Shown here one piece after another: positions 1-64,000 of a DNA stretch of 64,000 nucleotides (position 1 is the first letter of the stretch; each line of letters opens with the position of its first letter). Origin of the DNA: Neovahlkampfia damariscottae (lineage: Eukaryota > Heterolobosea > Selenaionea > Neovahlkampfiida > Neovahlkampfiidae); assembly GCA_016618085.1 (NCBI GenBank), contig JABLTG010000048.1:46666-110665 (forward strand), in the 5' to 3' direction. Below the pieces are notes generated by a model. That model searched no databases, was not told the origin of the DNA, and worked only from the letters and a program-made list of their open reading frames with translations. Both the position numbers and the translations under genes were made by a program.

Positions 1-186
1 TATTCACCTTCAATAGCAGCTCTTGGAGTTTTAATACCCATTCCGATGTCTTTCCAGAAACGAATTTTTCTTCTTTCTGCATCAGTTAATTTTGATGAAT
101 CTTTTTTAAGTAAAACTCTTTTGTTTCCAAGGAAAATTGGTTCTTGTTTTTGATATGCTCTTTCTGATTGAACTGATAATTCCATT
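1..186 (-). CDS. RPS11: 40S ribosomal protein S11 (uS17), 5' part only
   Basis: Component of the small ribosomal subunit. The first 62 residues are visible on the minus strand, starting at the ATG at 184-186. They carry the eukaryotic uS17 N-terminal extension: a SERAYQKQ block, then KRVLLKK, a lysine-rich stretch, RFWKDIGMGIKTP and AAIEGEY, which line up one after another with animal and yeast S11. The frame is open to the window edge, so the beta-barrel core of the protein lies outside. No intron is seen in this part. The gene is divergent from the G3BP-like gene at 416 and the two share a 229-bp spacer. Identification is from recognised family sequence; it is a partial gene only because the window ends. 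Confidence 0.93.
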
Positions 187-415
187 CCTTTTTAAATTTG
201 TTAAAACGTATTGTGTAAAAGTTTACTGTGTGTAAGTCGTTCTCTTCTCTTTGCAAAACAATAGACAAATTTGATTGGTGAAAGAAGATACTTAAGTAAA
301 AACCATTTGATTGGTCTAAACTTTCTCATTCAGTTCTTCTCACAGTAAGTTGAATTTTTATTTTTTTTTTAAAAAAACTTTAATAGTACTTATTTATTAA
401 GTTTATATTTTTATT
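187..415. promoter_or_regulatory. Divergent promoter region, RPS11 / G3BP-like
   Basis: The spacer between two divergent genes holds two ATTGG motifs in the same orientation, at 274-278 and as ATTGGTC at 310-316, the latter about 100 bp before the G3BP-like start. The same motif recurs before most genes in this window. A T-run around 358-370 precedes the G3BP-like start. No TATA box can be told apart from the AT-rich background. Confidence 0.45.
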
Positions 416-1752
416 ATGACGGATACAAAATCTGAAAAAAAAACAAAATTATCTCCAAAACAAATTGTTGACCATTTTATTAGACAATATTATCAAACCT
501 TATCAAAGGAACCTGAAAATCTTCATAAATTTTATTCAGATGATTCTCATTTTATGCACAATTTTCCAGAAGCAGTGCAAGGAATTGCTGTAATTTTTTT
601 TTTTTTTTTTTTAACTTTTTAAAAGGAAATTGAAAATAGAATTTCAGGATTAGAACTTAAAAAAAGTAAAATGAGAATATTTGCTATGGACTGGCAATGC
701 AGTTTAAATGACTCATTTCTCATTTCAGTTCAAGGTGTTCAAACGTTAAACGAAGTTCAAAGAAAATTTGCACAAACTTTTGTTTTAGCTAAACAAGACA
801 CAGCATATTTTGTAATGAATGATATCTTTCGTTTTACAGATGAAGTTCAAAAACCTGAAAATCAACTCAACATGAGTACAGAAGTTATTTCAACAAACAC
901 AACACCTGTTAAACAAACAAAACCAATTGTTGAAAAAAAAGAAACAGCACCTCCTGTAGTAGTTCCAGAAACAAAAGAAAATGAAGAAACAAAAAAAGAA
1001 AAAATTGAAAAAAAAAAAGTTAAAGGAAGTGATGTTAAAACAACAAAAACAAAAACAGGAACTGAAAAACAACAAGCAACAACAGAAACAGAACCACAAG
1101 AAAAACAAGTTACAAAAAAACAAGAAAAAAAAGATCCTGAAAGTTTCACTTATGCTTCAATTGTTGGTGAAAATACAAAAACAACAACAACTGAACAATC
1201 AACTTTACAAGATTCAAAAAAGAAAAAACCAAAAAAAAAAGTTGAAGAAGTTGAAAAAAAACAAGAAAAACCATCAGTTGTTGAAAAAAAACAAGAAAAT
1301 GGAAAATCAACAAAAAAAGTTGAAAAACAAAATCAAAAAGTTGAAGAAAAGAAAACTCAAGTAACAAACTCAACAAACCCAACAAACCCACCTCAAAAAA
1401 AAAATCATTATCCAAATACAATATACATTTCAAAAGTACCTGAAGATCTCACTGAAGATGATTTACAAAAACATTTTAAAAAGTATGGTAAAATTCTCGG
1501 TGTAAGTAACAAAGCAAAAGAAAAAGTAAGTTTTTTTTTTAAATTTTTAATTTGAAGCAATTCGCTTTTGTCTATTATGAAACTGAAAAGGAAATGGAAA
1601 ATGCAATTAAAGATAATGGAAAAATTAAAATTAGAGATACAGTTGTAAGCGTCGAAAAAAGAAAAGAACGTGCTTTCAAACCAATTTTTTACAAAAAAAA
1701 CAACAAAAAGAAAAATCCACAAGAACAAGAAAAAAATACACTTATGAAATAA
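416..1752 (+). CDS. G3BP-like protein: NTF2-like domain plus RRM
   Basis: Likely RNA-binding protein of the G3BP/Rasputin family, known for stress-granule assembly and mRNA control. Three exons are joined by introns at 590-625 and 1526-1557; splicing restores one frame. Residues ~12-125 form an NTF2-like domain: VDHFIRQYYQTLSKEPENL, the FYSDDSHFMH segment, then in exon 2 the QTFVLA and FVMNDIFRFTDE signatures. A long low-complexity K/E/T/Q-rich linker follows. The C-terminal RRM has RNP2 (IYISKVP) and RNP1 (QFAFVYY), the latter only after splicing. The tail is basic. Domain order and the position of the charged linker match G3BP; the typical RGG tail is not obvious. The frame closes with TAA at 1750-1752. 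Confidence 0.85.
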
Positions 1753-1871
1753 AAATCTGAAATATTGAAAAAAACAATTTTTTTTTTTTTTATTTTATTT
1801 ATTCCATTGGTTGGTCGATTTTTATTTGATTTGTTTGAACAACTGCGCAACGACTTCAAGTAAAACAAAAC

Positions 1872-4800
1872 ATGCATAGAATACCATATTTAATGATGAG
1901 TATGATGAATCGAAGAAGAATACGTGGAATGGATTCAGATAGTGATGATTTTGAAGAGGAAGATGCTCCTGTTTTTAAAAAACAAAAAATTGAAGAAGAA
2001 CCTGAAGAATTAAAAGAATCAAGTTTATTTCCATATTTAAATACGAATGTTATTAGATCATACGCACTACCAAGTAATTTAAAATTTACAAATTAATCAA
2101 ATAGACACTTATAAAATGGGAAAAGAATTAGAAAAAAAAAATCTTGTTACAATGATACAATTAGATGAAACGACATTAAAAGGACTATGCTTTTCAGATG
2201 AATCAAAACAAAGAGAATATTCAATTTCGGTCAAATTTAATGAAGAAGGTTCCATTTCAAAAGTTCAATGTGATTGTATTTTTAAAGAAGGTTTGTTTCA
2301 TCAAAAATTAAAAAAAATATAGTGATGTGGTGTCCTCATACTGTCGCTTCTTTATTGAGCGTTATAAATTTTCCTGATAAAATTATTCAATACTCAAGGT
2401 TACAAACAATAGTTAAAGAAACAACCAAAGAACAATTAGAAACTTTAATGTTGAATAGAATGATTGAAGATGTTAAATTGTTAAAATATATTCATAAAAG
2501 TACAACAGATATGTCCACATTACGTGAAGTTGCTTTAGAAGGTGAAGTTGTAAAAAAAGATGAACCACCATTTGATGTGGAAGCATTTAGAAATAAATTA
2601 ATGGAATCCCTTGATCCTTTAATTCGTTCTCGTAGTGATTTTCATATGTTTTCATCTGATTCAGATTCAGATGATTTTGGAGTAAGAAAAAAATGAACTA
2701 AAAAAAAAAGATGGACTATGGAAATTTATCTCAAGCTTCAAAAATTTTAGAAGAATGTCTTGTGAATGTAGATAATATGTATCACCAAAAATATTATGGA
2801 AATGCTTTAATTACTTTAAAAGAAATTACAGACACAGTTGTAGAGAAGTTTTCAAAAATTCAAAGAGCAGTTACAGTCAAAATAAGTGAATTATGGTTGC
2901 TAATGATGACAAATGAAGAGATCAGTGAAAACATTAGAAAGAAATATATTTCTGACATAAAAAAATATGAATTGTCTTCATTTCCAGTTGACATTTCATA
3001 TAAATTAATTGCAGCAAGAGAATTTGTTGAAACAAATTGGGAAGATGAAGATTTGCAATCAATTTTATCAGGAGAGTACATTGAAGAACCAAGTAAACCT
3101 TTTAAAGAACATTCCATGACTTTAATTACGAGGTTACAACATTTAAAATCAAAAATGAAAGAAAGTGAATGTAAGCTAAAAACAACTCTTTTAACACTGT
3201 TTTAGGTTTGAATTTAATGAATTTTATAGTTTCACGAGAATCCAAACAACAAAATACTGATAAAATGATTACAGTTGCAAAAGAAATACAAAAAATCCAT
3301 CCAGTTGGTGCTTTTATTTTGTACTGTAAAAGACATTATGATATAACCATAAATTATGGTTATAATACGGACACTGTTGATTCTGTTATTTTTACAAATA
3401 TTATTGAATTCAATAAAAAAACTCTGGAACAAAGAAACGCCTCTATACCACCTTTAAGAACAATATGTGCTAAAAAACTAGGAAAGGAATTAATTAAACA
3501 ATATGGAAATGATTGGCCTCAACTTACACAAGTTTATCTTGCTTTAGCTGATGACTTGCAAAGAGAAGTTGCTTTTTCTTTGTACATGGAAATTCTTTTT
3601 GTAAGAGATACAGCAAGTGCAGTTTCAAATTTTAGAAAATTGAAAAGAGAAGGAGAAACAACAGCAAGTTTTGAATATGCATTACATCTCATTCATAGAA
3701 TAACTGATGATTATGATTACTTTCTTGTAAATGAAGTTGGAGGAGTAGCAATAACTCTAGGAAAATTTGCTGTTGACAAATTATTTGAGGCTGTAAAATC
3801 AAAAGTGGTAAAAGTCTCTTGGATTTATGAATTTGCAAAACTGTTTGAAAAACATGAATACAAAGATCATGCTTTTGAACTTGGATTGGAATGCTTAAAA
3901 CAAATCAGAGATTTCAATCACACAAGGTCAATGGAAGAAATACCAGATTGGATTTGTAAATCAGCTGATAATGAAAAAAAAACAAAATTAGTTTTTGATG
4001 CTTTATCAGATAATCCTAGCATTGAATTATTGTTTCTTTTGGGTACAAAATTATCAGAAAAGAAAGAATTTATTGATGATTCCATTAAATTATTAATTAG
4101 TGGTTATGAAAAGAATGATTATTATCTGTATGATGCAAACGAAAAAAGAAATAAAAAATACAAAACAAATTGTAGTTGTGTTGATTGTAAGAAATTAATA
4201 GAACACCTGGATAATTTTGAAAAAGAAATTAGAGTTCAAATGGATAACGCAGATTCAGATCATCTTGAAAAACAATTACAATACTTTCCAAAAGAGTTTA
4301 TTTATCATTTACAAAGATACACTGGAGTTCCTGTCATCATAATCAGAAAAAAAGTATTTTCAAATTCAAATTCTACAGATTATGTTCAAGCAAGGGAATT
4401 ATGCTCAAGGAAAATTCCAGAATTGATTTTATCACTTTTGGAAAAAAGAGATTCAAAACAAAAAAAAGAACATGTTGAAGAAGTGAAAAAATATTTTGTT
4501 GATGCTTCTTCATTATATACTTTGGCTAAATTTTGTGTTAAAAATTCATGGATGGATGAAGCATTAGACCTTAGTTTAGAAGCAGCTAAAGCACCAGGTA
4601 ATTTTGATAGAAATACTCTCAGAAGTATCTTTGGAGTACTTGGAGATGATAAGTATAAATTCAAATTGGCTGACACAATAATGAGAAAAGAACCAAAAGC
4701 AAGTAATTTTCATAAACTCAAAGAATTGGACAATACTGTGAAATTAGATGATTATATTGATATTAGTAAAATTCAAGACCAAACAATTCCAATTCTTTTG

Positions 4801-5301
4801 ATGGAAAGTAAATTTAAAGAAATTGTAGAAGGATACAAATCAAATCAAAATGAAAAGAACAAATATATTCTTACATTATTTAAGGAATGTATTACACAAG
4901 AATTAAAAGCAATAGTTGTCAAAGAACATTTTTATGATATTTTAGTTGATTATTTCATGAATTCTGCTTTTAATGGGTATCATATTGAAATGTATTATAA
5001 TTTCCCAAGAACAATTGGAGATGACATCATTCACTCTATTTTGTATTCAAAAATTGATCAATACATAGAGATCATAGGAGTACCTTTACTCAAAATTAGA
5101 ACAAATTTCTTTATGAATTCAATTTCATCAACAAAACCTGGATCTTATCGTAAATTCGCTGAATGGTTAATGTTTTGTGCAAATTATTTTGATAAAACAT
5201 CAAAAGAGTGGAACGATTTTCAAAATTGTATTCTCAACAATCATGTTGTGAGACCAAAAAAGAAATTAGTTTCATTTATTCAAAATGCATTTTCACTTTA
5301 A
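1872..5301 (+). CDS. SWIM zinc-finger protein with long helical C-terminus
   Basis: Five exons; introns at 2074-2104, 2291-2322, 2682-2710 and 3171-3205 (29-35 nt) each restore the frame. The N-terminus is short and acidic. A SWIM zinc finger spans the second intron: the first pair CDC lies at the end of exon 2 and the second pair, CPH, follows in exon 3 (WCPHTVASLL), giving the CxC...CxH pattern. An acidic serine/aspartate patch (DSDSDSDDFG) precedes ~830 residues of predicted helix, resembling a TPR/HEAT-like solenoid, including one CxCxxC patch near residue 580. SWIM domains bind DNA or proteins; the partner here is unknown. An ATTGGTTGGTC motif sits at 1806-1816, about 55 bp before the ATG. 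The stop lies 11 nt from that of the convergent TsaD-family gene. Confidence 0.75.
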
Positions 5302-5312
5302 TAAACTTTATT

Positions 5313-6567
5313 TCACAGAGTATCAATTGGCCATCTTGGTTTTATATCAATATCGTTGTGATTGATATTTTTTAGAATAGATTGATCATGTTTGTATTTT
5401 TCTATTCCTGCCCAAGCAATCATAATTCCATTATCTGTGCATAATCTTGGTGTAGGTATTTTCAAATTGAATTGATAATTTTCACAAATTTTCTTTAATT
5501 TCTCTCGAAGAAAAACATTTGATGCAACACCACCTGAATGAAAAAATTAGAATTTGTAAATTACCTGAAACTACCAATGTATTGATATCTTTAAATTCTG
5601 ATTTTGAATGTTTGATTGCTTTTTCTGTTTTATTTAATAAATGCGAAATTGCAGCAAATTGAAAAGACGCTGCTAAATTCGATGTTATTTCTTCATCCAA
5701 AAAAGTAGGATTTTTATCATTTTTCACAATACTATTCAACATTTTTCCATCAACATGAATACTTTTTTCTTGATGTTCAATTTGACGTACTAATCTCAAT
5801 AATTGACTTTTTAACCCTGAAAAAGAAAAATTAAAATTATTTTCTTTTTTTAAAGGAATAGTAAACTCATATTGATCTAAATTTCCATTTCTTGCATATG
5901 TTTCAATCATTTTACCTCCTCCTTTTTCAATTGGAAAATTCAATAATCTGGCTGCTTTGTCAAAACATTCACCAACACTATCATCTTGAGTTGATCCCAA
6001 CAAAACATAATTTCCTATTGATTAATTAAATATTATAATACCAATATTTTTGGCTACAGCCAACATACAATGACCTCCTGATACCAATAATGTGAGAAAT
6101 GGAAATTTCAAATCTTGATGTTCCATTCTGGCCAACAACAAATGAGCTTCCAGATGATTTATTGATATTAATGGTTTATTATATTCTAATGATAATTTTT
6201 TTGCTTCTTTCAAACCAACAAGTAAACAAGAACTTAAACCTGGTCCTGTTGTGACAGCAATTGCATCGACATCATTAATATTATTTAATTCACAATTTTC
6301 GAATGATTTATTGATTACATTTTGTAATTCTTTTTCATGTGATTTTGAAGTCTCATGAGGATGAACTCCACCCCATTTTTTAATTAATTCTGAATGAGTC
6401 AAAAGAGCTTCTCCTAGTATTTTTCCTTCTTCATTTACAATTCCAACTCCAGTGTCATCACAACTCGTTTCTATACCCAAAATTTTAATGGAATATTTTT
6501 TGTTGAAGTTCCTCTTCAAAAAATGTTTGGTTGAAATTCGTAAAATCATTGGTAGATTCTCAAACAT
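5313..6567 (-). CDS. OSGEPL1: tRNA N6-threonylcarbamoyladenosine protein, Qri7/OSGEPL1 type
   Basis: TsaD/Kae1/Qri7 family, which transfers the threonylcarbamoyl group to A37 of ANN-decoding tRNAs. Seen: ILGIETSCDDTGVGIV at the N-terminus (typical of Qri7/bacterial TsaD, not cytosolic Kae1), HLEAH metal-binding motif, LLVSGGH, the SVGECFDKAARLL block, FSFSGLK, VVSGGVASN, and TDNGIMIAWAG near the end. Introns at 5534-5564 (31 nt) and 6015-6041 (27 nt) restore the frame. I place the start at the ATG at 6565-6567, giving a short basic, hydroxylated leader that looks like a mitochondrial presequence; the frame stays open to ~6795, so a more upstream start is possible. Mitochondrial location is inferred. 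Confidence 0.87.
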
Positions 6568-6924
6568 TCTTTTTTTCAATATTTCTGTAAAAAATTGTTG
6601 ATAAATAAAGTTCCATTTATTGCTAAATTTTCCAGTTTTCAGAGAACCAATCATAATTGTTTCATCACAAATAAAAATGATTCGTTTTTGAGGTTTGTCA
6701 ACGAAAAAAAACATGAAAACATTAAGAACAACTAGAAATGTCTTGTCACCAATAATCTGTAAAATAACAAAACAACACAAAATGTGGAAACTCAAAGAGA
6801 ACTACATCAGAGTGAATGGAAGAATACATCCAACTGTAGTTATGCAAAGAGGAGAAAAAACATACAACAAAGAATAAATTATTTTGTAAATTATTTGCTC
6901 ACCTCTTTATTTCTTGAACCAATC
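6568..6924. other. Divergent spacer between t6A gene and cyclase gene
   Basis: 357 bp with no convincing gene. Open frames run into it from both sides but carry no family signal. A CCAAT element lies at 6647-6653 (CCAATCA) and another abuts the cyclase start: CCAATC at 6919-6924 directly precedes the ATG at 6925. Confidence 0.5.
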
Positions 6925-7593
6925 ATGAACAAAGAAAACAAAAACGAAAATAAAATAATAGATGTCAGCTGGACAATAAATGAACAAAGTACGAATTGGA
7001 AAAATGAGTTCCCAGTCAAATACACAAATTTTAGAACTTTCAAAGATCATCAGTGCAGAACAACCTCAATTGATAATTTTTTTCTTCACACTGGCACACA
7101 TATCGATGCTCCATCACATTTTTTAAAAAACGGTGCTTCCATAGAATCTATTGCTCTTGAAAAACTTTGTGGAAAAGCAAAATTGTTTAATTTTACAAAT
7201 TGCAAAAAATCCATATCCTCAAAAGATTTCGAAAAATTCAATGACGAAATTGGAGAAAATGACATTATTTTATTGAAAACTTCAAACTCAAATCTGAAAG
7301 AAAATGATAAATGGATTCAAAATTTTATATACTTGGATGAATCTAGTGCAAAATTTTTGGTTGAAAAAAAAATCAAATCTGTCGGAATAGATTATATTGG
7401 AATTGAAAGAAGTGATTTACAAAAAAATCATGAAACTCATTGTACACTTTTATCAAATGATATTATCATTATTGAAGGTTTGAGATTCGGTCATGTACCT
7501 GTTGATTCATTTGAACTATTTCAATTCGTTTGTTTACCTTTAAAATTAGAAAATGTTGATGGAGCTCCAGCCAGAGCAATCTTAATGAAATAA
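6925..7593 (+). CDS. Cyclase-family hydrolase (kynurenine formamidase-like)
   Basis: Single-exon protein of 222 residues in the cyclase/arylformamidase superfamily, metal-dependent hydrolases best known as bacterial KynB, which hydrolyses N-formylkynurenine. Seen: the diagnostic HTGTHIDAPSHF metal-binding motif at about residue 53, DVSWTI near the N-terminus, ILLKTSNS, SVGIDYIGIE, the downstream HCTLLSNDIIIIEGL block, and PARAI at the C-terminus, in the family order. The ATG at 6925 is chosen because it sits right after a CCAATC element and gives a family-length protein; the frame is open further upstream but without similarity. The substrate cannot be assigned: no other tryptophan-degradation gene is nearby. 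Confidence 0.82.
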   Translation: MNKENKNENKIIDVSWTINEQSTNWKNEFPVKYTNFRTFKDHQCRTTSIDNFFLHTGTHIDAPSHFLKNGASIESIALEKLCGKAKLFNFTNCKKSISSKDFEKFNDEIGENDIILLKTSNSNLKENDKWIQNFIYLDESSAKFLVEKKIKSVGIDYIGIERSDLQKNHETHCTLLSNDIIIIEGLRFGHVPVDSFELFQFVCLPLKLENVDGAPARAILMK

Positions 7594-7611
7594 ATATCAA
7601 TTTATTTATAC

Positions 7612-7980
7612 TAAGACTAGTATATAATTAGTCGCGTTACAAGCATAAACCTTGGTTTTCAACTTGAAGTATAGCGTTTCAACTGACCAAATGGTGTTTT
7701 TCTCAATAAGAAGACTTTATTCCAACTAAGTGATGTTATTCCATCTAAGTAGTGTTTCAACCAACTGAGTTGTGTCATTAATATTAAGTCTTGTTACCAA
7801 AATAAAGTCTTCGAGTTAATAATTACGAATATCTGAAATTGCGAAGTATTATCGGTGGACAGGGCGAATATTTGTTGATTTTGAAAAATATTATGGGTCC
7901 ACGTTTCAGTTGAAATGCTATACTTCAAGTTGAAAACCAAGGTTTATGCTTGTAACATGACTAATTATATACTAGTCTTA
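7612..7980. mobile_element. MITE-like element with 75-bp terminal inverted repeats
   Basis: The left arm (7612-7686) and right arm (7906-7980) are nearly perfect reverse complements over 75 bp, differing at only a few positions (for example TCGCG versus TCATG). Both outer ends can be read as TA followed by AGACTAGTAT, which fits a TA target-site duplication as made by Tc1/mariner-type transposases. The 219-bp interior has no coding potential but carries three to four tandem copies of a ~19-bp unit. With no transposase it is best read as a non-autonomous element. It lies 19 bp after the cyclase stop codon and 209 bp from the convergent CDGSH gene. Confidence 0.85.
7720..7776. repeat. 19-bp imperfect tandem repeat inside the MITE
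   Basis: Three adjacent 19-bp units at 7720-7738, 7739-7757 and 7758-7776 share a core close to TTCCAACTAAGTGRTGTTT. A weaker fourth copy lies at 7681-7699, overlapping the end of the left inverted repeat. Confidence 0.7.
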
Positions 7981-8188
7981 CTAATAGTACAATCAATTTT
8001 TCAGTTTTTCAGATTTCAATTTGCATATCAAACAAATTTTTCATGAAATTGTGCCATGTGTATTAATTTTTTTTGAAAAATTGAAGTTCAATTCTCGACT
8101 TGTCTGGGATATTTTTTGTTGAAACTCCAAATGTACGCTATTGTGAAAATGGAATGAAAGATATAATTAAATAATTTTGAATTATTTT

Positions 8189-8536
8189 TTATTTATTAAA
8201 TTGCTCAACCATGAAAGCACCAAAAAGAGAAGCTGCGAATAATAATAATGGTGTTTGAAAATCTTCTCTTTCTTCAGCTTCTGCTTTTGCTTTTTTTTCT
8301 TCTGATTCTGCTTTAAGAACTTTTTCTTTAATGACCAAGACATCTAATTTATTATCATCTTTGACTGTAACTTGAACAGGTTTGAAAGTTTTTCCTCCGT
8401 TGATTTTTGAATGCTAAAAAATTGAGAATGAAAAATAAAATACAGTTCCATCACAAAGTGGTAATTTACTTGATTGTCCACAACTACAAAGATACATACT
8501 TTTATCTTTTTGATAGTCAATTGTTCTTGTGCTCAT
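8189..8536 (-). CDS. CDGSH iron-sulfur domain protein with C-terminal membrane tail
   Basis: Small two-exon protein of ~105 residues; the intron at 8414-8443 splits the CDGSH motif. After splicing the N-terminal part reads YLCSCGQSSKLPLCDGTH, the full 2Fe-2S ligand set (C-x-C-x2-S-x3-P-x-C-D-G-T-H) of the mitoNEET/CISD family, which binds a redox-active, labile cluster, usually at mitochondrial or ER membranes. The cluster domain is followed by KINGGKTFKPVQV, a charged E/K-rich helix, and a hydrophobic segment (PLLLFAASLFGAFMV) five residues from the end that looks like a tail anchor. Metazoan mitoNEET has its membrane segment at the N-terminus, so the topology here is reversed. The start is the only ATG before the motif; an ATTGGTCA lies 29 bp upstream. 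Confidence 0.85.
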
Positions 8537-8679
8537 TTTTTTCAAAGTATTTTAAAATGATTTTATTGGTCAAAAGTTGATCCATCTAAGAAGGAGAAAA
8601 AGATGAATTTTACAATACCAAAATTTTTTATATTTCAGTCGAAAAAATAACCTGAAGGAGAATTATTGTCCAATGAAAA
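8537..8679. promoter_or_regulatory. Bidirectional promoter of CDGSH and TPR-MYND genes
   Basis: 143 bp separate two divergent start codons. ATTGGTCA at 8565-8572 and CCAAT at 8670-8674 are in opposite orientations, one near each gene. Confidence 0.45.
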
Positions 8680-9753
8680 ATGTCTAAATACAAAGAAAAA
8701 GGAAATGAATGCTTCAAACAAAAGAAATATAAAGATGCAATAGAATTCTACAATAAAGCAATAAAAGAAGATCCTAACAACCACATATATCATTCAAACA
8801 AAGCCACTTGCTATTATAATTTGAATGAATTTACGACTGCACTTGAATCTGTCCAGAAAACAATCGATATCAATCCATCCTTCATGAAAAGCAATCTAAA
8901 TTATGAATACTAACTTTTAATAGCATATATATGTGGTTCTTTCTGTTTTGAAAAATTAAACGACACAAGAAAAGCGGTTAGGATTATTTTTGATGGTTTG
9001 AAACAAAATCCGAAGGAACCAACTTTAAAAACAAGACTGTCACATTTAAGAGACAAATATTGCTCAGATTATTTGTTCAATATTGAATTAATGGATTCTT
9101 TGTTGCTTGAATGCGGTTTTGGTATTATTAATGGTTTTATCTTGCAGTCATGTTTCTTAAAGAAAACAGACATGTACGAAAGATATTTAAACTATAATCA
9201 ACAACAAAGACAAGAATTTTTCGATAAAATTCCCTTCAATAATGAAAACCCAATTCAAGTCTCTTTACAAAGACATTTTCATCATTTGATAGTACATAAA
9301 CCTCAACTTCTTTGTATGATTATTCAAGGTTTTTTATTCATTCTCCAAAAGAAAAAAGAAAGTGAAAATTGTGTTCTTTTTGACATTATAACACAAAATT
9401 TAAAAGAGTGTAAAGTTATTGTTGAATTTGTAATTTCGGAAGTTGTTAATTTATCATTGGAATTCGGTAATTTTTTTGAGGTGTCAAAAAATTTTTTTTC
9501 TGATTACTTCACAATATTCAATTCATTGCTGGAAGAATTTCCGATGTTGGAAAAGAAGAAAAAAAAAAGAAAAAGAGAAAATGATTCAATGGGAAAAAGA
9601 AAAAAAAATAAAATTGAAAAAATTTGTCAGAAATGTGAAAAGAAGGAAAATTTATTGAAATGTGGGAATTGTAAAGAAGCTTATTATTGTTCTAGGGACT
9701 GTCAAAAATTAGATTGGGTTTCTCATAAATCATTCTGTAAATCAAAAGAATAG
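8680..9753 (+). CDS. TPR and MYND zinc-finger protein
   Basis: Two exons. Residues ~1-70 form two TPR motifs of the co-chaperone type (KEKGNECFKQKKYKDAIEFY, then SNKATCYYNLNEFTTALE). A helical middle part of ~200 residues is not recognised. A lysine-rich patch leads to a C-terminal MYND finger with all ligands visible: CQKC, CGNC, YYCSRDCQ, HKSFC. MYND domains bind proline-rich peptides or sit beside SET methyltransferase domains; no SET motif is visible, so a TTC/ZMYND-like scaffold is more likely. The junction at 8891-8923 needs a GC-AG intron (33 nt, GCAATC...AATAG, with a perfect TACTAAC branch site): no GT donor exists there and only this splice keeps the frame. Confidence 0.8.
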
Positions 9754-9886
9754 CCAAAAAGAGTTCAAATTGGAAAAGTCACAATTAAAAAGGAGAATCC
9801 AATAAACGAATTTGATTTTTCATTAAAGATTAAAATCCAAGAATTTCTGGAAATCATTTTCATTGAACGATTATTGAAGGTTTTTT

Positions 9887-9894
9887 ATTGGTCA
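9887..9894 (+). promoter_or_regulatory. ATTGGTCA element just before a start codon
   Basis: Exact ATTGGTCA ending 10 bp before the ATG at 9905; one of the closest examples of the recurrent CCAAT-type element. Confidence 0.5.
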
Positions 9895-9904
9895 TTCATT
9901 CTTC

Positions 9905-12824
9905 ATGTTTTCTGACAAAGACTCTTTTGATTTGTTGGAGATCACTGAAGAATTTCCAACTATTAGAAATGAATTCTTGCAAGAAGAAGGAATTGATCTT
10001 TTTTTTTTGACACTCCTTCAAGCAGAAAATCGAAACGAAATCATACATTCAATAACAAAAAAATTATTATTGGAAGAAATTTTAATTTTATTTCAAAAAC
10101 TGACTAAAGGTAAAATATTAAAATAATTTACATCCAGAAAATTCATCAAAAACAAGAGAAACCATGAAAATTTTTTTACATTCCATTTCAACTGAACAAC
10201 TACAACAATTCTACTCAGAAGTTTGTTTTATGAATATAACTTTGAATATAAAACAATTCTTCAATACTTTAAATTCATTTAAACTTCATCAAAAAATATC
10301 CTTTGAAAAAATGATCTCAACAAACGAAAAAAAAAGAAAACAAATAGATTTCTCATCCATTTTTTATTTAATCACTGAATCAAATGATAATGAAGAAATT
10401 ATAACGAATTTAATCTATTATTTGAATTCATTAAAAGAAGAAAATTCTAAAACTGTCCTTGGAGATTTTTGTAAACAAATTTCAATGAACAAAGAGTTTC
10501 TTGAAAAACTTGAAGAGTTTTTTAAAAAAAACAAAAATGAAAAATTTGTCAAGAAATTGTTAAATATATGTAAATATCAGATACAACATTTATCAGAAGA
10601 TGATTTTCTATTGAAATTAAAAATGGATCTTCTTCAAGTGAAAATTCAAAATTTATCGTCAGATGGAAATTCAATTTCAAAGATTTCTCATACTTTACAA
10701 CAGAAGAATATGAAAGAATTATCAAAAATATCATTTGAAGATGTAAGAAATGAATTTTTTTGTTATTTTTTTATCAGATGGCAGATTATATTAAATTTAG
10801 AGATCCTTCATTCAATTCAATCAATTCAATTGAACTATCATTGTCAAAAGATTTGGTTCCACTTTTTGAAATTATGTTCAATTCAAATGATCCACAAAAG
10901 AAAGAATTCATGAAAGAGGCAAGAATACAATTCATTCTAAATTCTACAACAATCAGAATGCAAACTTTATGAGAAGATATTTGAATTTCTGCACCATTTT
11001 TTATTTTTCAGAGGAGAATTATCTTTCATTGGACCAAAAAATGGGATTCATTTCAACCATTATTTCATCATTTTTCAAAGTTTTAAATCCAAATCTCTTG
11101 GAAAAATATTCAAAAATATTTAGTTATTTTTTGATTTTTATCAGTATGTCAGGATATGACGAAGAAAGTTGTAACTTGATAAAACAATTTTTATTCAAAA
11201 TTGTTGAGAAAAAAATGGATAAATCTATTGTATTGGCATTGTATGTCTTGTTTCAATTCATCAATGATGCAGAAGAGATTTATCAAGATATTTTATCCTT
11301 CTTCAATGTCGAAGGAAATTATTTCACTCATTTCTTTCAAATCCTTCAATATTGTATGGATAATCTCAACAAATTTAATTTGAATATACCAAAAATGACA
11401 ATTTTTATTGAATTAGAACCTACTTTTAAAATCTCAAAATTTCTTGTGGATTCATTGACAAGTTTATTACTTTTAGTTTCAGATTCTGAAGAGTTTAGTT
11501 TTATGTATGAATCAATGCCTATTATTCATATTATTTCTGATAAGATTTCATCCATTGAATTATTGAATTATTTTTTTGATCAGTACACTTGTATATTACA
11601 TGATTTAATGAATAACACAAAATCAAAAAATGAGAAACAAAAACAAGAATTGTGTCGATCTCTTCTTTATACATTAAGTTTCATTTTGAAAAATTCATTC
11701 AAAATTAAATTCAAAGATGAAGATATTTTATCAGAAGATAATTCAATCAACAAAAGTTTGATACCTCTAAATTTGTTAAATTCTCTTTTTGACTTATTAC
11801 CAAATTTACAAAAAGACATACAATCAAAAATCGATTCAACTATATTAATGTTTATCTCATGCTTGAATATTTCAAATCTAACTTTGATTTTTTCTAAATA
11901 TATTATCAAGACAATATCATTTGTATTAGATATTCTCTCAGAAAAAGATCAAGTATTTCATTTATTTTTTTGACTTGTTTAGCTTCATATTTCTAGTAGA
12001 TATTCCGAAAATTTGATAAATCAAATGATGGTTTTATTGAAAGACACAGGACTTCAACAATCATTATATCCTTGTTTTGGATATCTTTCACATGATGAGT
12101 AAATCCACATTTTTTTAATTCATTTTACTTTAGAAAATCATTTGAGTGTATAATAAAATTGAAATATCTTCAACATATCAAAGAAACATTGAAAAAATAT
12201 CCAACATCAAAAATCAATGCTATTTATTCACTTGAATCAATTTGTTCAACATTTACAAATTTTAATGATTTTCAATTATTTGAAAATGAAATCATAAAAC
12301 AAGATTTTGTTAAATTTCTATTTGAAGAGATTTTGATATTTAAAAATATAGATTCTGAAAGAAGGATAGATTTAATTCAAGTTGCAATTCAATGTCTTTT
12401 GAAATTGACAGATTCAAAAAAGATTTTGACTGAAATCATAAAATTTAAAGTTCAATTATCCGAAAAATTGATTAAATTGGTAACAAATCAATATTTTGAA
12501 TTCACTGATTCTTTTTATTATTCTTCATTTTTGACATTATTTTTGAAATGTTTAAGAGAAAGATCAGATGAAGAAAAAATTTTTTTTCATGTTGATTTGA
12601 TCATTGATGACATTTTTAAAAGAGAAGAGTTTTTATTATTCATTTCAGATGTTTTAAATTTATTCAAAATTTTGTATAAAAAGTTCAAAGATAAAACAAG
12701 GACATTCTTCAAGGAGAAAAATGGATTTGTTGGAAAATTGAAACAAGTTCAAAATCAGGAAGAGGATATTGATGCTTATTTTTCTTCACATGATTTAGGA
12801 CAAGTTTTGAAAACTTTAAAATAA
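9905..12824 (+). CDS. Large helical protein of unknown function
   Basis: Not recognised. Six exons joined by introns at 10110-10137, 10743-10777, 10919-10956, 11953-11982 and 12099-12133 give a continuous protein of ~915 residues, almost wholly predicted alpha-helix and rich in L, I, F, K, E, N, with the pattern of an armadillo/HEAT-like solenoid. No catalytic or metal-binding motif, signal peptide or membrane segment is seen. Leucine/isoleucine-rich helices (residues ~30-60, ~340-420, ~640-720) are compatible with a scaffold or a regulatory subunit. The intron at 10919-10956 is GC-AG. The start is the first ATG, 11 bp after an ATTGGTCA at 9887-9894; the next gene starts 102 bp after the stop. 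Confidence 0.65.
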
Positions 12825-12873
12825 AATAAAAATTTTACCTAAAAAAATCAACCAAAAAATTTTCAATAAAATG

Positions 12874-12908
12874 ATTGGTCAAAACTCAGATTTTTTTGTC
12901 TGACCAAT
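12874..12908. promoter_or_regulatory. Inverted ATTGGTCA / TGACCAAT pair before RPL37A
   Basis: ATTGGTCA at 12874-12881 and its exact reverse complement at 12901-12908 are spaced 19 bp apart and end 18 bp before the RPL37A ATG. This is one of three inverted pairs found upstream of genes here, the others preceding TRRAP and the copper monooxygenase. Confidence 0.5.
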
Positions 12909-12926
12909 TAAAACAAGCAAGAGTAA

Positions 12927-13287
12927 ATGGTAAGTGAATTCGACGGTGATGAAGTTAACTTTTTTATCTAGGCAAAAAGAACAAAAAAAGCGGGTATTAC
13001 TGGTAAATACGGAACAAGATATGGTGCAAATTTAAGAAAACGTGCTAAAAAATACGAAATTACAAAAAAAGCTAAACATCAATGTCATTTTTGCGGAAAG
13101 AAAGCATTCAAAAGAGAATGTGTAGGTATCTGGAAATGCGGTTCTTGTGGAAAAACTTTAGCTGGAGGTGCATGGACTTTACAGTAAGAAGCTCAAAAAC
13201 GAAATTAACATTTTTTTAAGTACATCAAACGCTATAACTGCTAGAAGTACTATCAGACGTTTAAGAGAAATTGAATCAAACAAATAA
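12927..13287 (+). CDS. RPL37A: 60S ribosomal protein L37a (eL43)
   Basis: Large-subunit zinc-ribbon ribosomal protein. Three exons: the initiating ATG at 12927-12929 stands alone, followed by an intron at 12930-12971 (a first-codon intron, common in ribosomal protein genes), the main exon, and a second intron at 13184-13220. The mature sequence has [18 protein letters not shown] at the N-terminus, a zinc ribbon made of CHFCGKK and CGSCGKT, the GGAWT signature that the second intron follows, and [12 protein letters not shown] at the C-terminus. Length (~91 residues) matches the family. Preceded by an inverted CCAAT pair. No single long reading frame exists, so it is found only by splicing. Confidence 0.93.
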
Positions 13288-13587
13288 ATTACATTTTGCC
13301 CGTAAAAAAAGAACTTTTAAATTTTTTTTTGTTGAGGTTTGAAAAACTGAACTGTTCTTTTGTTCTTCCAACTCCAAAGACATTAATTCTTGTTTCGCAA
13401 CACAAATCTAAAGGGTAGTATATTCTTCAGCATTTGTGTTCAATTGTTCAAATTATTTGTTATCAACAGAATAAGAAAAATTTTCTATTTTTTTCCAAAT
13501 CTGACAAGTACAAGATATTATAATTTCCAAACCGGAAAGTAAGCCAATAAAAAAACTTCAACCTCTTTTTTCACTTGAAACAACAAC
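13288..13587. other. Intergenic, no gene seen
   Basis: 300 bp between RPL37A and the LKR/SDH gene. It has T-runs and a CCAAT at 13545-13549 but no open frame with family signal and no tRNA or snoRNA box pattern that I recognise. It probably holds the RPL37A 3' end and the LKR/SDH promoter. Confidence 0.5.
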
Positions 13588-16500
13588 ATGTTGAGAAAAC
13601 CTTTTCAGAAAATTAAAAAGACATTGATTAACTACTCTTCTAAAATTGCTAGAATCGGGATCAGAAGAGAAGACAAGAATTGGTATGAAAGAAGAACACC
13701 TTTGTAAAATTAAAAAAAAATTAAAAAAAATTCAAGGACACCAAGACATGTAAAAAGATTAGTCGAAGATGGACTTGAAGTATACGTCCAACCTTCATCG
13801 ATACGTTGCTTTACCGACAGAGAGGTAAAAAAAACAAAAATTTAACTATCAATTAGTACGTCAAACAAGGAGCAAAATTGAGTGAAAACTTGGAAGAAGT
13901 AGACACAATATTTGCGTTAAAAGAAGTTCCAATTGAAAAATTGGAAGAAAACAAAACCTACTGTTTCTTTTCCCATACAATAAAAGGACAACCAAAAAAC
14001 ATGCAAATTTTAAAAACATGCATGGAAAAGAATATCAGATTAATAGATTATGAAAAAATAACAAATGGTGATAATAAAAGATTAGTCAGAAGTGGCCCAT
14101 TTGCTGGTAAAAATGACAAAAAAAAAAATAATGTTTTTTCAAAGGTTATGCTGGTGTAATTGATGGACTTCATATCTTAGGAGAAAGATTATTAGCACAA
14201 TATGGATTATCTAACCCGTTCAATTATCTTTCTTTATCAAAAAATTATCCAGATTTAACAACAGCAAGAGCAGCAGTTTTACATGTTGGAGAAATGATTG
14301 AACAATTTGGATTACCATCATTAATAAGTCCATTAACATTTTGTGTAACAGGTGGAAAAGGTTCAGTTGCACAAGGAGCAAAACAAATTTTAGAATTATT
14401 ACCACATCGTTACATTAAACCAAATGAATTAGAAAGTTTTTGGGAAAATAGACAATATGCATCAGATAGACATATTTATATCATAAACGTTTCATCAGAA
14501 GATTATATTGAAAAAAAAGATGGTGAATTATTTACAAAAGAGGATTACTATCAAAACCCACATTTATATAAATCAAATTTTCATGAAAAGATATTACCAT
14601 TTACTAAAGTATTAATCAATTGTGTTTATTGGGATTGGAAATATCCAAAATTAATGACAATGGAACAAACTCAACAATTAAAAAAAGATGAAAAATTGAA
14701 TTTATTATTCATTTCTGATATTAGTTGTGATGTTAATGGGTCAATTGAAATTTTTAAAAAAACTACTTCTATTGATGATCCATTTTATTTGATGAATGTT
14801 GATACACAAAAAGTTCAAAATTCAAAAATCATTGGTGATGGTATAATCATTTCAGGTGTTGATCATTTACCAGCTGAATTTCCAGTTACATCTTCGGAAT
14901 ATTTTGGTGATTCATTATTAAAATTTGTTAAGAATATTGCCAAATCAAATATGGAAAAACCATTAGAAGAACAAGGTTTATTACCAGAAATTGAAAGAGC
15001 TGTTATTACTTCACATGGAACTTTAACACCTTCTCATGAATATATCTTCAAAGTGAAAGAAGAATATTCATTGGCTGGAACATCAAAAATTTTGATTTTA
15101 GGATCAGGTGCTGTTGTACCTCCAATAATTGATTATTTAATGAGATACGAAGACTATAGGGTTACATTGGCATCGGCTGACTTGGAAAGATCAATACAAC
15201 TTTGTGAAGATTATGAAGGAAAAGCTAATCCAGTCTTATTGGATGTGAGTGATGAACAAAATGTTGAAGAATTAATTGCTTCACATGATTTGATATTAAG
15301 TATGGTACCACCTCCATTTCATCCTAAAATTGCTAAACTTTCAATTAAAAACAAAAAACATTTCATCTCAGCAAGTTATATCTCCAATGAAATGAAAGAG
15401 TTAAATGAAGAAGCAAAAAAAGAAAATTTGATGTTGTTAAATGAAATTGGATTAGATCCTGGTATTGATCATATGGTAATTCACTTTTTAATTGAATTCA
15501 TTTTTACAAAAGGGTATCATGAAATTATTGGATGATATTAATTCCAAAAATGGTAAAATTACAGAATTCAAATCATTTACAGGTGCATTACCATCACCTG
15601 ATGCATCAAATAATCCATTAGGTTATAAATTTTCATGGTCACCTTTAGGTGTTATCAATGCATCTCAATCACCTGCATCATTTTTATACAATGGTGAAAA
15701 TATCAAAATTGAAGGAAATAAAATCATGTCCATTCCAAAAGATGTTGATTTGTATCCAGGTTTCAATTTTAGAGTGATTCCAAATAGAGATTCAATGAAA
15801 TACCAAACATTTTATAATTTACAAAATCACCCTTTGAAAACAGTATTATATCTTTTTATTGATTTTTAACATTTTTTTAGATGTAATTTTTAGTTTATTT
15901 TAATGATGTTTAGGATGAGAGGAACAATTAGATATCCTGGTTTTTGCAATATGTTCATGGTTTTTGAAGCTATTGGATTATTCAAAGATGAAAGTATCAA
16001 CAAAACTGAAAAGACTCTAAGAATCTCATTTCCAGAATTCATTTGTCAAGCAGCAGGTATTAATTTATACAATGATAAAAATGAATTTCAATATCAATTA
16101 CTAAACAGAAACTTATTGGAAGAAATTGTCCAATCAATTATCATGAAAAGAAATCAAGCCCAATTAGAATCAAATTATGTTTTTCAAAATTTTGGTAAAA
16201 AATCAGATCAAGATATCAAAATCCAAGCTATTTCAGCAATGGAAGGATTTAATAAATTAGGAATGTTAAACAAAAATGAAATGTTAAACATAAAGAAAAA
16301 TCAATCACATAAAGAGGTTATGTGTGACTTTTTAACAAAGAAATTGAGTTATGAAAAGGATGAAAATGATTTAGTATTCATGCATCATTCATTGACTGTC
16401 AGTTTTGATGATGAATCTGACAAAGTTTATAATTCATCTTTAGCATTGTATGGTGATGAAAATTATTCTGCAACAGGTATTGTTTTTGAAGTTTTTTTTG

Positions 16501-16696
16501 ATTTTTTTTTGTAGCTGCTACTGTTGGATTTCCAGTCGCAATTTCAGCAAGATTATTATTGGAAAAACAATTTGAAGGAATTACTGGTGTAATTGCTCCT
16601 TATGAACATAAACAAATTTATGAAAAAGTTTTATCTGAATTAGAAAAAGAAGGAATTAGATTAGTTGAAGAAGTTTCAGATAAAATGGAATTTTAG
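13588..16696 (+). CDS. AASS: Bifunctional lysine-ketoglutarate reductase / saccharopine dehydrogenase
   Basis: Mitochondrial enzyme of lysine breakdown: it condenses lysine with 2-oxoglutarate to saccharopine, then cleaves this to aminoadipate semialdehyde and glutamate. Seven or eight exons, ~950 residues, close to animal AASS. A basic leader (MLRKPFQKIKKTL) resembles a mitochondrial presequence. The reductase half has IGIRREDKNWYERRTPLTP, FFSHTIKGQ, RLIDYEKI, FCVTGGKGSVAQGA, LINCVYWDWK and ISDISCDVNGSIE. The dehydrogenase half has the Rossmann motif ILGSGAVVPP, SMVPPPFHP, EIGLDPGIDHM, GALPSPDASNNPLGYKFSWSP, RGTIRYPGF and, after the last intron, ATVGFPVAI. Each intron restores the frame except near 15848-15915, where the acceptor is ambiguous (see findings). 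No other pathway gene is adjacent. Confidence 0.95.
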
Positions 16697-16747
16697 AAAT
16701 AAATCTTCTCTTAAAAAATTTCATTTTCATTGGATCAAAAAACCTAG

Positions 16748-17325
16748 CTCCCAAAATGTTCTGTTATACATGAATTTATCATTGCATTGCAAAAAAAACA
16801 ACCGATTTCTTTGATTGGTTCCAAATTCAAATCAACTGATTTTGGACTTATCAATGAGATAAAAGAAAAGTTATGTGATATAAATTCAAAAATTGGTGAT
16901 GAAAAGTCATATGAATTGCCTGATAAAAAAAAGTTACCATTGGAGAAGAGATGTCAAAAGTTCCAATGTCACTTTTTGAACCAATAAAATTCATTGAGAA
17001 GTCAGTTTGTGGAATTGACGATTTGATTTTGAAAACTGTCGAAAAGGTTGAAGATGATGAAGTTAAACAAGAACTTTTATCAAATATCGTTTTAAGTGGA
17101 GGTGGTTCAATGTTTTCAGATATTGATTCTACTCTCCAATCAAAACTAAAATCCAAAACAGAGTACAAAATTAAAGTTATTTCACCACCAAATAGACAAA
17201 ATTTAACTTGGAATGGAGCTTCATTAATGTCATCCATGGATACCTTTGATGAAAAATGGATAACAAAAGAAGAATATGAAGAATATGGTGAAGATATCGT
17301 CAATAAGTTAACATATGTTTTCTAA
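16748..17325 (+). pseudogene. Broken actin-related protein, C-terminal half only
   Basis: Two overlapping frames encode the second half of an actin-fold protein. First frame: INEIKEKLCDI and KSYELPD (actin DIKEKLCY and KSYELPDG). Second frame: VTIGEEM, LFEPIKF, NIVLSGGGSMF, KVISPPNR and WITKEEYEEYG, all in actin order. The switch lies in an A-run at about 16925-16932, one base short of restoring the frame. The N-terminal half, with the first nucleotide-binding loops, is absent: the LKR/SDH stop is only ~50 bp upstream and leaves no room for it. The divergent C-terminus (NKLTYVF rather than HRKCF) points to an ARP, not conventional actin. A homopolymer sequencing error could explain the frameshift but not the missing half. 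Confidence 0.65.
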
Positions 17326-17333
17326 TAAACTTT

Positions 17334-18812
17334 TTATTGTTTATTAGTACCTCTAAATATGAAATAACTTGCTGCTTTTTTTGCCAACATTTGAGTGTAC
17401 AATGAAGAATGAACAAATCTTAGATAAATATCTCTAAATACTGAACTATACAAATCATCCCAAATTTTGGAGAACAATTCTTTTGGGAAATCTTTTTCAC
17501 TTATTTTTTGTTTTACTTCATTTATCAATTTTGCATTGGTGTTAATTTCATATTCCCCTTCCCTAGTTAAGAAGGTTTCATAAATAAATTTCGCTCTGAT
17601 TTCTCTGGCTTCAAACTTTTCAATTGATAAATATTTCGTGCTTTCTTCATAGAAAATGATATTTTCTGATGAGTATTCTGATGCAGCATAACTTTTGAAA
17701 TATTTCAAATATTTTGGATTTTCAAGACAATCTTTGACCGTAATTTGTGGTGTTTTCTCGTTTTCAGTATCCATTGTGGTAAGTACTTTCATAGATGTTT
17801 GTTTCCAACTTGATAGTTTTTGTTTTCCCTTTTCAACAAAATCATTTCCAAATATTTGTTTTTTCAAATCTATTTTGTCCATTGGATTAACTTCAAATAT
17901 TGAATTTGAAACTTCAATTTCTGTTCCATTGATATCAATAGCTATTTTTGTAAGATCCAATCGATCATAAAATTCATCTTGGTGACATTGAGATATTACT
18001 TTGTTATCTTTTACCAAAAAAGTTCCGACCAATAAATTCACAGTTCCTGTAAAAATTTAATTTTTTTTTTTCAATTACTATCTGTTTGAAATTTGTCTCT
18101 CATCATTGCAAAACCAAGATTTTCTAATCTTCCATATTCTGGTCCACTAAATGCTTTGACATTTTCTACAGCTGCTCCAAATTCAGGCACTGAACGTTGT
18201 TGAAATATTTGACGTATTTTTTCAGTACTCTTTATTCTTGGCAAAGAACGAAATGGTTTGTTGAATTTATTTAAATCAAAGAATTTTTTTAAAAGAGTAT
18301 CATCTTCTTCAAAAACTATAATTGGAACTGTATTGAGTTTATTCAATTCTTCCTTCAAATCATAAATATCTTGTAGAGTTCCTTGACAAAATAAACACCC
18401 AACTGTGTTTGTGAATACCAACAATACATTCATTCCAAATTTACAAAAATCTGATACAGAAAATCCTAAAAAATTTAAGAGATTTTAAAAAATCACCTGT
18501 GTTTGTAATCATTTCATCAAATATTTCTGGTGGAACTGAAATACATGTTTGGTCTTTTTGTGATTCTGGTGTGAAAACTTTGTATTCTGCTTCTTTTGGT
18601 TTTTCTGTGGTTTCAATTGTGTTATTTTCTTTTTCCAGATCTGTTTGTTGTTCTGTGAGTTTCATTATCATTTCTCTTAGTTCTTTCATTTCTGTGGACA
18701 TTGTCTCTTGAATTTCTTGTGTGAGTTTTTTGACTTCTTGGATTTCATTTGAAAGCTTTTCATGTCCTTCTTTTATTTCTGCCACTAAATTTTGGTTTTT
18801 AGAGTTGCCCAT
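17334..18812 (-). CDS. Coiled-coil / thioredoxin-fold / RGS fusion protein
   Basis: Three exons with introns near 18450-18490 and 18047-18075; each keeps the frame. The N-terminus MGNSKNQ fits an N-myristoylation signal. Residues ~10-75 are a coiled coil (E/K/L/M heptads). Residues ~105-225 look like an AhpC/TSA or PRXL2-type thioredoxin fold: CISVPPEIFDE, then FSVSDFCKFGMNVLLVFTN, GCLFC (a CxxC at the expected redox position) and a DIYDLKEELNKLN helix. Residues ~330-460 are an RGS domain, which accelerates GTP hydrolysis by G-alpha subunits: LENPKYLKYFKSYAASEYSSENIIFYEE and the closing DIYLRFVHSSLY. The fusion suggests redox-linked control of G-protein signalling at a membrane; this is inference. 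GACCAAT lies 26 bp upstream. Confidence 0.75.
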
Positions 18813-18914
18813 GACTGTAGGGCTTGTTATTTTTTTGATTGGTCTCGAGAGTATTAGGAAAAGTACATTTCCTTTTTTAACAATATTTTTTGATTGGATA
18901 AAGTTATATAAAAC

Positions 18915-21900
18915 TCAAAGATTTTCTTTATATTCAAGTATTTTTGACACAATTTCCTTCATATCATTCTCTTCACTTTCAATTTCTCGAACTTTAATTG
19001 GTGATTGAAACCATCCAAGTTGTTGGTTTTCAATTCCTTTTTTTGACAAACCCAGAAACAATTTGTTATTTTGAGAAAGATCAACCCTTTCAATTTCATC
19101 AAAAGTATGCTCCCATTCAATAACATAAGTTTCTTTGTCATATTTTTGAATATAATAAACTTTCATATTTGTCAAATATAAAACATGATATTGTGATAAA
19201 TGAACATGATCTTTGTATTTTATATTTGCAACACCAATTTGCCTTAATATTTCAATTCCTTCCACATGTTTTTCATCATAAGGCTATAAAAGTTTTTTAA
19301 ATTTGAAAAGTTTGACTTACAATTAATCTTCCATTTCTACCAAATATTCTAGGTTTTCGTATTTTGTGTAATTCTTGTGATTCGAAATAAGTTGTTGTAT
19401 TTCTAATTCCTTCAGTTGTTTTTGATGCTAAATCAAATATTCCTGTAATAGGTTTTACAGGAATACCAATAATTCCTTTACCAATACCTTTCATAAATCC
19501 ACTGAATCCTTCTTCTGTTGCTCCTTGAACAGGTTTCACAAATATTCCAGTTGCTCCATCCATAACTGATGAAGCCATTGATGAAGTTCCACTCAAGAAA
19601 CCTTCACCAATATGTTTTGGTTTTTCAGCTTGTGATTTCGTTCTTGATTCAATAAAATCCATATCCATTGATAAATAACTAAAACCATTTCCAATAGATT
19701 GAGTAAATTTTGATGCTGTATTAAATGTTCCATGAACTGAATGTTTGAGAAAACTTAATGATCCTTTTGCAATTCCTTTCGTGAAATCTTCAGGTGATTT
19801 TGTCATTCCATCAATAGGTTCATAGAATAAATCGAAAACAGCTGTATCAAGATCATTAAATAATCCAACTGGGTTTCCAATTAAATCCATTGACCCAATA
19901 GCTGTATACATTTCTGATAATAAATTATTTAAATAATGCTTTCCAATTTTTTCTAATAACATTTTTCTACTCATAAATGGATGATGTAGAATCAAAGAAT
20001 TCAGTCTCACTGGAATATCTAAAAAAAATAAGTCATTTTCTATTTAATTTACCATCAATTTTTACATTGAACGCTCCTAATGTTTGAGCCCAAATTGCGA
20101 ATGAACTATTATCATCTCTTTTTCTGTTGAATATAAATGTTGAATTCACTCTCACTGGATGTAGTTGTAATAAATTGAAATAACTCTTTTGTGTATCAAC
20201 AGGTTCCGTAATTGGTTCATCTATTATATTTTTAAATTGTTCATTATCTTCATCAACAATTTGTGGAATATCCTTTAACTGAGTGAAATAATCGATCAAA
20301 TGTTTAATAAAAATCCAATCAGTTTGAACTTTTCCTTCTTGAATCAACACTGAGAAATAAGGTATAAAATCATAATCATTAACTTTATAATTTCTAACCA
20401 TACTAATGTGTAAAAAGAATTTATCTTCATCCAAGTATTTTGCATTTGTTGCTGCCACTGGGAACATTGCATCAACTAATTGATTATCTAATTGAATTTT
20501 TTTAACTTTTAATTCAAAGTATTGATCTTTTTCATTCATTTTAAATCGACCAATTATATTTTCAAAATATAAATATGCAATTTCTTCTAGAGGATGATTA
20601 TTGATTAATGATAATCCAATTCCATCACATTGAATATTGAAATTGAATATTGGATTATTCACTGATTTTGAGTTTTCTTTTGATTCCTTTTGATTTTAGA
20701 ATGATCAAATTTTCTTACTTTTTTTTCATCTTTTTTTGACTTTGATTCAATAATTTTCAAAACTCTACTTTGTTTATCAGCTTGAACTGTTAATTCAACA
20801 AAACAATTTTGATTTGTGATGAACAATTTTTCAGTAGAAGCAACAACATCAAGATTTAACTCAATACTTTTTGTTTCAACAGTCACTAGTAATATATGTT
20901 TTTCATTGCAGTCTTGCCAAGTATATTCTATTTTTGAATTCTTCTCGACAAGAATATAACGATTTACATCTTTTTGTGAAATCATGACATCAAATTGAGA
21001 TTGATTATCGATATAATAAGGTGGAACTGTTAATTTTTCAAAGACAACAAAAACAACTCCTTTTTCTTGAACAATTTGTGCAGAACAATAAACCTTTTTT
21101 TCTTGTTTTCCATCTGAAAGAAGAAAAGAAATTGATCCTAAATTATTTAATCTAAAAGGCATTCCCCAATTTGAATTTTCTAATTTCATCAAAATCATTG
21201 GATCAGTTGAAATTTTCTTGAAATAAAAATCAGTATTTTGTCCATCCTTGATTTCAACATCTTCATTTTTTGTTTCAAATTGTTTCACTGAAATAGTTTC
21301 TCCAGTTTTATTGACAAGTTTGTACATTGTACTCAAAGTGATAATTTTCGTTCTTTTGTATTTTTTAGTTCCAAGCTCAACATAACATCCAATATTCATG
21401 GAGACATTTTCATTTGAAACAACAATATTTTGAGCTGTTCCAACATTATCAATTGAAAATGGTTTTGAAACGTAATTATCATCAACTTCAATGGTAATTC
21501 GATTTCCAAAAAACCTTTTTTCAAGATATGAAAAGAGTAATGGGTTTGACCAATTTTTACTTTGACCTGCAACTAAATCATTTCCAATTCTGAGATTTAT
21601 TTTCAAATTTGATTGATTAATGATCCAATAAGGAGTGTAGATTTTAACATCATGGAGTGAATCTAAATTATCATATTCAAGAAAAATTTTTGTTTTTCTT
21701 CCATCTTCATCAAAATTGATGAAATGATCAGCCAATTTTGTGGATTTCTCTGGTGAAAATATCATTGAAAATTCTTCTAAATTTCCTTTCCAAACACCTT
21801 TTACTTTTGCATTCATTCTAATATTCTTTTTCACATTGACAGAATATAGATATTGTTTTTCTCCAATTTCAATAGTTTTCACACAATTTCCGTTCAATTG

Positions 21901-24900
21901 TCCATCTTTTTCGGATTTTTCAAAAAGTGTATATTCAATAGGATGTCCCAATAAATTTTCAATTGAGAAAGGAGGAAGTAAATTAATTTCACAATCAATA
22001 TTTCCTTCAGTATGATTTTTAATTTCCATTATACAAAAATAGTTTTCAGTTGAATTTGGCTTTGGACAGGTGATTAATCTCTTTCCTTCATTATGAGCCA
22101 AAACCAAAATTTCATACGCTTTTGGTTTTCCACTCCAAGAATATGAGTGATCTTCAGGTTTGAATATTAATTTTCCAGTTTTAATGTACTCAAATGGAAG
22201 ATAAATTTTTGAAGAAGAATCTAATAATCCAATAGATTGTATTGATTCTTTAATCATCATTCCTACGTTCCATTTTACTGTAGTTTTGTTTGATATTCTA
22301 CAACCTGTATGAACAGTTGCAACTTTTCTTCCGTCAATCAATTCAATTTCAACACAACACATCAAATCAATATTTGATTCATCTTGTGATTTCTTTTCTT
22401 CAATTGGAACAAATATTTTATCTATTTTATTCATAAGAATTTTATGAGTAAAACCATGAACATTAAGATAAATATAAAAATTCTTTCTAACTTCTTCTGG
22501 ATGTACTGTATTTTCAAATCTATATTCATCACCAGAATCCACTTCAATATCTGATGCATTAGAAGAAATTTTGAATTTGATTTTTGATCCACATTCATTT
22601 TTGATAGCATACATTTTGAATTTGGTTGTGATTGTAGTGGTGTTTTGATTTAAATCTGCAATCCACAATTTTGATGTTCTTGTCACAGTATTCACCATTG
22701 AACTTGTCATATTGAAATTAAGTAAACTTGTTTGAATAGTCAATGATGTTGACATATCTCCTTCTTTTTTAATTTTTACTCCATCAACAATCATCTTTTT
22801 CTTCTCAGGTTTTCTCACAAATTTAATGTGATTTAATTTATCCTGTTTTTCAATAATTGGTTCCCATTCAGCAATTGAAAAGTTGTAATAATTTGCTGAT
22901 AAAATGAAAGAGAGTTGAGCACCAATTTTTAAAACTTTATCTTGAATGAGATTTGCTTCAATAAAAATGTCACTAAATTTAATATCAAAAAGTGGAATGT
23001 CATGGTCTTTAATATCGTCTACAATTAATACTGATAAATTTTTTGAACATTTGAGATATAATTTGACTTTAATTTTAATATTTGATTCAATTGCTTCCAA
23101 AAATGAGTTATCAACAATTCCTTCTTTCACATCATTTGATAGGGGAATTATTGGTTGAATGATATTTGTAGTTTGCTTTTCAAATTTTTTAATTATTCTG
23201 TAAATAAATTTTATATCTTTGAAAGAAATTCTAAAATTTCCACCTTCAACAATATCAAATTTTAATGTCTTTAGTGATTGTTTTCCTTCTTCTTCAGTAT
23301 ACAAGTTAGCTGTTAAAATAATTGGTTCAACAATTGGTTGACCATGATTTTCTCCATCTGAAGATGAGATAAACATTTTTAATTCTTTTAATGATAAGTC
23401 ACCAATGATATTTTCAACACCATTTTCTACGTCTCTTGTTAATTTTACAGTTGTTCCTAATTCCAAAGTTAAATGTCTGGTGTCTAAAATAGTTTCGTCT
23501 TCAGGTAAAACGACAGTAGGTCTTCCAAATTTACCAACAAATGATATCTTTTTACTCCATTGTTTTTTTAAGTCAGTGAAAATTTCATTATTGACAAGTG
23601 ACTGAATATCAATTTTCTTTGCATTCTCTTCTTCAATTTCTTCTGTTGTCAAATTTTTTTCTTGCAAAATTGGTCTTCTGAGATAATAAGTATTCCAAAA
23701 GAAATCTTTAAAATCAAGAATAAATTCTGGTATCACCATTAATTTTGGAGAACTTAAATTAAGAAGTAATGTTTTTTCAAAATCTGGTTTTTGTTCAAAT
23801 GAAAATCTGAGACAATCTTCTTTTTCATTGCTCATTGAATCAAAAATTGTTGGATAAGCATTGTTTGATTGAAAACGTATATCTTCTCCAATAATTTTTT
23901 CAACAGTAACTTCAGTTTTGTAGGTATTTTCAACAGTGTATATATTGTCCCATTTGAGATTGTTTACTATTAATTGAGCGATAGCATCTTTTTCTTTATC
24001 TTTTCCTATTCCTTTTAATAATTTAACTGTCATTTTTGGAACATAAACACAGACATTAACTTTCAAAGCTTTGGAAGGATCAATATTCTTCTCAATTTTT
24101 TCATCAATTTTATTTTTTTCTTCTAAATTCTTTCTGATCTTATTTGCTTCTTCTAAAATTGATTCATAAAATTTTTGATCATTTTTGATATCCAAACCTT
24201 CTCTTATATTACCATTGATAATATCAAAAACCATTTGGTATTGAAGTGAAGACAAAGTAAAATTGACTTCTGATACTTGAACTTTCATTGAAAAAAGTGG
24301 ATGATCATAATTTGGATTAACAACTGATCTCATAATGTTAAATTCAACATCTGAATTGTTAACAGCAGGATAAATATTTCCATTATAAACTCCAGAAATA
24401 TACATTGAATTCAATTTAATATTATAGTTTTCCATCACAATTTTTCCATTATTAAAAATTTTAATTTCATTCTTCATTGATATTTTTCCTAAATCACCTA
24501 ATCCATAATCACCAGATTTGTAATTTAATGGCATGATAATTGTTGGATTTGTGGCTTCTATATCAAAATATACTAATGTTACTTTCTTAGATTCTTTAAC
24601 ATTTGGAATTTTAATTTTATCTAATCTTTTTGTTTCACGTTTCAATGCTTCCAAAAGTGGACCTTTGAGATAGTCTTGTAAAGACTTCCAAAATGTTTGA
24701 ATATGAACATATCTCACTGAATTCATTCTGGCTTTGAAGAATTTTGAATACTCTAATTTCTTCTCGGAATTTCTCTCATGAATATATGAAAATTCTATGA
24801 TACTTCCATTCTTATTGTTCAAACCCAATATTTCTGTATGTTTATTATCCTTAATTGAATAATCTGTTCCAACCACATCTCCAAAGGTTCCTGTGAATTC

Positions 24901-27900
24901 AACTTGTTTTTTATTGACCAAAATTTTGAATGAACTGCCTGACATTTTCAAATAAACAATTTTTTGCAATTTATTTAACAGCATCAATGAAATTTCTCCT
25001 GAATTTGCTGATAATTTAAAAAAGTTTCTATTGTCAACAATTTGACTTTTAAACTTTAAGTTTTCCAATTTAACTTTTGCAATTGGTGTGTAAATTCTTT
25101 CACTTGTGTCAACCTTATCAACAAATTCTCTAATATCGAATCCAAGTTCTATTAACTCTGAGACAATATTTGGTTGACAAAATAATTGAAGAGATTGAAA
25201 ATGAAAATCCAAAACAGTTATTGAATCTTTTTCAAAAATTGGTGATCCTACTTTTGAATATTTGAATGTAATTTCTACTAAATCTTCTTTATCTCTTTGG
25301 TCTGATAACAAAACATATGTTTTTTCTTGATCAACAGAATTAATTAAATCTTCAATAATCGCTGATTTAACTTTCAACGATAAAGTTGTATCATATTCTC
25401 TATGTTTCATATTGATTGAACATTTATCAAATTCTAATTTGGCAATTGCAGAATTTGAATTTCCTCTTGGTTGAAAAACAGTTGTAAATTTTTCTAAATT
25501 AAATTCAAATGCAAGAATTGTTTGTTCTTTTGATTTTGTTTTAAAAAGATCAAAATTTTCTTCTTTATCTGATAATAAAATATTTTGGAAACTGTGAACA
25601 GAAAAATTTTGATCTAAAGTTGAAATCATATTTCTCAATGTTAAAACCCAAGTATCTCTAATTTTTTGGTTTTCACAAATCAATTTAAATTGATAATTTT
25701 CATCATGAGAAGGTACAATTAATTCTAATTCCAATGGATTTTCTTCTGACTTTATAACATTTATATTGTCTTTTAATTGAATGATTGCAAGTATTTTAGT
25801 GATACTGTTCGAGTCTATAAAAAATAATTTTCTTGTTGATTTCAACTGAACAGTACATGGATAATTATCTATATTTGTAAATGGTCCTGATACTTTCATT
25901 TTGTTATAAAGTTTTAAATCTGAATTTGAATCTCCAGTTGGATTTATTATCAAATCAATTAACAAATTAATTAATTTTAAAAATGTTTCTAATTTCTCAG
26001 GTGACAAGCTCATATTTACAGAAGGTATTTTACCAGCAACTAAAAATCTTTTTAAATTCTCTTGATCAGGAACAATACATTTTGCAATCATTATTTCAAA
26101 ACTAATTTTATCCAATATTTGAATGGATCTATCTGGATTTGAATTATAAGTCGAAAAAAATTCATCAGCAGGTTTATCTGGAATCATAACTTGGAAGATG
26201 TTCAAAATTTAAATAATTTACCTTGAATATCTGACATGGTAAAGTAGAATCTATCATAGTAATCTGAATTTTTTACAGATTTTTCTTCTTTCACTCTTTC
26301 TTTTCTTTTTGTATCAATATCACTTTTTAAACTAAATCTTCCAAAATCAAAAAATAAAAATTTAGAGTTTTTGTCTTCTGAATCTACTGGTATAATTAAA
26401 TTTGGAGCTTTTATATCAAGTAAAATATCAATGGCATATTTATTTTCAAGTGCAAGTCTAAGTTCATCAACTGCCAATTGTTTAACTTTTTTTACATGTT
26501 TTTTAGCTAAATTTTCAAGTGTTTTAAAATTAATATCATCAAAATTGAAAAATCCAACTTTAAAAAATTAAAAGAAAAAATGACAAACTTAGTTTTTGTA
26601 TGAATTTTGTGTTCAAAATAATATCTACTCTATCCAGATTCACACCAAAATAATAATCAGATTTTCCTCCTGAAGGACTTTTTTCCATAAAAAGTGTCAT
26701 TAAAGAAGAAGATGATCCTTGAGTTTGTCTTCTTGAAATAATTTTGTTAAAGGTTGTATTTTCATTTGTTCTGTCATGTAATTCAAACATTCCTATACTT
26801 GCTAAACACTAAAAAATTAAATGAAAATTGTGTTTTACCTTAAAAGAACCTTTTAGAAGTTGTAAATCACACATAACATCAGCAACAGCAATAGTTGTAA
26901 TTGGTTTTTTAAAAACATGATCTATCAGTGACAAAGAACCAGTAACAAAATGAAAATGAACTTTCATTTTCACATACTAAAAAAAATTTTAATTTCAAAT
27001 TTAATTCTTACGTCTGTAGGTAATTCTTTTTCTTCTTCTTTATAACTTCCAACAAATTTTATCAATTCTTGTTTTTGTTCTTTATTCAATTGAATAGTTC
27101 CAGGAGTTGGCAATCCGACCTATACAACATTTAAAAAAAAATAAGAATTACATTAAAGTTGAATTTAAACCAAGATGTTTTTTTTTGTGTTTCTATTTGA
27201 ACTTTTTTCCAAGCATCATGTTGTTTGGCTTCTTCTTGTATCTCAGCATTTGCAATTTTTCGAAAACTAACAAAGTTGTCAAAAAACCAAATTAAATTCT
27301 TACTGTAACAAGTCTGTTAAACTTCTTTTTAATTCAATACTTTTAAATATATCTGTTTCTTTCTCTGTTAATGGAGCTTCCCATGGAACTTGTAAATATT
27401 TCTTGTACAAGGGTATATAATTTGTTTGATCATTTTTTCTGTCTAGATATGCTTTCCAAGAAAACTTTGGAAATTTCTTCTCTTGTCCTTTTGCTTTGAG
27501 TAAATATAACCACCATCCTTTTGGGTCTTTCTTTGGAGATACAGTTGGTCTAAATTTACGATTTGGAGCTAACATTGGGAAATTTGTGAAATATGAAAAT
27601 ATCTGTAAAAAGTCTCTGTACTGAACATCATCTATGTGGAACTTCATATTGTAAAAAACAAAATTAGCTTCAAATTGTGGTTTTGTGAAATCTGTTGACA
27701 AACCAATTTTTTGTAACTGTAGATGAATTGAAGCCTTCATAGGATCTAAAACGTACTTGTGTTGGTTCACTTTAATCTTCAAAAAAAAGTTGTAAATTTT
27801 TTTTTTTTTTTTTACTGAGTCTTTCAAAATGGTTACAAGTTCGCTTGCCTTCTTTCCATTCATTTTAGAAATTATATTTTTTGGATCTTCTTTGTTATTA

Positions 27901-28657
27901 AAATACAGAGCAAAGTTGTTCATCTGAACCAATTTATAAGTAATTTCACCAATTTCTTTTGAAAAAGAAGGAGAGTAATTTTCATCAGTTGATTCTATAA
28001 TAACACTTTCTAAAGTAGCTCCTAATACCCTCGGTTGTGGAAACTTAAATAAATTAAAAACAAAACAAAACAATACCTGAGTATCTTCATAACGAATGTG
28101 AACATTTGTCAAACGAATTTGAAGATTATTTACAATAATTTCCATCAATTTAGCAACAAAACCAGGATTAGTTGGATCATTTCTTGGACTTTGTGTTTCT
28201 AAAAAATTAAAAAAAAATTAAAATGTTAACCTTCTGTAGTTTCGTTTGAATTTTTTTTTGTTGATTCATATTTTTCAAGAGCATCTAATTTTAATTGATG
28301 TTTTTTTAGTCTTTCATTTTTTTCATTCCAACTACAAACAATTTTTGGTTTTAAAACAACCAAAACATTCGAAATTTCAACAACAACAGGTTCACTTCTC
28401 ATCTAATAAAATTTAAAAAAATGAAGAATTACCTTTGTCCATGGAATTGTGATTTTTAATTTTTCTAAAACTCCAAATGATATAACAACAGGCATTAGTG
28501 GAGATATATCATCTAGTGCATCTGGTTTCAAAAGAAGGTTATTTAGAGTCACGTCTCCATCCCAAATTCCAATATTTAACGATTTTGGGTCAAAATTCTG
28601 TACATATCTTTCTAAATACCCAACTAATAAATTTGAGACTATTGACTCAAGTACCAT
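18915..28657 (-). CDS. VPS13: VPS13-family lipid transfer protein
   Basis: About 3,000 residues in more than 12 exons; one exon (20659-26205) alone codes ~1,840 residues. VPS13 proteins form a hydrophobic groove that carries bulk phospholipid between membranes at contact sites. Seen in order: the chorein N-terminus (MVLESIVSNLLVGYLERYVQ, the LNIGIWDGDVTLNNL block and PWTK); RLTNVHIRYED; extended chorein-like beta stretches; the VAB/SHR-BD repeat region (YTPYWIINQSNLKINLRI, then the FSIDNVG and LVNKTGE repeats); and the ATG2-C-like C-terminal region with NPVGLFNDL, FTKGIAKGSLSFLKHS, GTFNTASKFTQSIGNG, GIFVKPVQGATEEGFSGFMKG and KPITGIFDLASKTTEGI. The last exon is a PH-like domain. Introns are 30-40 nt. 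Which human paralogue is nearest cannot be said. Confidence 0.94.
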
Positions 28658-29102
28658 TCCAACAGAAAAAGAAGTTGACTGATGATTGGATAAAACTCAG
28701 AGAGAAGAAACACTCAAAAACATTGGAAACATGTTTGTGAAAAAAAATTGAAAGAAAGAAGATGTATTCATAATATTCTGTATTTAAAGTTCTTAGTTCT
28801 AAATTTCACCACACTGGTTAAAGTCTTTAGCTCAACATTAAGAATCACTTCACAAGAAGTTAGAATATTATTCATTGAGAAAGGGTCAAATTTGTGAAGA
28901 AATTAACCATGGAAACGGATTTGAAATCTCAAAGACTATAACACTCAAAAACTCCATGGAAAAAACTTAATTTTGCTGGACTTGGAACGAAAAATACAAA
29001 ACAAAGAAAGTTTTTGCTTTATTACCAAAATAGAAACTGGAAATTATGTTTATTTTTAACTTCAACTTTGACGTTGAAAACCACTTTTTATTCGTCGTTC
29101 AC
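28658..29102. other. Divergent spacer between VPS13 and a P-loop kinase gene
   Basis: 445 bp, no gene recognised. ATTGGAT at 28685-28691 is 28 bp from the VPS13 start. A short direct repeat (CACTCAAAAAC) occurs near 28708 and 28939. An in-frame ATG at 29046 could extend the kinase by 19 residues, but these look non-coding. Confidence 0.45.
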
Positions 29103-29636
29103 ATGGGAAAGAAAAGCACTTCAACAAAAGCAACAAAAATCACTAACAACAAAATATTTGTGCTTGTACTTACAGGTCTACCAGGTTCAGGAAAATCAAC
29201 AATCTCAACAGAATTAGAAAAATCAGGGTGGATTAGAATTTCTCAAGATGAACTTGGCAGCTTATCAAACTGTAAACAACTTTTTGAAAAATCATTGAAA
29301 AAGAATCGAAGTGTGATCGTAGATAGGTGTAATGTTCATGACAAAGAAAGAAAAATTTGGTTTAACGAAGCAAAACGAATTGGATTGACAAAAGAAAATA
29401 TGGAATCTTTATTTGTGAATACACCAATGGAAGTTTGTATAAAGAGAGTAAAGAACCGACTTAAACATCCAACATTGGGTCCTGACGAAGGCGAAGAAGT
29501 GATTAAAAGTTTTGGTGGAACTTTAAAACCACCAACTGAATTTGAACCTTTTAATACGCTGCATGAAGTGAAATCAGACGTTGATGTTCGTAATGCTATC
29601 AAGTTATTTTCGAATTATCCAATTAACAAAAAATAA
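29103..29636 (+). CDS. P-loop kinase related to PNKP/AAA_33 polynucleotide kinases
   Basis: Single exon, 177 residues. Walker A is GLPGSGKST at about residue 24; then WIRISQDELGS (the substrate-side block of polynucleotide-kinase-like enzymes), SVIVDRCNVHDKERKIWFNEA (the conserved VIDRCNxxxxxR segment), a helix with VCIKRVKNRLKHPTL containing lid arginines, and EEVIKSFGGTLKPPTEFEPF. The same motif series is found in the kinase part of PNKP and in the kinase half of plant and fungal aprataxin-like fusions, so the substrate is probably a nucleic-acid 5' end; no phosphatase or HIT domain is attached. The ATG at 29103 gives the best family fit. Confidence 0.75.
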   Translation: MGKKSTSTKATKITNNKIFVLVLTGLPGSGKSTISTELEKSGWIRISQDELGSLSNCKQLFEKSLKKNRSVIVDRCNVHDKERKIWFNEAKRIGLTKENMESLFVNTPMEVCIKRVKNRLKHPTLGPDEGEEVIKSFGGTLKPPTEFEPFNTLHEVKSDVDVRNAIKLFSNYPINKK

Positions 29637-29790
29637 AGTAAAATTCTTGAAACCAAAAACTATATATTGAAATTATATCACAATTTATTGATGTGTCTGT
29701 GTAAAACAACTGTTTTCGTTAAACATAAGCCACAAAGACATCTCCACTGTTTTTTTTTGAAACTGAGAGTGATGATTGGATAATTTTCAT

Positions 29791-29823
29791 TTTGATTGGA
29801 TTATTTTTTCCGATCCAATCAAA
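29791..29823. promoter_or_regulatory. Palindromic CCAAT pair before TRRAP
   Basis: TTTGATTGGAT at 29791-29801 is the exact reverse complement of ATCCAATCAAA at 29813-29823, with an 11-bp spacer. A third copy (GATTGGAT) lies at ~29774. The TRRAP ATG follows 42 bp later. Confidence 0.5.
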
Positions 29824-29864
29824 TTTCGTATTTCCATTAAAATTTTCAGCGCCGAGTTGATCAC

Positions 29865-32800
29865 ATGAGTTTAGATTTGAACTTCAGTGAAATAGCGGCA
29901 CAAATCGTTGCCTCAATACAAAGTAACAAAATATCAATTAAATAACACTATACAGATGACTCGTCGAATTTAATAAAATTGCTGAGTGACCTCTATGAAA
30001 ATATGGAAATTGTTCATACAGCGGAATACAAAAAATTCTTAAAAGAATTATTGGCCCCTCTTGGTAGAATTATGACAGAAATTCCGTGCCAATTCGTAGA
30101 TGGTGACTTACAAAAAATCAGAAACCTTACATTGGAAATTTTTCACAGAATACCTTTGAATGACGTAAATCAAAATTTTATTTAAAAAAATAGATTTTCT
30201 CACCACACGCTCATGATATGATTCGAATTTGTCTTGAAATTTTTGAACAAGATAATGAAGAAAATTCTTTACTTGCTATGAAAATTATAACGGACATTCA
30301 CAAAATATATAAAACAGAAATTGAAAATATAGCAGTTGAAAGATTAGTTCAATTCATGATTTCATTTTATAAAGACTTTTCGAAAATATCAACAGATTTA
30401 ATAAGAGATACCATGTCTGAAACAAAATCACCTTTAGAAAAAAAACAAGTGAAGAAAAAAGAGTTGATAGAAAGTAAAAAGTCGTTGAAAGTTATCACAG
30501 AAACACCTCATTTATTGGTTTTATTTTTTCAACTTTACAGTCATTCATCAAAATATTTGAACGAATTATTACCAGAAATGAAAAATGTTTTAAATTTTAA
30601 AATTGATCCACCTTCAGTTTCAGATTCAGCAAAAAGATTACATTACATTGATTTCTTTTTATGCCAAGTTAAAGTAAGAATTTCATTTCACATTTAAAAT
30701 TTACTTCAAAAGATTGTTTCATTTTATGCTTATGCTATGAAAGCTTATCCAGAGTACATGAAAGAATTAAGAGGAATTATTCCAAATTTACTTTCTCAGT
30801 ATTTGATTAAATGTCCAAATGAAGCTTTGACAACAAGAAAAGAGTTATTGGTTATTATGAAACATATGATTGATACAAATGCTAATGCTGATTTAAGACC
30901 AAAGTTTTTAAATTTTTTAGATTCACTTCTTGATGAAAAAATACTCTTAGGTACAAACAGATCAAGTTATGAATCAATGAGACCACTCGCTTATAACACA
31001 CTTGCAGACTTAATACACAACAGTAGAGAAAAATTATCAACACCTCAAATTTCAAAAATTGTTCAATTTTCAACAAAGATTATGTATGATACTGAAGTTT
31101 CAATGACACATCAAACATTATTTGCAAAGTTACTTGTTCATTTAGTTGAAACATTATTCAAATTAAAAGGAGATACATCAAAAAATGATCCAAATGAAAA
31201 AGAAACAGGAAGAGTTATTCTTTTGGTTTGAGTTTTTTTTTTTGATTTTCTTCATAGAACATTATGGCCTCCTTTGTTTTGAAAATTAAAAGTTTATCAA
31301 CTGCAGTTAAAAGGATGGTAGAAGAGCAAGAAAAAGTGGATAAAGAACAAAAAACAGAACCAGAGACTATTAGTGAACTTCAACAAACTTATAAACGTAT
31401 GTTGATGTTTTTTATTTTAACATTTTCAGTGCACAAAACTTTTTTGAAGACACTTATTCTTGGTTTGAAGAATGTCATTTTTGTTTTAATTTCAGATCAA
31501 AATATCACAAAATCACCAATTGAAGAAATTAAATTGTTCAAGACTTTATTTAAATATGGTTTGCAATGTGTTATTATTTTTAGTTTATCAGCCAAATACA
31601 ATGGAACAGATGATAAAGAAGAACTTGAATCTTTTGCTTCACTTTTTGTTATTCCAAGTCAAAGAACATTTCAAGAAGTTTTTAAACAAAATATGGATTA
31701 CTTTTACAAATATATTCAACAAAATCCATCTTATTTACACATAGCTTCACATTTTTTAAAAAATATGCAAGTATCTGCAGGATTTTCAGAAATTCTTTTA
31801 AATTTTTTGGTTGAAAACATGGAGTAAGTAGAACTTTATTTTTCACATTTTCATCAGTAAATTGGAAGGAACTGATAATGAATCAACTATTTTAGTCAAA
31901 ATATTTCGTTTAGTATTTCAATCTATTTCGGATATTCCAGCAAATGAATCAATGTTAAAACCATATTTAAGTCAAATTGTTCATAAATGTTTAGCAAAAG
32001 CAAATCAAAACAAAGAATCAAAAAATTATTTCATCACTCTAAAAATACTCTTTAAAAGTATTTCCAATGGAAAATATGGTAAAATTATTCATTCAATACT
32101 TATTCATATTAAGATGTTTTGATCAAAGAATTTTTAACATTATTACCTGAAATTATTGAAAAATTGACTGATTTATTAAAAGGTTCATTAAAATCACAAA
32201 TTAGAGATTTAGCAATTGAACTTTGTTTAAATATTCCAGTTAAGATTCATGTATTAGCTCCACACATTCCTAGTCTCGTGAAACCTGTTTTATTGGCTTT
32301 AGAAGGATCAGGAGAAATAGTTTCTGCTGGTTTAAAAAATTTAGATTCATGGGTTGATTCTCTGAGATCAGAATCTTTAGAACCAATTTTAAAACCTGTT
32401 ATGCCTGATTTGATGATTGCTTTATTCAGTCATTTAAGAAGTACACCTTATCCTCATGGAATGTTGACAATGAAAATTATTGCTAAACTTGGTGGATTGA
32501 ACAGAAAATATTTAAAAGAGCAACCAATTGTTGATATTGATGAATTTGAAAATACATTCGAGGTTAATGTTAGACTACAAAATGAAAGCATGCCATTCTT
32601 CTTTTCAATGGACAAATTTGTCAATTTATCAAGAAGAATATTTTTTTCAGGATCAGATGATAATTCACGTATTCAATCATTCAACTTTTTGAAATATTGT
32701 TTTGTTTCTTTATTGAACCTTGATGGAGATATTTCAAATTATAAATTTCCGGAAAGTGTTGGACAATTAAAAACACCAAAACTTGCTTTGACAATTTCAA

Positions 32801-35800
32801 CTTCAACAAATACTTATGATCCTTATAATGTCGAAGGAAAAGTTGAACAAAAAAACAAAAGACGACTCAGTTCGGAAAGTAATATTTTCAAAAAACTTTT
32901 ATCAACAATTTTAATTGCAAATGGAGATCCAACATTGAAAAATCATGTGAGTGAATTCGTAGATCAAGTTTTTCGTCATTTTTCACTTTTATTCATTTCT
33001 CAATGTAATTATCCACAAGATCCTTTGACAGAATTAAATTTGGATTTATTTTTAGATTCAATAGTTGATATGTTCTCTCATGATAAATCTGATATCACAA
33101 AAGAAGCTGCTGAAGCTACATTTGAAAAATTTATTAAAGTTTTTGAAGAAACATGTGAAGATAAAGAATTAATGTTACAATTTCTTATTTGGGATAAATT
33201 AGCTACAAGATTATTCCATTGTTGCTATCAAAAAGAATGGTATAAAAAACTAGGAGGTTGTCGTGGAATTTCATGTTTATGCAGAAATTTATCATCTGCA
33301 TGGATCAAAAAACATGAAATTGATTTTGTGAAAGCACTTTTATTCATAATCAAAGATTCACAATCTCACACTCCAAATTTTGTAATTGATATCACAATTG
33401 ATTCGTTAAAAAGACTCATCATTTTATCACATGAAGATGAAAAAGGAAAATTAAAAGATGCAAAAGAAGGAAAAGAGATTTCGAAAAAACTACATGATCT
33501 ACTTTTAGTTTTAGTTTCTGAATTATCATCGGCTCATGATGCTGTACGCCGCGAAGTTCAACTTCTTTTACAACTTGTTTCTGAATTAACAAATCAAACA
33601 ATTACCAGTTTACTTGATAATTTCAAAAATAGTTTGACAAATTCAATTATCGTTTCAAGATTCAAACAACTTCCAGGACCACTTCAAACAGGATTTTGTG
33701 ATGCTTTAAGATTTTTTATTTCTTTAGATCCACCTTTATTACCATTATCAAAAGAAATTATTGAAATTATTCATCGTGCTTGGTTGTTATTTTTCAGATA
33801 CAAAGAAGAATCTCAAACACTGGTGATTGATGCTGAAAAGAAAATTCAAATGAGTTTGAAAATGGAATGCATGAAATTAATCAAACAGGCTCTTGTATTA
33901 CCTGAAATGAGCTCAAATCCTGCAAACCATGATATCAGAGATAAAATCATTGAAACATTTTTCAGTAGTCTTTCATCTTGTAATAAGGAAATTATTGAAA
34001 TAGCAAAATCTGGTTTATCTCAATTTGTCAAAGAACAAAAAGTACCAAGAGAATTACTTCAAAAATCCCTTCGTCCTGTTCTTTCAAATCTTGGAAGTTA
34101 TACAAAATTAACAATTCCTGTGTTACAAACTTTAGAACATCTTTTGGAATTATGCACTTCATATTTTAGTGTTAAACTTGGAGAACAATTAGTTGAACAT
34201 CTTAAAGCTTGGACAAATCCACAAAAAATTCAACATTTGGAAAAGAATGACATCACTAAAGCAGCAGCCAATATTTTACATTTGTTTTCATTTTTACCAA
34301 AGGATTCTGTGAAATTCTTGCCAGTATTAGTTGGTTTAACTCTTCAATTGGAAAAAGCTTGGAAAAGTAACTTTAGTGAATATTCAAGTCCATTTCGTAA
34401 ACCTCTTCAAAAATATCTTTCATTTTATCCTGAACAAACAGTTGAATACTTTTTAGGAATGAAAGGAGAAATATTCAAAAATGAAGATTCATTCAATTTA
34501 TTCTTAACAGTTTTGAAATATGACGATGAAAATTTAATCAGAGAATACCTTGTTCAAAATCCAGATTGTTTATTATTTTCATCAAAATTATTATCACCAT
34601 CCATTCCAGATGAACAAAAATTAGGAATTCACCACAAATTTTTAAAAATCATTCAATGTTTATGTAAAAAAGGACAAGATATTTTGTTAAAACCAAAGAA
34701 CAAAAAGATATTGAATGAAATTCGTCAAATTTGGAATGATATTCAAATTTATAGTCCAACAGTTCATCCAATACCATTCAATTCACCATTCATTGAAGTT
34801 CCAAAATTAATTCTCCAAATTTTCATAAAATATTGTTTGGTTGATGATAAAGAAGTTGATATTTTATTTTTGATGCTCCCACTTTTCAAGACAACATTAT
34901 TTGATTTTACATTTTTAAAGGAATTTTATGTTTATGATGTTGTGAAATTTTCACCAGAGAGAAAATATTCAATGATCATGAAATTCTTGGATTATATGAA
35001 AACCAATCAAACAAATAAAACAGAAGCACTTGAATATTGTGTATTCAAACCATTAGAATATGAATTTGAAAAGAATCCAATTGACAATTTTGTTGATAAA
35101 AGACTGATTGAAAAAATGTCAGAATTGTTTGTTGAAAATCCAAATCTTGAAGAATCACTTAGAGTTGAAATCATTAATTTGGTAAACTTGCTCGTCAAAA
35201 CATCACATTCAAAGATTGATCCAAAACTCAGAGAACAAATTTTGAAATTCTTTTATGCTCATATGAGACAAGAAGATTCACCAAGCAAATTTGCATCATT
35301 CATTTTATCAGTCAATTTTATCAAAGCTTTTAAGACTCCTGAAAAAGTTATTTTACAAGTTTACTTATCATTATTAAAATCAACACAATCTGAAGGAAAA
35401 GAAGCTGTAAAGAAATCATTAGATATATTATTACCAGTTTTACCTGAACGTTTACCGCTTGTGGTAGATGCAAAGGCTACTACATCACAATATCCTGTAT
35501 GGGTAAAAATTACAAAAAAAATGATTGTTGAAGAAGGATTCTCTTTGTCTAAATTGATTCACTGTTTACAAGTGATTGTTAGACACTCAAAAATATTCTA
35601 TGAATATCGTGAGCTCTTTATACATCATATAGTAAGTTCATTATCAAGAATTGGATTACCATCAACACCATCAGCAGAAAATAAAAGATTTGCAACTGAT
35701 TTAGCTGATTTAATCATTGAATGGGAAAAAATTACAGTTGAAGAAGAAAATAAAAATGAAGAACCAATGGAAACTGAAATGGTGAGTCCAAATTCAAAGA

Positions 35801-38800
35801 AACGTAAAATTACTGAAGATGGTGAACAAAAAAAGAAATTAAAGAAAGAAGAAATATCAAAAGAACAAAAGTTATTTCATATTTCAAATCAATATGGTGA
35901 AGTGTTGATTAATTTTTTAATCAGAGCAGCAATTACACCTTTAGATCGAAGATCAGAATCTTTACAAATTCAAATAGCTCATAAATGTGTAAAAAGTTTA
36001 AAAATAGCTCTTGATCTCTGGAAACAATTTGAATTGAAAGTTTCAATTGAAAACATCTTAATTTTAGAAAAGAAATCCCAAGAAAACAAAATAGCTTTAC
36101 CTTGCATTGGATTGGATATTCTTACTTTGCTCTATGATTGCAATAATGAAACTATTTCATCAATTGTAGAACAGAATTTACCAAAATATAGTGTTCCAAT
36201 AATCAATATGTTCAATATTGATGACCCAATGATTCAAAAATCTCTTTCAGAATTTTTGAAAATTGCAGTTTCAAAACCTGAAAATTTTGAACAAACACCA
36301 AGATTTTATGCTCAACTTTGGGATGTTCTTAAAGATAATTTCACCAAATATGATTCACAAGAAACATCATCATCACCTCATATTTGTTTAATGATGTTAC
36401 AAATTTTGAAGAATAAATTTCCAAACAATCTCGCTGGACTTTCAGTTCACATTTTGAAAATTTTGACAAAATTAGTGAAATTTCATATTCAAAGAACTCA
36501 TGACAAATTAAAAGAAAAACAAGCTCAACAAAGATCTGTGAATGTTCAAATGATCACACAAATCTCAGCAAGTAATGATCTTTATGTTACTTCAATTGTT
36601 TTACTTCTTGATTTATTATTTTTAAATTCAAATGATACAAATGTTAGAAGACAATTTTTAACAACAGTCACTCAAATGTTAGACAAATCAAATGAAATCA
36701 ATCCTCAAATCATTTTGACTATTTTAGACAATATTCATTTGTTAGTTATTGGTGAAGAAAAATTCTTCAAATTGATTGAAAAAGAAAAAAAATTCTTTGT
36801 TTTGAAATTAAGTGCTTTTGAACATGTAAGAAATTCATTTTCTAATTTTTTTAGAATATTGTTGTTCCAATTAGAAACAAATATTTTGATATTATTTTAT
36901 CAATGTTTACAAATAAAAAATTGATGGAAGAAGATGAAGAGCTCAAAGAAAATATCAATTCATCTTTTATGTTTGGATTAAAATCAGAAAATTCAAAAAT
37001 TAGATCTAGATTTCATGATGTATTTCATCAGTCAATTGGAGCAGTAATTCATTCAATTTTTTTTTAACTTTTGAAGTCAATTGCTGAAAGATTACGTTAT
37101 ATCTTCAATGGAAACAATTGGGAAAACTTAAGTGATAACTTCTGGATTAGACATGCATTAGATTTGGTTCTTTCAGTTATCAACTTTGATGATAAAATTG
37201 TAGTTTCAGATTCAATGTCAAAAATTTGTTCACTTACAAAAACAATCGATTCTGATGTTAATGATATTAAAATGACAAAAGCTTTATCAAAAAAATTTGA
37301 ATCACTTCTTGAAGAACATGATAAGAATTTTATTCAAAAAAATAAAGAAATCACAATTGGAGAATTGATTTTACCATTGAAATTATTATCAAGAGAAAGT
37401 ATTAGATTTAGTTATGAAATTTGGGTGAATATATTCCCATATCTTTGGAAATGTTTAGAAAGCTCAGAAAGAGAATCAATTCAAAAGTCACTTGTGAAAT
37501 TATTAGCGAGAGATTATCATTCAAAACAATACACAACTTATCCAAATGTGATTCAAGCAATTTTAGAGGGATGTTATAAATCAACACCATCAATTAAAAT
37601 ACCTCCTGATCTTTTGAAATTTCTTGGAAAATCATTTAAAGTTTGGCATGTTGTGATTCCAATGTTAGAACATCAATATGAAGAATTGATCAATGATTCA
37701 AAATCTACATCAAAGGATATTGATGCAACAGCAAATATCTTATGTGATATCTACAGAGTTATTGGTGAAGATACAATGATCTCTGGAATTATCAGAAACA
37801 TGGAAATTGAAAAAAATACAAAGATAATTTTAGCTTTAGAACAAAAAGGATCATTTAAAGAAATGCAAGAATTCATAAAACCAAAAATTGATCAATTACC
37901 TTCAACAGATTATAGTTCGAGTGTGTATTCAAATTCTGAATTGATGATTTGGGAAGATAGATGGATAAATAGTGCAAGAAAACTACAACAATGGGATGAA
38001 CTAACAAAATATGCAAAATCTGTCGAGACACCACCACTAATGCTGGAATGTTTCTGGCAAAGATCCGATTGGAAAGGAATGAAAGATTTATTCACAAGAC
38101 ACATTTCTGTTGAAAATCATACTCTTAAAATTTATCAAATTTCAACTGCTTTGATGGAAGATCGTGGTAAAGATAGTTTAGAATATCTTTTAGGAGCAAC
38201 ACAACAAGGTATTCAACGTTGGTGTGCATTACCAATGTTTTTATGTGGAACACATCTTCATATGCTTCATAACTATCAACAATTACTTGAACTACATGAT
38301 TCAACTCGATTCATGCAAGAACATCAAAGATTAAGTATTCAAGAGTTAAAAGGATTTATTACAACATGGAGAGATAGAATACCAAATAAATGGGATGATG
38401 TTCAATTCTGGAATGATATTTTGGTCTGGAGACATCATTTCTTACTTTTAATGTCAAAGAAATACTCTCAACAAAGTCTTGATTCACATTTTGAATTTTG
38501 TTTGAATGAAACTGTTTGGAATTTAAATAGATTAGCAAAATTGTCAAGAAAGAATTCACTTACAACTGCATCTTTAGACTTTCTTCAAGAATCAAAGAAA
38601 ATTTTAGGACAAATCAAATCAGATACAAGTGAACATTTTGTTAGAATTTATGAATTATTAAGTACTTATAAAAAAGAAAACAAAATTTCATTGGCTTTAG
38701 AAACAATTGAAAATGACAAATCAATTCAAAAATTGAAAACTCATCATAAATTAGAAATTTTAAGAATTAAAGGAGAATTACTTACGAAAGCAGGAAAAAG

Positions 38801-40973
38801 AGAAGAAGCTTTTAAAACTTTTTCCAATGCTGTATCACCATTTACAACAGATCCAAGATATTTACAATCATCTGCATCCACCAATGCATTATCAAAATGC
38901 TTTTATCATTGGTCAAGATTACTTGATGAAATTATTACAGAACAAAATTTTCAAGATATCAATTTAATTGAACAAACAATTGCTGCAGTATTACAAGGAT
39001 GTAGATATGGAAGTAATTCAGCAAAGAATTTTGTTTCAAGAGTACTTTGGTTACTTTCTTATGATGATCAAAATTTAACTTTGTTAAATATCATGAAGAA
39101 ATGTATTGTTGATACTCCTTATTGGATTTGGATTCCATTTATTCCAATTTTAATTCAAATGATGGCTAGAAAAGATTCACCAACTTATGAACAAATTGGA
39201 AAAGAAATTATTGGTCAACTTGGTAAAAAATATCCAGCTGCAGGTTATTTCTATTTGAGATCATTTTATTTTGAATTAAGAGATGAATTCAAATCACAAC
39301 AACAAGATGATTCATTTGGTTCACCTTCATTTCAAGAAAATTTGAAAGAAATTCTTATGGCACCAAAGAAACATTCAGAAGAATTAATGGCTCAAGCATT
39401 AAGTTTATTTCAACCAATGGTTCAAGAAACAGAATCAATTTTAAAAGAATTTTGTTCAAGATTAAAACCTGAACCAGAAGAGGAATTGGGCAGATCTTTG
39501 GAATCTTTATTAAGACTTTGTTATCAATATAATATTTACACACAAATTGAAATTCCATCAAAAATTAAAATTGCTATTAAATCAATTTGTACTTGTGATG
39601 CATTTTTCCCGAGAGATGAACCAACTGGAAATAATAACAAACCACAATTTTTAAGAGAGCACAAAGATTTATTACTCAAAGATTTAATTTCTAATCCAAA
39701 GAATTTAATGGATTTAATCAATAATATCAAGAAATGGTTAATCAAATTACAAGCTCGTGTGAATTTCTTACCATCTGTTTTACCATTGGAAAATATTAGT
39801 CGATACTTGGCTGATTTTCAAGGTAATGAAATTGAAATTCCTGGACAATATGAAAATACAGGAGACAAAGAACCATTTGTGGATCAACATGATAAACTCT
39901 TATATTTCTTCCCACAAATTGATGTGGTTCGAAGAAATAAAGTATCATCAAGAAGAGTTGCAGTTAGAAGTCAACATGGAAAGATTTTCAAATTCTTATT
40001 ACAACCTGTATCACCAACTGATTTGGGTGGAGAATCAAGATCTGAAGAAAGAATGTGGTCTCTTTTAACAAATATTAATCAAATTTTTGATAAAGAAAAA
40101 ATGTCAAGATGCAAATCCATTTCATTACAATTATCATGTTCAATTCCTTTGAATCATAAAATGAGATTAATTCATGAAAGATCAAATGGAATTCCATTGG
40201 AAGAATTACACACTGATTTTTGTTTAGAAAAGAAATTAAATTCTGATCATTATTTGATTGAATTTTGGAAATTATATAATACAACTCAACAAACACAAAA
40301 GAATCTTGATTGTTATAAAACAATTGCCAATGAAATTCCTGATGATTTGTTGTTAAATGCAATTCAAAATATTTCTCCTTCTTGGAATGAATTTTATCAA
40401 ATTAGAAGAAACTTTTCAAATCAATATGCATTAACATCATTAATGTCACATTTGTTATTTGTCAAAAATAGAAGTTTACACAAAATGGTTATTGGAAAGA
40501 ATACAGGAGATATTTTAAATTTTGATTTTCGTTCATTTTATGATAGTTCTGGAGCTCTTTCTGATGAAAATGAAAAAGTACCATTTAGATATACAAGAAA
40601 CATTTCAAAATTCATTTCACCATTTAATGAAGAAGGAAACTTTTTAAATTCATTTTCAATTGGAACATCTTCATTAATCAATCAAAAAGAACGTTTAACA
40701 AATGTTTTGAGATTATACATGATGGAAGAATTATGTTCATGGCAAAATATTAAATGTGGTAGATTTACCATTGATTATACATCCACTGGTATTGATAAAT
40801 TAAGAAACAAAGTTGATTCAAATGTCAATTCAGTTTTATCAAAATTAAATAGTTTAACAGTTGAAAATGAAGTTGAAATGCCAACTAATCAAAATATTTC
40901 AAATTTGATTAAAGTTGCAAAAGATCCAATGAATTTATCAGAAATGTCACCAACATGGTTTCCTTGGTATTAA
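29865..40973 (+). CDS. TRRAP: TRRAP/Tra1 pseudokinase, SAGA and NuA4 scaffold
   Basis: About 3,600 residues; ten or so exons, the two largest at 32119-36816 and 37075-40973. TRRAP/Tra1 is the PIKK-family pseudokinase that recruits SAGA and NuA4 histone acetyltransferases to activators. The N-terminus (after an intron at ~29920-29953) has LLSDLYENMEIVHTAEYKKFL and QFVDGDLQKIRNLTLEIFHRIP, as in Tra1. Long HEAT arrays follow, then a FAT domain (WEDRWINSARKLQQWDEL, FWNDILVWRHHFL). The PI3K-like domain (DVVRRNKVSSRRVAVRSQHG, then NRSLHKMVIGKNTGDILNFDF) lacks the catalytic HRD-type aspartate and the DFG, as expected for a pseudokinase. It ends in a FATC-like MSPTWFPWY. All checked introns restore the frame. 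The stop lies 15 nt from the convergent SSB gene. Confidence 0.95.
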
Positions 40974-40988
40974 AAATAAAAATATTTT

Positions 40989-41411
40989 TTATTGTTCGAC
41001 AACTTGTTCTTCTGTAATTTGTTCTTCAATTTGTTCTTCAATTTCTCTTTCTCCAGATAAGATTCTTAGATTTGATGGATGATTACATAAAATGTTCATA
41101 TATTTTGCTTCGTCTTTTGGTGATTTGTAATGATGCATTGTTCCTTCTGCATAAATTAACATTCCTTTTTGTATATTATTTTTAACAAATTCAACCATAG
41201 ATTGATTAAAAATAGCAATTTCATGCCAAGTTACTTCTTCTACACGCTTTTTCTCTTTTGTTCTATAAACTTGATTTGTTGCTACTTGTATCTTTGCGAC
41301 ATAATTTTCATTTTTTGTTTGAAAAACTTTTGTATCACCTACGTTACCTAAATTAGATAATTATGAGAAAATAAAGTTGAAACAAATACCGCAAACAATA
41401 GCTCTTTTCAT
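40989..41411 (-). CDS. Single-stranded-DNA-binding protein, bacterial/mitochondrial OB-fold type
   Basis: Two exons (intron 41348-41389, 42 nt), ~126 residues. The OB fold of the SSB family is clear: VCGNVGDTKVF at the start, KIQVATNQVYRTKEKK, then VTWHEIAIFNQSMVEFVKNNIQKG, MLIYAEGTMHHYKSP and LRILSG. It coats single-stranded DNA; in eukaryotes this type normally acts in mitochondrial DNA replication. The C-terminus is a run of acidic/glutamine repeats (EEQIEEQITEEQ) that could play the part of the acidic tail of bacterial SSB, though the usual DxxxF ending is absent. The start (ATG at 41409-41411) leaves only ~7 residues before the OB fold, so no classical mitochondrial presequence is seen. 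Confidence 0.8.
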
Positions 41412-41741
41412 TTTTTAATTTTTTCTTTTATTTCTTACCGATTCAGACTTCCTCTCATCTTCATTATTTTTTTTGAAGTTTCTTCATCAAGTTTCAAAAA
41501 GTTTTTTGTAAACAAACGTTTGTTATGATTTGAAAATTTTAAGGCTTTGGTGAACATTTTTTGTGAAGACTAGTGTTTGTTTAGTTGGAAAAAATTGTCT
41601 CGTTATAATTGGTCGATTCAACAAGAAACGTCGGAAATTTTATTGAACATTTGAATTTGATTTTTTTTGAGATTTTTATTCCATTCAACAAAAAAATAAA
41701 ACCAGTTTTTTTTCAGCCAATCATTTTATTTTTTTAATTAA
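41412..41741. other. Divergent spacer between SSB and kelch-kinase genes
   Basis: 330 bp, no gene seen. It holds ATTGGTC at 41608-41614 and CCAATCA at 41717-41723, in opposite orientations, the second 18 bp before the kelch-kinase ATG. Confidence 0.45.
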
Positions 41742-44700
41742 ATGGGAAATTCTTCTTGTAGGTTACAAAAAAAAAAGAGTTAAATCTAAGCAATATCTTT
41801 TGAACAAAAAGATTTAATTTTTCCAAACAGTGGCACTATAAAGTCAGTCAGAGGTTATACTTCCGTTGTGAACCATTTAAAACCTTCTGTTCTTCTTTTT
41901 GGAGGTTTTCCAGCTACTGATAATAATGTATATTCAGCTGACCTCAAAACAAACAAATGGACAAAAGTAAAAGAAAAACCATTAAAAAATTAGGTTGCAA
42001 CCAATGGTACTCCTCCAACAGGCAGATTTGGACATACAGGAGTTATTCATCATGAAGGTACAGATAAAGTTTGTTTTAAATTCAATATGGTAATAGACTG
42101 GTATATCTTTGGTGGTGAAGATCAATATACTAAACGATTGAATGACTTGGTTTGTTTCAATCTTACTGATTTTACTTGGAATACACCAGAAGTTTTTGGA
42201 ACACCTCCATCACCAAGAAGTAGTTGAAATGTATCTTTAATATATATAGGTAATCACTCTGCAGTATGGCATGACAACAAAATGATTGTATAAATAGTAG
42301 TTTTTTAATTTGTTTAGATTTGTGGAGGTGAAAGACAAAAAGATGAATTTTTAGGTGAAATGTACATTTTTGACTTTTATACAATGACATGGAGTGATTT
42401 AGTTGTGAAATCTTCACTTTTGACATCAATTCCAAAACGAGCATCACATTCTGCTAAAATGTATGGAGACATGATGAGTAATTTTCAAAATTCGGATTTA
42501 AAACAATAATTTAGTAATGTTTGGAGGTAAGAGTTCAAATGGTCTTTGTAATGATACTCATATGGTTGACATAAAGAAAAAATCAATAGTTCGATTAAAA
42601 ACTAGAAATGATCCCCAAAAAAGAAATCGGTAAAATAGATAAAAGTCTTAAAATAGTTCTCAAATGATAATACGCGGTGGTTTCATTTTAACTTTTGGAG
42701 GTTTTTCTGGTAAAGATCGAAAACCTCAAAATGATTTATATATTATGCGATTGGATAATTTAAAATGGATCAAAATGGGATTAGAAGAATGCGTGAAAAG
42801 AGATTATGTTTATTCAACTTTATTTCATCAAGGTAGGTTATTATTACTTGGGGGTGAAGATAATCAAAATGGACCTTCTCAAATCTTATCAACCAATTTA
42901 GGTATCCTTTCAACATTAATTTTATTAACTGTTTGACAAGATGAATACACTAAGACCATGGATATACCATTTAATGAATTAAAATTTGAAGAAAGAATAT
43001 ACAATGACATGTATGTTGACGTATACAAAGGTACATGGAGAAAACAAAAAGTTGCCATAACTATGATAAAACAAGATCAAAATGAAATCATTGATCAAAT
43101 AATTTCACAAATTAACGTTCATAGAAAGATTAAGCACCCAAATATTGTTGATTTTAAATGCTTTGTTTCCGAAGATCCAAAGTATTGTTTGGTCACAAGT
43201 TATTTTCATCCAATCACCATTTCGGATTCAATTCATGAGAAAAAACTTCAATTAACATTTAAACAAAAAAAAAAGTTTTCAATTGAAATTTGTAAAGCTG
43301 TGAGATACTTACATTCAAACAAATTGCTCCACCGTGCATTATCTACTACAAAGATTTTATTAAAAGAAGATCATATCAAATTCAGTGATTATTTTTTAAG
43401 AATTGAACCTTATTTAAAGAAATCAAAGAAAATGATTGAAATATTTAAAGAACCTTATTTCATGGCACCTGAAGTTCTAAAAGGTAATCAATTTTCAGAG
43501 AAATCAGATATCTTTAGTTTAGGTTCAATTTTTTGGGAATTATTTTCAGGAGAGAAAATATCGAAATTGGATATTAATGATTTGAATTCTATTGCAGATT
43601 CAGTGATGAAAGGAAAAAGACCGTGCAACGAATCAAGATTGAAGAATTTAATCCAATCAAATTCAGACGATAAAGAAATTCAAATGTATCTCGATTTGAT
43701 TCTACAATGTTGGAATCAAAACCCAGAAGAGAGACCTTCATTAGATTATGTAATTGACGCACTTAGAAGTGTAAGAATGAACATTTTCAAAAATTCAACT
43801 TTTTACTAGAACTCATCATCTTTCACCACCAATACAAAAATTGAAAATATTAACAATAGTATCATTGAGCGTGATCAAGAAAATGATATCCAATCAAACT
43901 ATCTCATTCAAAAAAAAATTGGTCAAGGTGGTCAAGCAACTGTATTTTTAGTGAAAGAAAAATCAACAATGAAACAATATGCTCTTAAGAGATTTTTACA
44001 AACACCTCTTTCTGGAGTCAATAAAACTCTGCAAGAAATGAGGTCTTATGTCGGTATTTCTCATAGCTCAATTGTTACTGTGCATGATTTTTATTTGTCA
44101 ACTGAAAATTGTGATCCCTCAAATTGTCAATTAAGTAAGATTTTAATAACTAATCAATAGATATTGTTATGGATTATTGTGATTCTGGTGATTTAGAAAG
44201 AAAAATCAAGAAAAAACAAACAAAAAAAGAACTATTTGAACAACATCAAATTCATTCGTTATTTTTACAAACTGTTCAAGGAATGAGTTATATTCATGAA
44301 AAACATTTGATCCATAGAGATTTAAAACCAGGAAATTTATTTTGTAAATTCAAAAAATTTTAACTTCTTAAAAGTGCATAACGAAGATGTTGTAAAAATT
44401 GGTGATTTAGGTTTAGCTAAAAATATGGATGAAGATACAACAGAAACTCATGTTGGAACTATTGCATATATGTCACCTGAGCAAAGGTCACAAATGCCTT
44501 ATACTTACAGTGCAGATGTTTGGTCATTAGGAATGATCCTTTTTGAATTGTTAACTTTAAAAAGAATGGATTTTGGAAAACTAATGAAAAATAGGAATTA
44601 TTTGAATGATATTTTTGCAGATGTTTCAGATAATTATGATTCAACATATTTTGAAATGGTGAAAATGTGTTTGACAATCAATCCTGATCAAAGACCAACA

Positions 44701-45120
44701 GCAAAAACTCTTTTAGAAATGTTGACTGGTTTTTCAGAAGGAAAATTTCCTTCTTTGACTTCACAAATTTCCTTTATGAAAAAATCAAATGACTCAGTAC
44801 CTGAAGTTCCAATGAGTTTTGTAGAAACTGAAACAATTGGTTCGCAAGATGAAAAAATTGAAAATGAAAATGTTGAAATTCTATTGCTAAATAAGAAATC
44901 TTTTAATGATGTGGAAAGTTGGTCACTTGAAAGAGTGGGGGTTTGGTTGGATGAGATTGGTTTAGGGACTTACAAAAAGTCTTTTTTTGAACATGAAGTA
45001 AACGGGGAAGCTTTGTTAGAATTAAAAGAAACTGATGAAATTGATAAATATCTTGGTGTCAAAAAATTGGGTCACATAAAAATTCTTCAAAAAAGAATCA
45101 GAACTTTGAGAAATAAATAA
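41742..45120 (+). CDS. Kelch / pseudokinase / kinase / SAM signalling protein
   Basis: Twelve exons, eleven introns of ~27-40 nt; all keep the frame, giving ~1,010 residues. The N-terminus MGNSS fits N-myristoylation. Six kelch repeats are marked by GG motifs (LLFGGF, YIFGGED, IICGGER, IMFGGKS, LTFGGFSG, LLLGGED) and would form a beta-propeller. The first kinase domain (42958-43790) is dead: VAIK is VAIT, HRDLxxxN is HRALSTTK, and DFG is replaced by FSDY, while APEVLKG remains. The second domain has GQGGQATVFLV, YALKRF, HRDLKPGN, GDLGLAKN (DLG as in NEK/IKK-like kinases) and GTIAYMSPEQ, so it is probably active. A C-terminal SAM domain (SWSLERVGVWLDEIGL to KILQKRIRTL) would mediate oligomerisation. 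A JAK-like regulatory role for the pseudokinase is inference. Confidence 0.88.
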
Positions 45121-45146
45121 TTTTATCTTTGACAATTTCTGCAAAA

Positions 45147-45238
45147 GTAAAGGTGTCAAATGCAATTTCTTAACGGTGGACAACAACTAACTTATGGCTT
45201 TAGCGATTGGTTTCCACCCAGACCTTGCTGTCCTTTAC
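45147..45238. ncRNA. Candidate structured RNA (nested stems)
   Basis: The convergent spacer 45121-45342 contains a stretch clearly richer in G and C than its surroundings. GTAAAGG (45147-45153) pairs with CCTTTAC (45232-45238), and inside it GGTGGA (45175-45180) pairs with TCCACC (45213-45218), giving nested stems of ~90 nt. No coding frame fits. It does not match U1-U6, SRP, RNase P or snoRNA motifs that I know. Strand is unknown; it could also be a diverged repeat. Confidence 0.25.
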
Positions 45239-45342
45239 ATTTGTTGATAGGTTTCTCAACTATTTATTTCAGATCAAAATATATTCCATTTTGATTATGG
45301 TTTGTCAAAAATATTTGAACCTTCAAATTGAACAGATAATTT

Positions 45343-48300
45343 TTATTGAACATAATGAACATCACTTTGTAATTCAGGGACTTCTCTTCTTGAAGCATAA
45401 TAATCTTTAATTTGTGATGGAATATTTCTCAAAGCTTTTGCAGAAACAATAGTTTCATCATTGATATATCTAGTGAATGAAACATTTGTACATTCACTTT
45501 GATACATTTTCAAATTCTTAAATTTATCAGCACCAATTCCAACAAAAACAACAGAAATACCAGATCTATAAGTTGATTTCAAAAGTGAAATATAATTTTC
45601 AGGACTTGATACTTTATCACCATCCAATAAAATAATCAAAATACAATATGAATGTGCTTTCATTGCTTCTTCAGATTCTTGAATAATAATTTCTTTAAAT
45701 TCATTTGTAATACCCATAGTAATTTCTTTTGCTGTTTTTCTATAACGTTTTAAGACTTTACTGATTGGATGAGTTTCTGATTTTCTACTTTCAAGTCCTA
45801 ATCTATTTGGACCTTTTGTAAGTGAAAAAATATCACCTTTGTTTTTTGTTGTTTTCATATGTCCAAATCCATAAGTTTTCTAAATGATTAAAAAATGAAA
45901 TTTTTACAATATTGACTTGTTGATTATATTGTAAAATACTTTTTAAAATTGAACTTATTGAAGTTTCATAAGGATTTAAATTCTTATTTCCACCACCTAA
46001 GAAATGAAAACTATGTTTATTTTTTCCAGGAACTAATCCATTTGATGATGTAAAATCAATTGCAAGTGAAACATGTAACTTATGATATCCAATATAATGC
46101 ATACAAGAAAATGGATTAACATAATAAAATTGAGTTATCAATCTAACTGGTTCTGTTAATATTTTTTTAGTGATTAATTCATTCAACCAAATTCTTTCTT
46201 CATATTTCATGAATGTAACTTTTCCTCTTTCTTCTAAAGGATACATTGGATCTCTTAATGTGTATTCAATAATTCCATTTCTTAATTCTAAAATTGTGAA
46301 TTCAATTTGACCAAAGAATTTCTTTTGATACCAAAATTCAACTTTCAATGCATTGGACATTGATTTTTCAGAACCAACACCAAAAGTGAATAATCTATAA
46401 GCTGCTGAACCATCAATGTTTTTTTGTACTTCAGAATGATATAATCTTTGTTGAAAATCTTGTGAATCTCTAAATAACATAAAATGAGGATCAACTTTAA
46501 CATCTTTTCCTAATGATTTCAAATTATCAACTCTAAGTTTTAATCTAAAAGTTTAAATTTGTTTTTCTTTTTTCTTACGAAACACTCATTGTTTGATATT
46601 CAACATCTGTAAAATGATCAATTTTAGCAATTTTAATATGTGTTTTATCTTCATTTATTATTCTAGGAACAATATGTTCTTCTGGATTTGGCAATGCAAG
46701 TGTAACTTTACAAGTTGATTTTCCATAAAATTTAGGTTTGTTTGGAAAATTAATGGAAAATTCTTTACTTCTTGTTGCACCTGTTAAAATTTCATCTTTT
46801 GAATCAGGTACAACTGAACCTTTTAAATTCATCAAAATATCACCAATTGTGAATTCCTTTAAAAATTGTTAATTTTTTTTTTGAGCCAAACAATGGATCC
46901 TAGTTCTGTTGGAAAGAGTAAATCTTCAAAATTGAGTTCATCAGAATCATCAACTTTTTCACCTAAATCATCATCATAAATGTTTAAATCAATCAAATCA
47001 GTTCTTGAGTTATATAATTCAGCTTGTAAATCAATTGCATCTATATCCACTACTGATTCTTTTTTTATTTCTTTTTTTGAATCATAAATTGAAGATTGCA
47101 AATCTAACATTGAGTCTTCATTACTAACTTGTTGAGCAAATGAGTGACTCGGATCTTCTTCATTTACACATGCATATAAATTTAATTTCATTTTTTGAAT
47201 CATTCCAAAAATGAATTCCCATTTTGCAGGCGTTTCAAAAGTTAAAGAATCAACTTCTGGTTTGTTTCTATTTATTTTTTTTAGTCAAAAAAAAATTACT
47301 TGATTTTTTCTGTTTGTCCAATGACAGACCAATCTCCGTCTGTGAAAGCACTAATTGTAAAGTATAAATAATTTTGTCCTTTTGGAGTATTTTTCAAAGG
47401 TGTTGTGGATAATTGTACTTCAAACTTTTCTGAACTTGTTGTTAGTCTTTTTCTGAGAGTTGTATCACATCTTGATAAGATTTTATCTTTTGCTTCGTTT
47501 CCTGTTTTTTTAACACCAGTTTTTAAAACAGTTGGTTCTTCTTCTTCTTCTTCAACTTGTTGTGTTTCATCTTTTACTTCTTCTTCTTCTTCAGGTTTTT
47601 TTTCAAAGAATGAACGAAGTTCTGGGTCTACATCATCGAAATTCATCATTAACATATCCTCTTCACTGAATAATTGTGTTTGATCTGGTTCTTCTTCTTG
47701 ATGTTCTTCTACAGTTCTAATTTGTTCTTCTTGTGTTCCTGACATTGATAAAACAATTTCAGGAATTTCATCTGAAAAATCAAGGTCTTCTTGTGGTTCA
47801 TCTTCTTCATCAAAGTTCAATTCTAATTCAACGGCATTATCAAATTCTCCTTCATCATCAAAAGTTAATTGTAATTCTAATTCATCAGGAATGTTTTGTT
47901 CTTCGCCATCTGTTTCACTAAAAGTTAGTTCTAATTCATCCTCGTCATCATTATCATCTAAATCAAAATTAATTTCAAGGTCTTCATCTTGTGGTTCATC
48001 ATCAAAAGTTAATTCAAATTGTTCATCTTCTTCATCCAAAGTTAGTTCGTCTGGATCTTCAAATTGAAGTTCTTCTTGAAAATCACTTTCGTAAACACGC
48101 CTTGGTTCATCACTAGGAAATATATCTTCTGATTTTAATTCAGGACCTTCATCTTCAAGCTCTAATGTTAATTCATCTGGTTCATCTTCCAAGGTAAGTT
48201 CAACTTCAGCGTTATTTTCAGTGATAGAAAGTTGAGTATCATCAGGTAAAGATTCTTCCTTAATTGTTATTTCTTCATCTTGTAGTTCAAGTTGTAACTC

Positions 48301-48456
48301 TTCAGGTTCTTCATCTAGTGTTAATTCTAAGTTACCTTCTTCATCTTCAAGGGTAAGTTGTAATTCATCAGGTTCATCCTCCAGAGTGAGCTCTATTGGA
48401 TCCTCAGGATCCAATTCAAAAGACAATTTTAAATCTTCTTCACCTTCTTCAGTCAT
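45343..48456 (-). CDS. Copine with long acidic N-terminal repeat region
   Basis: Five or six exons, ~1,000 residues against ~550 for typical copines. The first ~320 residues are acidic repeats built on ELTLEDEPDELQLTLEDEEG-like units, alternating hydrophobic and acidic positions. Next comes a C2A domain (LYFTISAFTDGDWSVIGQTEKIKN, then WEFIFGMIQKMKLNLYACV) with an acidic insertion before the ELGSIEFTIGDIL strand; then C2B (FWYQKKFFGQIEFTI and following). The copine VWA domain has HVSLAIDFTSSNG (MIDAS DxTxS), NPYETSISSILKSI, YGFGH across an intron, ITNEFKEIIIQESEEA, and SVVFVGIGADKF. Copines are calcium-dependent phospholipid-binding proteins that move to membranes. ATTGG lies 20 bp upstream of the ATG. 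Confidence 0.88.
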
Positions 48457-48527
48457 GAGTTAGAGTTTTGTTTTGATTGGCTACTGAAATAAACGATTTA
48501 TGTTGGTCAAAAAAAATAACAAAATTT

Positions 48528-50606
48528 TTACACAAATTTGAATTCCTTTAAAAAATGAGTAATCCCAAGACCAAAATTTCCTTCAATAATAGCTGAATTG
48601 ATACGTTGGGTCATGCTATAAATTTTAGACATTTCTTTGTGTTTTTGTTTGAAATTGTATTTTTCATTGTCAACAGAACATTGATTTATTTCGTTTTCTA
48701 TCATTGAAGCAATCAATTTAACTATCAAAGAAAATGATTGTTTTGTTTGAACATAAGAAGCAAAGACTTTCCTATGAGATGATCTTGCAGTTCTGTCATC
48801 AATAATTGATCTCAAATAATCTGCTTTAATAATTATCTTTGATTTTTAGATTTGATTTTCACTTACATTCACTAAAATAGATGACAATTCTTCGGAGATT
48901 TTTCTCAACATGCCAATCATCAATAACCAACTTTTTCGGTTTTCTGATTGTGCTTTTGGGTATAATTCAATTGTATTTTTATCACTCATTTTTAAATAGA
49001 AATCTATATAATCATCGATATCTTCATTTGCCCAATTAAAATAAATTCCTTTTTCTACTTGAATTTTTTGAATCATTTGTTCAATTTCTTTGACATCTAA
49101 ATTCTTTTCATCTTTTAATTTTCCCAGAGAATATCCCTTTTTATTCCATTGACAAAATAATTCCATCTCTTTAATACCTTCAATACCAATTTTTTTTGAA
49201 TTGAATATCTTCCATTTTTGAAGTACCTCAAAATTCTGCTGTAATAATTTTGATTTTGGATGGAATATAGTTTGATATTTTTCATAAAATTTGAAACAAT
49301 TTTGAAACGGACCAAATTCAAATTCCATCAAATTATAATTCAAAACCATGTAAACAAAGAGTTGTAAAACAGATTTAACAATATTTTCATCTACTTCTAA
49401 TAAATCCCCATGAGCTATTTTATCACGAATTCTGGCACCATCATAATGAACAAAAATATCATTCAATGCTGATACTATATTCTCACCTAGAAATTTTATC
49501 ATCTTATTCAAATTTCCATTTTCTAAAACCAGTGATAAAATGATGTCCAAAGTTGTGAATAGAACTCTAGATTGAGCCATTAACATTTCTTGAGGAAATT
49601 CATCATGAATTAAAACAAATATTCTTCTTAAACAATGCTCGAATTGTGGTAATATTAGTGTCAATGAGTTAATAAGCTTGTTGTTAAAAAATTCTTCGAA
49701 TGCTTGAAGAATAACATCTTGAGAATCAGGAATGATGAAATAACTACTTTTTAAAGCTTCATCAAAATTTTTCATGAAATCTATTTTATTGGTGAATAAA
49801 GACTTTTCAGTTTTTAATTCTTTCAATTTCAATGAAATCAACTTGATAGGTTGAATCTCTTTTTGGAAATATTCTTTTGACAATTTCACTGTTGAAATGA
49901 ATAATATAAATAAAAATGATGTAAAATCAGGATCAAATTCGTTGAAAGAAAGGAATCCATGCCACAAAATATTTCTTAAATTTAAACCTTCTGGTGGTCC
50001 AATGATTGTGGATATAAAAAATACAACATTCTCTCCAAACACATCATTAATTTCTTTTGACTCTAAAATATCACGTAAAATCGAAGGAATAGGTTTCTTA
50101 TTATCACATTTCATTGAAAAAACTGAACCTAAATATTTTTCAAAAATTGTTGATAAATTTAAGAAAGTTTGGTATGAATCAATTTTTGATTTTTGATGTT
50201 GTATATAAAGTTGAAATATTTTCTTTTTTAAGAATTTTAAAATGCGTTTTTATACCTCGTAATCAGTTTTTAATACATATTTGTAATAATTTTCGAATTC
50301 ATTTGTTGAAAAGTCCATGAAAGAACTTTTGAAGATTTTTCTTATAAAAATTGACCCTTGTGTTAAGTCTTTATGATTTTCTTTGATAAATAAAGTCCAA
50401 TTTATTAATCCATTTTTTATATAATTTGAGTTTGTAGGGTCAAGTGAAATGTCTTTTTCTGAAAATAATTTTGAAACGTAGTTAGACAAAGAAGTTGCTC
50501 CTTTGTATTTTTCAAAATTATCTTCAAATTGTTTGAGTTGTTTTTGAAGTTTATGAGATTCAGAAAAGTGAAGTAGAAGTTTGTGATGCTTTTCTGTCTT
50601 TGACAT
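48528..50606 (-). CDS. ERMARD-like protein (DUF4209)
   Basis: Three exons; introns near 48844-48873 and 50224-50256 restore the frame, giving ~670 residues. The middle holds the DUF4209 signature: FFISTIIGPPEGLNLRNILWHGFL, and later FEHCLRRIFVLIHDE and a second RIRDKIAHGDL motif. This domain occurs in ERMARD, an ER-associated protein in animals, and in many bacterial proteins of unknown function; the repeated RN..HG / RD..AHG motifs recall HEPN-type nuclease folds, which would fit an RNA-related role, but this is inference. I choose the ATG at 50604-50606 because TGACCAATCA follows immediately upstream (50607-50616); the frame is open to 50690, encoding a hydrophobic stretch that could be a membrane segment if a further start is used. 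Confidence 0.68.
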
Positions 50607-50616
50607 CTGACCAATC
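50607..50616 (-). promoter_or_regulatory. CCAAT element abutting the ERMARD-like start
   Basis: TGACCAATCA on the plus strand (TGATTGGTCA in gene orientation) directly touches the chosen ATG. Either the 5' UTR is almost nil or the true start is different. Confidence 0.45.
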
Positions 50617-50695
50617 AAAAAAATCTTGGATTTTGTTCTTTGAAAAGTAAGAACTGTAAAGAAAACAAGGAATAATTTAACATAAAGCATTCTTT

Positions 50696-51172
50696 TTATT
50701 CATCATTAATCTTTCTTTTGTCTAATTCTTCCAAAAATTCTTGAAATGAAGGTAGTTTAATATCTTCATTCACCGTCGTCAATTGATTCATCTCCTTTGG
50801 TTCTTTTTGTGTCGTTATAATTTGTTTCAAGTGATTTTCTGTAATTTCGACTTGCAAATTCGTTGTCAAGGTAGTCAATTCGTCATTCATTTTTTGTTGT
50901 TTTTCTATTTTTTGTGTTTTTGTTGTTTTTCTTTTGAATTTTTCGGTCAAGGTGTTTGGATCATAAAAATTAACATTTTTACCTTCCTTTAGTAAAGTTC
51001 CATGTACTGAGTAGTGATATGGCCATTTTGCAATGCCTAAAGATGCTAAATTCTCTTTCAACCGCCTTTTTGTAATGTTTAAATACAAACAAGCAATGTC
51101 AACTGGGTACTGATAGTATTTTGACAACTCTTCTTCTGTGAAAATCTGTGGCTGTTTTTCTGTTTTCGACAT
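50696..51172 (-). CDS. RWP-RK domain transcription factor
   Basis: Single exon, 158 residues. Residues ~18-60 match an RWP-RK domain: YYQYPVDIACLYLNITKRRL, KENLASLGIAKWPYHY; the eponymous RWPxRK appears as KWPYHY, a weaker form. RWP-RK proteins are DNA-binding factors best known in plants and algae (nitrogen response, gametogenesis), and also occur in slime moulds and other protists. The rest is charged, with T/Q/E-rich segments and a C-terminal helix (FQEFLEELDKRK). The ORF sits 89 bp after the ERMARD-like gene in the same direction. Its N-terminal MSKTEK equals that of the neighbour, without further similarity. Confidence 0.72.
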   Translation of the reverse strand: MSKTEKQPQIFTEEELSKYYQYPVDIACLYLNITKRRLKENLASLGIAKWPYHYSVHGTLLKEGKNVNFYDPNTLTEKFKRKTTKTQKIEKQQKMNDELTTLTTNLQVEITENHLKQIITTQKEPKEMNQLTTVNEDIKLPSFQEFLEELDKRKINDE

Positions 51173-51484
51173 GTGTTAGGTTTAGTTTGGAATTTCCAAT
51201 TGTAGACAATTTCGCTTTGGTTGGTGGAAATTATCCAATAACAAATCAAATGAATCCACAGTATAAATTTTAAGCAGTGTTTTTGCAAATTTCCAACATT
51301 TTTGTATTTTTTGAACTGCTTTTTTTGGATGTAAATATGCACAAAAAGAGGCAACATTGAGCAGCAAAATTTCAGAAAAAAATTGGTCAAATCCTTCACA
51401 CAAACAAATTTAATCCACATTTCAAATCTATATTTTTAAATTAGTTTTTATTGCATTCAGATACTTTTATTATAATTCAACTAA
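51173..51484. other. Spacer between RWP-RK gene and tRNA-Leu
   Basis: 312 bp. CCAAT-type motifs at ~51196 and in the stretch 51218-51240 precede the RWP-RK gene on the minus strand. No other gene seen. Confidence 0.45.
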
Positions 51485-51566
51485 GGCAGCTTGGTCGAGA
51501 GGTCTAAGACGTAACACTCAAGTTGTTATTCCTTCGGGAGCGTGGGTTCGAACCCCACAGCTGTCA
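51485..51566 (+). tRNA. tRNA-Leu (anticodon CAA)
   Basis: 82 nt with long variable arm. The acceptor 5' strand GGCAGCT (51485-51491) pairs with AGCTGTC (51559-51565, one G-U), discriminator A. The D arm has GGTCGAGAGGTCTAAGAC; the anticodon stem TAACA/TGTTA encloses loop CTCAAGT (anticodon CAA); the variable arm is TTCC-TTC-GGGAG-like; the T arm GTGGG-TTCGAAC-CCCAC is perfect. No intron, no encoded CCA. A T-run about three bases after the 3' end fits a Pol III terminator. Confidence 0.95.
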
Positions 51567-51601
51567 AATTTTTTAAATTCCAAAAATTGAAAACAAAATA
51601 A

Positions 51602-53153
51602 GTTTGCTTAACAGCAATTGAAACCTCACATTCTGCTGCTTGTTACGGCTACATCAATGAAAAATATGTTTTAGACTTTGATATTTTATCAGTTCTTGCT
51701 AAAAACAATGTAAAATATTTTAAAAAAGAAGTAGAGAGCGGAGAAAGGTTTTTAATGATAAAAACAACATTATAGAATTTGTAAAGAAAAATCCATCAGT
51801 TTATTATTCTTTTTCGGAAATTTATCAAGAAAATGAAGACGTTGGAATGGCAATCATGAAATTCCATCCATACTTTTATCCAACATTACATCCAAAGTTA
51901 AGATCTAATAAAGAATTAGCACTACTTGGTGTGAAGTTCAATGGATCATTTTTATTCAAAGCAAGTGATGAATTAAAGAATGATGAAGATGTTGTCATTG
52001 AAGCAGTAAAACAGAATGTGAATGTTTATCCATATTGCTCTTTGAATTTAAAAAAGTCAAAGAATTTTTATTTTAAATTAAATGCTAATAAGAAATTCTT
52101 TGATGACTATGATTTAATGTTGGATGCATGCAAAGAATCTCGTGAAAATTTCATTTATGCAACTGAAAAATTACGAAGCAATATGGATTTGGCAAAAGTT
52201 GCAATTTCAGAATATCCTCAAGCCTTTTCTGCTGTGTTGAATAAAACTGATGAAATTTCAATTTTCGCCATTGAAAAATCTGGATTGAATCTCAAGTATT
52301 GTTCAGACAAAATTAAAAATGATCGAAATATAGTGAAGAATGCAATTGAAAAATTGGGTGATTCTTTCATTCATGCTTCTGAAAAACTCAGAGATGATGA
52401 AAAATTGGCAAGAATTGCAATTGAAAAATCTCCATTTCTGTTCAAGTTTGTTTCAAAGAGATTAAAGAATTTGGAAGAACTATCAAGATTTGCCATTAAA
52501 CTTCAATCAGAAAATATCAAATATACAACTTGTGAAAAAATTAAAAATGAAAAAGATTTGTAGATGGATATATTGTCAAATAATGGAGATTTGATGTATT
52601 TTTCTCCAAAAGAATTTGAACAGTTTCCTGAATTATCAATTCTTGCCATACAAAAATCAAATTATGCACAAGCGGCTTATGAAAATATTGAAAGATAACA
52701 GAAAAATAATTTTAGTTTTTGTCACTACATTCCCTGAAGAATCATTTCCATATTTATCCGAAGAATATCAAGGAGATAAAAAATTAGCTTTCAAATCTGT
52801 TGAAGTTTGTGGAAGAAATTTAAAATTTTGTTCAAAACAGTTAAAAGAAGATAAAGATGAAGTTTTAAAAGCAGTACAAAATTATGGACCTGCTCTTCAA
52901 TATGCATCCATTAAATTAAGAAATGATAAAGAAATAGTTCTAGAATCTATTGGACCTGAATATGATCATATATTGTATGCATCAAAATTATTAAGATAGA
53001 GATATTTTATTGAAAACAATGAGACTTGGTAATAGAAACCATCTTCCAAATGATATTGAATGTTGTTGGATAGAATCATATCATCATAAATTGATTCGTG
53101 AAATTACATCAAGTTTTAACATTTCCTTTCATTTTCAATACTCAGATTTCTAA
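51602..53153 (+). pseudogene. DUF4116-repeat protein, decayed
   Basis: Repeats of ~45-50 residues with the DUF4116 pattern run through the whole stretch: DEDVVIEAVKQNVNVYPYCS, DYDLMLDACKESRENFIYATEKL, DRNIVKNAIEKLGDSFIHASEKL, DKDEVLKAVQNYGPALQYASIKL. The reading frame is broken at least four times: frameshifts near 51735-51770, ~52697 and ~52996, and an in-frame TAG at 52561-52563. None can be repaired by a GT-AG intron, and TAG is a normal stop elsewhere in this window. No start codon is found at the 5' end. DUF4116 proteins form large families in some protists; function unknown. It lies between tRNA-Leu and DNAJC17, 7 nt from the latter's stop. Confidence 0.8.
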
Positions 53154-53160
53154 TTGAATT

Positions 53161-53931
53161 TTATTGTTGTTCCATTTCTTTTTTCAATTTTTCATTTAAT
53201 TTTTGTCTTTCTGCTGCTTGTCTCAATTTCATCATGGTTATATTTTCATAATTCAAATGGTCTTCTTTAATTTCTTCTTTTTTTACATTTTGGTATTTAA
53301 TTTCAAAAATATAATGTTCTGATTCTTTCCAATTGAATCTAGATGCTGCAAGTGCACTTTCAGGTTTTTTAAAAGAGATTATGGCACTTCTAGATCCTTT
53401 CTTTTTTATAACATGTTCAATTTCACCAAATTTTGAAAAAATTTGATTCAACATTTGTTCATCAATTGATTTTTCAGTTTTTTCCCATTTAACTTTGATG
53501 ATTTCATTATTTGCCTCTGAAGTTGAAATTGGAGTAGATTTTTGTTCAGATTTTTTGTACAGTCTTTCATATCCATCTGTTTTTAATTTTTCTATGTCAG
53601 TTTTATCAGTTTTTGGTTTCTTGGCAAATGATTCTCGTTTTTCTAATTCTTCTCTTAATTTTCTTTTATGAGAATCCATAGCTTGAAGTCTTTCTTGATG
53701 ATGTTCTTTTGCTTTATATTTTAAATCAATTTTCGCTTTCAGATTTTTATCTTTTAACACCGAATACGCTTTATTGATTTCTGAAAATTTTTCGTTTGCA
53801 TTTTCTTCAGTGGAGACATCAGGATGATATATTTTTGATAATTTGAAATAACTTGATCTTATTTCACTATCATTAGCTCCATATTTCAATTTTAAAATAC
53901 CATAGTAATCTACATCGTCCTCAATACTCAT
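53161..53931 (-). CDS. DNAJC17: DNAJC17 / Cwf23-like J-domain splicing factor
   Basis: Single exon, 256 residues. Residues ~8-70 are a J domain with DYYGILKLKYGANDSEIR, the HPD motif (IYHPDVS), and the SEINKAYSVLKD helix. A charged coiled-coil helix follows (KAKEHHQERLQAMDSHKRKL). Residues ~150-235 are an RRM-like domain (IKVKWEKTEKSIDEQML, FGEIEHVIKKKGSRSAIISFKKPESALAA). J domain plus charged helix plus RRM is the architecture of DNAJC17 and yeast Cwf23/Cwc23, a spliceosome-associated Hsp40. The ATG at 53929-53931 starts just before the J domain; an ATTGGTA lies 10 bp upstream. Confidence 0.88.
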   Translation of the reverse strand: MSIEDDVDYYGILKLKYGANDSEIRSSYFKLSKIYHPDVSTEENANEKFSEINKAYSVLKDKNLKAKIDLKYKAKEHHQERLQAMDSHKRKLREELEKRESFAKKPKTDKTDIEKLKTDGYERLYKKSEQKSTPISTSEANNEIIKVKWEKTEKSIDEQMLNQIFSKFGEIEHVIKKKGSRSAIISFKKPESALAASRFNWKESEHYIFEIKYQNVKKEEIKEDHLNYENITMMKLRQAAERQKLNEKLKKEMEQQ

Positions 53932-54000
53932 TTTGTTTTTATTGGTAGTTTTTTTTAATTGAAGAAAGAATAGGTTTAATTGGATAATTTTACACTTGAA

Positions 54001-55564
54001 TGTTTTCAAGACAAGCGTTAATTTTGCTGCTGGCTTTGGCCTGTTCCAGTGTTATTGTCTTATTTGATGATCAAATTAATTTAAAACATTACTTGACTTA
54101 CTTGTCCGATCCCATAAAACCATCAAAAGAAAAACCAAAACCTCCTCCACCTTCAAATTTAAATGAAACCTCTTTGATAATTCCAGTCCAAAAAATGAAA
54201 AGAAAAACATCAACTGTATATTATATTGAAATGAAATCATCTTCAAAAACTTTAAAATTTGCTCTGGATTCAGGTTTATTTTACTTAACAAAAATTAACT
54301 TTTTTTTAAAGTCAGTACAAATGAAAATTATTATTATAATATCCTAATGATATGTTGTTCTGATACCAAGAAAGAAGATTGTATACCCAGAATTTCATGT
54401 TTGAATGGTAGTTTTTTTTTAAAATTTAAATTTGTTTTTAGAAACCAAAATGTCGGAAGTTATGATCATTGATAATCATATTCAACCAGTTTTAGCAACT
54501 AAATATCCTCACATTCATCATGAAAAAGTATTTTCATTTTTTTTTTTAACCTTTAGTTTTCAATCGGAGATCTATTTTTTTCAAAAAACAAAACTGTTTT
54601 AATCAATGCAATTGACACTAATAGTGATTATTGGAATGGTTTAGATGGAAGTATAGGATTAGGTTATCCAAAAAAAGCAAAAGAAACTTCAATTTTTCAA
54701 TTGATAAAATTCAATTATGAATACTATCAACAATTTGCATTAGATTTTACATTACCAAATCATGGAAAAATGATTTTTGGACCAGCACTCAAAGATTATA
54801 AATTTTCTCTTGAAGATATTTTATGGAGTGAAAAACAGTTCAAACATACAAATTGGTTACAAACAAATGCAGGATTGATTCAATCTTTAGTTATTTATGA
54901 TTTTTCATTTTGTGGAACAAATTTATTCTCAAATTATTCATCAAATTGGCAAGCTTCAATTAATACATTAATTGATGGAATTGCAGTTCCTCAAGAATTT
55001 TACAAAATGATTATGAGTTGGATACAAGAACGAAATATTTCATCAAATTTTGATCCAGTATTAGAGTTTCAATTATCACCAAAAGTAAATTCATTCAAAT
55101 TTAAAATACCAATTTCTCATCTTTATGATAATGAAACTGGTAAATTGATGATTTATTCATCTGGAAAAATGAAATATCATTTCTCAAGTTTAGTTGGTGT
55201 TCCAGTTGGTGATCCTTTGATTGAACTTGGAACAAAGTTTCTTGAGTTGTATTACACAGTATTTGATATTGAAAATCATAGAATTGGTTTTTATCCTTCA
55301 AACTTTACTTATACTGATACTGTTTGTCAATCTAATGAAAAGAAATGTTTTGGATTACAAGAGTATTATGCAGCTGGTAATGTTTGTATTGATCCTAAGT
55401 GTTCTGATTATATGTTTCAATATTTGGATCATATCACCAAACAATGCTATTTTTCTTGGGAAATTTATTTCATATTTGGATCATTGGTTTTGATTTTTGC
55501 TTTTGTTGAATTATTTTTATTTGAGGCCTATAAAAGAGTTAGTGTTTATCTGGAAAATGATTAA
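54001..55564 (+). CDS. Membrane-anchored pepsin-like protein, active sites degenerate
   Basis: Four exons (introns near 54278-54312, 54413-54442 and 54528-54556), ~485 residues. An N-terminal hydrophobic segment (ALILLLALACSSVIVLF) acts as signal. The fold is that of A1 aspartyl proteases: VYYIEMKSSSKTLKFALDS where pepsins have the first DTG, GLDGSIGLGYP, then the second lobe with STTVDxx replaced by NTLIDGIAVPQEFY, and YTVFDIENHRIGFYPS near the end. The first site reads DSVST after splicing and the second LIDGIA, so both DTG triads are lost and proteolysis is doubtful. Several N-glycosylation sites, a cysteine cluster, and a C-terminal membrane helix (IYFIFGSLVLIFAFVELFLF) complete it. Probably a secretory-pathway receptor or binding protein; inference. 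Confidence 0.72.
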
Positions 55565-55657
55565 AAAAATTTGTTGAAAAAAAAAAAGTTTTTTTTGTGG
55601 CTTTCGAAGAATTATTAAATTTGAACATCAATTACGGAAAAATACTCAATGGTTTTA

Positions 55658-55684
55658 ATTGGTCCTATTTTCTTTGACCAATCA
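55658..55684. promoter_or_regulatory. Inverted ATTGGTC / GACCAATCA pair
   Basis: ATTGGTC at 55658-55664 and TGACCAATCA at 55675-55684 face each other across 10 bp; the ATG of the next gene is 25 bp downstream. Confidence 0.5.
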
Positions 55685-55709
55685 ATATTATTCTTTGACC
55701 TAATTTAAG

Positions 55710-57237
55710 ATGAAGACTATTTGCTTGCTCCTTTTCACTTTGGCTTGTGCTATATTTGCTCACACACATAAAGAAGTATTAAGAAAGAATATTCATGCAA
55801 AATACCGTTACTCTGTTCAATTAGATTCAAACTACACTCTTCTATGGACTTTATCAAATAACAACCGCTCAATTAATTTTGCTATTGATTGTAGAACAAC
55901 AGGTTGGGTTGGAGTAGGTTTTAGTTTACATGGAAAAATGCCAACTTCAGATTTTTTTATGACATATATTGATTCAAAGGGAAAAATTCATGCTTCTGAC
56001 AGATATGCTTTTAGTCGATCAGAACCACAAACAGATGAAGAACTTGGTGGTACAAATGACTTTAAATTGATCAGATCAAGAGAAGGTGATTTATATTTTT
56101 TACTAACAACCTAATAAAGAAAATGGAAGATACTTGGTTGAATTTTCAAGAGATGTTGTAACAAAAGACAGATTTGATGTACCTATTCAAATAGAAGGAC
56201 ATACAAATATAATTTGGGCTTACAGTTTCACAAAACCAACAAACCTTGGAGATCCTTTAAGAATGCACAATAGATTCGGATCTACAGAAGTTGTTTTTGG
56301 ACAACCATCCAGAGAAGAACCGTTACCTGATAAGGACATTGTTAAAACAACTATTCAAGTCCAAAATCATAAACTTACCAGAGAACATACTCAATACATA
56401 TGCAAAAATTTCAAATACTCAGAATTAGGTTTAGATATTGAAAGCCACGCTGTAAGACATGCTCCTATCATTGATAATGCTCAAGTCTTACATCACATGA
56501 TTATTTATGAATGTGCTCATGAAGTCAACACAAGTGCTCCAATTTTTGAATGTATGGATGATATGCCAAAAGTGAGGTTATTTTATCGTCTAATTTTTCT
56601 TAAGTGTAATATGGTATTTGGATGGGCTGTTGGGTCAAAGGCTTTTTCAACACCAAAAGAAGCAGGATTTCGTATTGCAGGAAAAAGGTATGATAACTTT
56701 GTTTTGCAAATCCATTATGATAATCCAGATACAATACCAGGGCATGTTGATTCATCAGGAATGATGATTTATTCAACTAAACATTTTCGTAGATATGATG
56801 CTGGTGTATTGACACTTGGTGTTCCAATGGGTCAAATTCGAATCCCTCCAAAAAAACCTCATTCTTCCATTTCTAATCTTTGCCAAAATACTTGTTCAAA
56901 AGATAAATTTTACATATTTGGATATTCTTTTCATATGCATCTGATTGGGTATGACATTGAAACAAGATTGTTCAGAAATGGAAGAGAAAATATTTTAATT
57001 GAAAATAGGGATTTTCATTTTGACAGACAAGAAACTGTTGCTGTTAAGAATTATATAGAAGTTCAAAAAGATGATTTCTTTTTTACTAAATGTGTGTATA
57101 ATTCAATGAATAGAACAGAAATTACTAAAGGAGGATATCCATCAAGAGAAGAAATGTGCTACAACTTCATTTCATTTTATCCAAAAAGTCATGGACCAGC
57201 ACATTGCTATGGAAGAAATTGCAGATTATTTGATTAA
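55710..57237 (+). CDS. DOMON plus copper type II monooxygenase (DBH/MOXD1-like)
   Basis: Secreted or luminal protein with signal peptide (ICLLLFTLACAIFA), ~485 residues. A DOMON domain comes first (YTLLWTLSNNNRSINFAIDCRTTGWVGVGFS, then FMTYIDSKGKIHASDRYAF). An intron at ~56086-56119 with a TACTAAC branch leads on to VEFSRDVVTKDRFD and HTNIIWAYSF. The monooxygenase domains have QVLHHMIIYEC (copper histidines), FGWAVGSKAF, NFVLQIHYDNP, YSFHMHLIGY (HxH copper site) and GGYPSREEMCYNFISFYP (methionine ligand), as in dopamine beta-hydroxylase and MOXD1. Copper-dependent hydroxylation is likely; the substrate is unknown. A 33-nt stop-free intron at 56572-56604 probably interrupts the frame (see findings). 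Confidence 0.88.
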
Positions 57238-57247
57238 ACATCTTTTA

Positions 57248-59976
57248 TCAAATTTTATTTTCAATATAAATCAAAGAAATTAATAATTCCTTTGAAGTTG
57301 GTCTTTCCTGTGGATTTTTCTTGAAACAACAATTAATGATATTCATTAAATCATCATCAAATTGTTCATTTAATCTTTGTTTTTCCCAAAATTCTTTAAA
57401 TTGAAACTCTTGTTCAATTTGAATTTTCATGTCAAATGATTTTTTTGAAATTAACTCAAGAAAAAAACAACCAATAGACCAAATGTCAATAAAATAATCA
57501 GCCATTGTTTGATTTTCAAATTGTTCATGTGACATGTATTCAATAGTTCCACCCATCATTGGATGCTGGTTTTGTGTTGTGAAACCAAAATCAGCAACTT
57601 TTGTAACACCATCAGATTTGAAAATGTTTGCAGGTTTCAAATCACAATGTACATATTGTAAAGAATGTACATGAATAATTCCTTGAATAGTTTGCTTCAT
57701 TATTGCTAAAATTTGTGTTTTTGTCAATTTCATTTTTTTGAATTTTTTTTTTGACAAATCTCCTTCGTTACAGTATTCAACGATTAATGCATAACAAATA
57801 GTTCCAGATCCATCATCAAATTTGAATGAATCTTTATATGATACAATATAATTATTGCTATTCAATTTTTTGTAAAGTGATATTTCATTTTCAGCATCTT
57901 TTTCACTTCCTTCTTTGAAAACTTTCATTGCATATTTCTCACTAGTTTTTATATCTGAAACTAAATAGATATTCGCACTACAACCAAATCCAATAGTCTT
58001 TTCCACTTTATAAGATTTCTTTTTTTCATTCCCTTTTTCTGATACTCTTGTGTTAAAAAAAATTATTTTGATCTTAACTGATTTCTTCTTTTTCGGAGTC
58101 TTTCAGAGTTAATTTTCTAAAAAATGTGGAAGTATTTAAACTTTTGAACAGATTAAATCCGAATATATTTTTTGATTTCTTTTCTATTTTTGTTGATTTG
58201 GAGAAACTTTTTAATTTTTCAACAATTTCATCTTTATCGTTGGATTGAAATATTGTTGTGAATTTTTGATATTGTGATTGAATTTCTTTTGATAATTTAT
58301 TTTCAATTATTGGTTTTAAATCAAAAAGGAATTCTTTCCATTCTTTAAAAATTTCTTGATTATTGATGAATTTTCTTGAAACTGAGAAACATAAATAATC
58401 AAATGCACAAGAAATCAATAATTCTTTTTGATTGGACTCTTTAATTTGTGATTTCATAAATTCAGTTGATATCAATGGAAGAGATATTTCAGGTTTTACA
58501 ATTTTTTTTTCTTCCATTTTTTCAGATGATCTTTGTCTTCTGAATAGCCCTGTACCTCTTGTTTGTTTTTTTTTTGGTTGAATTTTTCCTTTCTCTTTTG
58601 ATTTTTGATCTGAACTTGGACTCTTTGGAATGAAAATATTTGAATCAACATCAAGAGCAACTTGAGAGATTTTCAATTTATCAGGGAAATCATCAACATC
58701 TTTAGTTTCAACAGAAGATGAACGTGATAAATTACTGAAAATTTCTGATGATTTTTCTTGTTGTAGTTGTTGAATTTGTTGTTGTTGAAGTTGTTGTAGA
58801 TCTTGTGATTTTTGATCCTTCTTCTTTCTTGAATGATACTCAGTAGTTGAACTACTTGATGAATAATCAGATTGATCTTCCATTTCTTCTTCTTCTTTTT
58901 GTTCAATTGTATTAACCAATCCCTTTGATTTAAATGAGAAACCAGAATTCAAATTTTCCATTTCTTCCTTTGGTTCAACTTCTTTTTGATAAGAAAAATC
59001 AAATGACTCTGGTTCACTTGATTTTGATATATCTCTTCCATAATAATCAGAAAAAGATTCAGAATCTGAATCATCATCGGTGATTGTTAATTTGTCTTTC
59101 AAATCATTGGCTGTTGGTCTGTTTGTGACAGATTCATCAATACAATCCAAAATATAACTAAGCTCATAAACACCCTTATATTCATCTTCAATAATTGATT
59201 TCAAATCATCAATTTCATCGATATCCTAATTTCAAAAATTAAATTTTAGTTCCTTACTGTCACTCCCATTAATTTTAACATTAAAATTCCTAATGCATAA
59301 ACATCAGATAAATGTGTGAATTTATCATCTGTATATACTTCAGGAGCAATATATTCTTCATTTTCAGTTAACAGGTCAATTACATTTTCAAAACCAAACC
59401 CAAATTTAGAAAGCTTTACATTACTCTTTTTATCAATTAAAACACTTGATAATTGAATATTACTATGAGTAATATTATGATCAGCAAGAATAGATAAAGC
59501 ATGTAAAATTTGATTAAACCATTTTGAAATCATCTGTTGAAGAAAAAAGTAAAATAAAAAATGTTCATTTTTACCTCTGCTGGAATTTTTTGTTGTTTTA
59601 ATTTTGTTTCATAAAAATAACTTTCTAATGTTTGATAAGGTGTATAAGTTGAAGCTTTTGTTGTCAAGTAATAACTTCTAATTAATTGGTCATTTTTTAT
59701 TTTGATAAATAAATCTTCGTGTTTCAAAATACTATCATCTTTAAGTTCTATTACTTTTAAGAAATTATTTTCAATCATTTTATGATGTTCTTCTTTTTCA
59801 GTATGAATGTCATAAACAAAGAAAATTGTTTCTTTTGAAGATTTTATATTTTTTGATTTTTCAACTCGAATATAACTTGTTCTTTCAATAGGAGTGATTT
59901 GAGGGTATAAATCTACCAAAGTTTGATAACTTTTTGGATTCTCCACTTTCTTTGGTGTAGTTGGTTTTCTTTTCAT
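57248..59976 (-). CDS. Tandem pseudokinase-kinase protein with Q/S-rich linker
   Basis: Four exons; introns at ~59533-59575, ~59225-59257 and 58045-58078. Together ~870 residues. The N-terminal domain is a pseudokinase: ITHSNIQLSSVLI where HRDLxxxN belongs and SKFGFG for DFG, with IAPEVY kept. A long acidic, serine- and glutamine-rich linker follows. The C-terminal kinase has GFGCSANIYLV, YAMKVF, HCDLKPAN (arginine of HRD changed to cysteine), ADFGFT and GTIEYMSHEQF; it is probably active. The second domain could be taken for a separate gene, but no ATG precedes its glycine loop in frame and the 34-nt intron (GTTAAG...ACAAGAG, TTTTTAAC branch) joins the two exactly. The stop is 10 nt from the convergent monooxygenase stop. 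Confidence 0.75.
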
Positions 59977-60077
59977 GAACGATTTTGATTGGTTTTAAGA
60001 AAGAGTTATGAAGTATGGATATTTATTATTTATTCTTTAAGATAAAATTCAGACAAGTATGCTGTTCCAAAAATTAT

Positions 60078-60090
60078 TGACCAATCATGG
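60078..60090 (+). promoter_or_regulatory. CCAAT element overlapping a start codon
   Basis: TGACCAATCATGG: the CCAATCA element runs into the ATG (60087-60089) of the transporter gene, as also seen at 6919-6927. It suggests almost leaderless transcripts, or a downstream true start. Confidence 0.45.
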
Positions 60091-61484
60091 AAAAATTCTT
60101 TGAGTTTCTTTTTGTCAACCGATGGTTTGGTTACTTCTTTTCAATAATGAACATGTTAACATCAGGTACAAATTACATACTACCTATCATATCAGTTGAT
60201 CTCAGAATAATCACTGGATTTTCAATTGTTGAAGCAAATTTAATTTCTTCATTTTCACTTTTTGGTTCGTAAGTAAAATTTTGAATTAAAAATCAGACTT
60301 TTAGGTATATTAACTGGATTTTATTATGATCAATTTGGTCCACGATTTACTTCATTATTAGTTTCTTTAAATTTTTTTAACACCAACAAAAGACTTCAGT
60401 TCTATTTATTGCACCATATACGCTCATGCAATTAACACTAAGAGGATATTTATATAAAAATGCTATTCTTTTTGCTATTTTTAATTTAATAGCCGGTGTA
60501 GCCGGACAAGCACAAATTGTAACAACAACTGGAACAAATGCTAAAAATTTTCCACCTGAAAGAAAAGGTTTAGTCGTTGGAACATTAATGCTAATTTATG
60601 GTGTTGGTGGTGCTTTATTATCACCATTGTATTCTTTATTTGAAGGACCTGAAAAGGTGGCAAACTATCTGACCATTTATGGTTTGATTGGATGTGCGTT
60701 TCCAATTCTTAATTTTGCATTTTTACCAGCAAAACCAATAAAAAAGAATGGTTTTCAAGTTAAAAATCAAGATATTGGACCATTTAGGATGTTATTCACT
60801 TTAAGATTTTATCTTGGATTTTTTATTTGGGGAATAACCACAGGATGTTGTAAGAATTTATTAAAACTTTTGAACGTTTTAAAAGCATTAACTTTTTTGA
60901 ATAATTTAGGAGAAATCATCATTTCAGTGAACAGTCCCGAAGAAGCAACCACATATCTATTTTTGATTTTATTGATATCAAACTGTATTGGAAGAGTTTT
61001 ATTTGGATTTTTATCAGATTTAGTTAGAAAGTGGATCAGCAATCCATTTTTGATGGCTTTCATTTCTTTAGGTTTGACTTCAGTTTCCATTTTTACTGCT
61101 TTCTCAAATTACCAAATGCTTTATGCATCAACAATTGTTTTTGGAATATTCTTCGGAGGATCTATGGTAATTGGACCGACATTACCACTTGATTTATTTG
61201 GTCCTACATATTATGGAACAAACTTGGCTGTAATATTTCTTGGAGTTGCTGGAACTAATATTTCAATGTCAACAGTATTCAGTTTGATTTATGAATACGA
61301 AACTCCTGTTGGTGCATTGAAATGTAAATTAGGATATCAATGCTTTTATTTGAGTTTTCTCATTATGGCAGGACTTTGTTTCATTTCGTTTCTATTTTCA
61401 ATTTTGTTAGGATTTTCAACATTGAATTTGTATTATAAAAAAGAAGAGAATAAATTTACCCTTGATATCAATTCAGAAGAATAA
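60087..61484 (+). CDS. MFS transporter, nodulin-like (NFD) type
   Basis: Plasma- or vacuolar-membrane carrier of ~433 residues with about 12 predicted helices. Four exons: introns near 60269-60296, 60361-60392 and, within an apparently open frame, 60850-60885 (36 nt). MFS motif A-like loop: YYDQFGPRFTSLL. Further helices: LIAGVAGQAQIVTTTGTNAKNF, PPERKGLVVGTLMLIYGVGGAL, and after splicing GCSLTFLNNLGEIIIS, the NNLGQI-like block of the nodulin-like / NFD subfamily; then RVLFGFLSDLVR and SMVIGPTLPLDLFGPTYYGTNL. Substrate unknown (family members are linked to carboxylates, iron or hormones). The start codon is embedded in CCAATCATGG. Confidence 0.82.
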
Positions 61485-61565
61485 TGGTTGATTTTCATGT
61501 TCATCGGATTGTGCTAATTTGTAATTTTGGGGAATAAAGTTTTTAGACAAATGAGAACAAAAGTT

Positions 61566-62384
61566 TTATCTGTTCAATAAAATTCCAAGTAATGAAACAT
61601 ACATATCTCCTGTAATTCCTTTAGTTGCAGAAATTGGATAAATATCAACAATCAAATTTCTAGTTCCTGAAATTACTGAATTTGGTATTGTAATTTTAGC
61701 CAATGGTGTTCGTAATGTTGTATCAAGAATATCATATTGACTGTTAACAAAAGCAGCATTTGGTGTCATCACAGCAATTGGAATTCCTTGTTTGTAAATC
61801 CCAAATGATGAAGAAAAACTTGTTCTTTCAAATTTATAGACCTCAGATTTTGTTGCACATTGATAAGTTCTGTAAGTTGTAAAAAATGAAAAAATATCTT
61901 TTTTAATTGATAAACTTTCTAATCCTCCAGCTGATAAAATGTCAGTGATTCTTTGTAAAAAGACTGAAAAAAAACGTGAATTTTGTTTTTTTTTACCAAA
62001 TCTTCTGTTTCTGATATTACCTACAACTGTTGAGTTTTGAGAAACAGAAACAGTTCCGTCAAGTATATTGGTGAGTTTTGTTTCTAATCTTCCTGATTTA
62101 GGAAAATTTACAAAAACACAACCTGGAGGACGAAAAATGAAGGAAAACAATCCTTTTCAAAATTAATTTTGACTATTTTCTTTACCATTCATAGCAATTG
62201 CGATCACAAAAATAAAAGCAAAAATCATTGTGCACAAAAAAAAATAAAACCAAAAGTTATTTGCGCATGAAAAAAAATTGGATGATTTTTTCTTGTGTAG
62301 TTGTTGTACACCTGGAACATTACCTTCAAGATCTACATTTTGATTTGGAATTTGTGAGTAAGGTGTTGTTGAATTCTCCATCAA
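61566..62384 (-). CDS. Single-pass membrane protein of unknown function
   Basis: Three exons, ~245 residues. Introns at ~62111-62161 (51 nt) and 61964-61996 (33 nt, stop-free). An N-terminal polar segment with a proline/serine patch is followed by one membrane helix (NFWFYFFLCTMIFAFIFVIAIAM), then a beta-rich C-terminal domain with CVFVNFPKSGRLETKLTNILDG, YRTYQCATKSEVYKFERTSF and SQYDILDTTLRTPLAKITI. The strand pattern vaguely recalls the LURP/tubby-like C-terminal fold of membrane-attached proteins, but the similarity is too weak to name. The start is MMENS at 62384 (or its second ATG); ATTGG is 17 bp upstream. Confidence 0.6.
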
Positions 62385-62903
62385 AAAATAAAGTTATTTG
62401 ATTGGACAATTTTTCAAACAAGAATTTTATTCTAATTTCTCAATTTCTGATTTGGAGAATGCCAAATTTCTTTCAAAATTCGTAATTCATCCCATTTATC
62501 TCGTGCTTTTATTCATTTTTTTCTCATTAAAACATTTTGGAATATATCGCTTTGTGAATCAAAGTTTCCAAACTTTATCTTTTGTTGAGATCTCTTTCAA
62601 AAATACGTTTGAGTAGATTTCTCACATTATTTTGTTCTATTCTTCATTTCTGTATTTCAAGCTTTTTTAAGCTAGATTTTAAAATCATTGCTCCCTTGAA
62701 GTGTTTTTGACTTTTTTCTTTGTTTTTTTGAAATTTAACTGAATTGGAGTATTTGATTTTTCCGTTGTAAAGTGACCATTGGGAATCATTTATGAACTAT
62801 ATATGGATTTTTTAAATTCCAAAAAATTACAAAAGGATGGAAAAAGTAGAAAAGACACCAAGTAAATAAAGAAAACTGGTTGATGAACAAAAATGATTAA
62901 TCC
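62385..62903. other. Intergenic; probable left flank of the IS607 element
   Basis: 519 bp. ATTGG at 62401-62405 belongs to the preceding minus-strand gene. A 72-codon frame at 62398-62616 has no family signal and is not called. The left end of the IS607-type element should lie in the last ~100 bp; IS607 elements have no inverted repeats or target duplication, so it cannot be placed by eye. Confidence 0.4.
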
Positions 62904-63598
62904 AGTGAAAAGTATATCACCAGTAAAAAAGTTAGAGAACAGTACGGTGTTTGCAATTCAACATTCAAGCGATGGGCAAATGAAGGAAAAATCAGTAGTA
63001 TTCGAACACTTGGGAACAAAAGACTCTATGGATGTGATGACATTAGAAGAGTCTTTGGAGTTGAAAGTATTGAAAAGAAAAAGAGAAAGTTATGTTATGC
63101 CAGAGTCAGTAGTCAAAAACAAAAAGGAGACCTCGAAAGACAAGTGAAAGACAAGTGAAAGACCTCCAAAGAGAATATCCAGATCATGAAATCATCCAAG
63201 ACATTGGAAGTGGTGTCAACTTCGAAAGGAAAGGATTTAAAACCTTGGTGGACCAAATCATGTCTGGAAATATCGAAGAACTTGTCATTAGTCATTGAGA
63301 CCGACTTGTTAGATTTGGATATGCACTTCTCGAACAAATATGCTAAAAGTTTGAGTGCAAAATCGTGGTTCAACATAAAGATGTCAACTCCGATCCAACC
63401 AACGATCTTGCCGAAGACTTATTATCCATCGTTACACTATTTACCGCCAAACATCATGGACTCAGAGCAGGAGAAAAGAAAAGGAAAAGAAAAGAAGCAG
63501 AAACCATTGAAGGTAACAAAAAAAGTAAAATTGGAGAGAGAAGAAGTGAAGAAGGTGGCAGCAGACAAATGCAAGAAGATACGACTTTATCCAAATGA
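62904..63598 (+). pseudogene. tnpA: IS607 serine recombinase (TnpA), inactivated
   Basis: The frame from 62904 reads YITSKKVREQYGVCNSTFKR, then WANEGKI, a helix-turn-helix that binds element ends, GNKRLYGCDDIRRVF, and the catalytic serine motif LCYARVSSQKQKGDLERQV; further on comes DRLVRFG and HGLRAGEKK near the end. Lesions: no ATG in frame before the domain (TAA just upstream); an 11-bp tandem duplication (63140-63150 repeated at 63151-63161) that shifts the frame; an in-frame TGA at 63296-63298 in the conserved SHxDRL segment; and TAA at 63344-63346. The serine recombinase would have moved the element through a serine-linked intermediate; this copy cannot do so. Confidence 0.88.
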
Positions 63599-64000
63599 AA
63601 ATGAAAGAAAAAAATTGAATCAATGGATGGGATGTGCTAGGTGGACTTATAATCAATGTCTCAATGGTGTAAACAAAGAAAATATTGGAAAATCAAAAAA
63701 GGAATTGAGAAATTATTGTTTAAAAAGTACATCAGAAATTATCCAAAACAATGCATGGACTTCAAATATACCATATGACATCCGAGATGAGGCAATGTTT
63801 GATCTTCTCAAAGCTTTTAAAACTTGTTTCTCTGTTGGTGAAAAATTTAAAATAAAATACAAAAGAAAAAAAGATAATACCGATAGTATTGTAATTCATT
63901 TGAAACATTTCAATGCTGCAAGAAAGAGAGAATTGAAAGAACAATTATCAAAAGCAAAAGCAAAACAAAAGGAGAAAAAAGAATCATTTTACGATTTTAT
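63456..64000 (+). CDS. Fanzor/TnpB-family RNA-guided nuclease, N-terminal part
   Basis: Open from the ATG at 63456-63458 to the window end (181 codons, no stop), overlapping the tnpA 3' end by 143 bp. A lysine-rich leader is followed by the TnpB N-terminal helical block: CKKIRLYPNENERKKLNQWM, then GCARWTYNQCLNGV, a signature shared with IS607 TnpB of giant viruses and amoebae (the Fanzor2 group). Then WTSNIPYDIRDEAMFDLLKA, where TnpB proteins have the conserved AxxDLxxA helix, and FKIKYKRKK. TnpB/Fanzor proteins are programmable RNA-guided DNA endonucleases using an RNA from the element's 3' end; the RuvC catalytic residues and zinc ribbon lie beyond the window. Intact as far as it can be seen, unlike its partner recombinase. 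Confidence 0.85.
   Translation, partial: MDSEQEKRKGKEKKQKPLKVTKKVKLEREEVKKVAADKCKKIRLYPNENERKKLNQWMGCARWTYNQCLNGVNKENIGKSKKELRNYCLKSTSEIIQNNAWTSNIPYDIRDEAMFDLLKAFKTCFSVGEKFKIKYKRKKDNTDSIVIHLKHFNAARKRELKEQLSKAKAKQKEKKESFYDF

Follow-up and report, generated by a model that had tools for sequence, protein, structure and literature searches.

A decayed IS607/Fanzor2 element in Neovahlkampfia damariscottae and an apparently dual-coded N-terminal domain in its nuclease lineage

The window, a stretch of 64,000 nucleotides at the end of a Neovahlkampfia damariscottae contig, closes with the left part of a transposable element. We conclude that this is, very probably, a dead IS607/Fanzor2 copy of a multi-copy element, in whose lineage the N-terminal domain of the nuclease is dual-coded over the serine recombinase gene and was born by overprinting. 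The element itself is a further member of a family already described; the surprise lies in the putative dual-coded N-terminal domain.

Results

A decayed copy at the contig end

The preliminary description of the window had reported a nuclease frame with the GCARWTYNQCL signature overlapping a serine recombinase pseudogene, and had named the pair a eukaryotic IS607/Fanzor element. These readings hold. The nuclease frame carries an HTH_OrfB_IS605 domain (Table 1), the recombinase survives as pieces interrupted by stops and a frameshift that match HTH_17 at E=2.5e-5 and Resolvase at E=2.2e-4, each just short of the Pfam cut-off, and the element is multi-copy, has a Fanzor2-type nuclease and lies among host genes. 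Its left edge lies at 62740 (core TG at 62740-62741) rather than at 62904.

Table 1. Features of the element copy in the window (window positions).
Feature	Position	Strand	Basis
Left 1,261 bases of the IS607/Fanzor2 element, the rest cut by the contig end	62740..64000	+	28 genome matches, 25 aligned left ends, full-length relative L022
Left junction: flank AC, then core TG	62738..62741	+	Aligned left ends (n=25)
Recombinase start codon and early stop at codon 6	62883..62900	+	Stop at 62898-62900
Recombinase remnant, piece 1: helix-turn-helix of MerR type, then the beginning of the resolvase domain	62901..63158	+	ORF, Pfam
Recombinase remnant, piece 2: resolvase domain, register changed past an 11-base extra copy, closed by a stop	63113..63298	+	ORF, Pfam
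Recombinase remnant, piece 3: basic-tailed C-terminal part	63347..63598	+	ORF; aligned to L022
N-terminal piece of the nuclease (Fanzor) frame, +1 relative to the recombinase; contains a KRKR motif and ends in a stop	62893..63147	+	
Nuclease (Fanzor) frame, open up to the contig end: remaining N-terminal part and start of core	63159..63998	+	ORF, Pfam
PWW...SWF N-terminal domain in the nuclease frame, over the recombinase catalytic region	63243..63371	+	Domain and dual-coding tests on relatives and host copies
Lysine/arginine-rich tract in both frames, a possible nuclear signal	63470..63539	+	Sequence only
HTH_OrfB_IS605, start of nuclease core	63576..63665	+	Pfam PF12323, E=1.6e-10

Alignment to a full-length relative (L022) shows that an 11-base extra copy at 63135-63145 throws the recombinase frame out of register; that frame is also stopped after five codons, at 63298 and before 63347, and its third piece (63347-63598) taken alone has no Pfam match. 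In the nuclease frame, a stop at 63147 ends one open stretch and the next starts at 63159. Judged by these lesions, the recombinase of this copy is dead and its full-length nuclease frame is broken. Because the contig ends exactly at the window end (110,665), the copy stops inside the element and cannot be extended rightwards; the missing right part was taken from L022 (contig C3), which differs from the window copy by 8-14%.

Ordinary host sequence lies to the left of the element (61484-62740). Further left are an MFS transporter gene (60381-61484), a protein kinase (57248-58102) and a tRNA-Leu (51485-51566). Another protein of the window, of saccharopine-dehydrogenase type, has an unlabelled metagenome match at 85% identity, and the first named organism listed for it is Planoprotostelium fungivorum at 39%.

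A multi-copy element with IS607-type ends

In the genome searched (20.4 Mb, 307 contigs), sequence of the element's left part is present on 28 contigs, 27 of them with the left end (C156 begins inside the element), and the right part matches 24 contigs, 23 with the right end. The counts of 27 left and 23 right ends are lower bounds. The contig runs out inside the element in 25 of the 27 left-end contigs, C3 and C272 being the exceptions, and since the assembly breaks in this repeat the youngest copies may be unassembled.

The core TG is present at all 25 left ends aligned (C192 and C20 were left out) and at all 23 right ends, with differing flanks. The left TG is preceded by C in 24 of 25 copies, and that C by A in 20 of 25. 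One insertion splits a sirtuin-like gene, named from a reading of its protein sequence, with the left half on C303 (L021) and the right half on C53 (L063); the reconstructed empty site, composed of left flank, TG and right flank, reads in frame. Going by these junctions, the insertion is of the IS607 type, with a TG core, no inverted repeats and no target duplication.

A full-length relative with the Fanzor fingerprint

In the one full-length copy, L022 (contig C3, 2804-4914; 2,111 bases), the recombinase frame is intact and a single stop interrupts the nuclease frame. Its recombinase is identified as an IS607-type serine recombinase by NF033518 (176.7 bits, cut-off 110), and its nuclease core matches NF040570 (116.8 bits, cut-off 100). 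A protein search with the nuclease gave matches down to E=1.4e-197. Among solved structures the best relative is "TnpB-like protein L79" (9b0l; E=1e-16 over the core), which we take to be a mimivirus protein and whose N-terminal ~130 residues did not align with the N-terminal domain described below.

The RuvC and zinc-ribbon residues that the preliminary description had proposed to look for beyond the contig end are all present in L022. RuvC-I reads IDPGVRTF, with D, P and G invariant across 15 aligned relatives; the window copy ends upstream of this motif. An alternative glutamate stands shortly before the zinc ribbon (VTEEYTSKTCGKCG), and in a related nuclease (P0001) the residue aligned with the canonical glutamate of 8h1j is a proline. 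The C4 zinc ribbon, of the form CxxC...CxxC, and the terminal DRD follow (CGKCG...CPSC...DRDLNAARN; PF07282, E=2.2e-17). DPG, alternative glutamate and zinc ribbon form the Fanzor fingerprint in the available part of PMC10711439. The L022 nuclease matches this published fingerprint, and RNA-guided DNA cleavage is predicted for it.

Among the relatives, three viral contigs with phage-like neighbours (L066, L068 and L072) lack the zinc-ribbon cysteines of the nuclease (TSKT[LV]SW.G), although the remainder of its C-terminus is retained.

Layout of the overlap

In L022 the nuclease frame is +1 to the recombinase and is open from upstream of the recombinase start to one stop near the recombinase end; relatives from the protein search have the same N-terminal extension. 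In viral and bacterial loci the shift is always +1 where the recombinase and a nuclease of this clade overlap by more than 200 nt, and in two fragmentary loci (L135 and L138) it is 2, with overlaps of 34 and 85 nt. From stop to stop the overlap has a median of 567 nt (365-714; 57 loci); measured from the last possible start before the motif, the median is 329 nt (51 loci). The motif in question, P[FWY]W...SWF, marks an N-terminal domain of the nuclease frame that is uncovered by Pfam, PHROGs and PADLOC in the proteins scanned, with weak PHROGs matches (E 0.04-0.08) brushing N-terminal residues. The two-frame overlap had been seen in the preliminary description, and its look of a conserved dual-coded domain had been missed.

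The loci taken from genome_contigs were the best 80 of 448, ranked by a query that includes the N-terminal part, so this sample favours the overlap pattern. A recombinase-only set, for which 30 matches were fetched, came from genomes picked through those same best 80 of 448 loci.

Two loci deserve mention for their arrangement. In Vibrio phage F95 (L189, 1443-3120) the recombinase frame ends early (1763), PFW...SWF is kept in the nuclease frame, and RuvC-I reads DVG in place of DPG. In Candidatus Paraprochloron terpiosi (L085), two different such elements stand head to tail (2800-4485 and 4516-6126).

The +1 frame is conserved beyond the recombinase

Stops are rare in the +1 frame of the clade recombinases. 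In 60 bacterial and phage loci there are 55 in 10,908 +1 codons and 721 in +2, and in 14 non-clade IS607 recombinases there are 218 (+1) and 198 (+2) in 2,663 codons. For this comparison, as for that of third positions below, identical stretches were dropped, loci fitting neither assignment rule (including L022 and L132) were set aside, and L163, L112 and L121, with a split nuclease frame, were placed in the clade by hand; L163 is itself without overlap. In the recombinase-profile set of 30 loci, the 15 beside a Fanzor-like nuclease have 0-3 stops each and 14 others have 4-25, L184 being unscored.

Synonymous shuffling of the recombinases gave the same picture. For 56 overlaps it predicts 205.6 stops and 0 are seen (all p<0.05, 38 with p<0.01), the zero being partly by construction because each stretch was cut to the open frame; for the 14 non-clade recombinases it predicts 200.7 and 218 are seen. 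This grouping comprised 56 clade loci including L022, 6 other and 14 non-clade, duplicates of one stretch being skipped.

In the clade, recombinase third positions, which coincide with nuclease second positions, evolve slowly. The measure is 0.281 vs 0.523 in controls at 10-20% protein divergence and 0.457 vs 0.641 at 30-40%, with 2, 2 and 6 control pairs in the three lowest divergence bins. At 50-60% divergence the ratio of third to first position is alike in clade and controls (1.22 and 1.21).

After thinning to 45 clade and 13 control loci, identity in the +1 frame is 0.315 vs 0.237 (sd 0.0016) after synonymous shuffling in the clade, and 0.210 vs 0.202 (sd 0.0032) in the controls. All 45 clade loci have the same W at one +1 position. 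In prokaryotes the signal starts in alignment columns 60-99 and is strong over the catalytic region; it is absent from columns 0-59 and 140-159. The +1 frame is conserved beyond what recombinase sequence and codon use would impose.

The domain in proteins without an encodable recombinase

A profile was built from the +1 translations of the 60 bacterial and phage loci and run, at E<1e-3 with a set size of 120, on 64 N-termini of proteins found with the L022 nuclease. It matches 43 of them and none of 128 controls made by reversal or shuffling; the remaining 21 N-termini gave no match to it. The 64 were those of the 120 proteins with an N-terminus of more than 40 residues, a rule that missed some proteins that have one (e.g. 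P0003 and P0008).

Whether such an N-terminus could also encode a recombinase was scored by a profile upper bound, a protein motif expression having proved too strict. On this scale 34 of 59 N-termini score about 80-110 and 25 score below 18. Nine of these 25, unable to encode a recombinase, still match the domain, including P0085 from Naegleria lovaniensis, and the other 16 have no domain-profile match. Three of the nine (P0030, P0111 and P0120) have intermediate encodability scores and may be remnants. The nine matches indicate that some lineages, at least, retain the domain at the protein level in the absence of the recombinase.

Across the overlap (L022 3151-3480), six host copies vary at 14, 2 and 18 of 110 sites at recombinase positions 1, 2 and 3; in the core alone, variable sites at nuclease positions are 31/231, 16/231 and 58/230. 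This variation fits constraint on both frames, on small counts. Upstream of the overlap, 7, 7 and 20 of 68 sites vary, and this part looks constrained as recombinase only.

These results bear directly on a rival account, in which the long +1 frame is a by-product of recombinase protein, codon use and base composition and the nuclease starts at its core. Recombinase constraint alone does yield the shuffled +1 identity of 0.237, and the public annotation of one cyanobacterial plasmid begins the nuclease at the core. Yet shuffles that keep the protein and codon set fall short of the observed identity, the 14 other IS607 recombinases have no such pattern, and the domain outlives the recombinase in proteins such as P0085. 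Already disfavoured, a frame open by chance or as a by-product is rejected here as highly improbable. A conserved N-terminal domain that extends from phages and cyanobacteria to eukaryotic Fanzor2, and is apparently dual-coded, is well supported by sequence.

Possible expression of two products

Of 23 aligned host copies, 22 retain the recombinase ATG and 21 retain the nuclease ATG, which lies 10 nt downstream. Position -3 is C or T at the recombinase ATG and A at the nuclease ATG. With two start codons 10 nt apart, leaky scanning could yield both proteins and is the likely route of expression. The +1 frame might instead be translated as a recombinase-nuclease fusion through a +1 ribosomal shift, a reading that would suit the fixed +1 register seen wherever the recombinase overlaps a clade nuclease by more than 200 nt. 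It is nevertheless very unlikely, given the separate nuclease ATG in 21 of 23 host copies and the strong +1 conservation over the catalytic region, which a shift downstream of that region would not need.

The nuclease frame has a KRKR motif and a basic linker, and the recombinase frame has a basic tail; these basic motifs look like nuclear signals. In those domain-bearing proteins without a recombinase that were read, basic motifs lie upstream of the domain.

Placement of the nuclease and origin of the element

In a quick tree of 120 of the 127 rows remaining after thinning 147, the proteins with DPG and the alternative glutamate make up a single group (109 rows, SH-aLRT 100) that includes bacterial/phage (26 rows), cyanobacterial (30) and eukaryote-type (53, SH-aLRT 99) branches. 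The host element falls in the eukaryote-type branch together with Naegleria P0085, Diversispora P0112 and, on a long branch, the viral contig L154; this branch consists mostly of unlabelled metagenome proteins, and one member, P0011, is labelled as a bacterial MAG.

P0011 (nuclease) and P0248 (recombinase) bear a Flavisolibacter MAG label, with a longest contig of 2,199 bases for both, and resemble the host element (51% and 63%). Their source is possibly a eukaryotic contaminant contig.

The preliminary description had suggested lateral entry from a giant virus or a bacterium. IS607 elements with Fanzor2 do occur in giant viruses, according to the available part of PMC3627910, L154 sits in the eukaryote-type branch, and the GC content of the element is 0.33 vs 0.27 in the remaining window. 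As a recent event, however, such entry lacks support because the nuclease lies inside the eukaryote-type clade; moreover, six host copies differ pairwise by 1-12%, and no close relative was found in viral_contigs, single-protein searching included, or among the best 80 of 448 genome_contigs loci. A chimeric contig, the other way in which the element might be foreign, is unlikely because the 25 left ends read (of at least 27) lie in 25 different host flanks and one copy sits inside the sirtuin-like gene. Recent entry and chimera, rejected on these grounds, together strike us as highly improbable; the position of L154 leaves an older exchange with viruses open.

The 3' end and a candidate guide RNA

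The last 150 nt of L022 fold at -48.1 kcal/mol vs a shuffle mean of -28.4 (z=-5.67, 0/200). In an alignment of 20 of the 23 right ends (A3; L053, L055 and L064 left out), 14 of them distinct, four pairs of helix 1, within the last codons of the nuclease, show changes at both partners. Counted across the entire structure, such double changes occupy 16 cells vs 4.9 in shuffles. Two of five covariation measures are not above shuffles (pairs with such changes, 4 vs 3.3; further pair types, 14 vs 13.5), and the right-end changes track one main split between subfamilies. A scan of the 3' end with Rfam gave none above a gathering score. A helix between ACCCA.CU and the terminal AG.UGGGU resembles the loop-to-end pairing in the available part of PMC10711439. 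The 3' end of the element folds like an omega RNA and is a candidate guide.

Discussion

Proposed mechanism

Following published work on IS607 and TnpB, the recombinase would excise the element as a double-stranded circle and insert it at (A)CTG. A serine recombinase would cross over at the dinucleotide, which fits the TG ends, the single TG of the empty target and the lack of duplication. The nuclease would bind an omega RNA from the last ~150 nt of the element, with the right flank as guide, and would cut empty (A)CTG sites, whose repair would restore the element.

In the lineage with DPG and the alternative glutamate, the +1 nuclease frame across the recombinase catalytic region very probably encodes the N-terminal domain, a reading that the computations support, so that one DNA stretch would yield two proteins. 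The domain would have been born by overprinting and freed later where the recombinase was lost. Overprinting is the most likely direction because the recombinase belongs to an older and wider family and the other TnpBs examined are without the domain. For the fuller history we hold it probable that the domain of Fanzor2 and pro-Fanzors was overprinted in the recombinase +1 frame before the eukaryote-type branch arose, which bound nuclease and recombinase to a single DNA stretch, that it became free-standing later in Fanzor2-type proteins without the recombinase, a Naegleria protein included, and that eukaryotic forms gained basic tracts that may serve nuclear targeting.

Relation to known systems

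Fanzor2 nucleases in IS607-like elements, as covered by the available parts of PMC3627910, PMC10432273 and PMC10711439, have in common with the host element the DPG, the alternative glutamate, the zinc ribbon and the IS607 recombinase, as well as ends without inverted repeats or duplication and, as a candidate in the host element, an RNA from the 3' end. A dual-coded N-terminal domain is not described in these parts of the three papers, and the terms "overlap", "N-terminal", "reading frame" and "overprint" are absent from the main text of PMC10711439. The available part of PMC3627910 calls Fanzor2 N-termini highly variable, and that of PMC10432273 notes N-terminal extensions. In the open-licence literature on overlap and overprinting in Fanzor and TnpB we found no report of dual coding; an earlier description elsewhere is possible.

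The pro-Fanzors, cyanobacterial IS607 TnpBs treated in the available part of PMC10711439, have the same RuvC fingerprint as the host element, and the cyanobacterial loci analysed here have the same +1 overlap and domain. Pro-Fanzors form a separate branch of the tree (30 rows) from the host nuclease, and the core dinucleotide is GG in the tested IS607 of that source vs TG in the host element. Other IS607 elements likewise combine a serine recombinase with TnpB (PMC6188088, PMC9956272, in part); the available text of PMC6188088 states that the two IS607 ORFs "often overlap", and that of PMC9956272 describes one overlapping IS607 type. The 14 non-clade IS607 recombinases analysed here, with 4-25 +1 stops each, have no long second frame.

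The Trichormus variabilis plasmid NC_007410.1 (L187, 1546-3282) illustrates how such a locus can be recorded. Its gene table starts the nuclease at 2074, at the core, although the reading frame that carries P-Y-W...S-W-F already runs open at 1546, and the overlapping recombinase frame (1677-2132) is absent from the public table, which may be an annotation gap.

Significance

Fanzors are under development for genome editing, and the present reading bears on where their extra N-terminal part came from. If that part is dual-coded, annotations and constructs that start at the core drop a conserved domain, as in the public record of the Trichormus plasmid. One frameshift would break both genes, as in the window copy, which would give the nuclease and the recombinase a reason for staying together. 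If the reading is true, overprinting created a protein domain in this lineage that later escaped the overlap, an example open to tests at the level of single residues.
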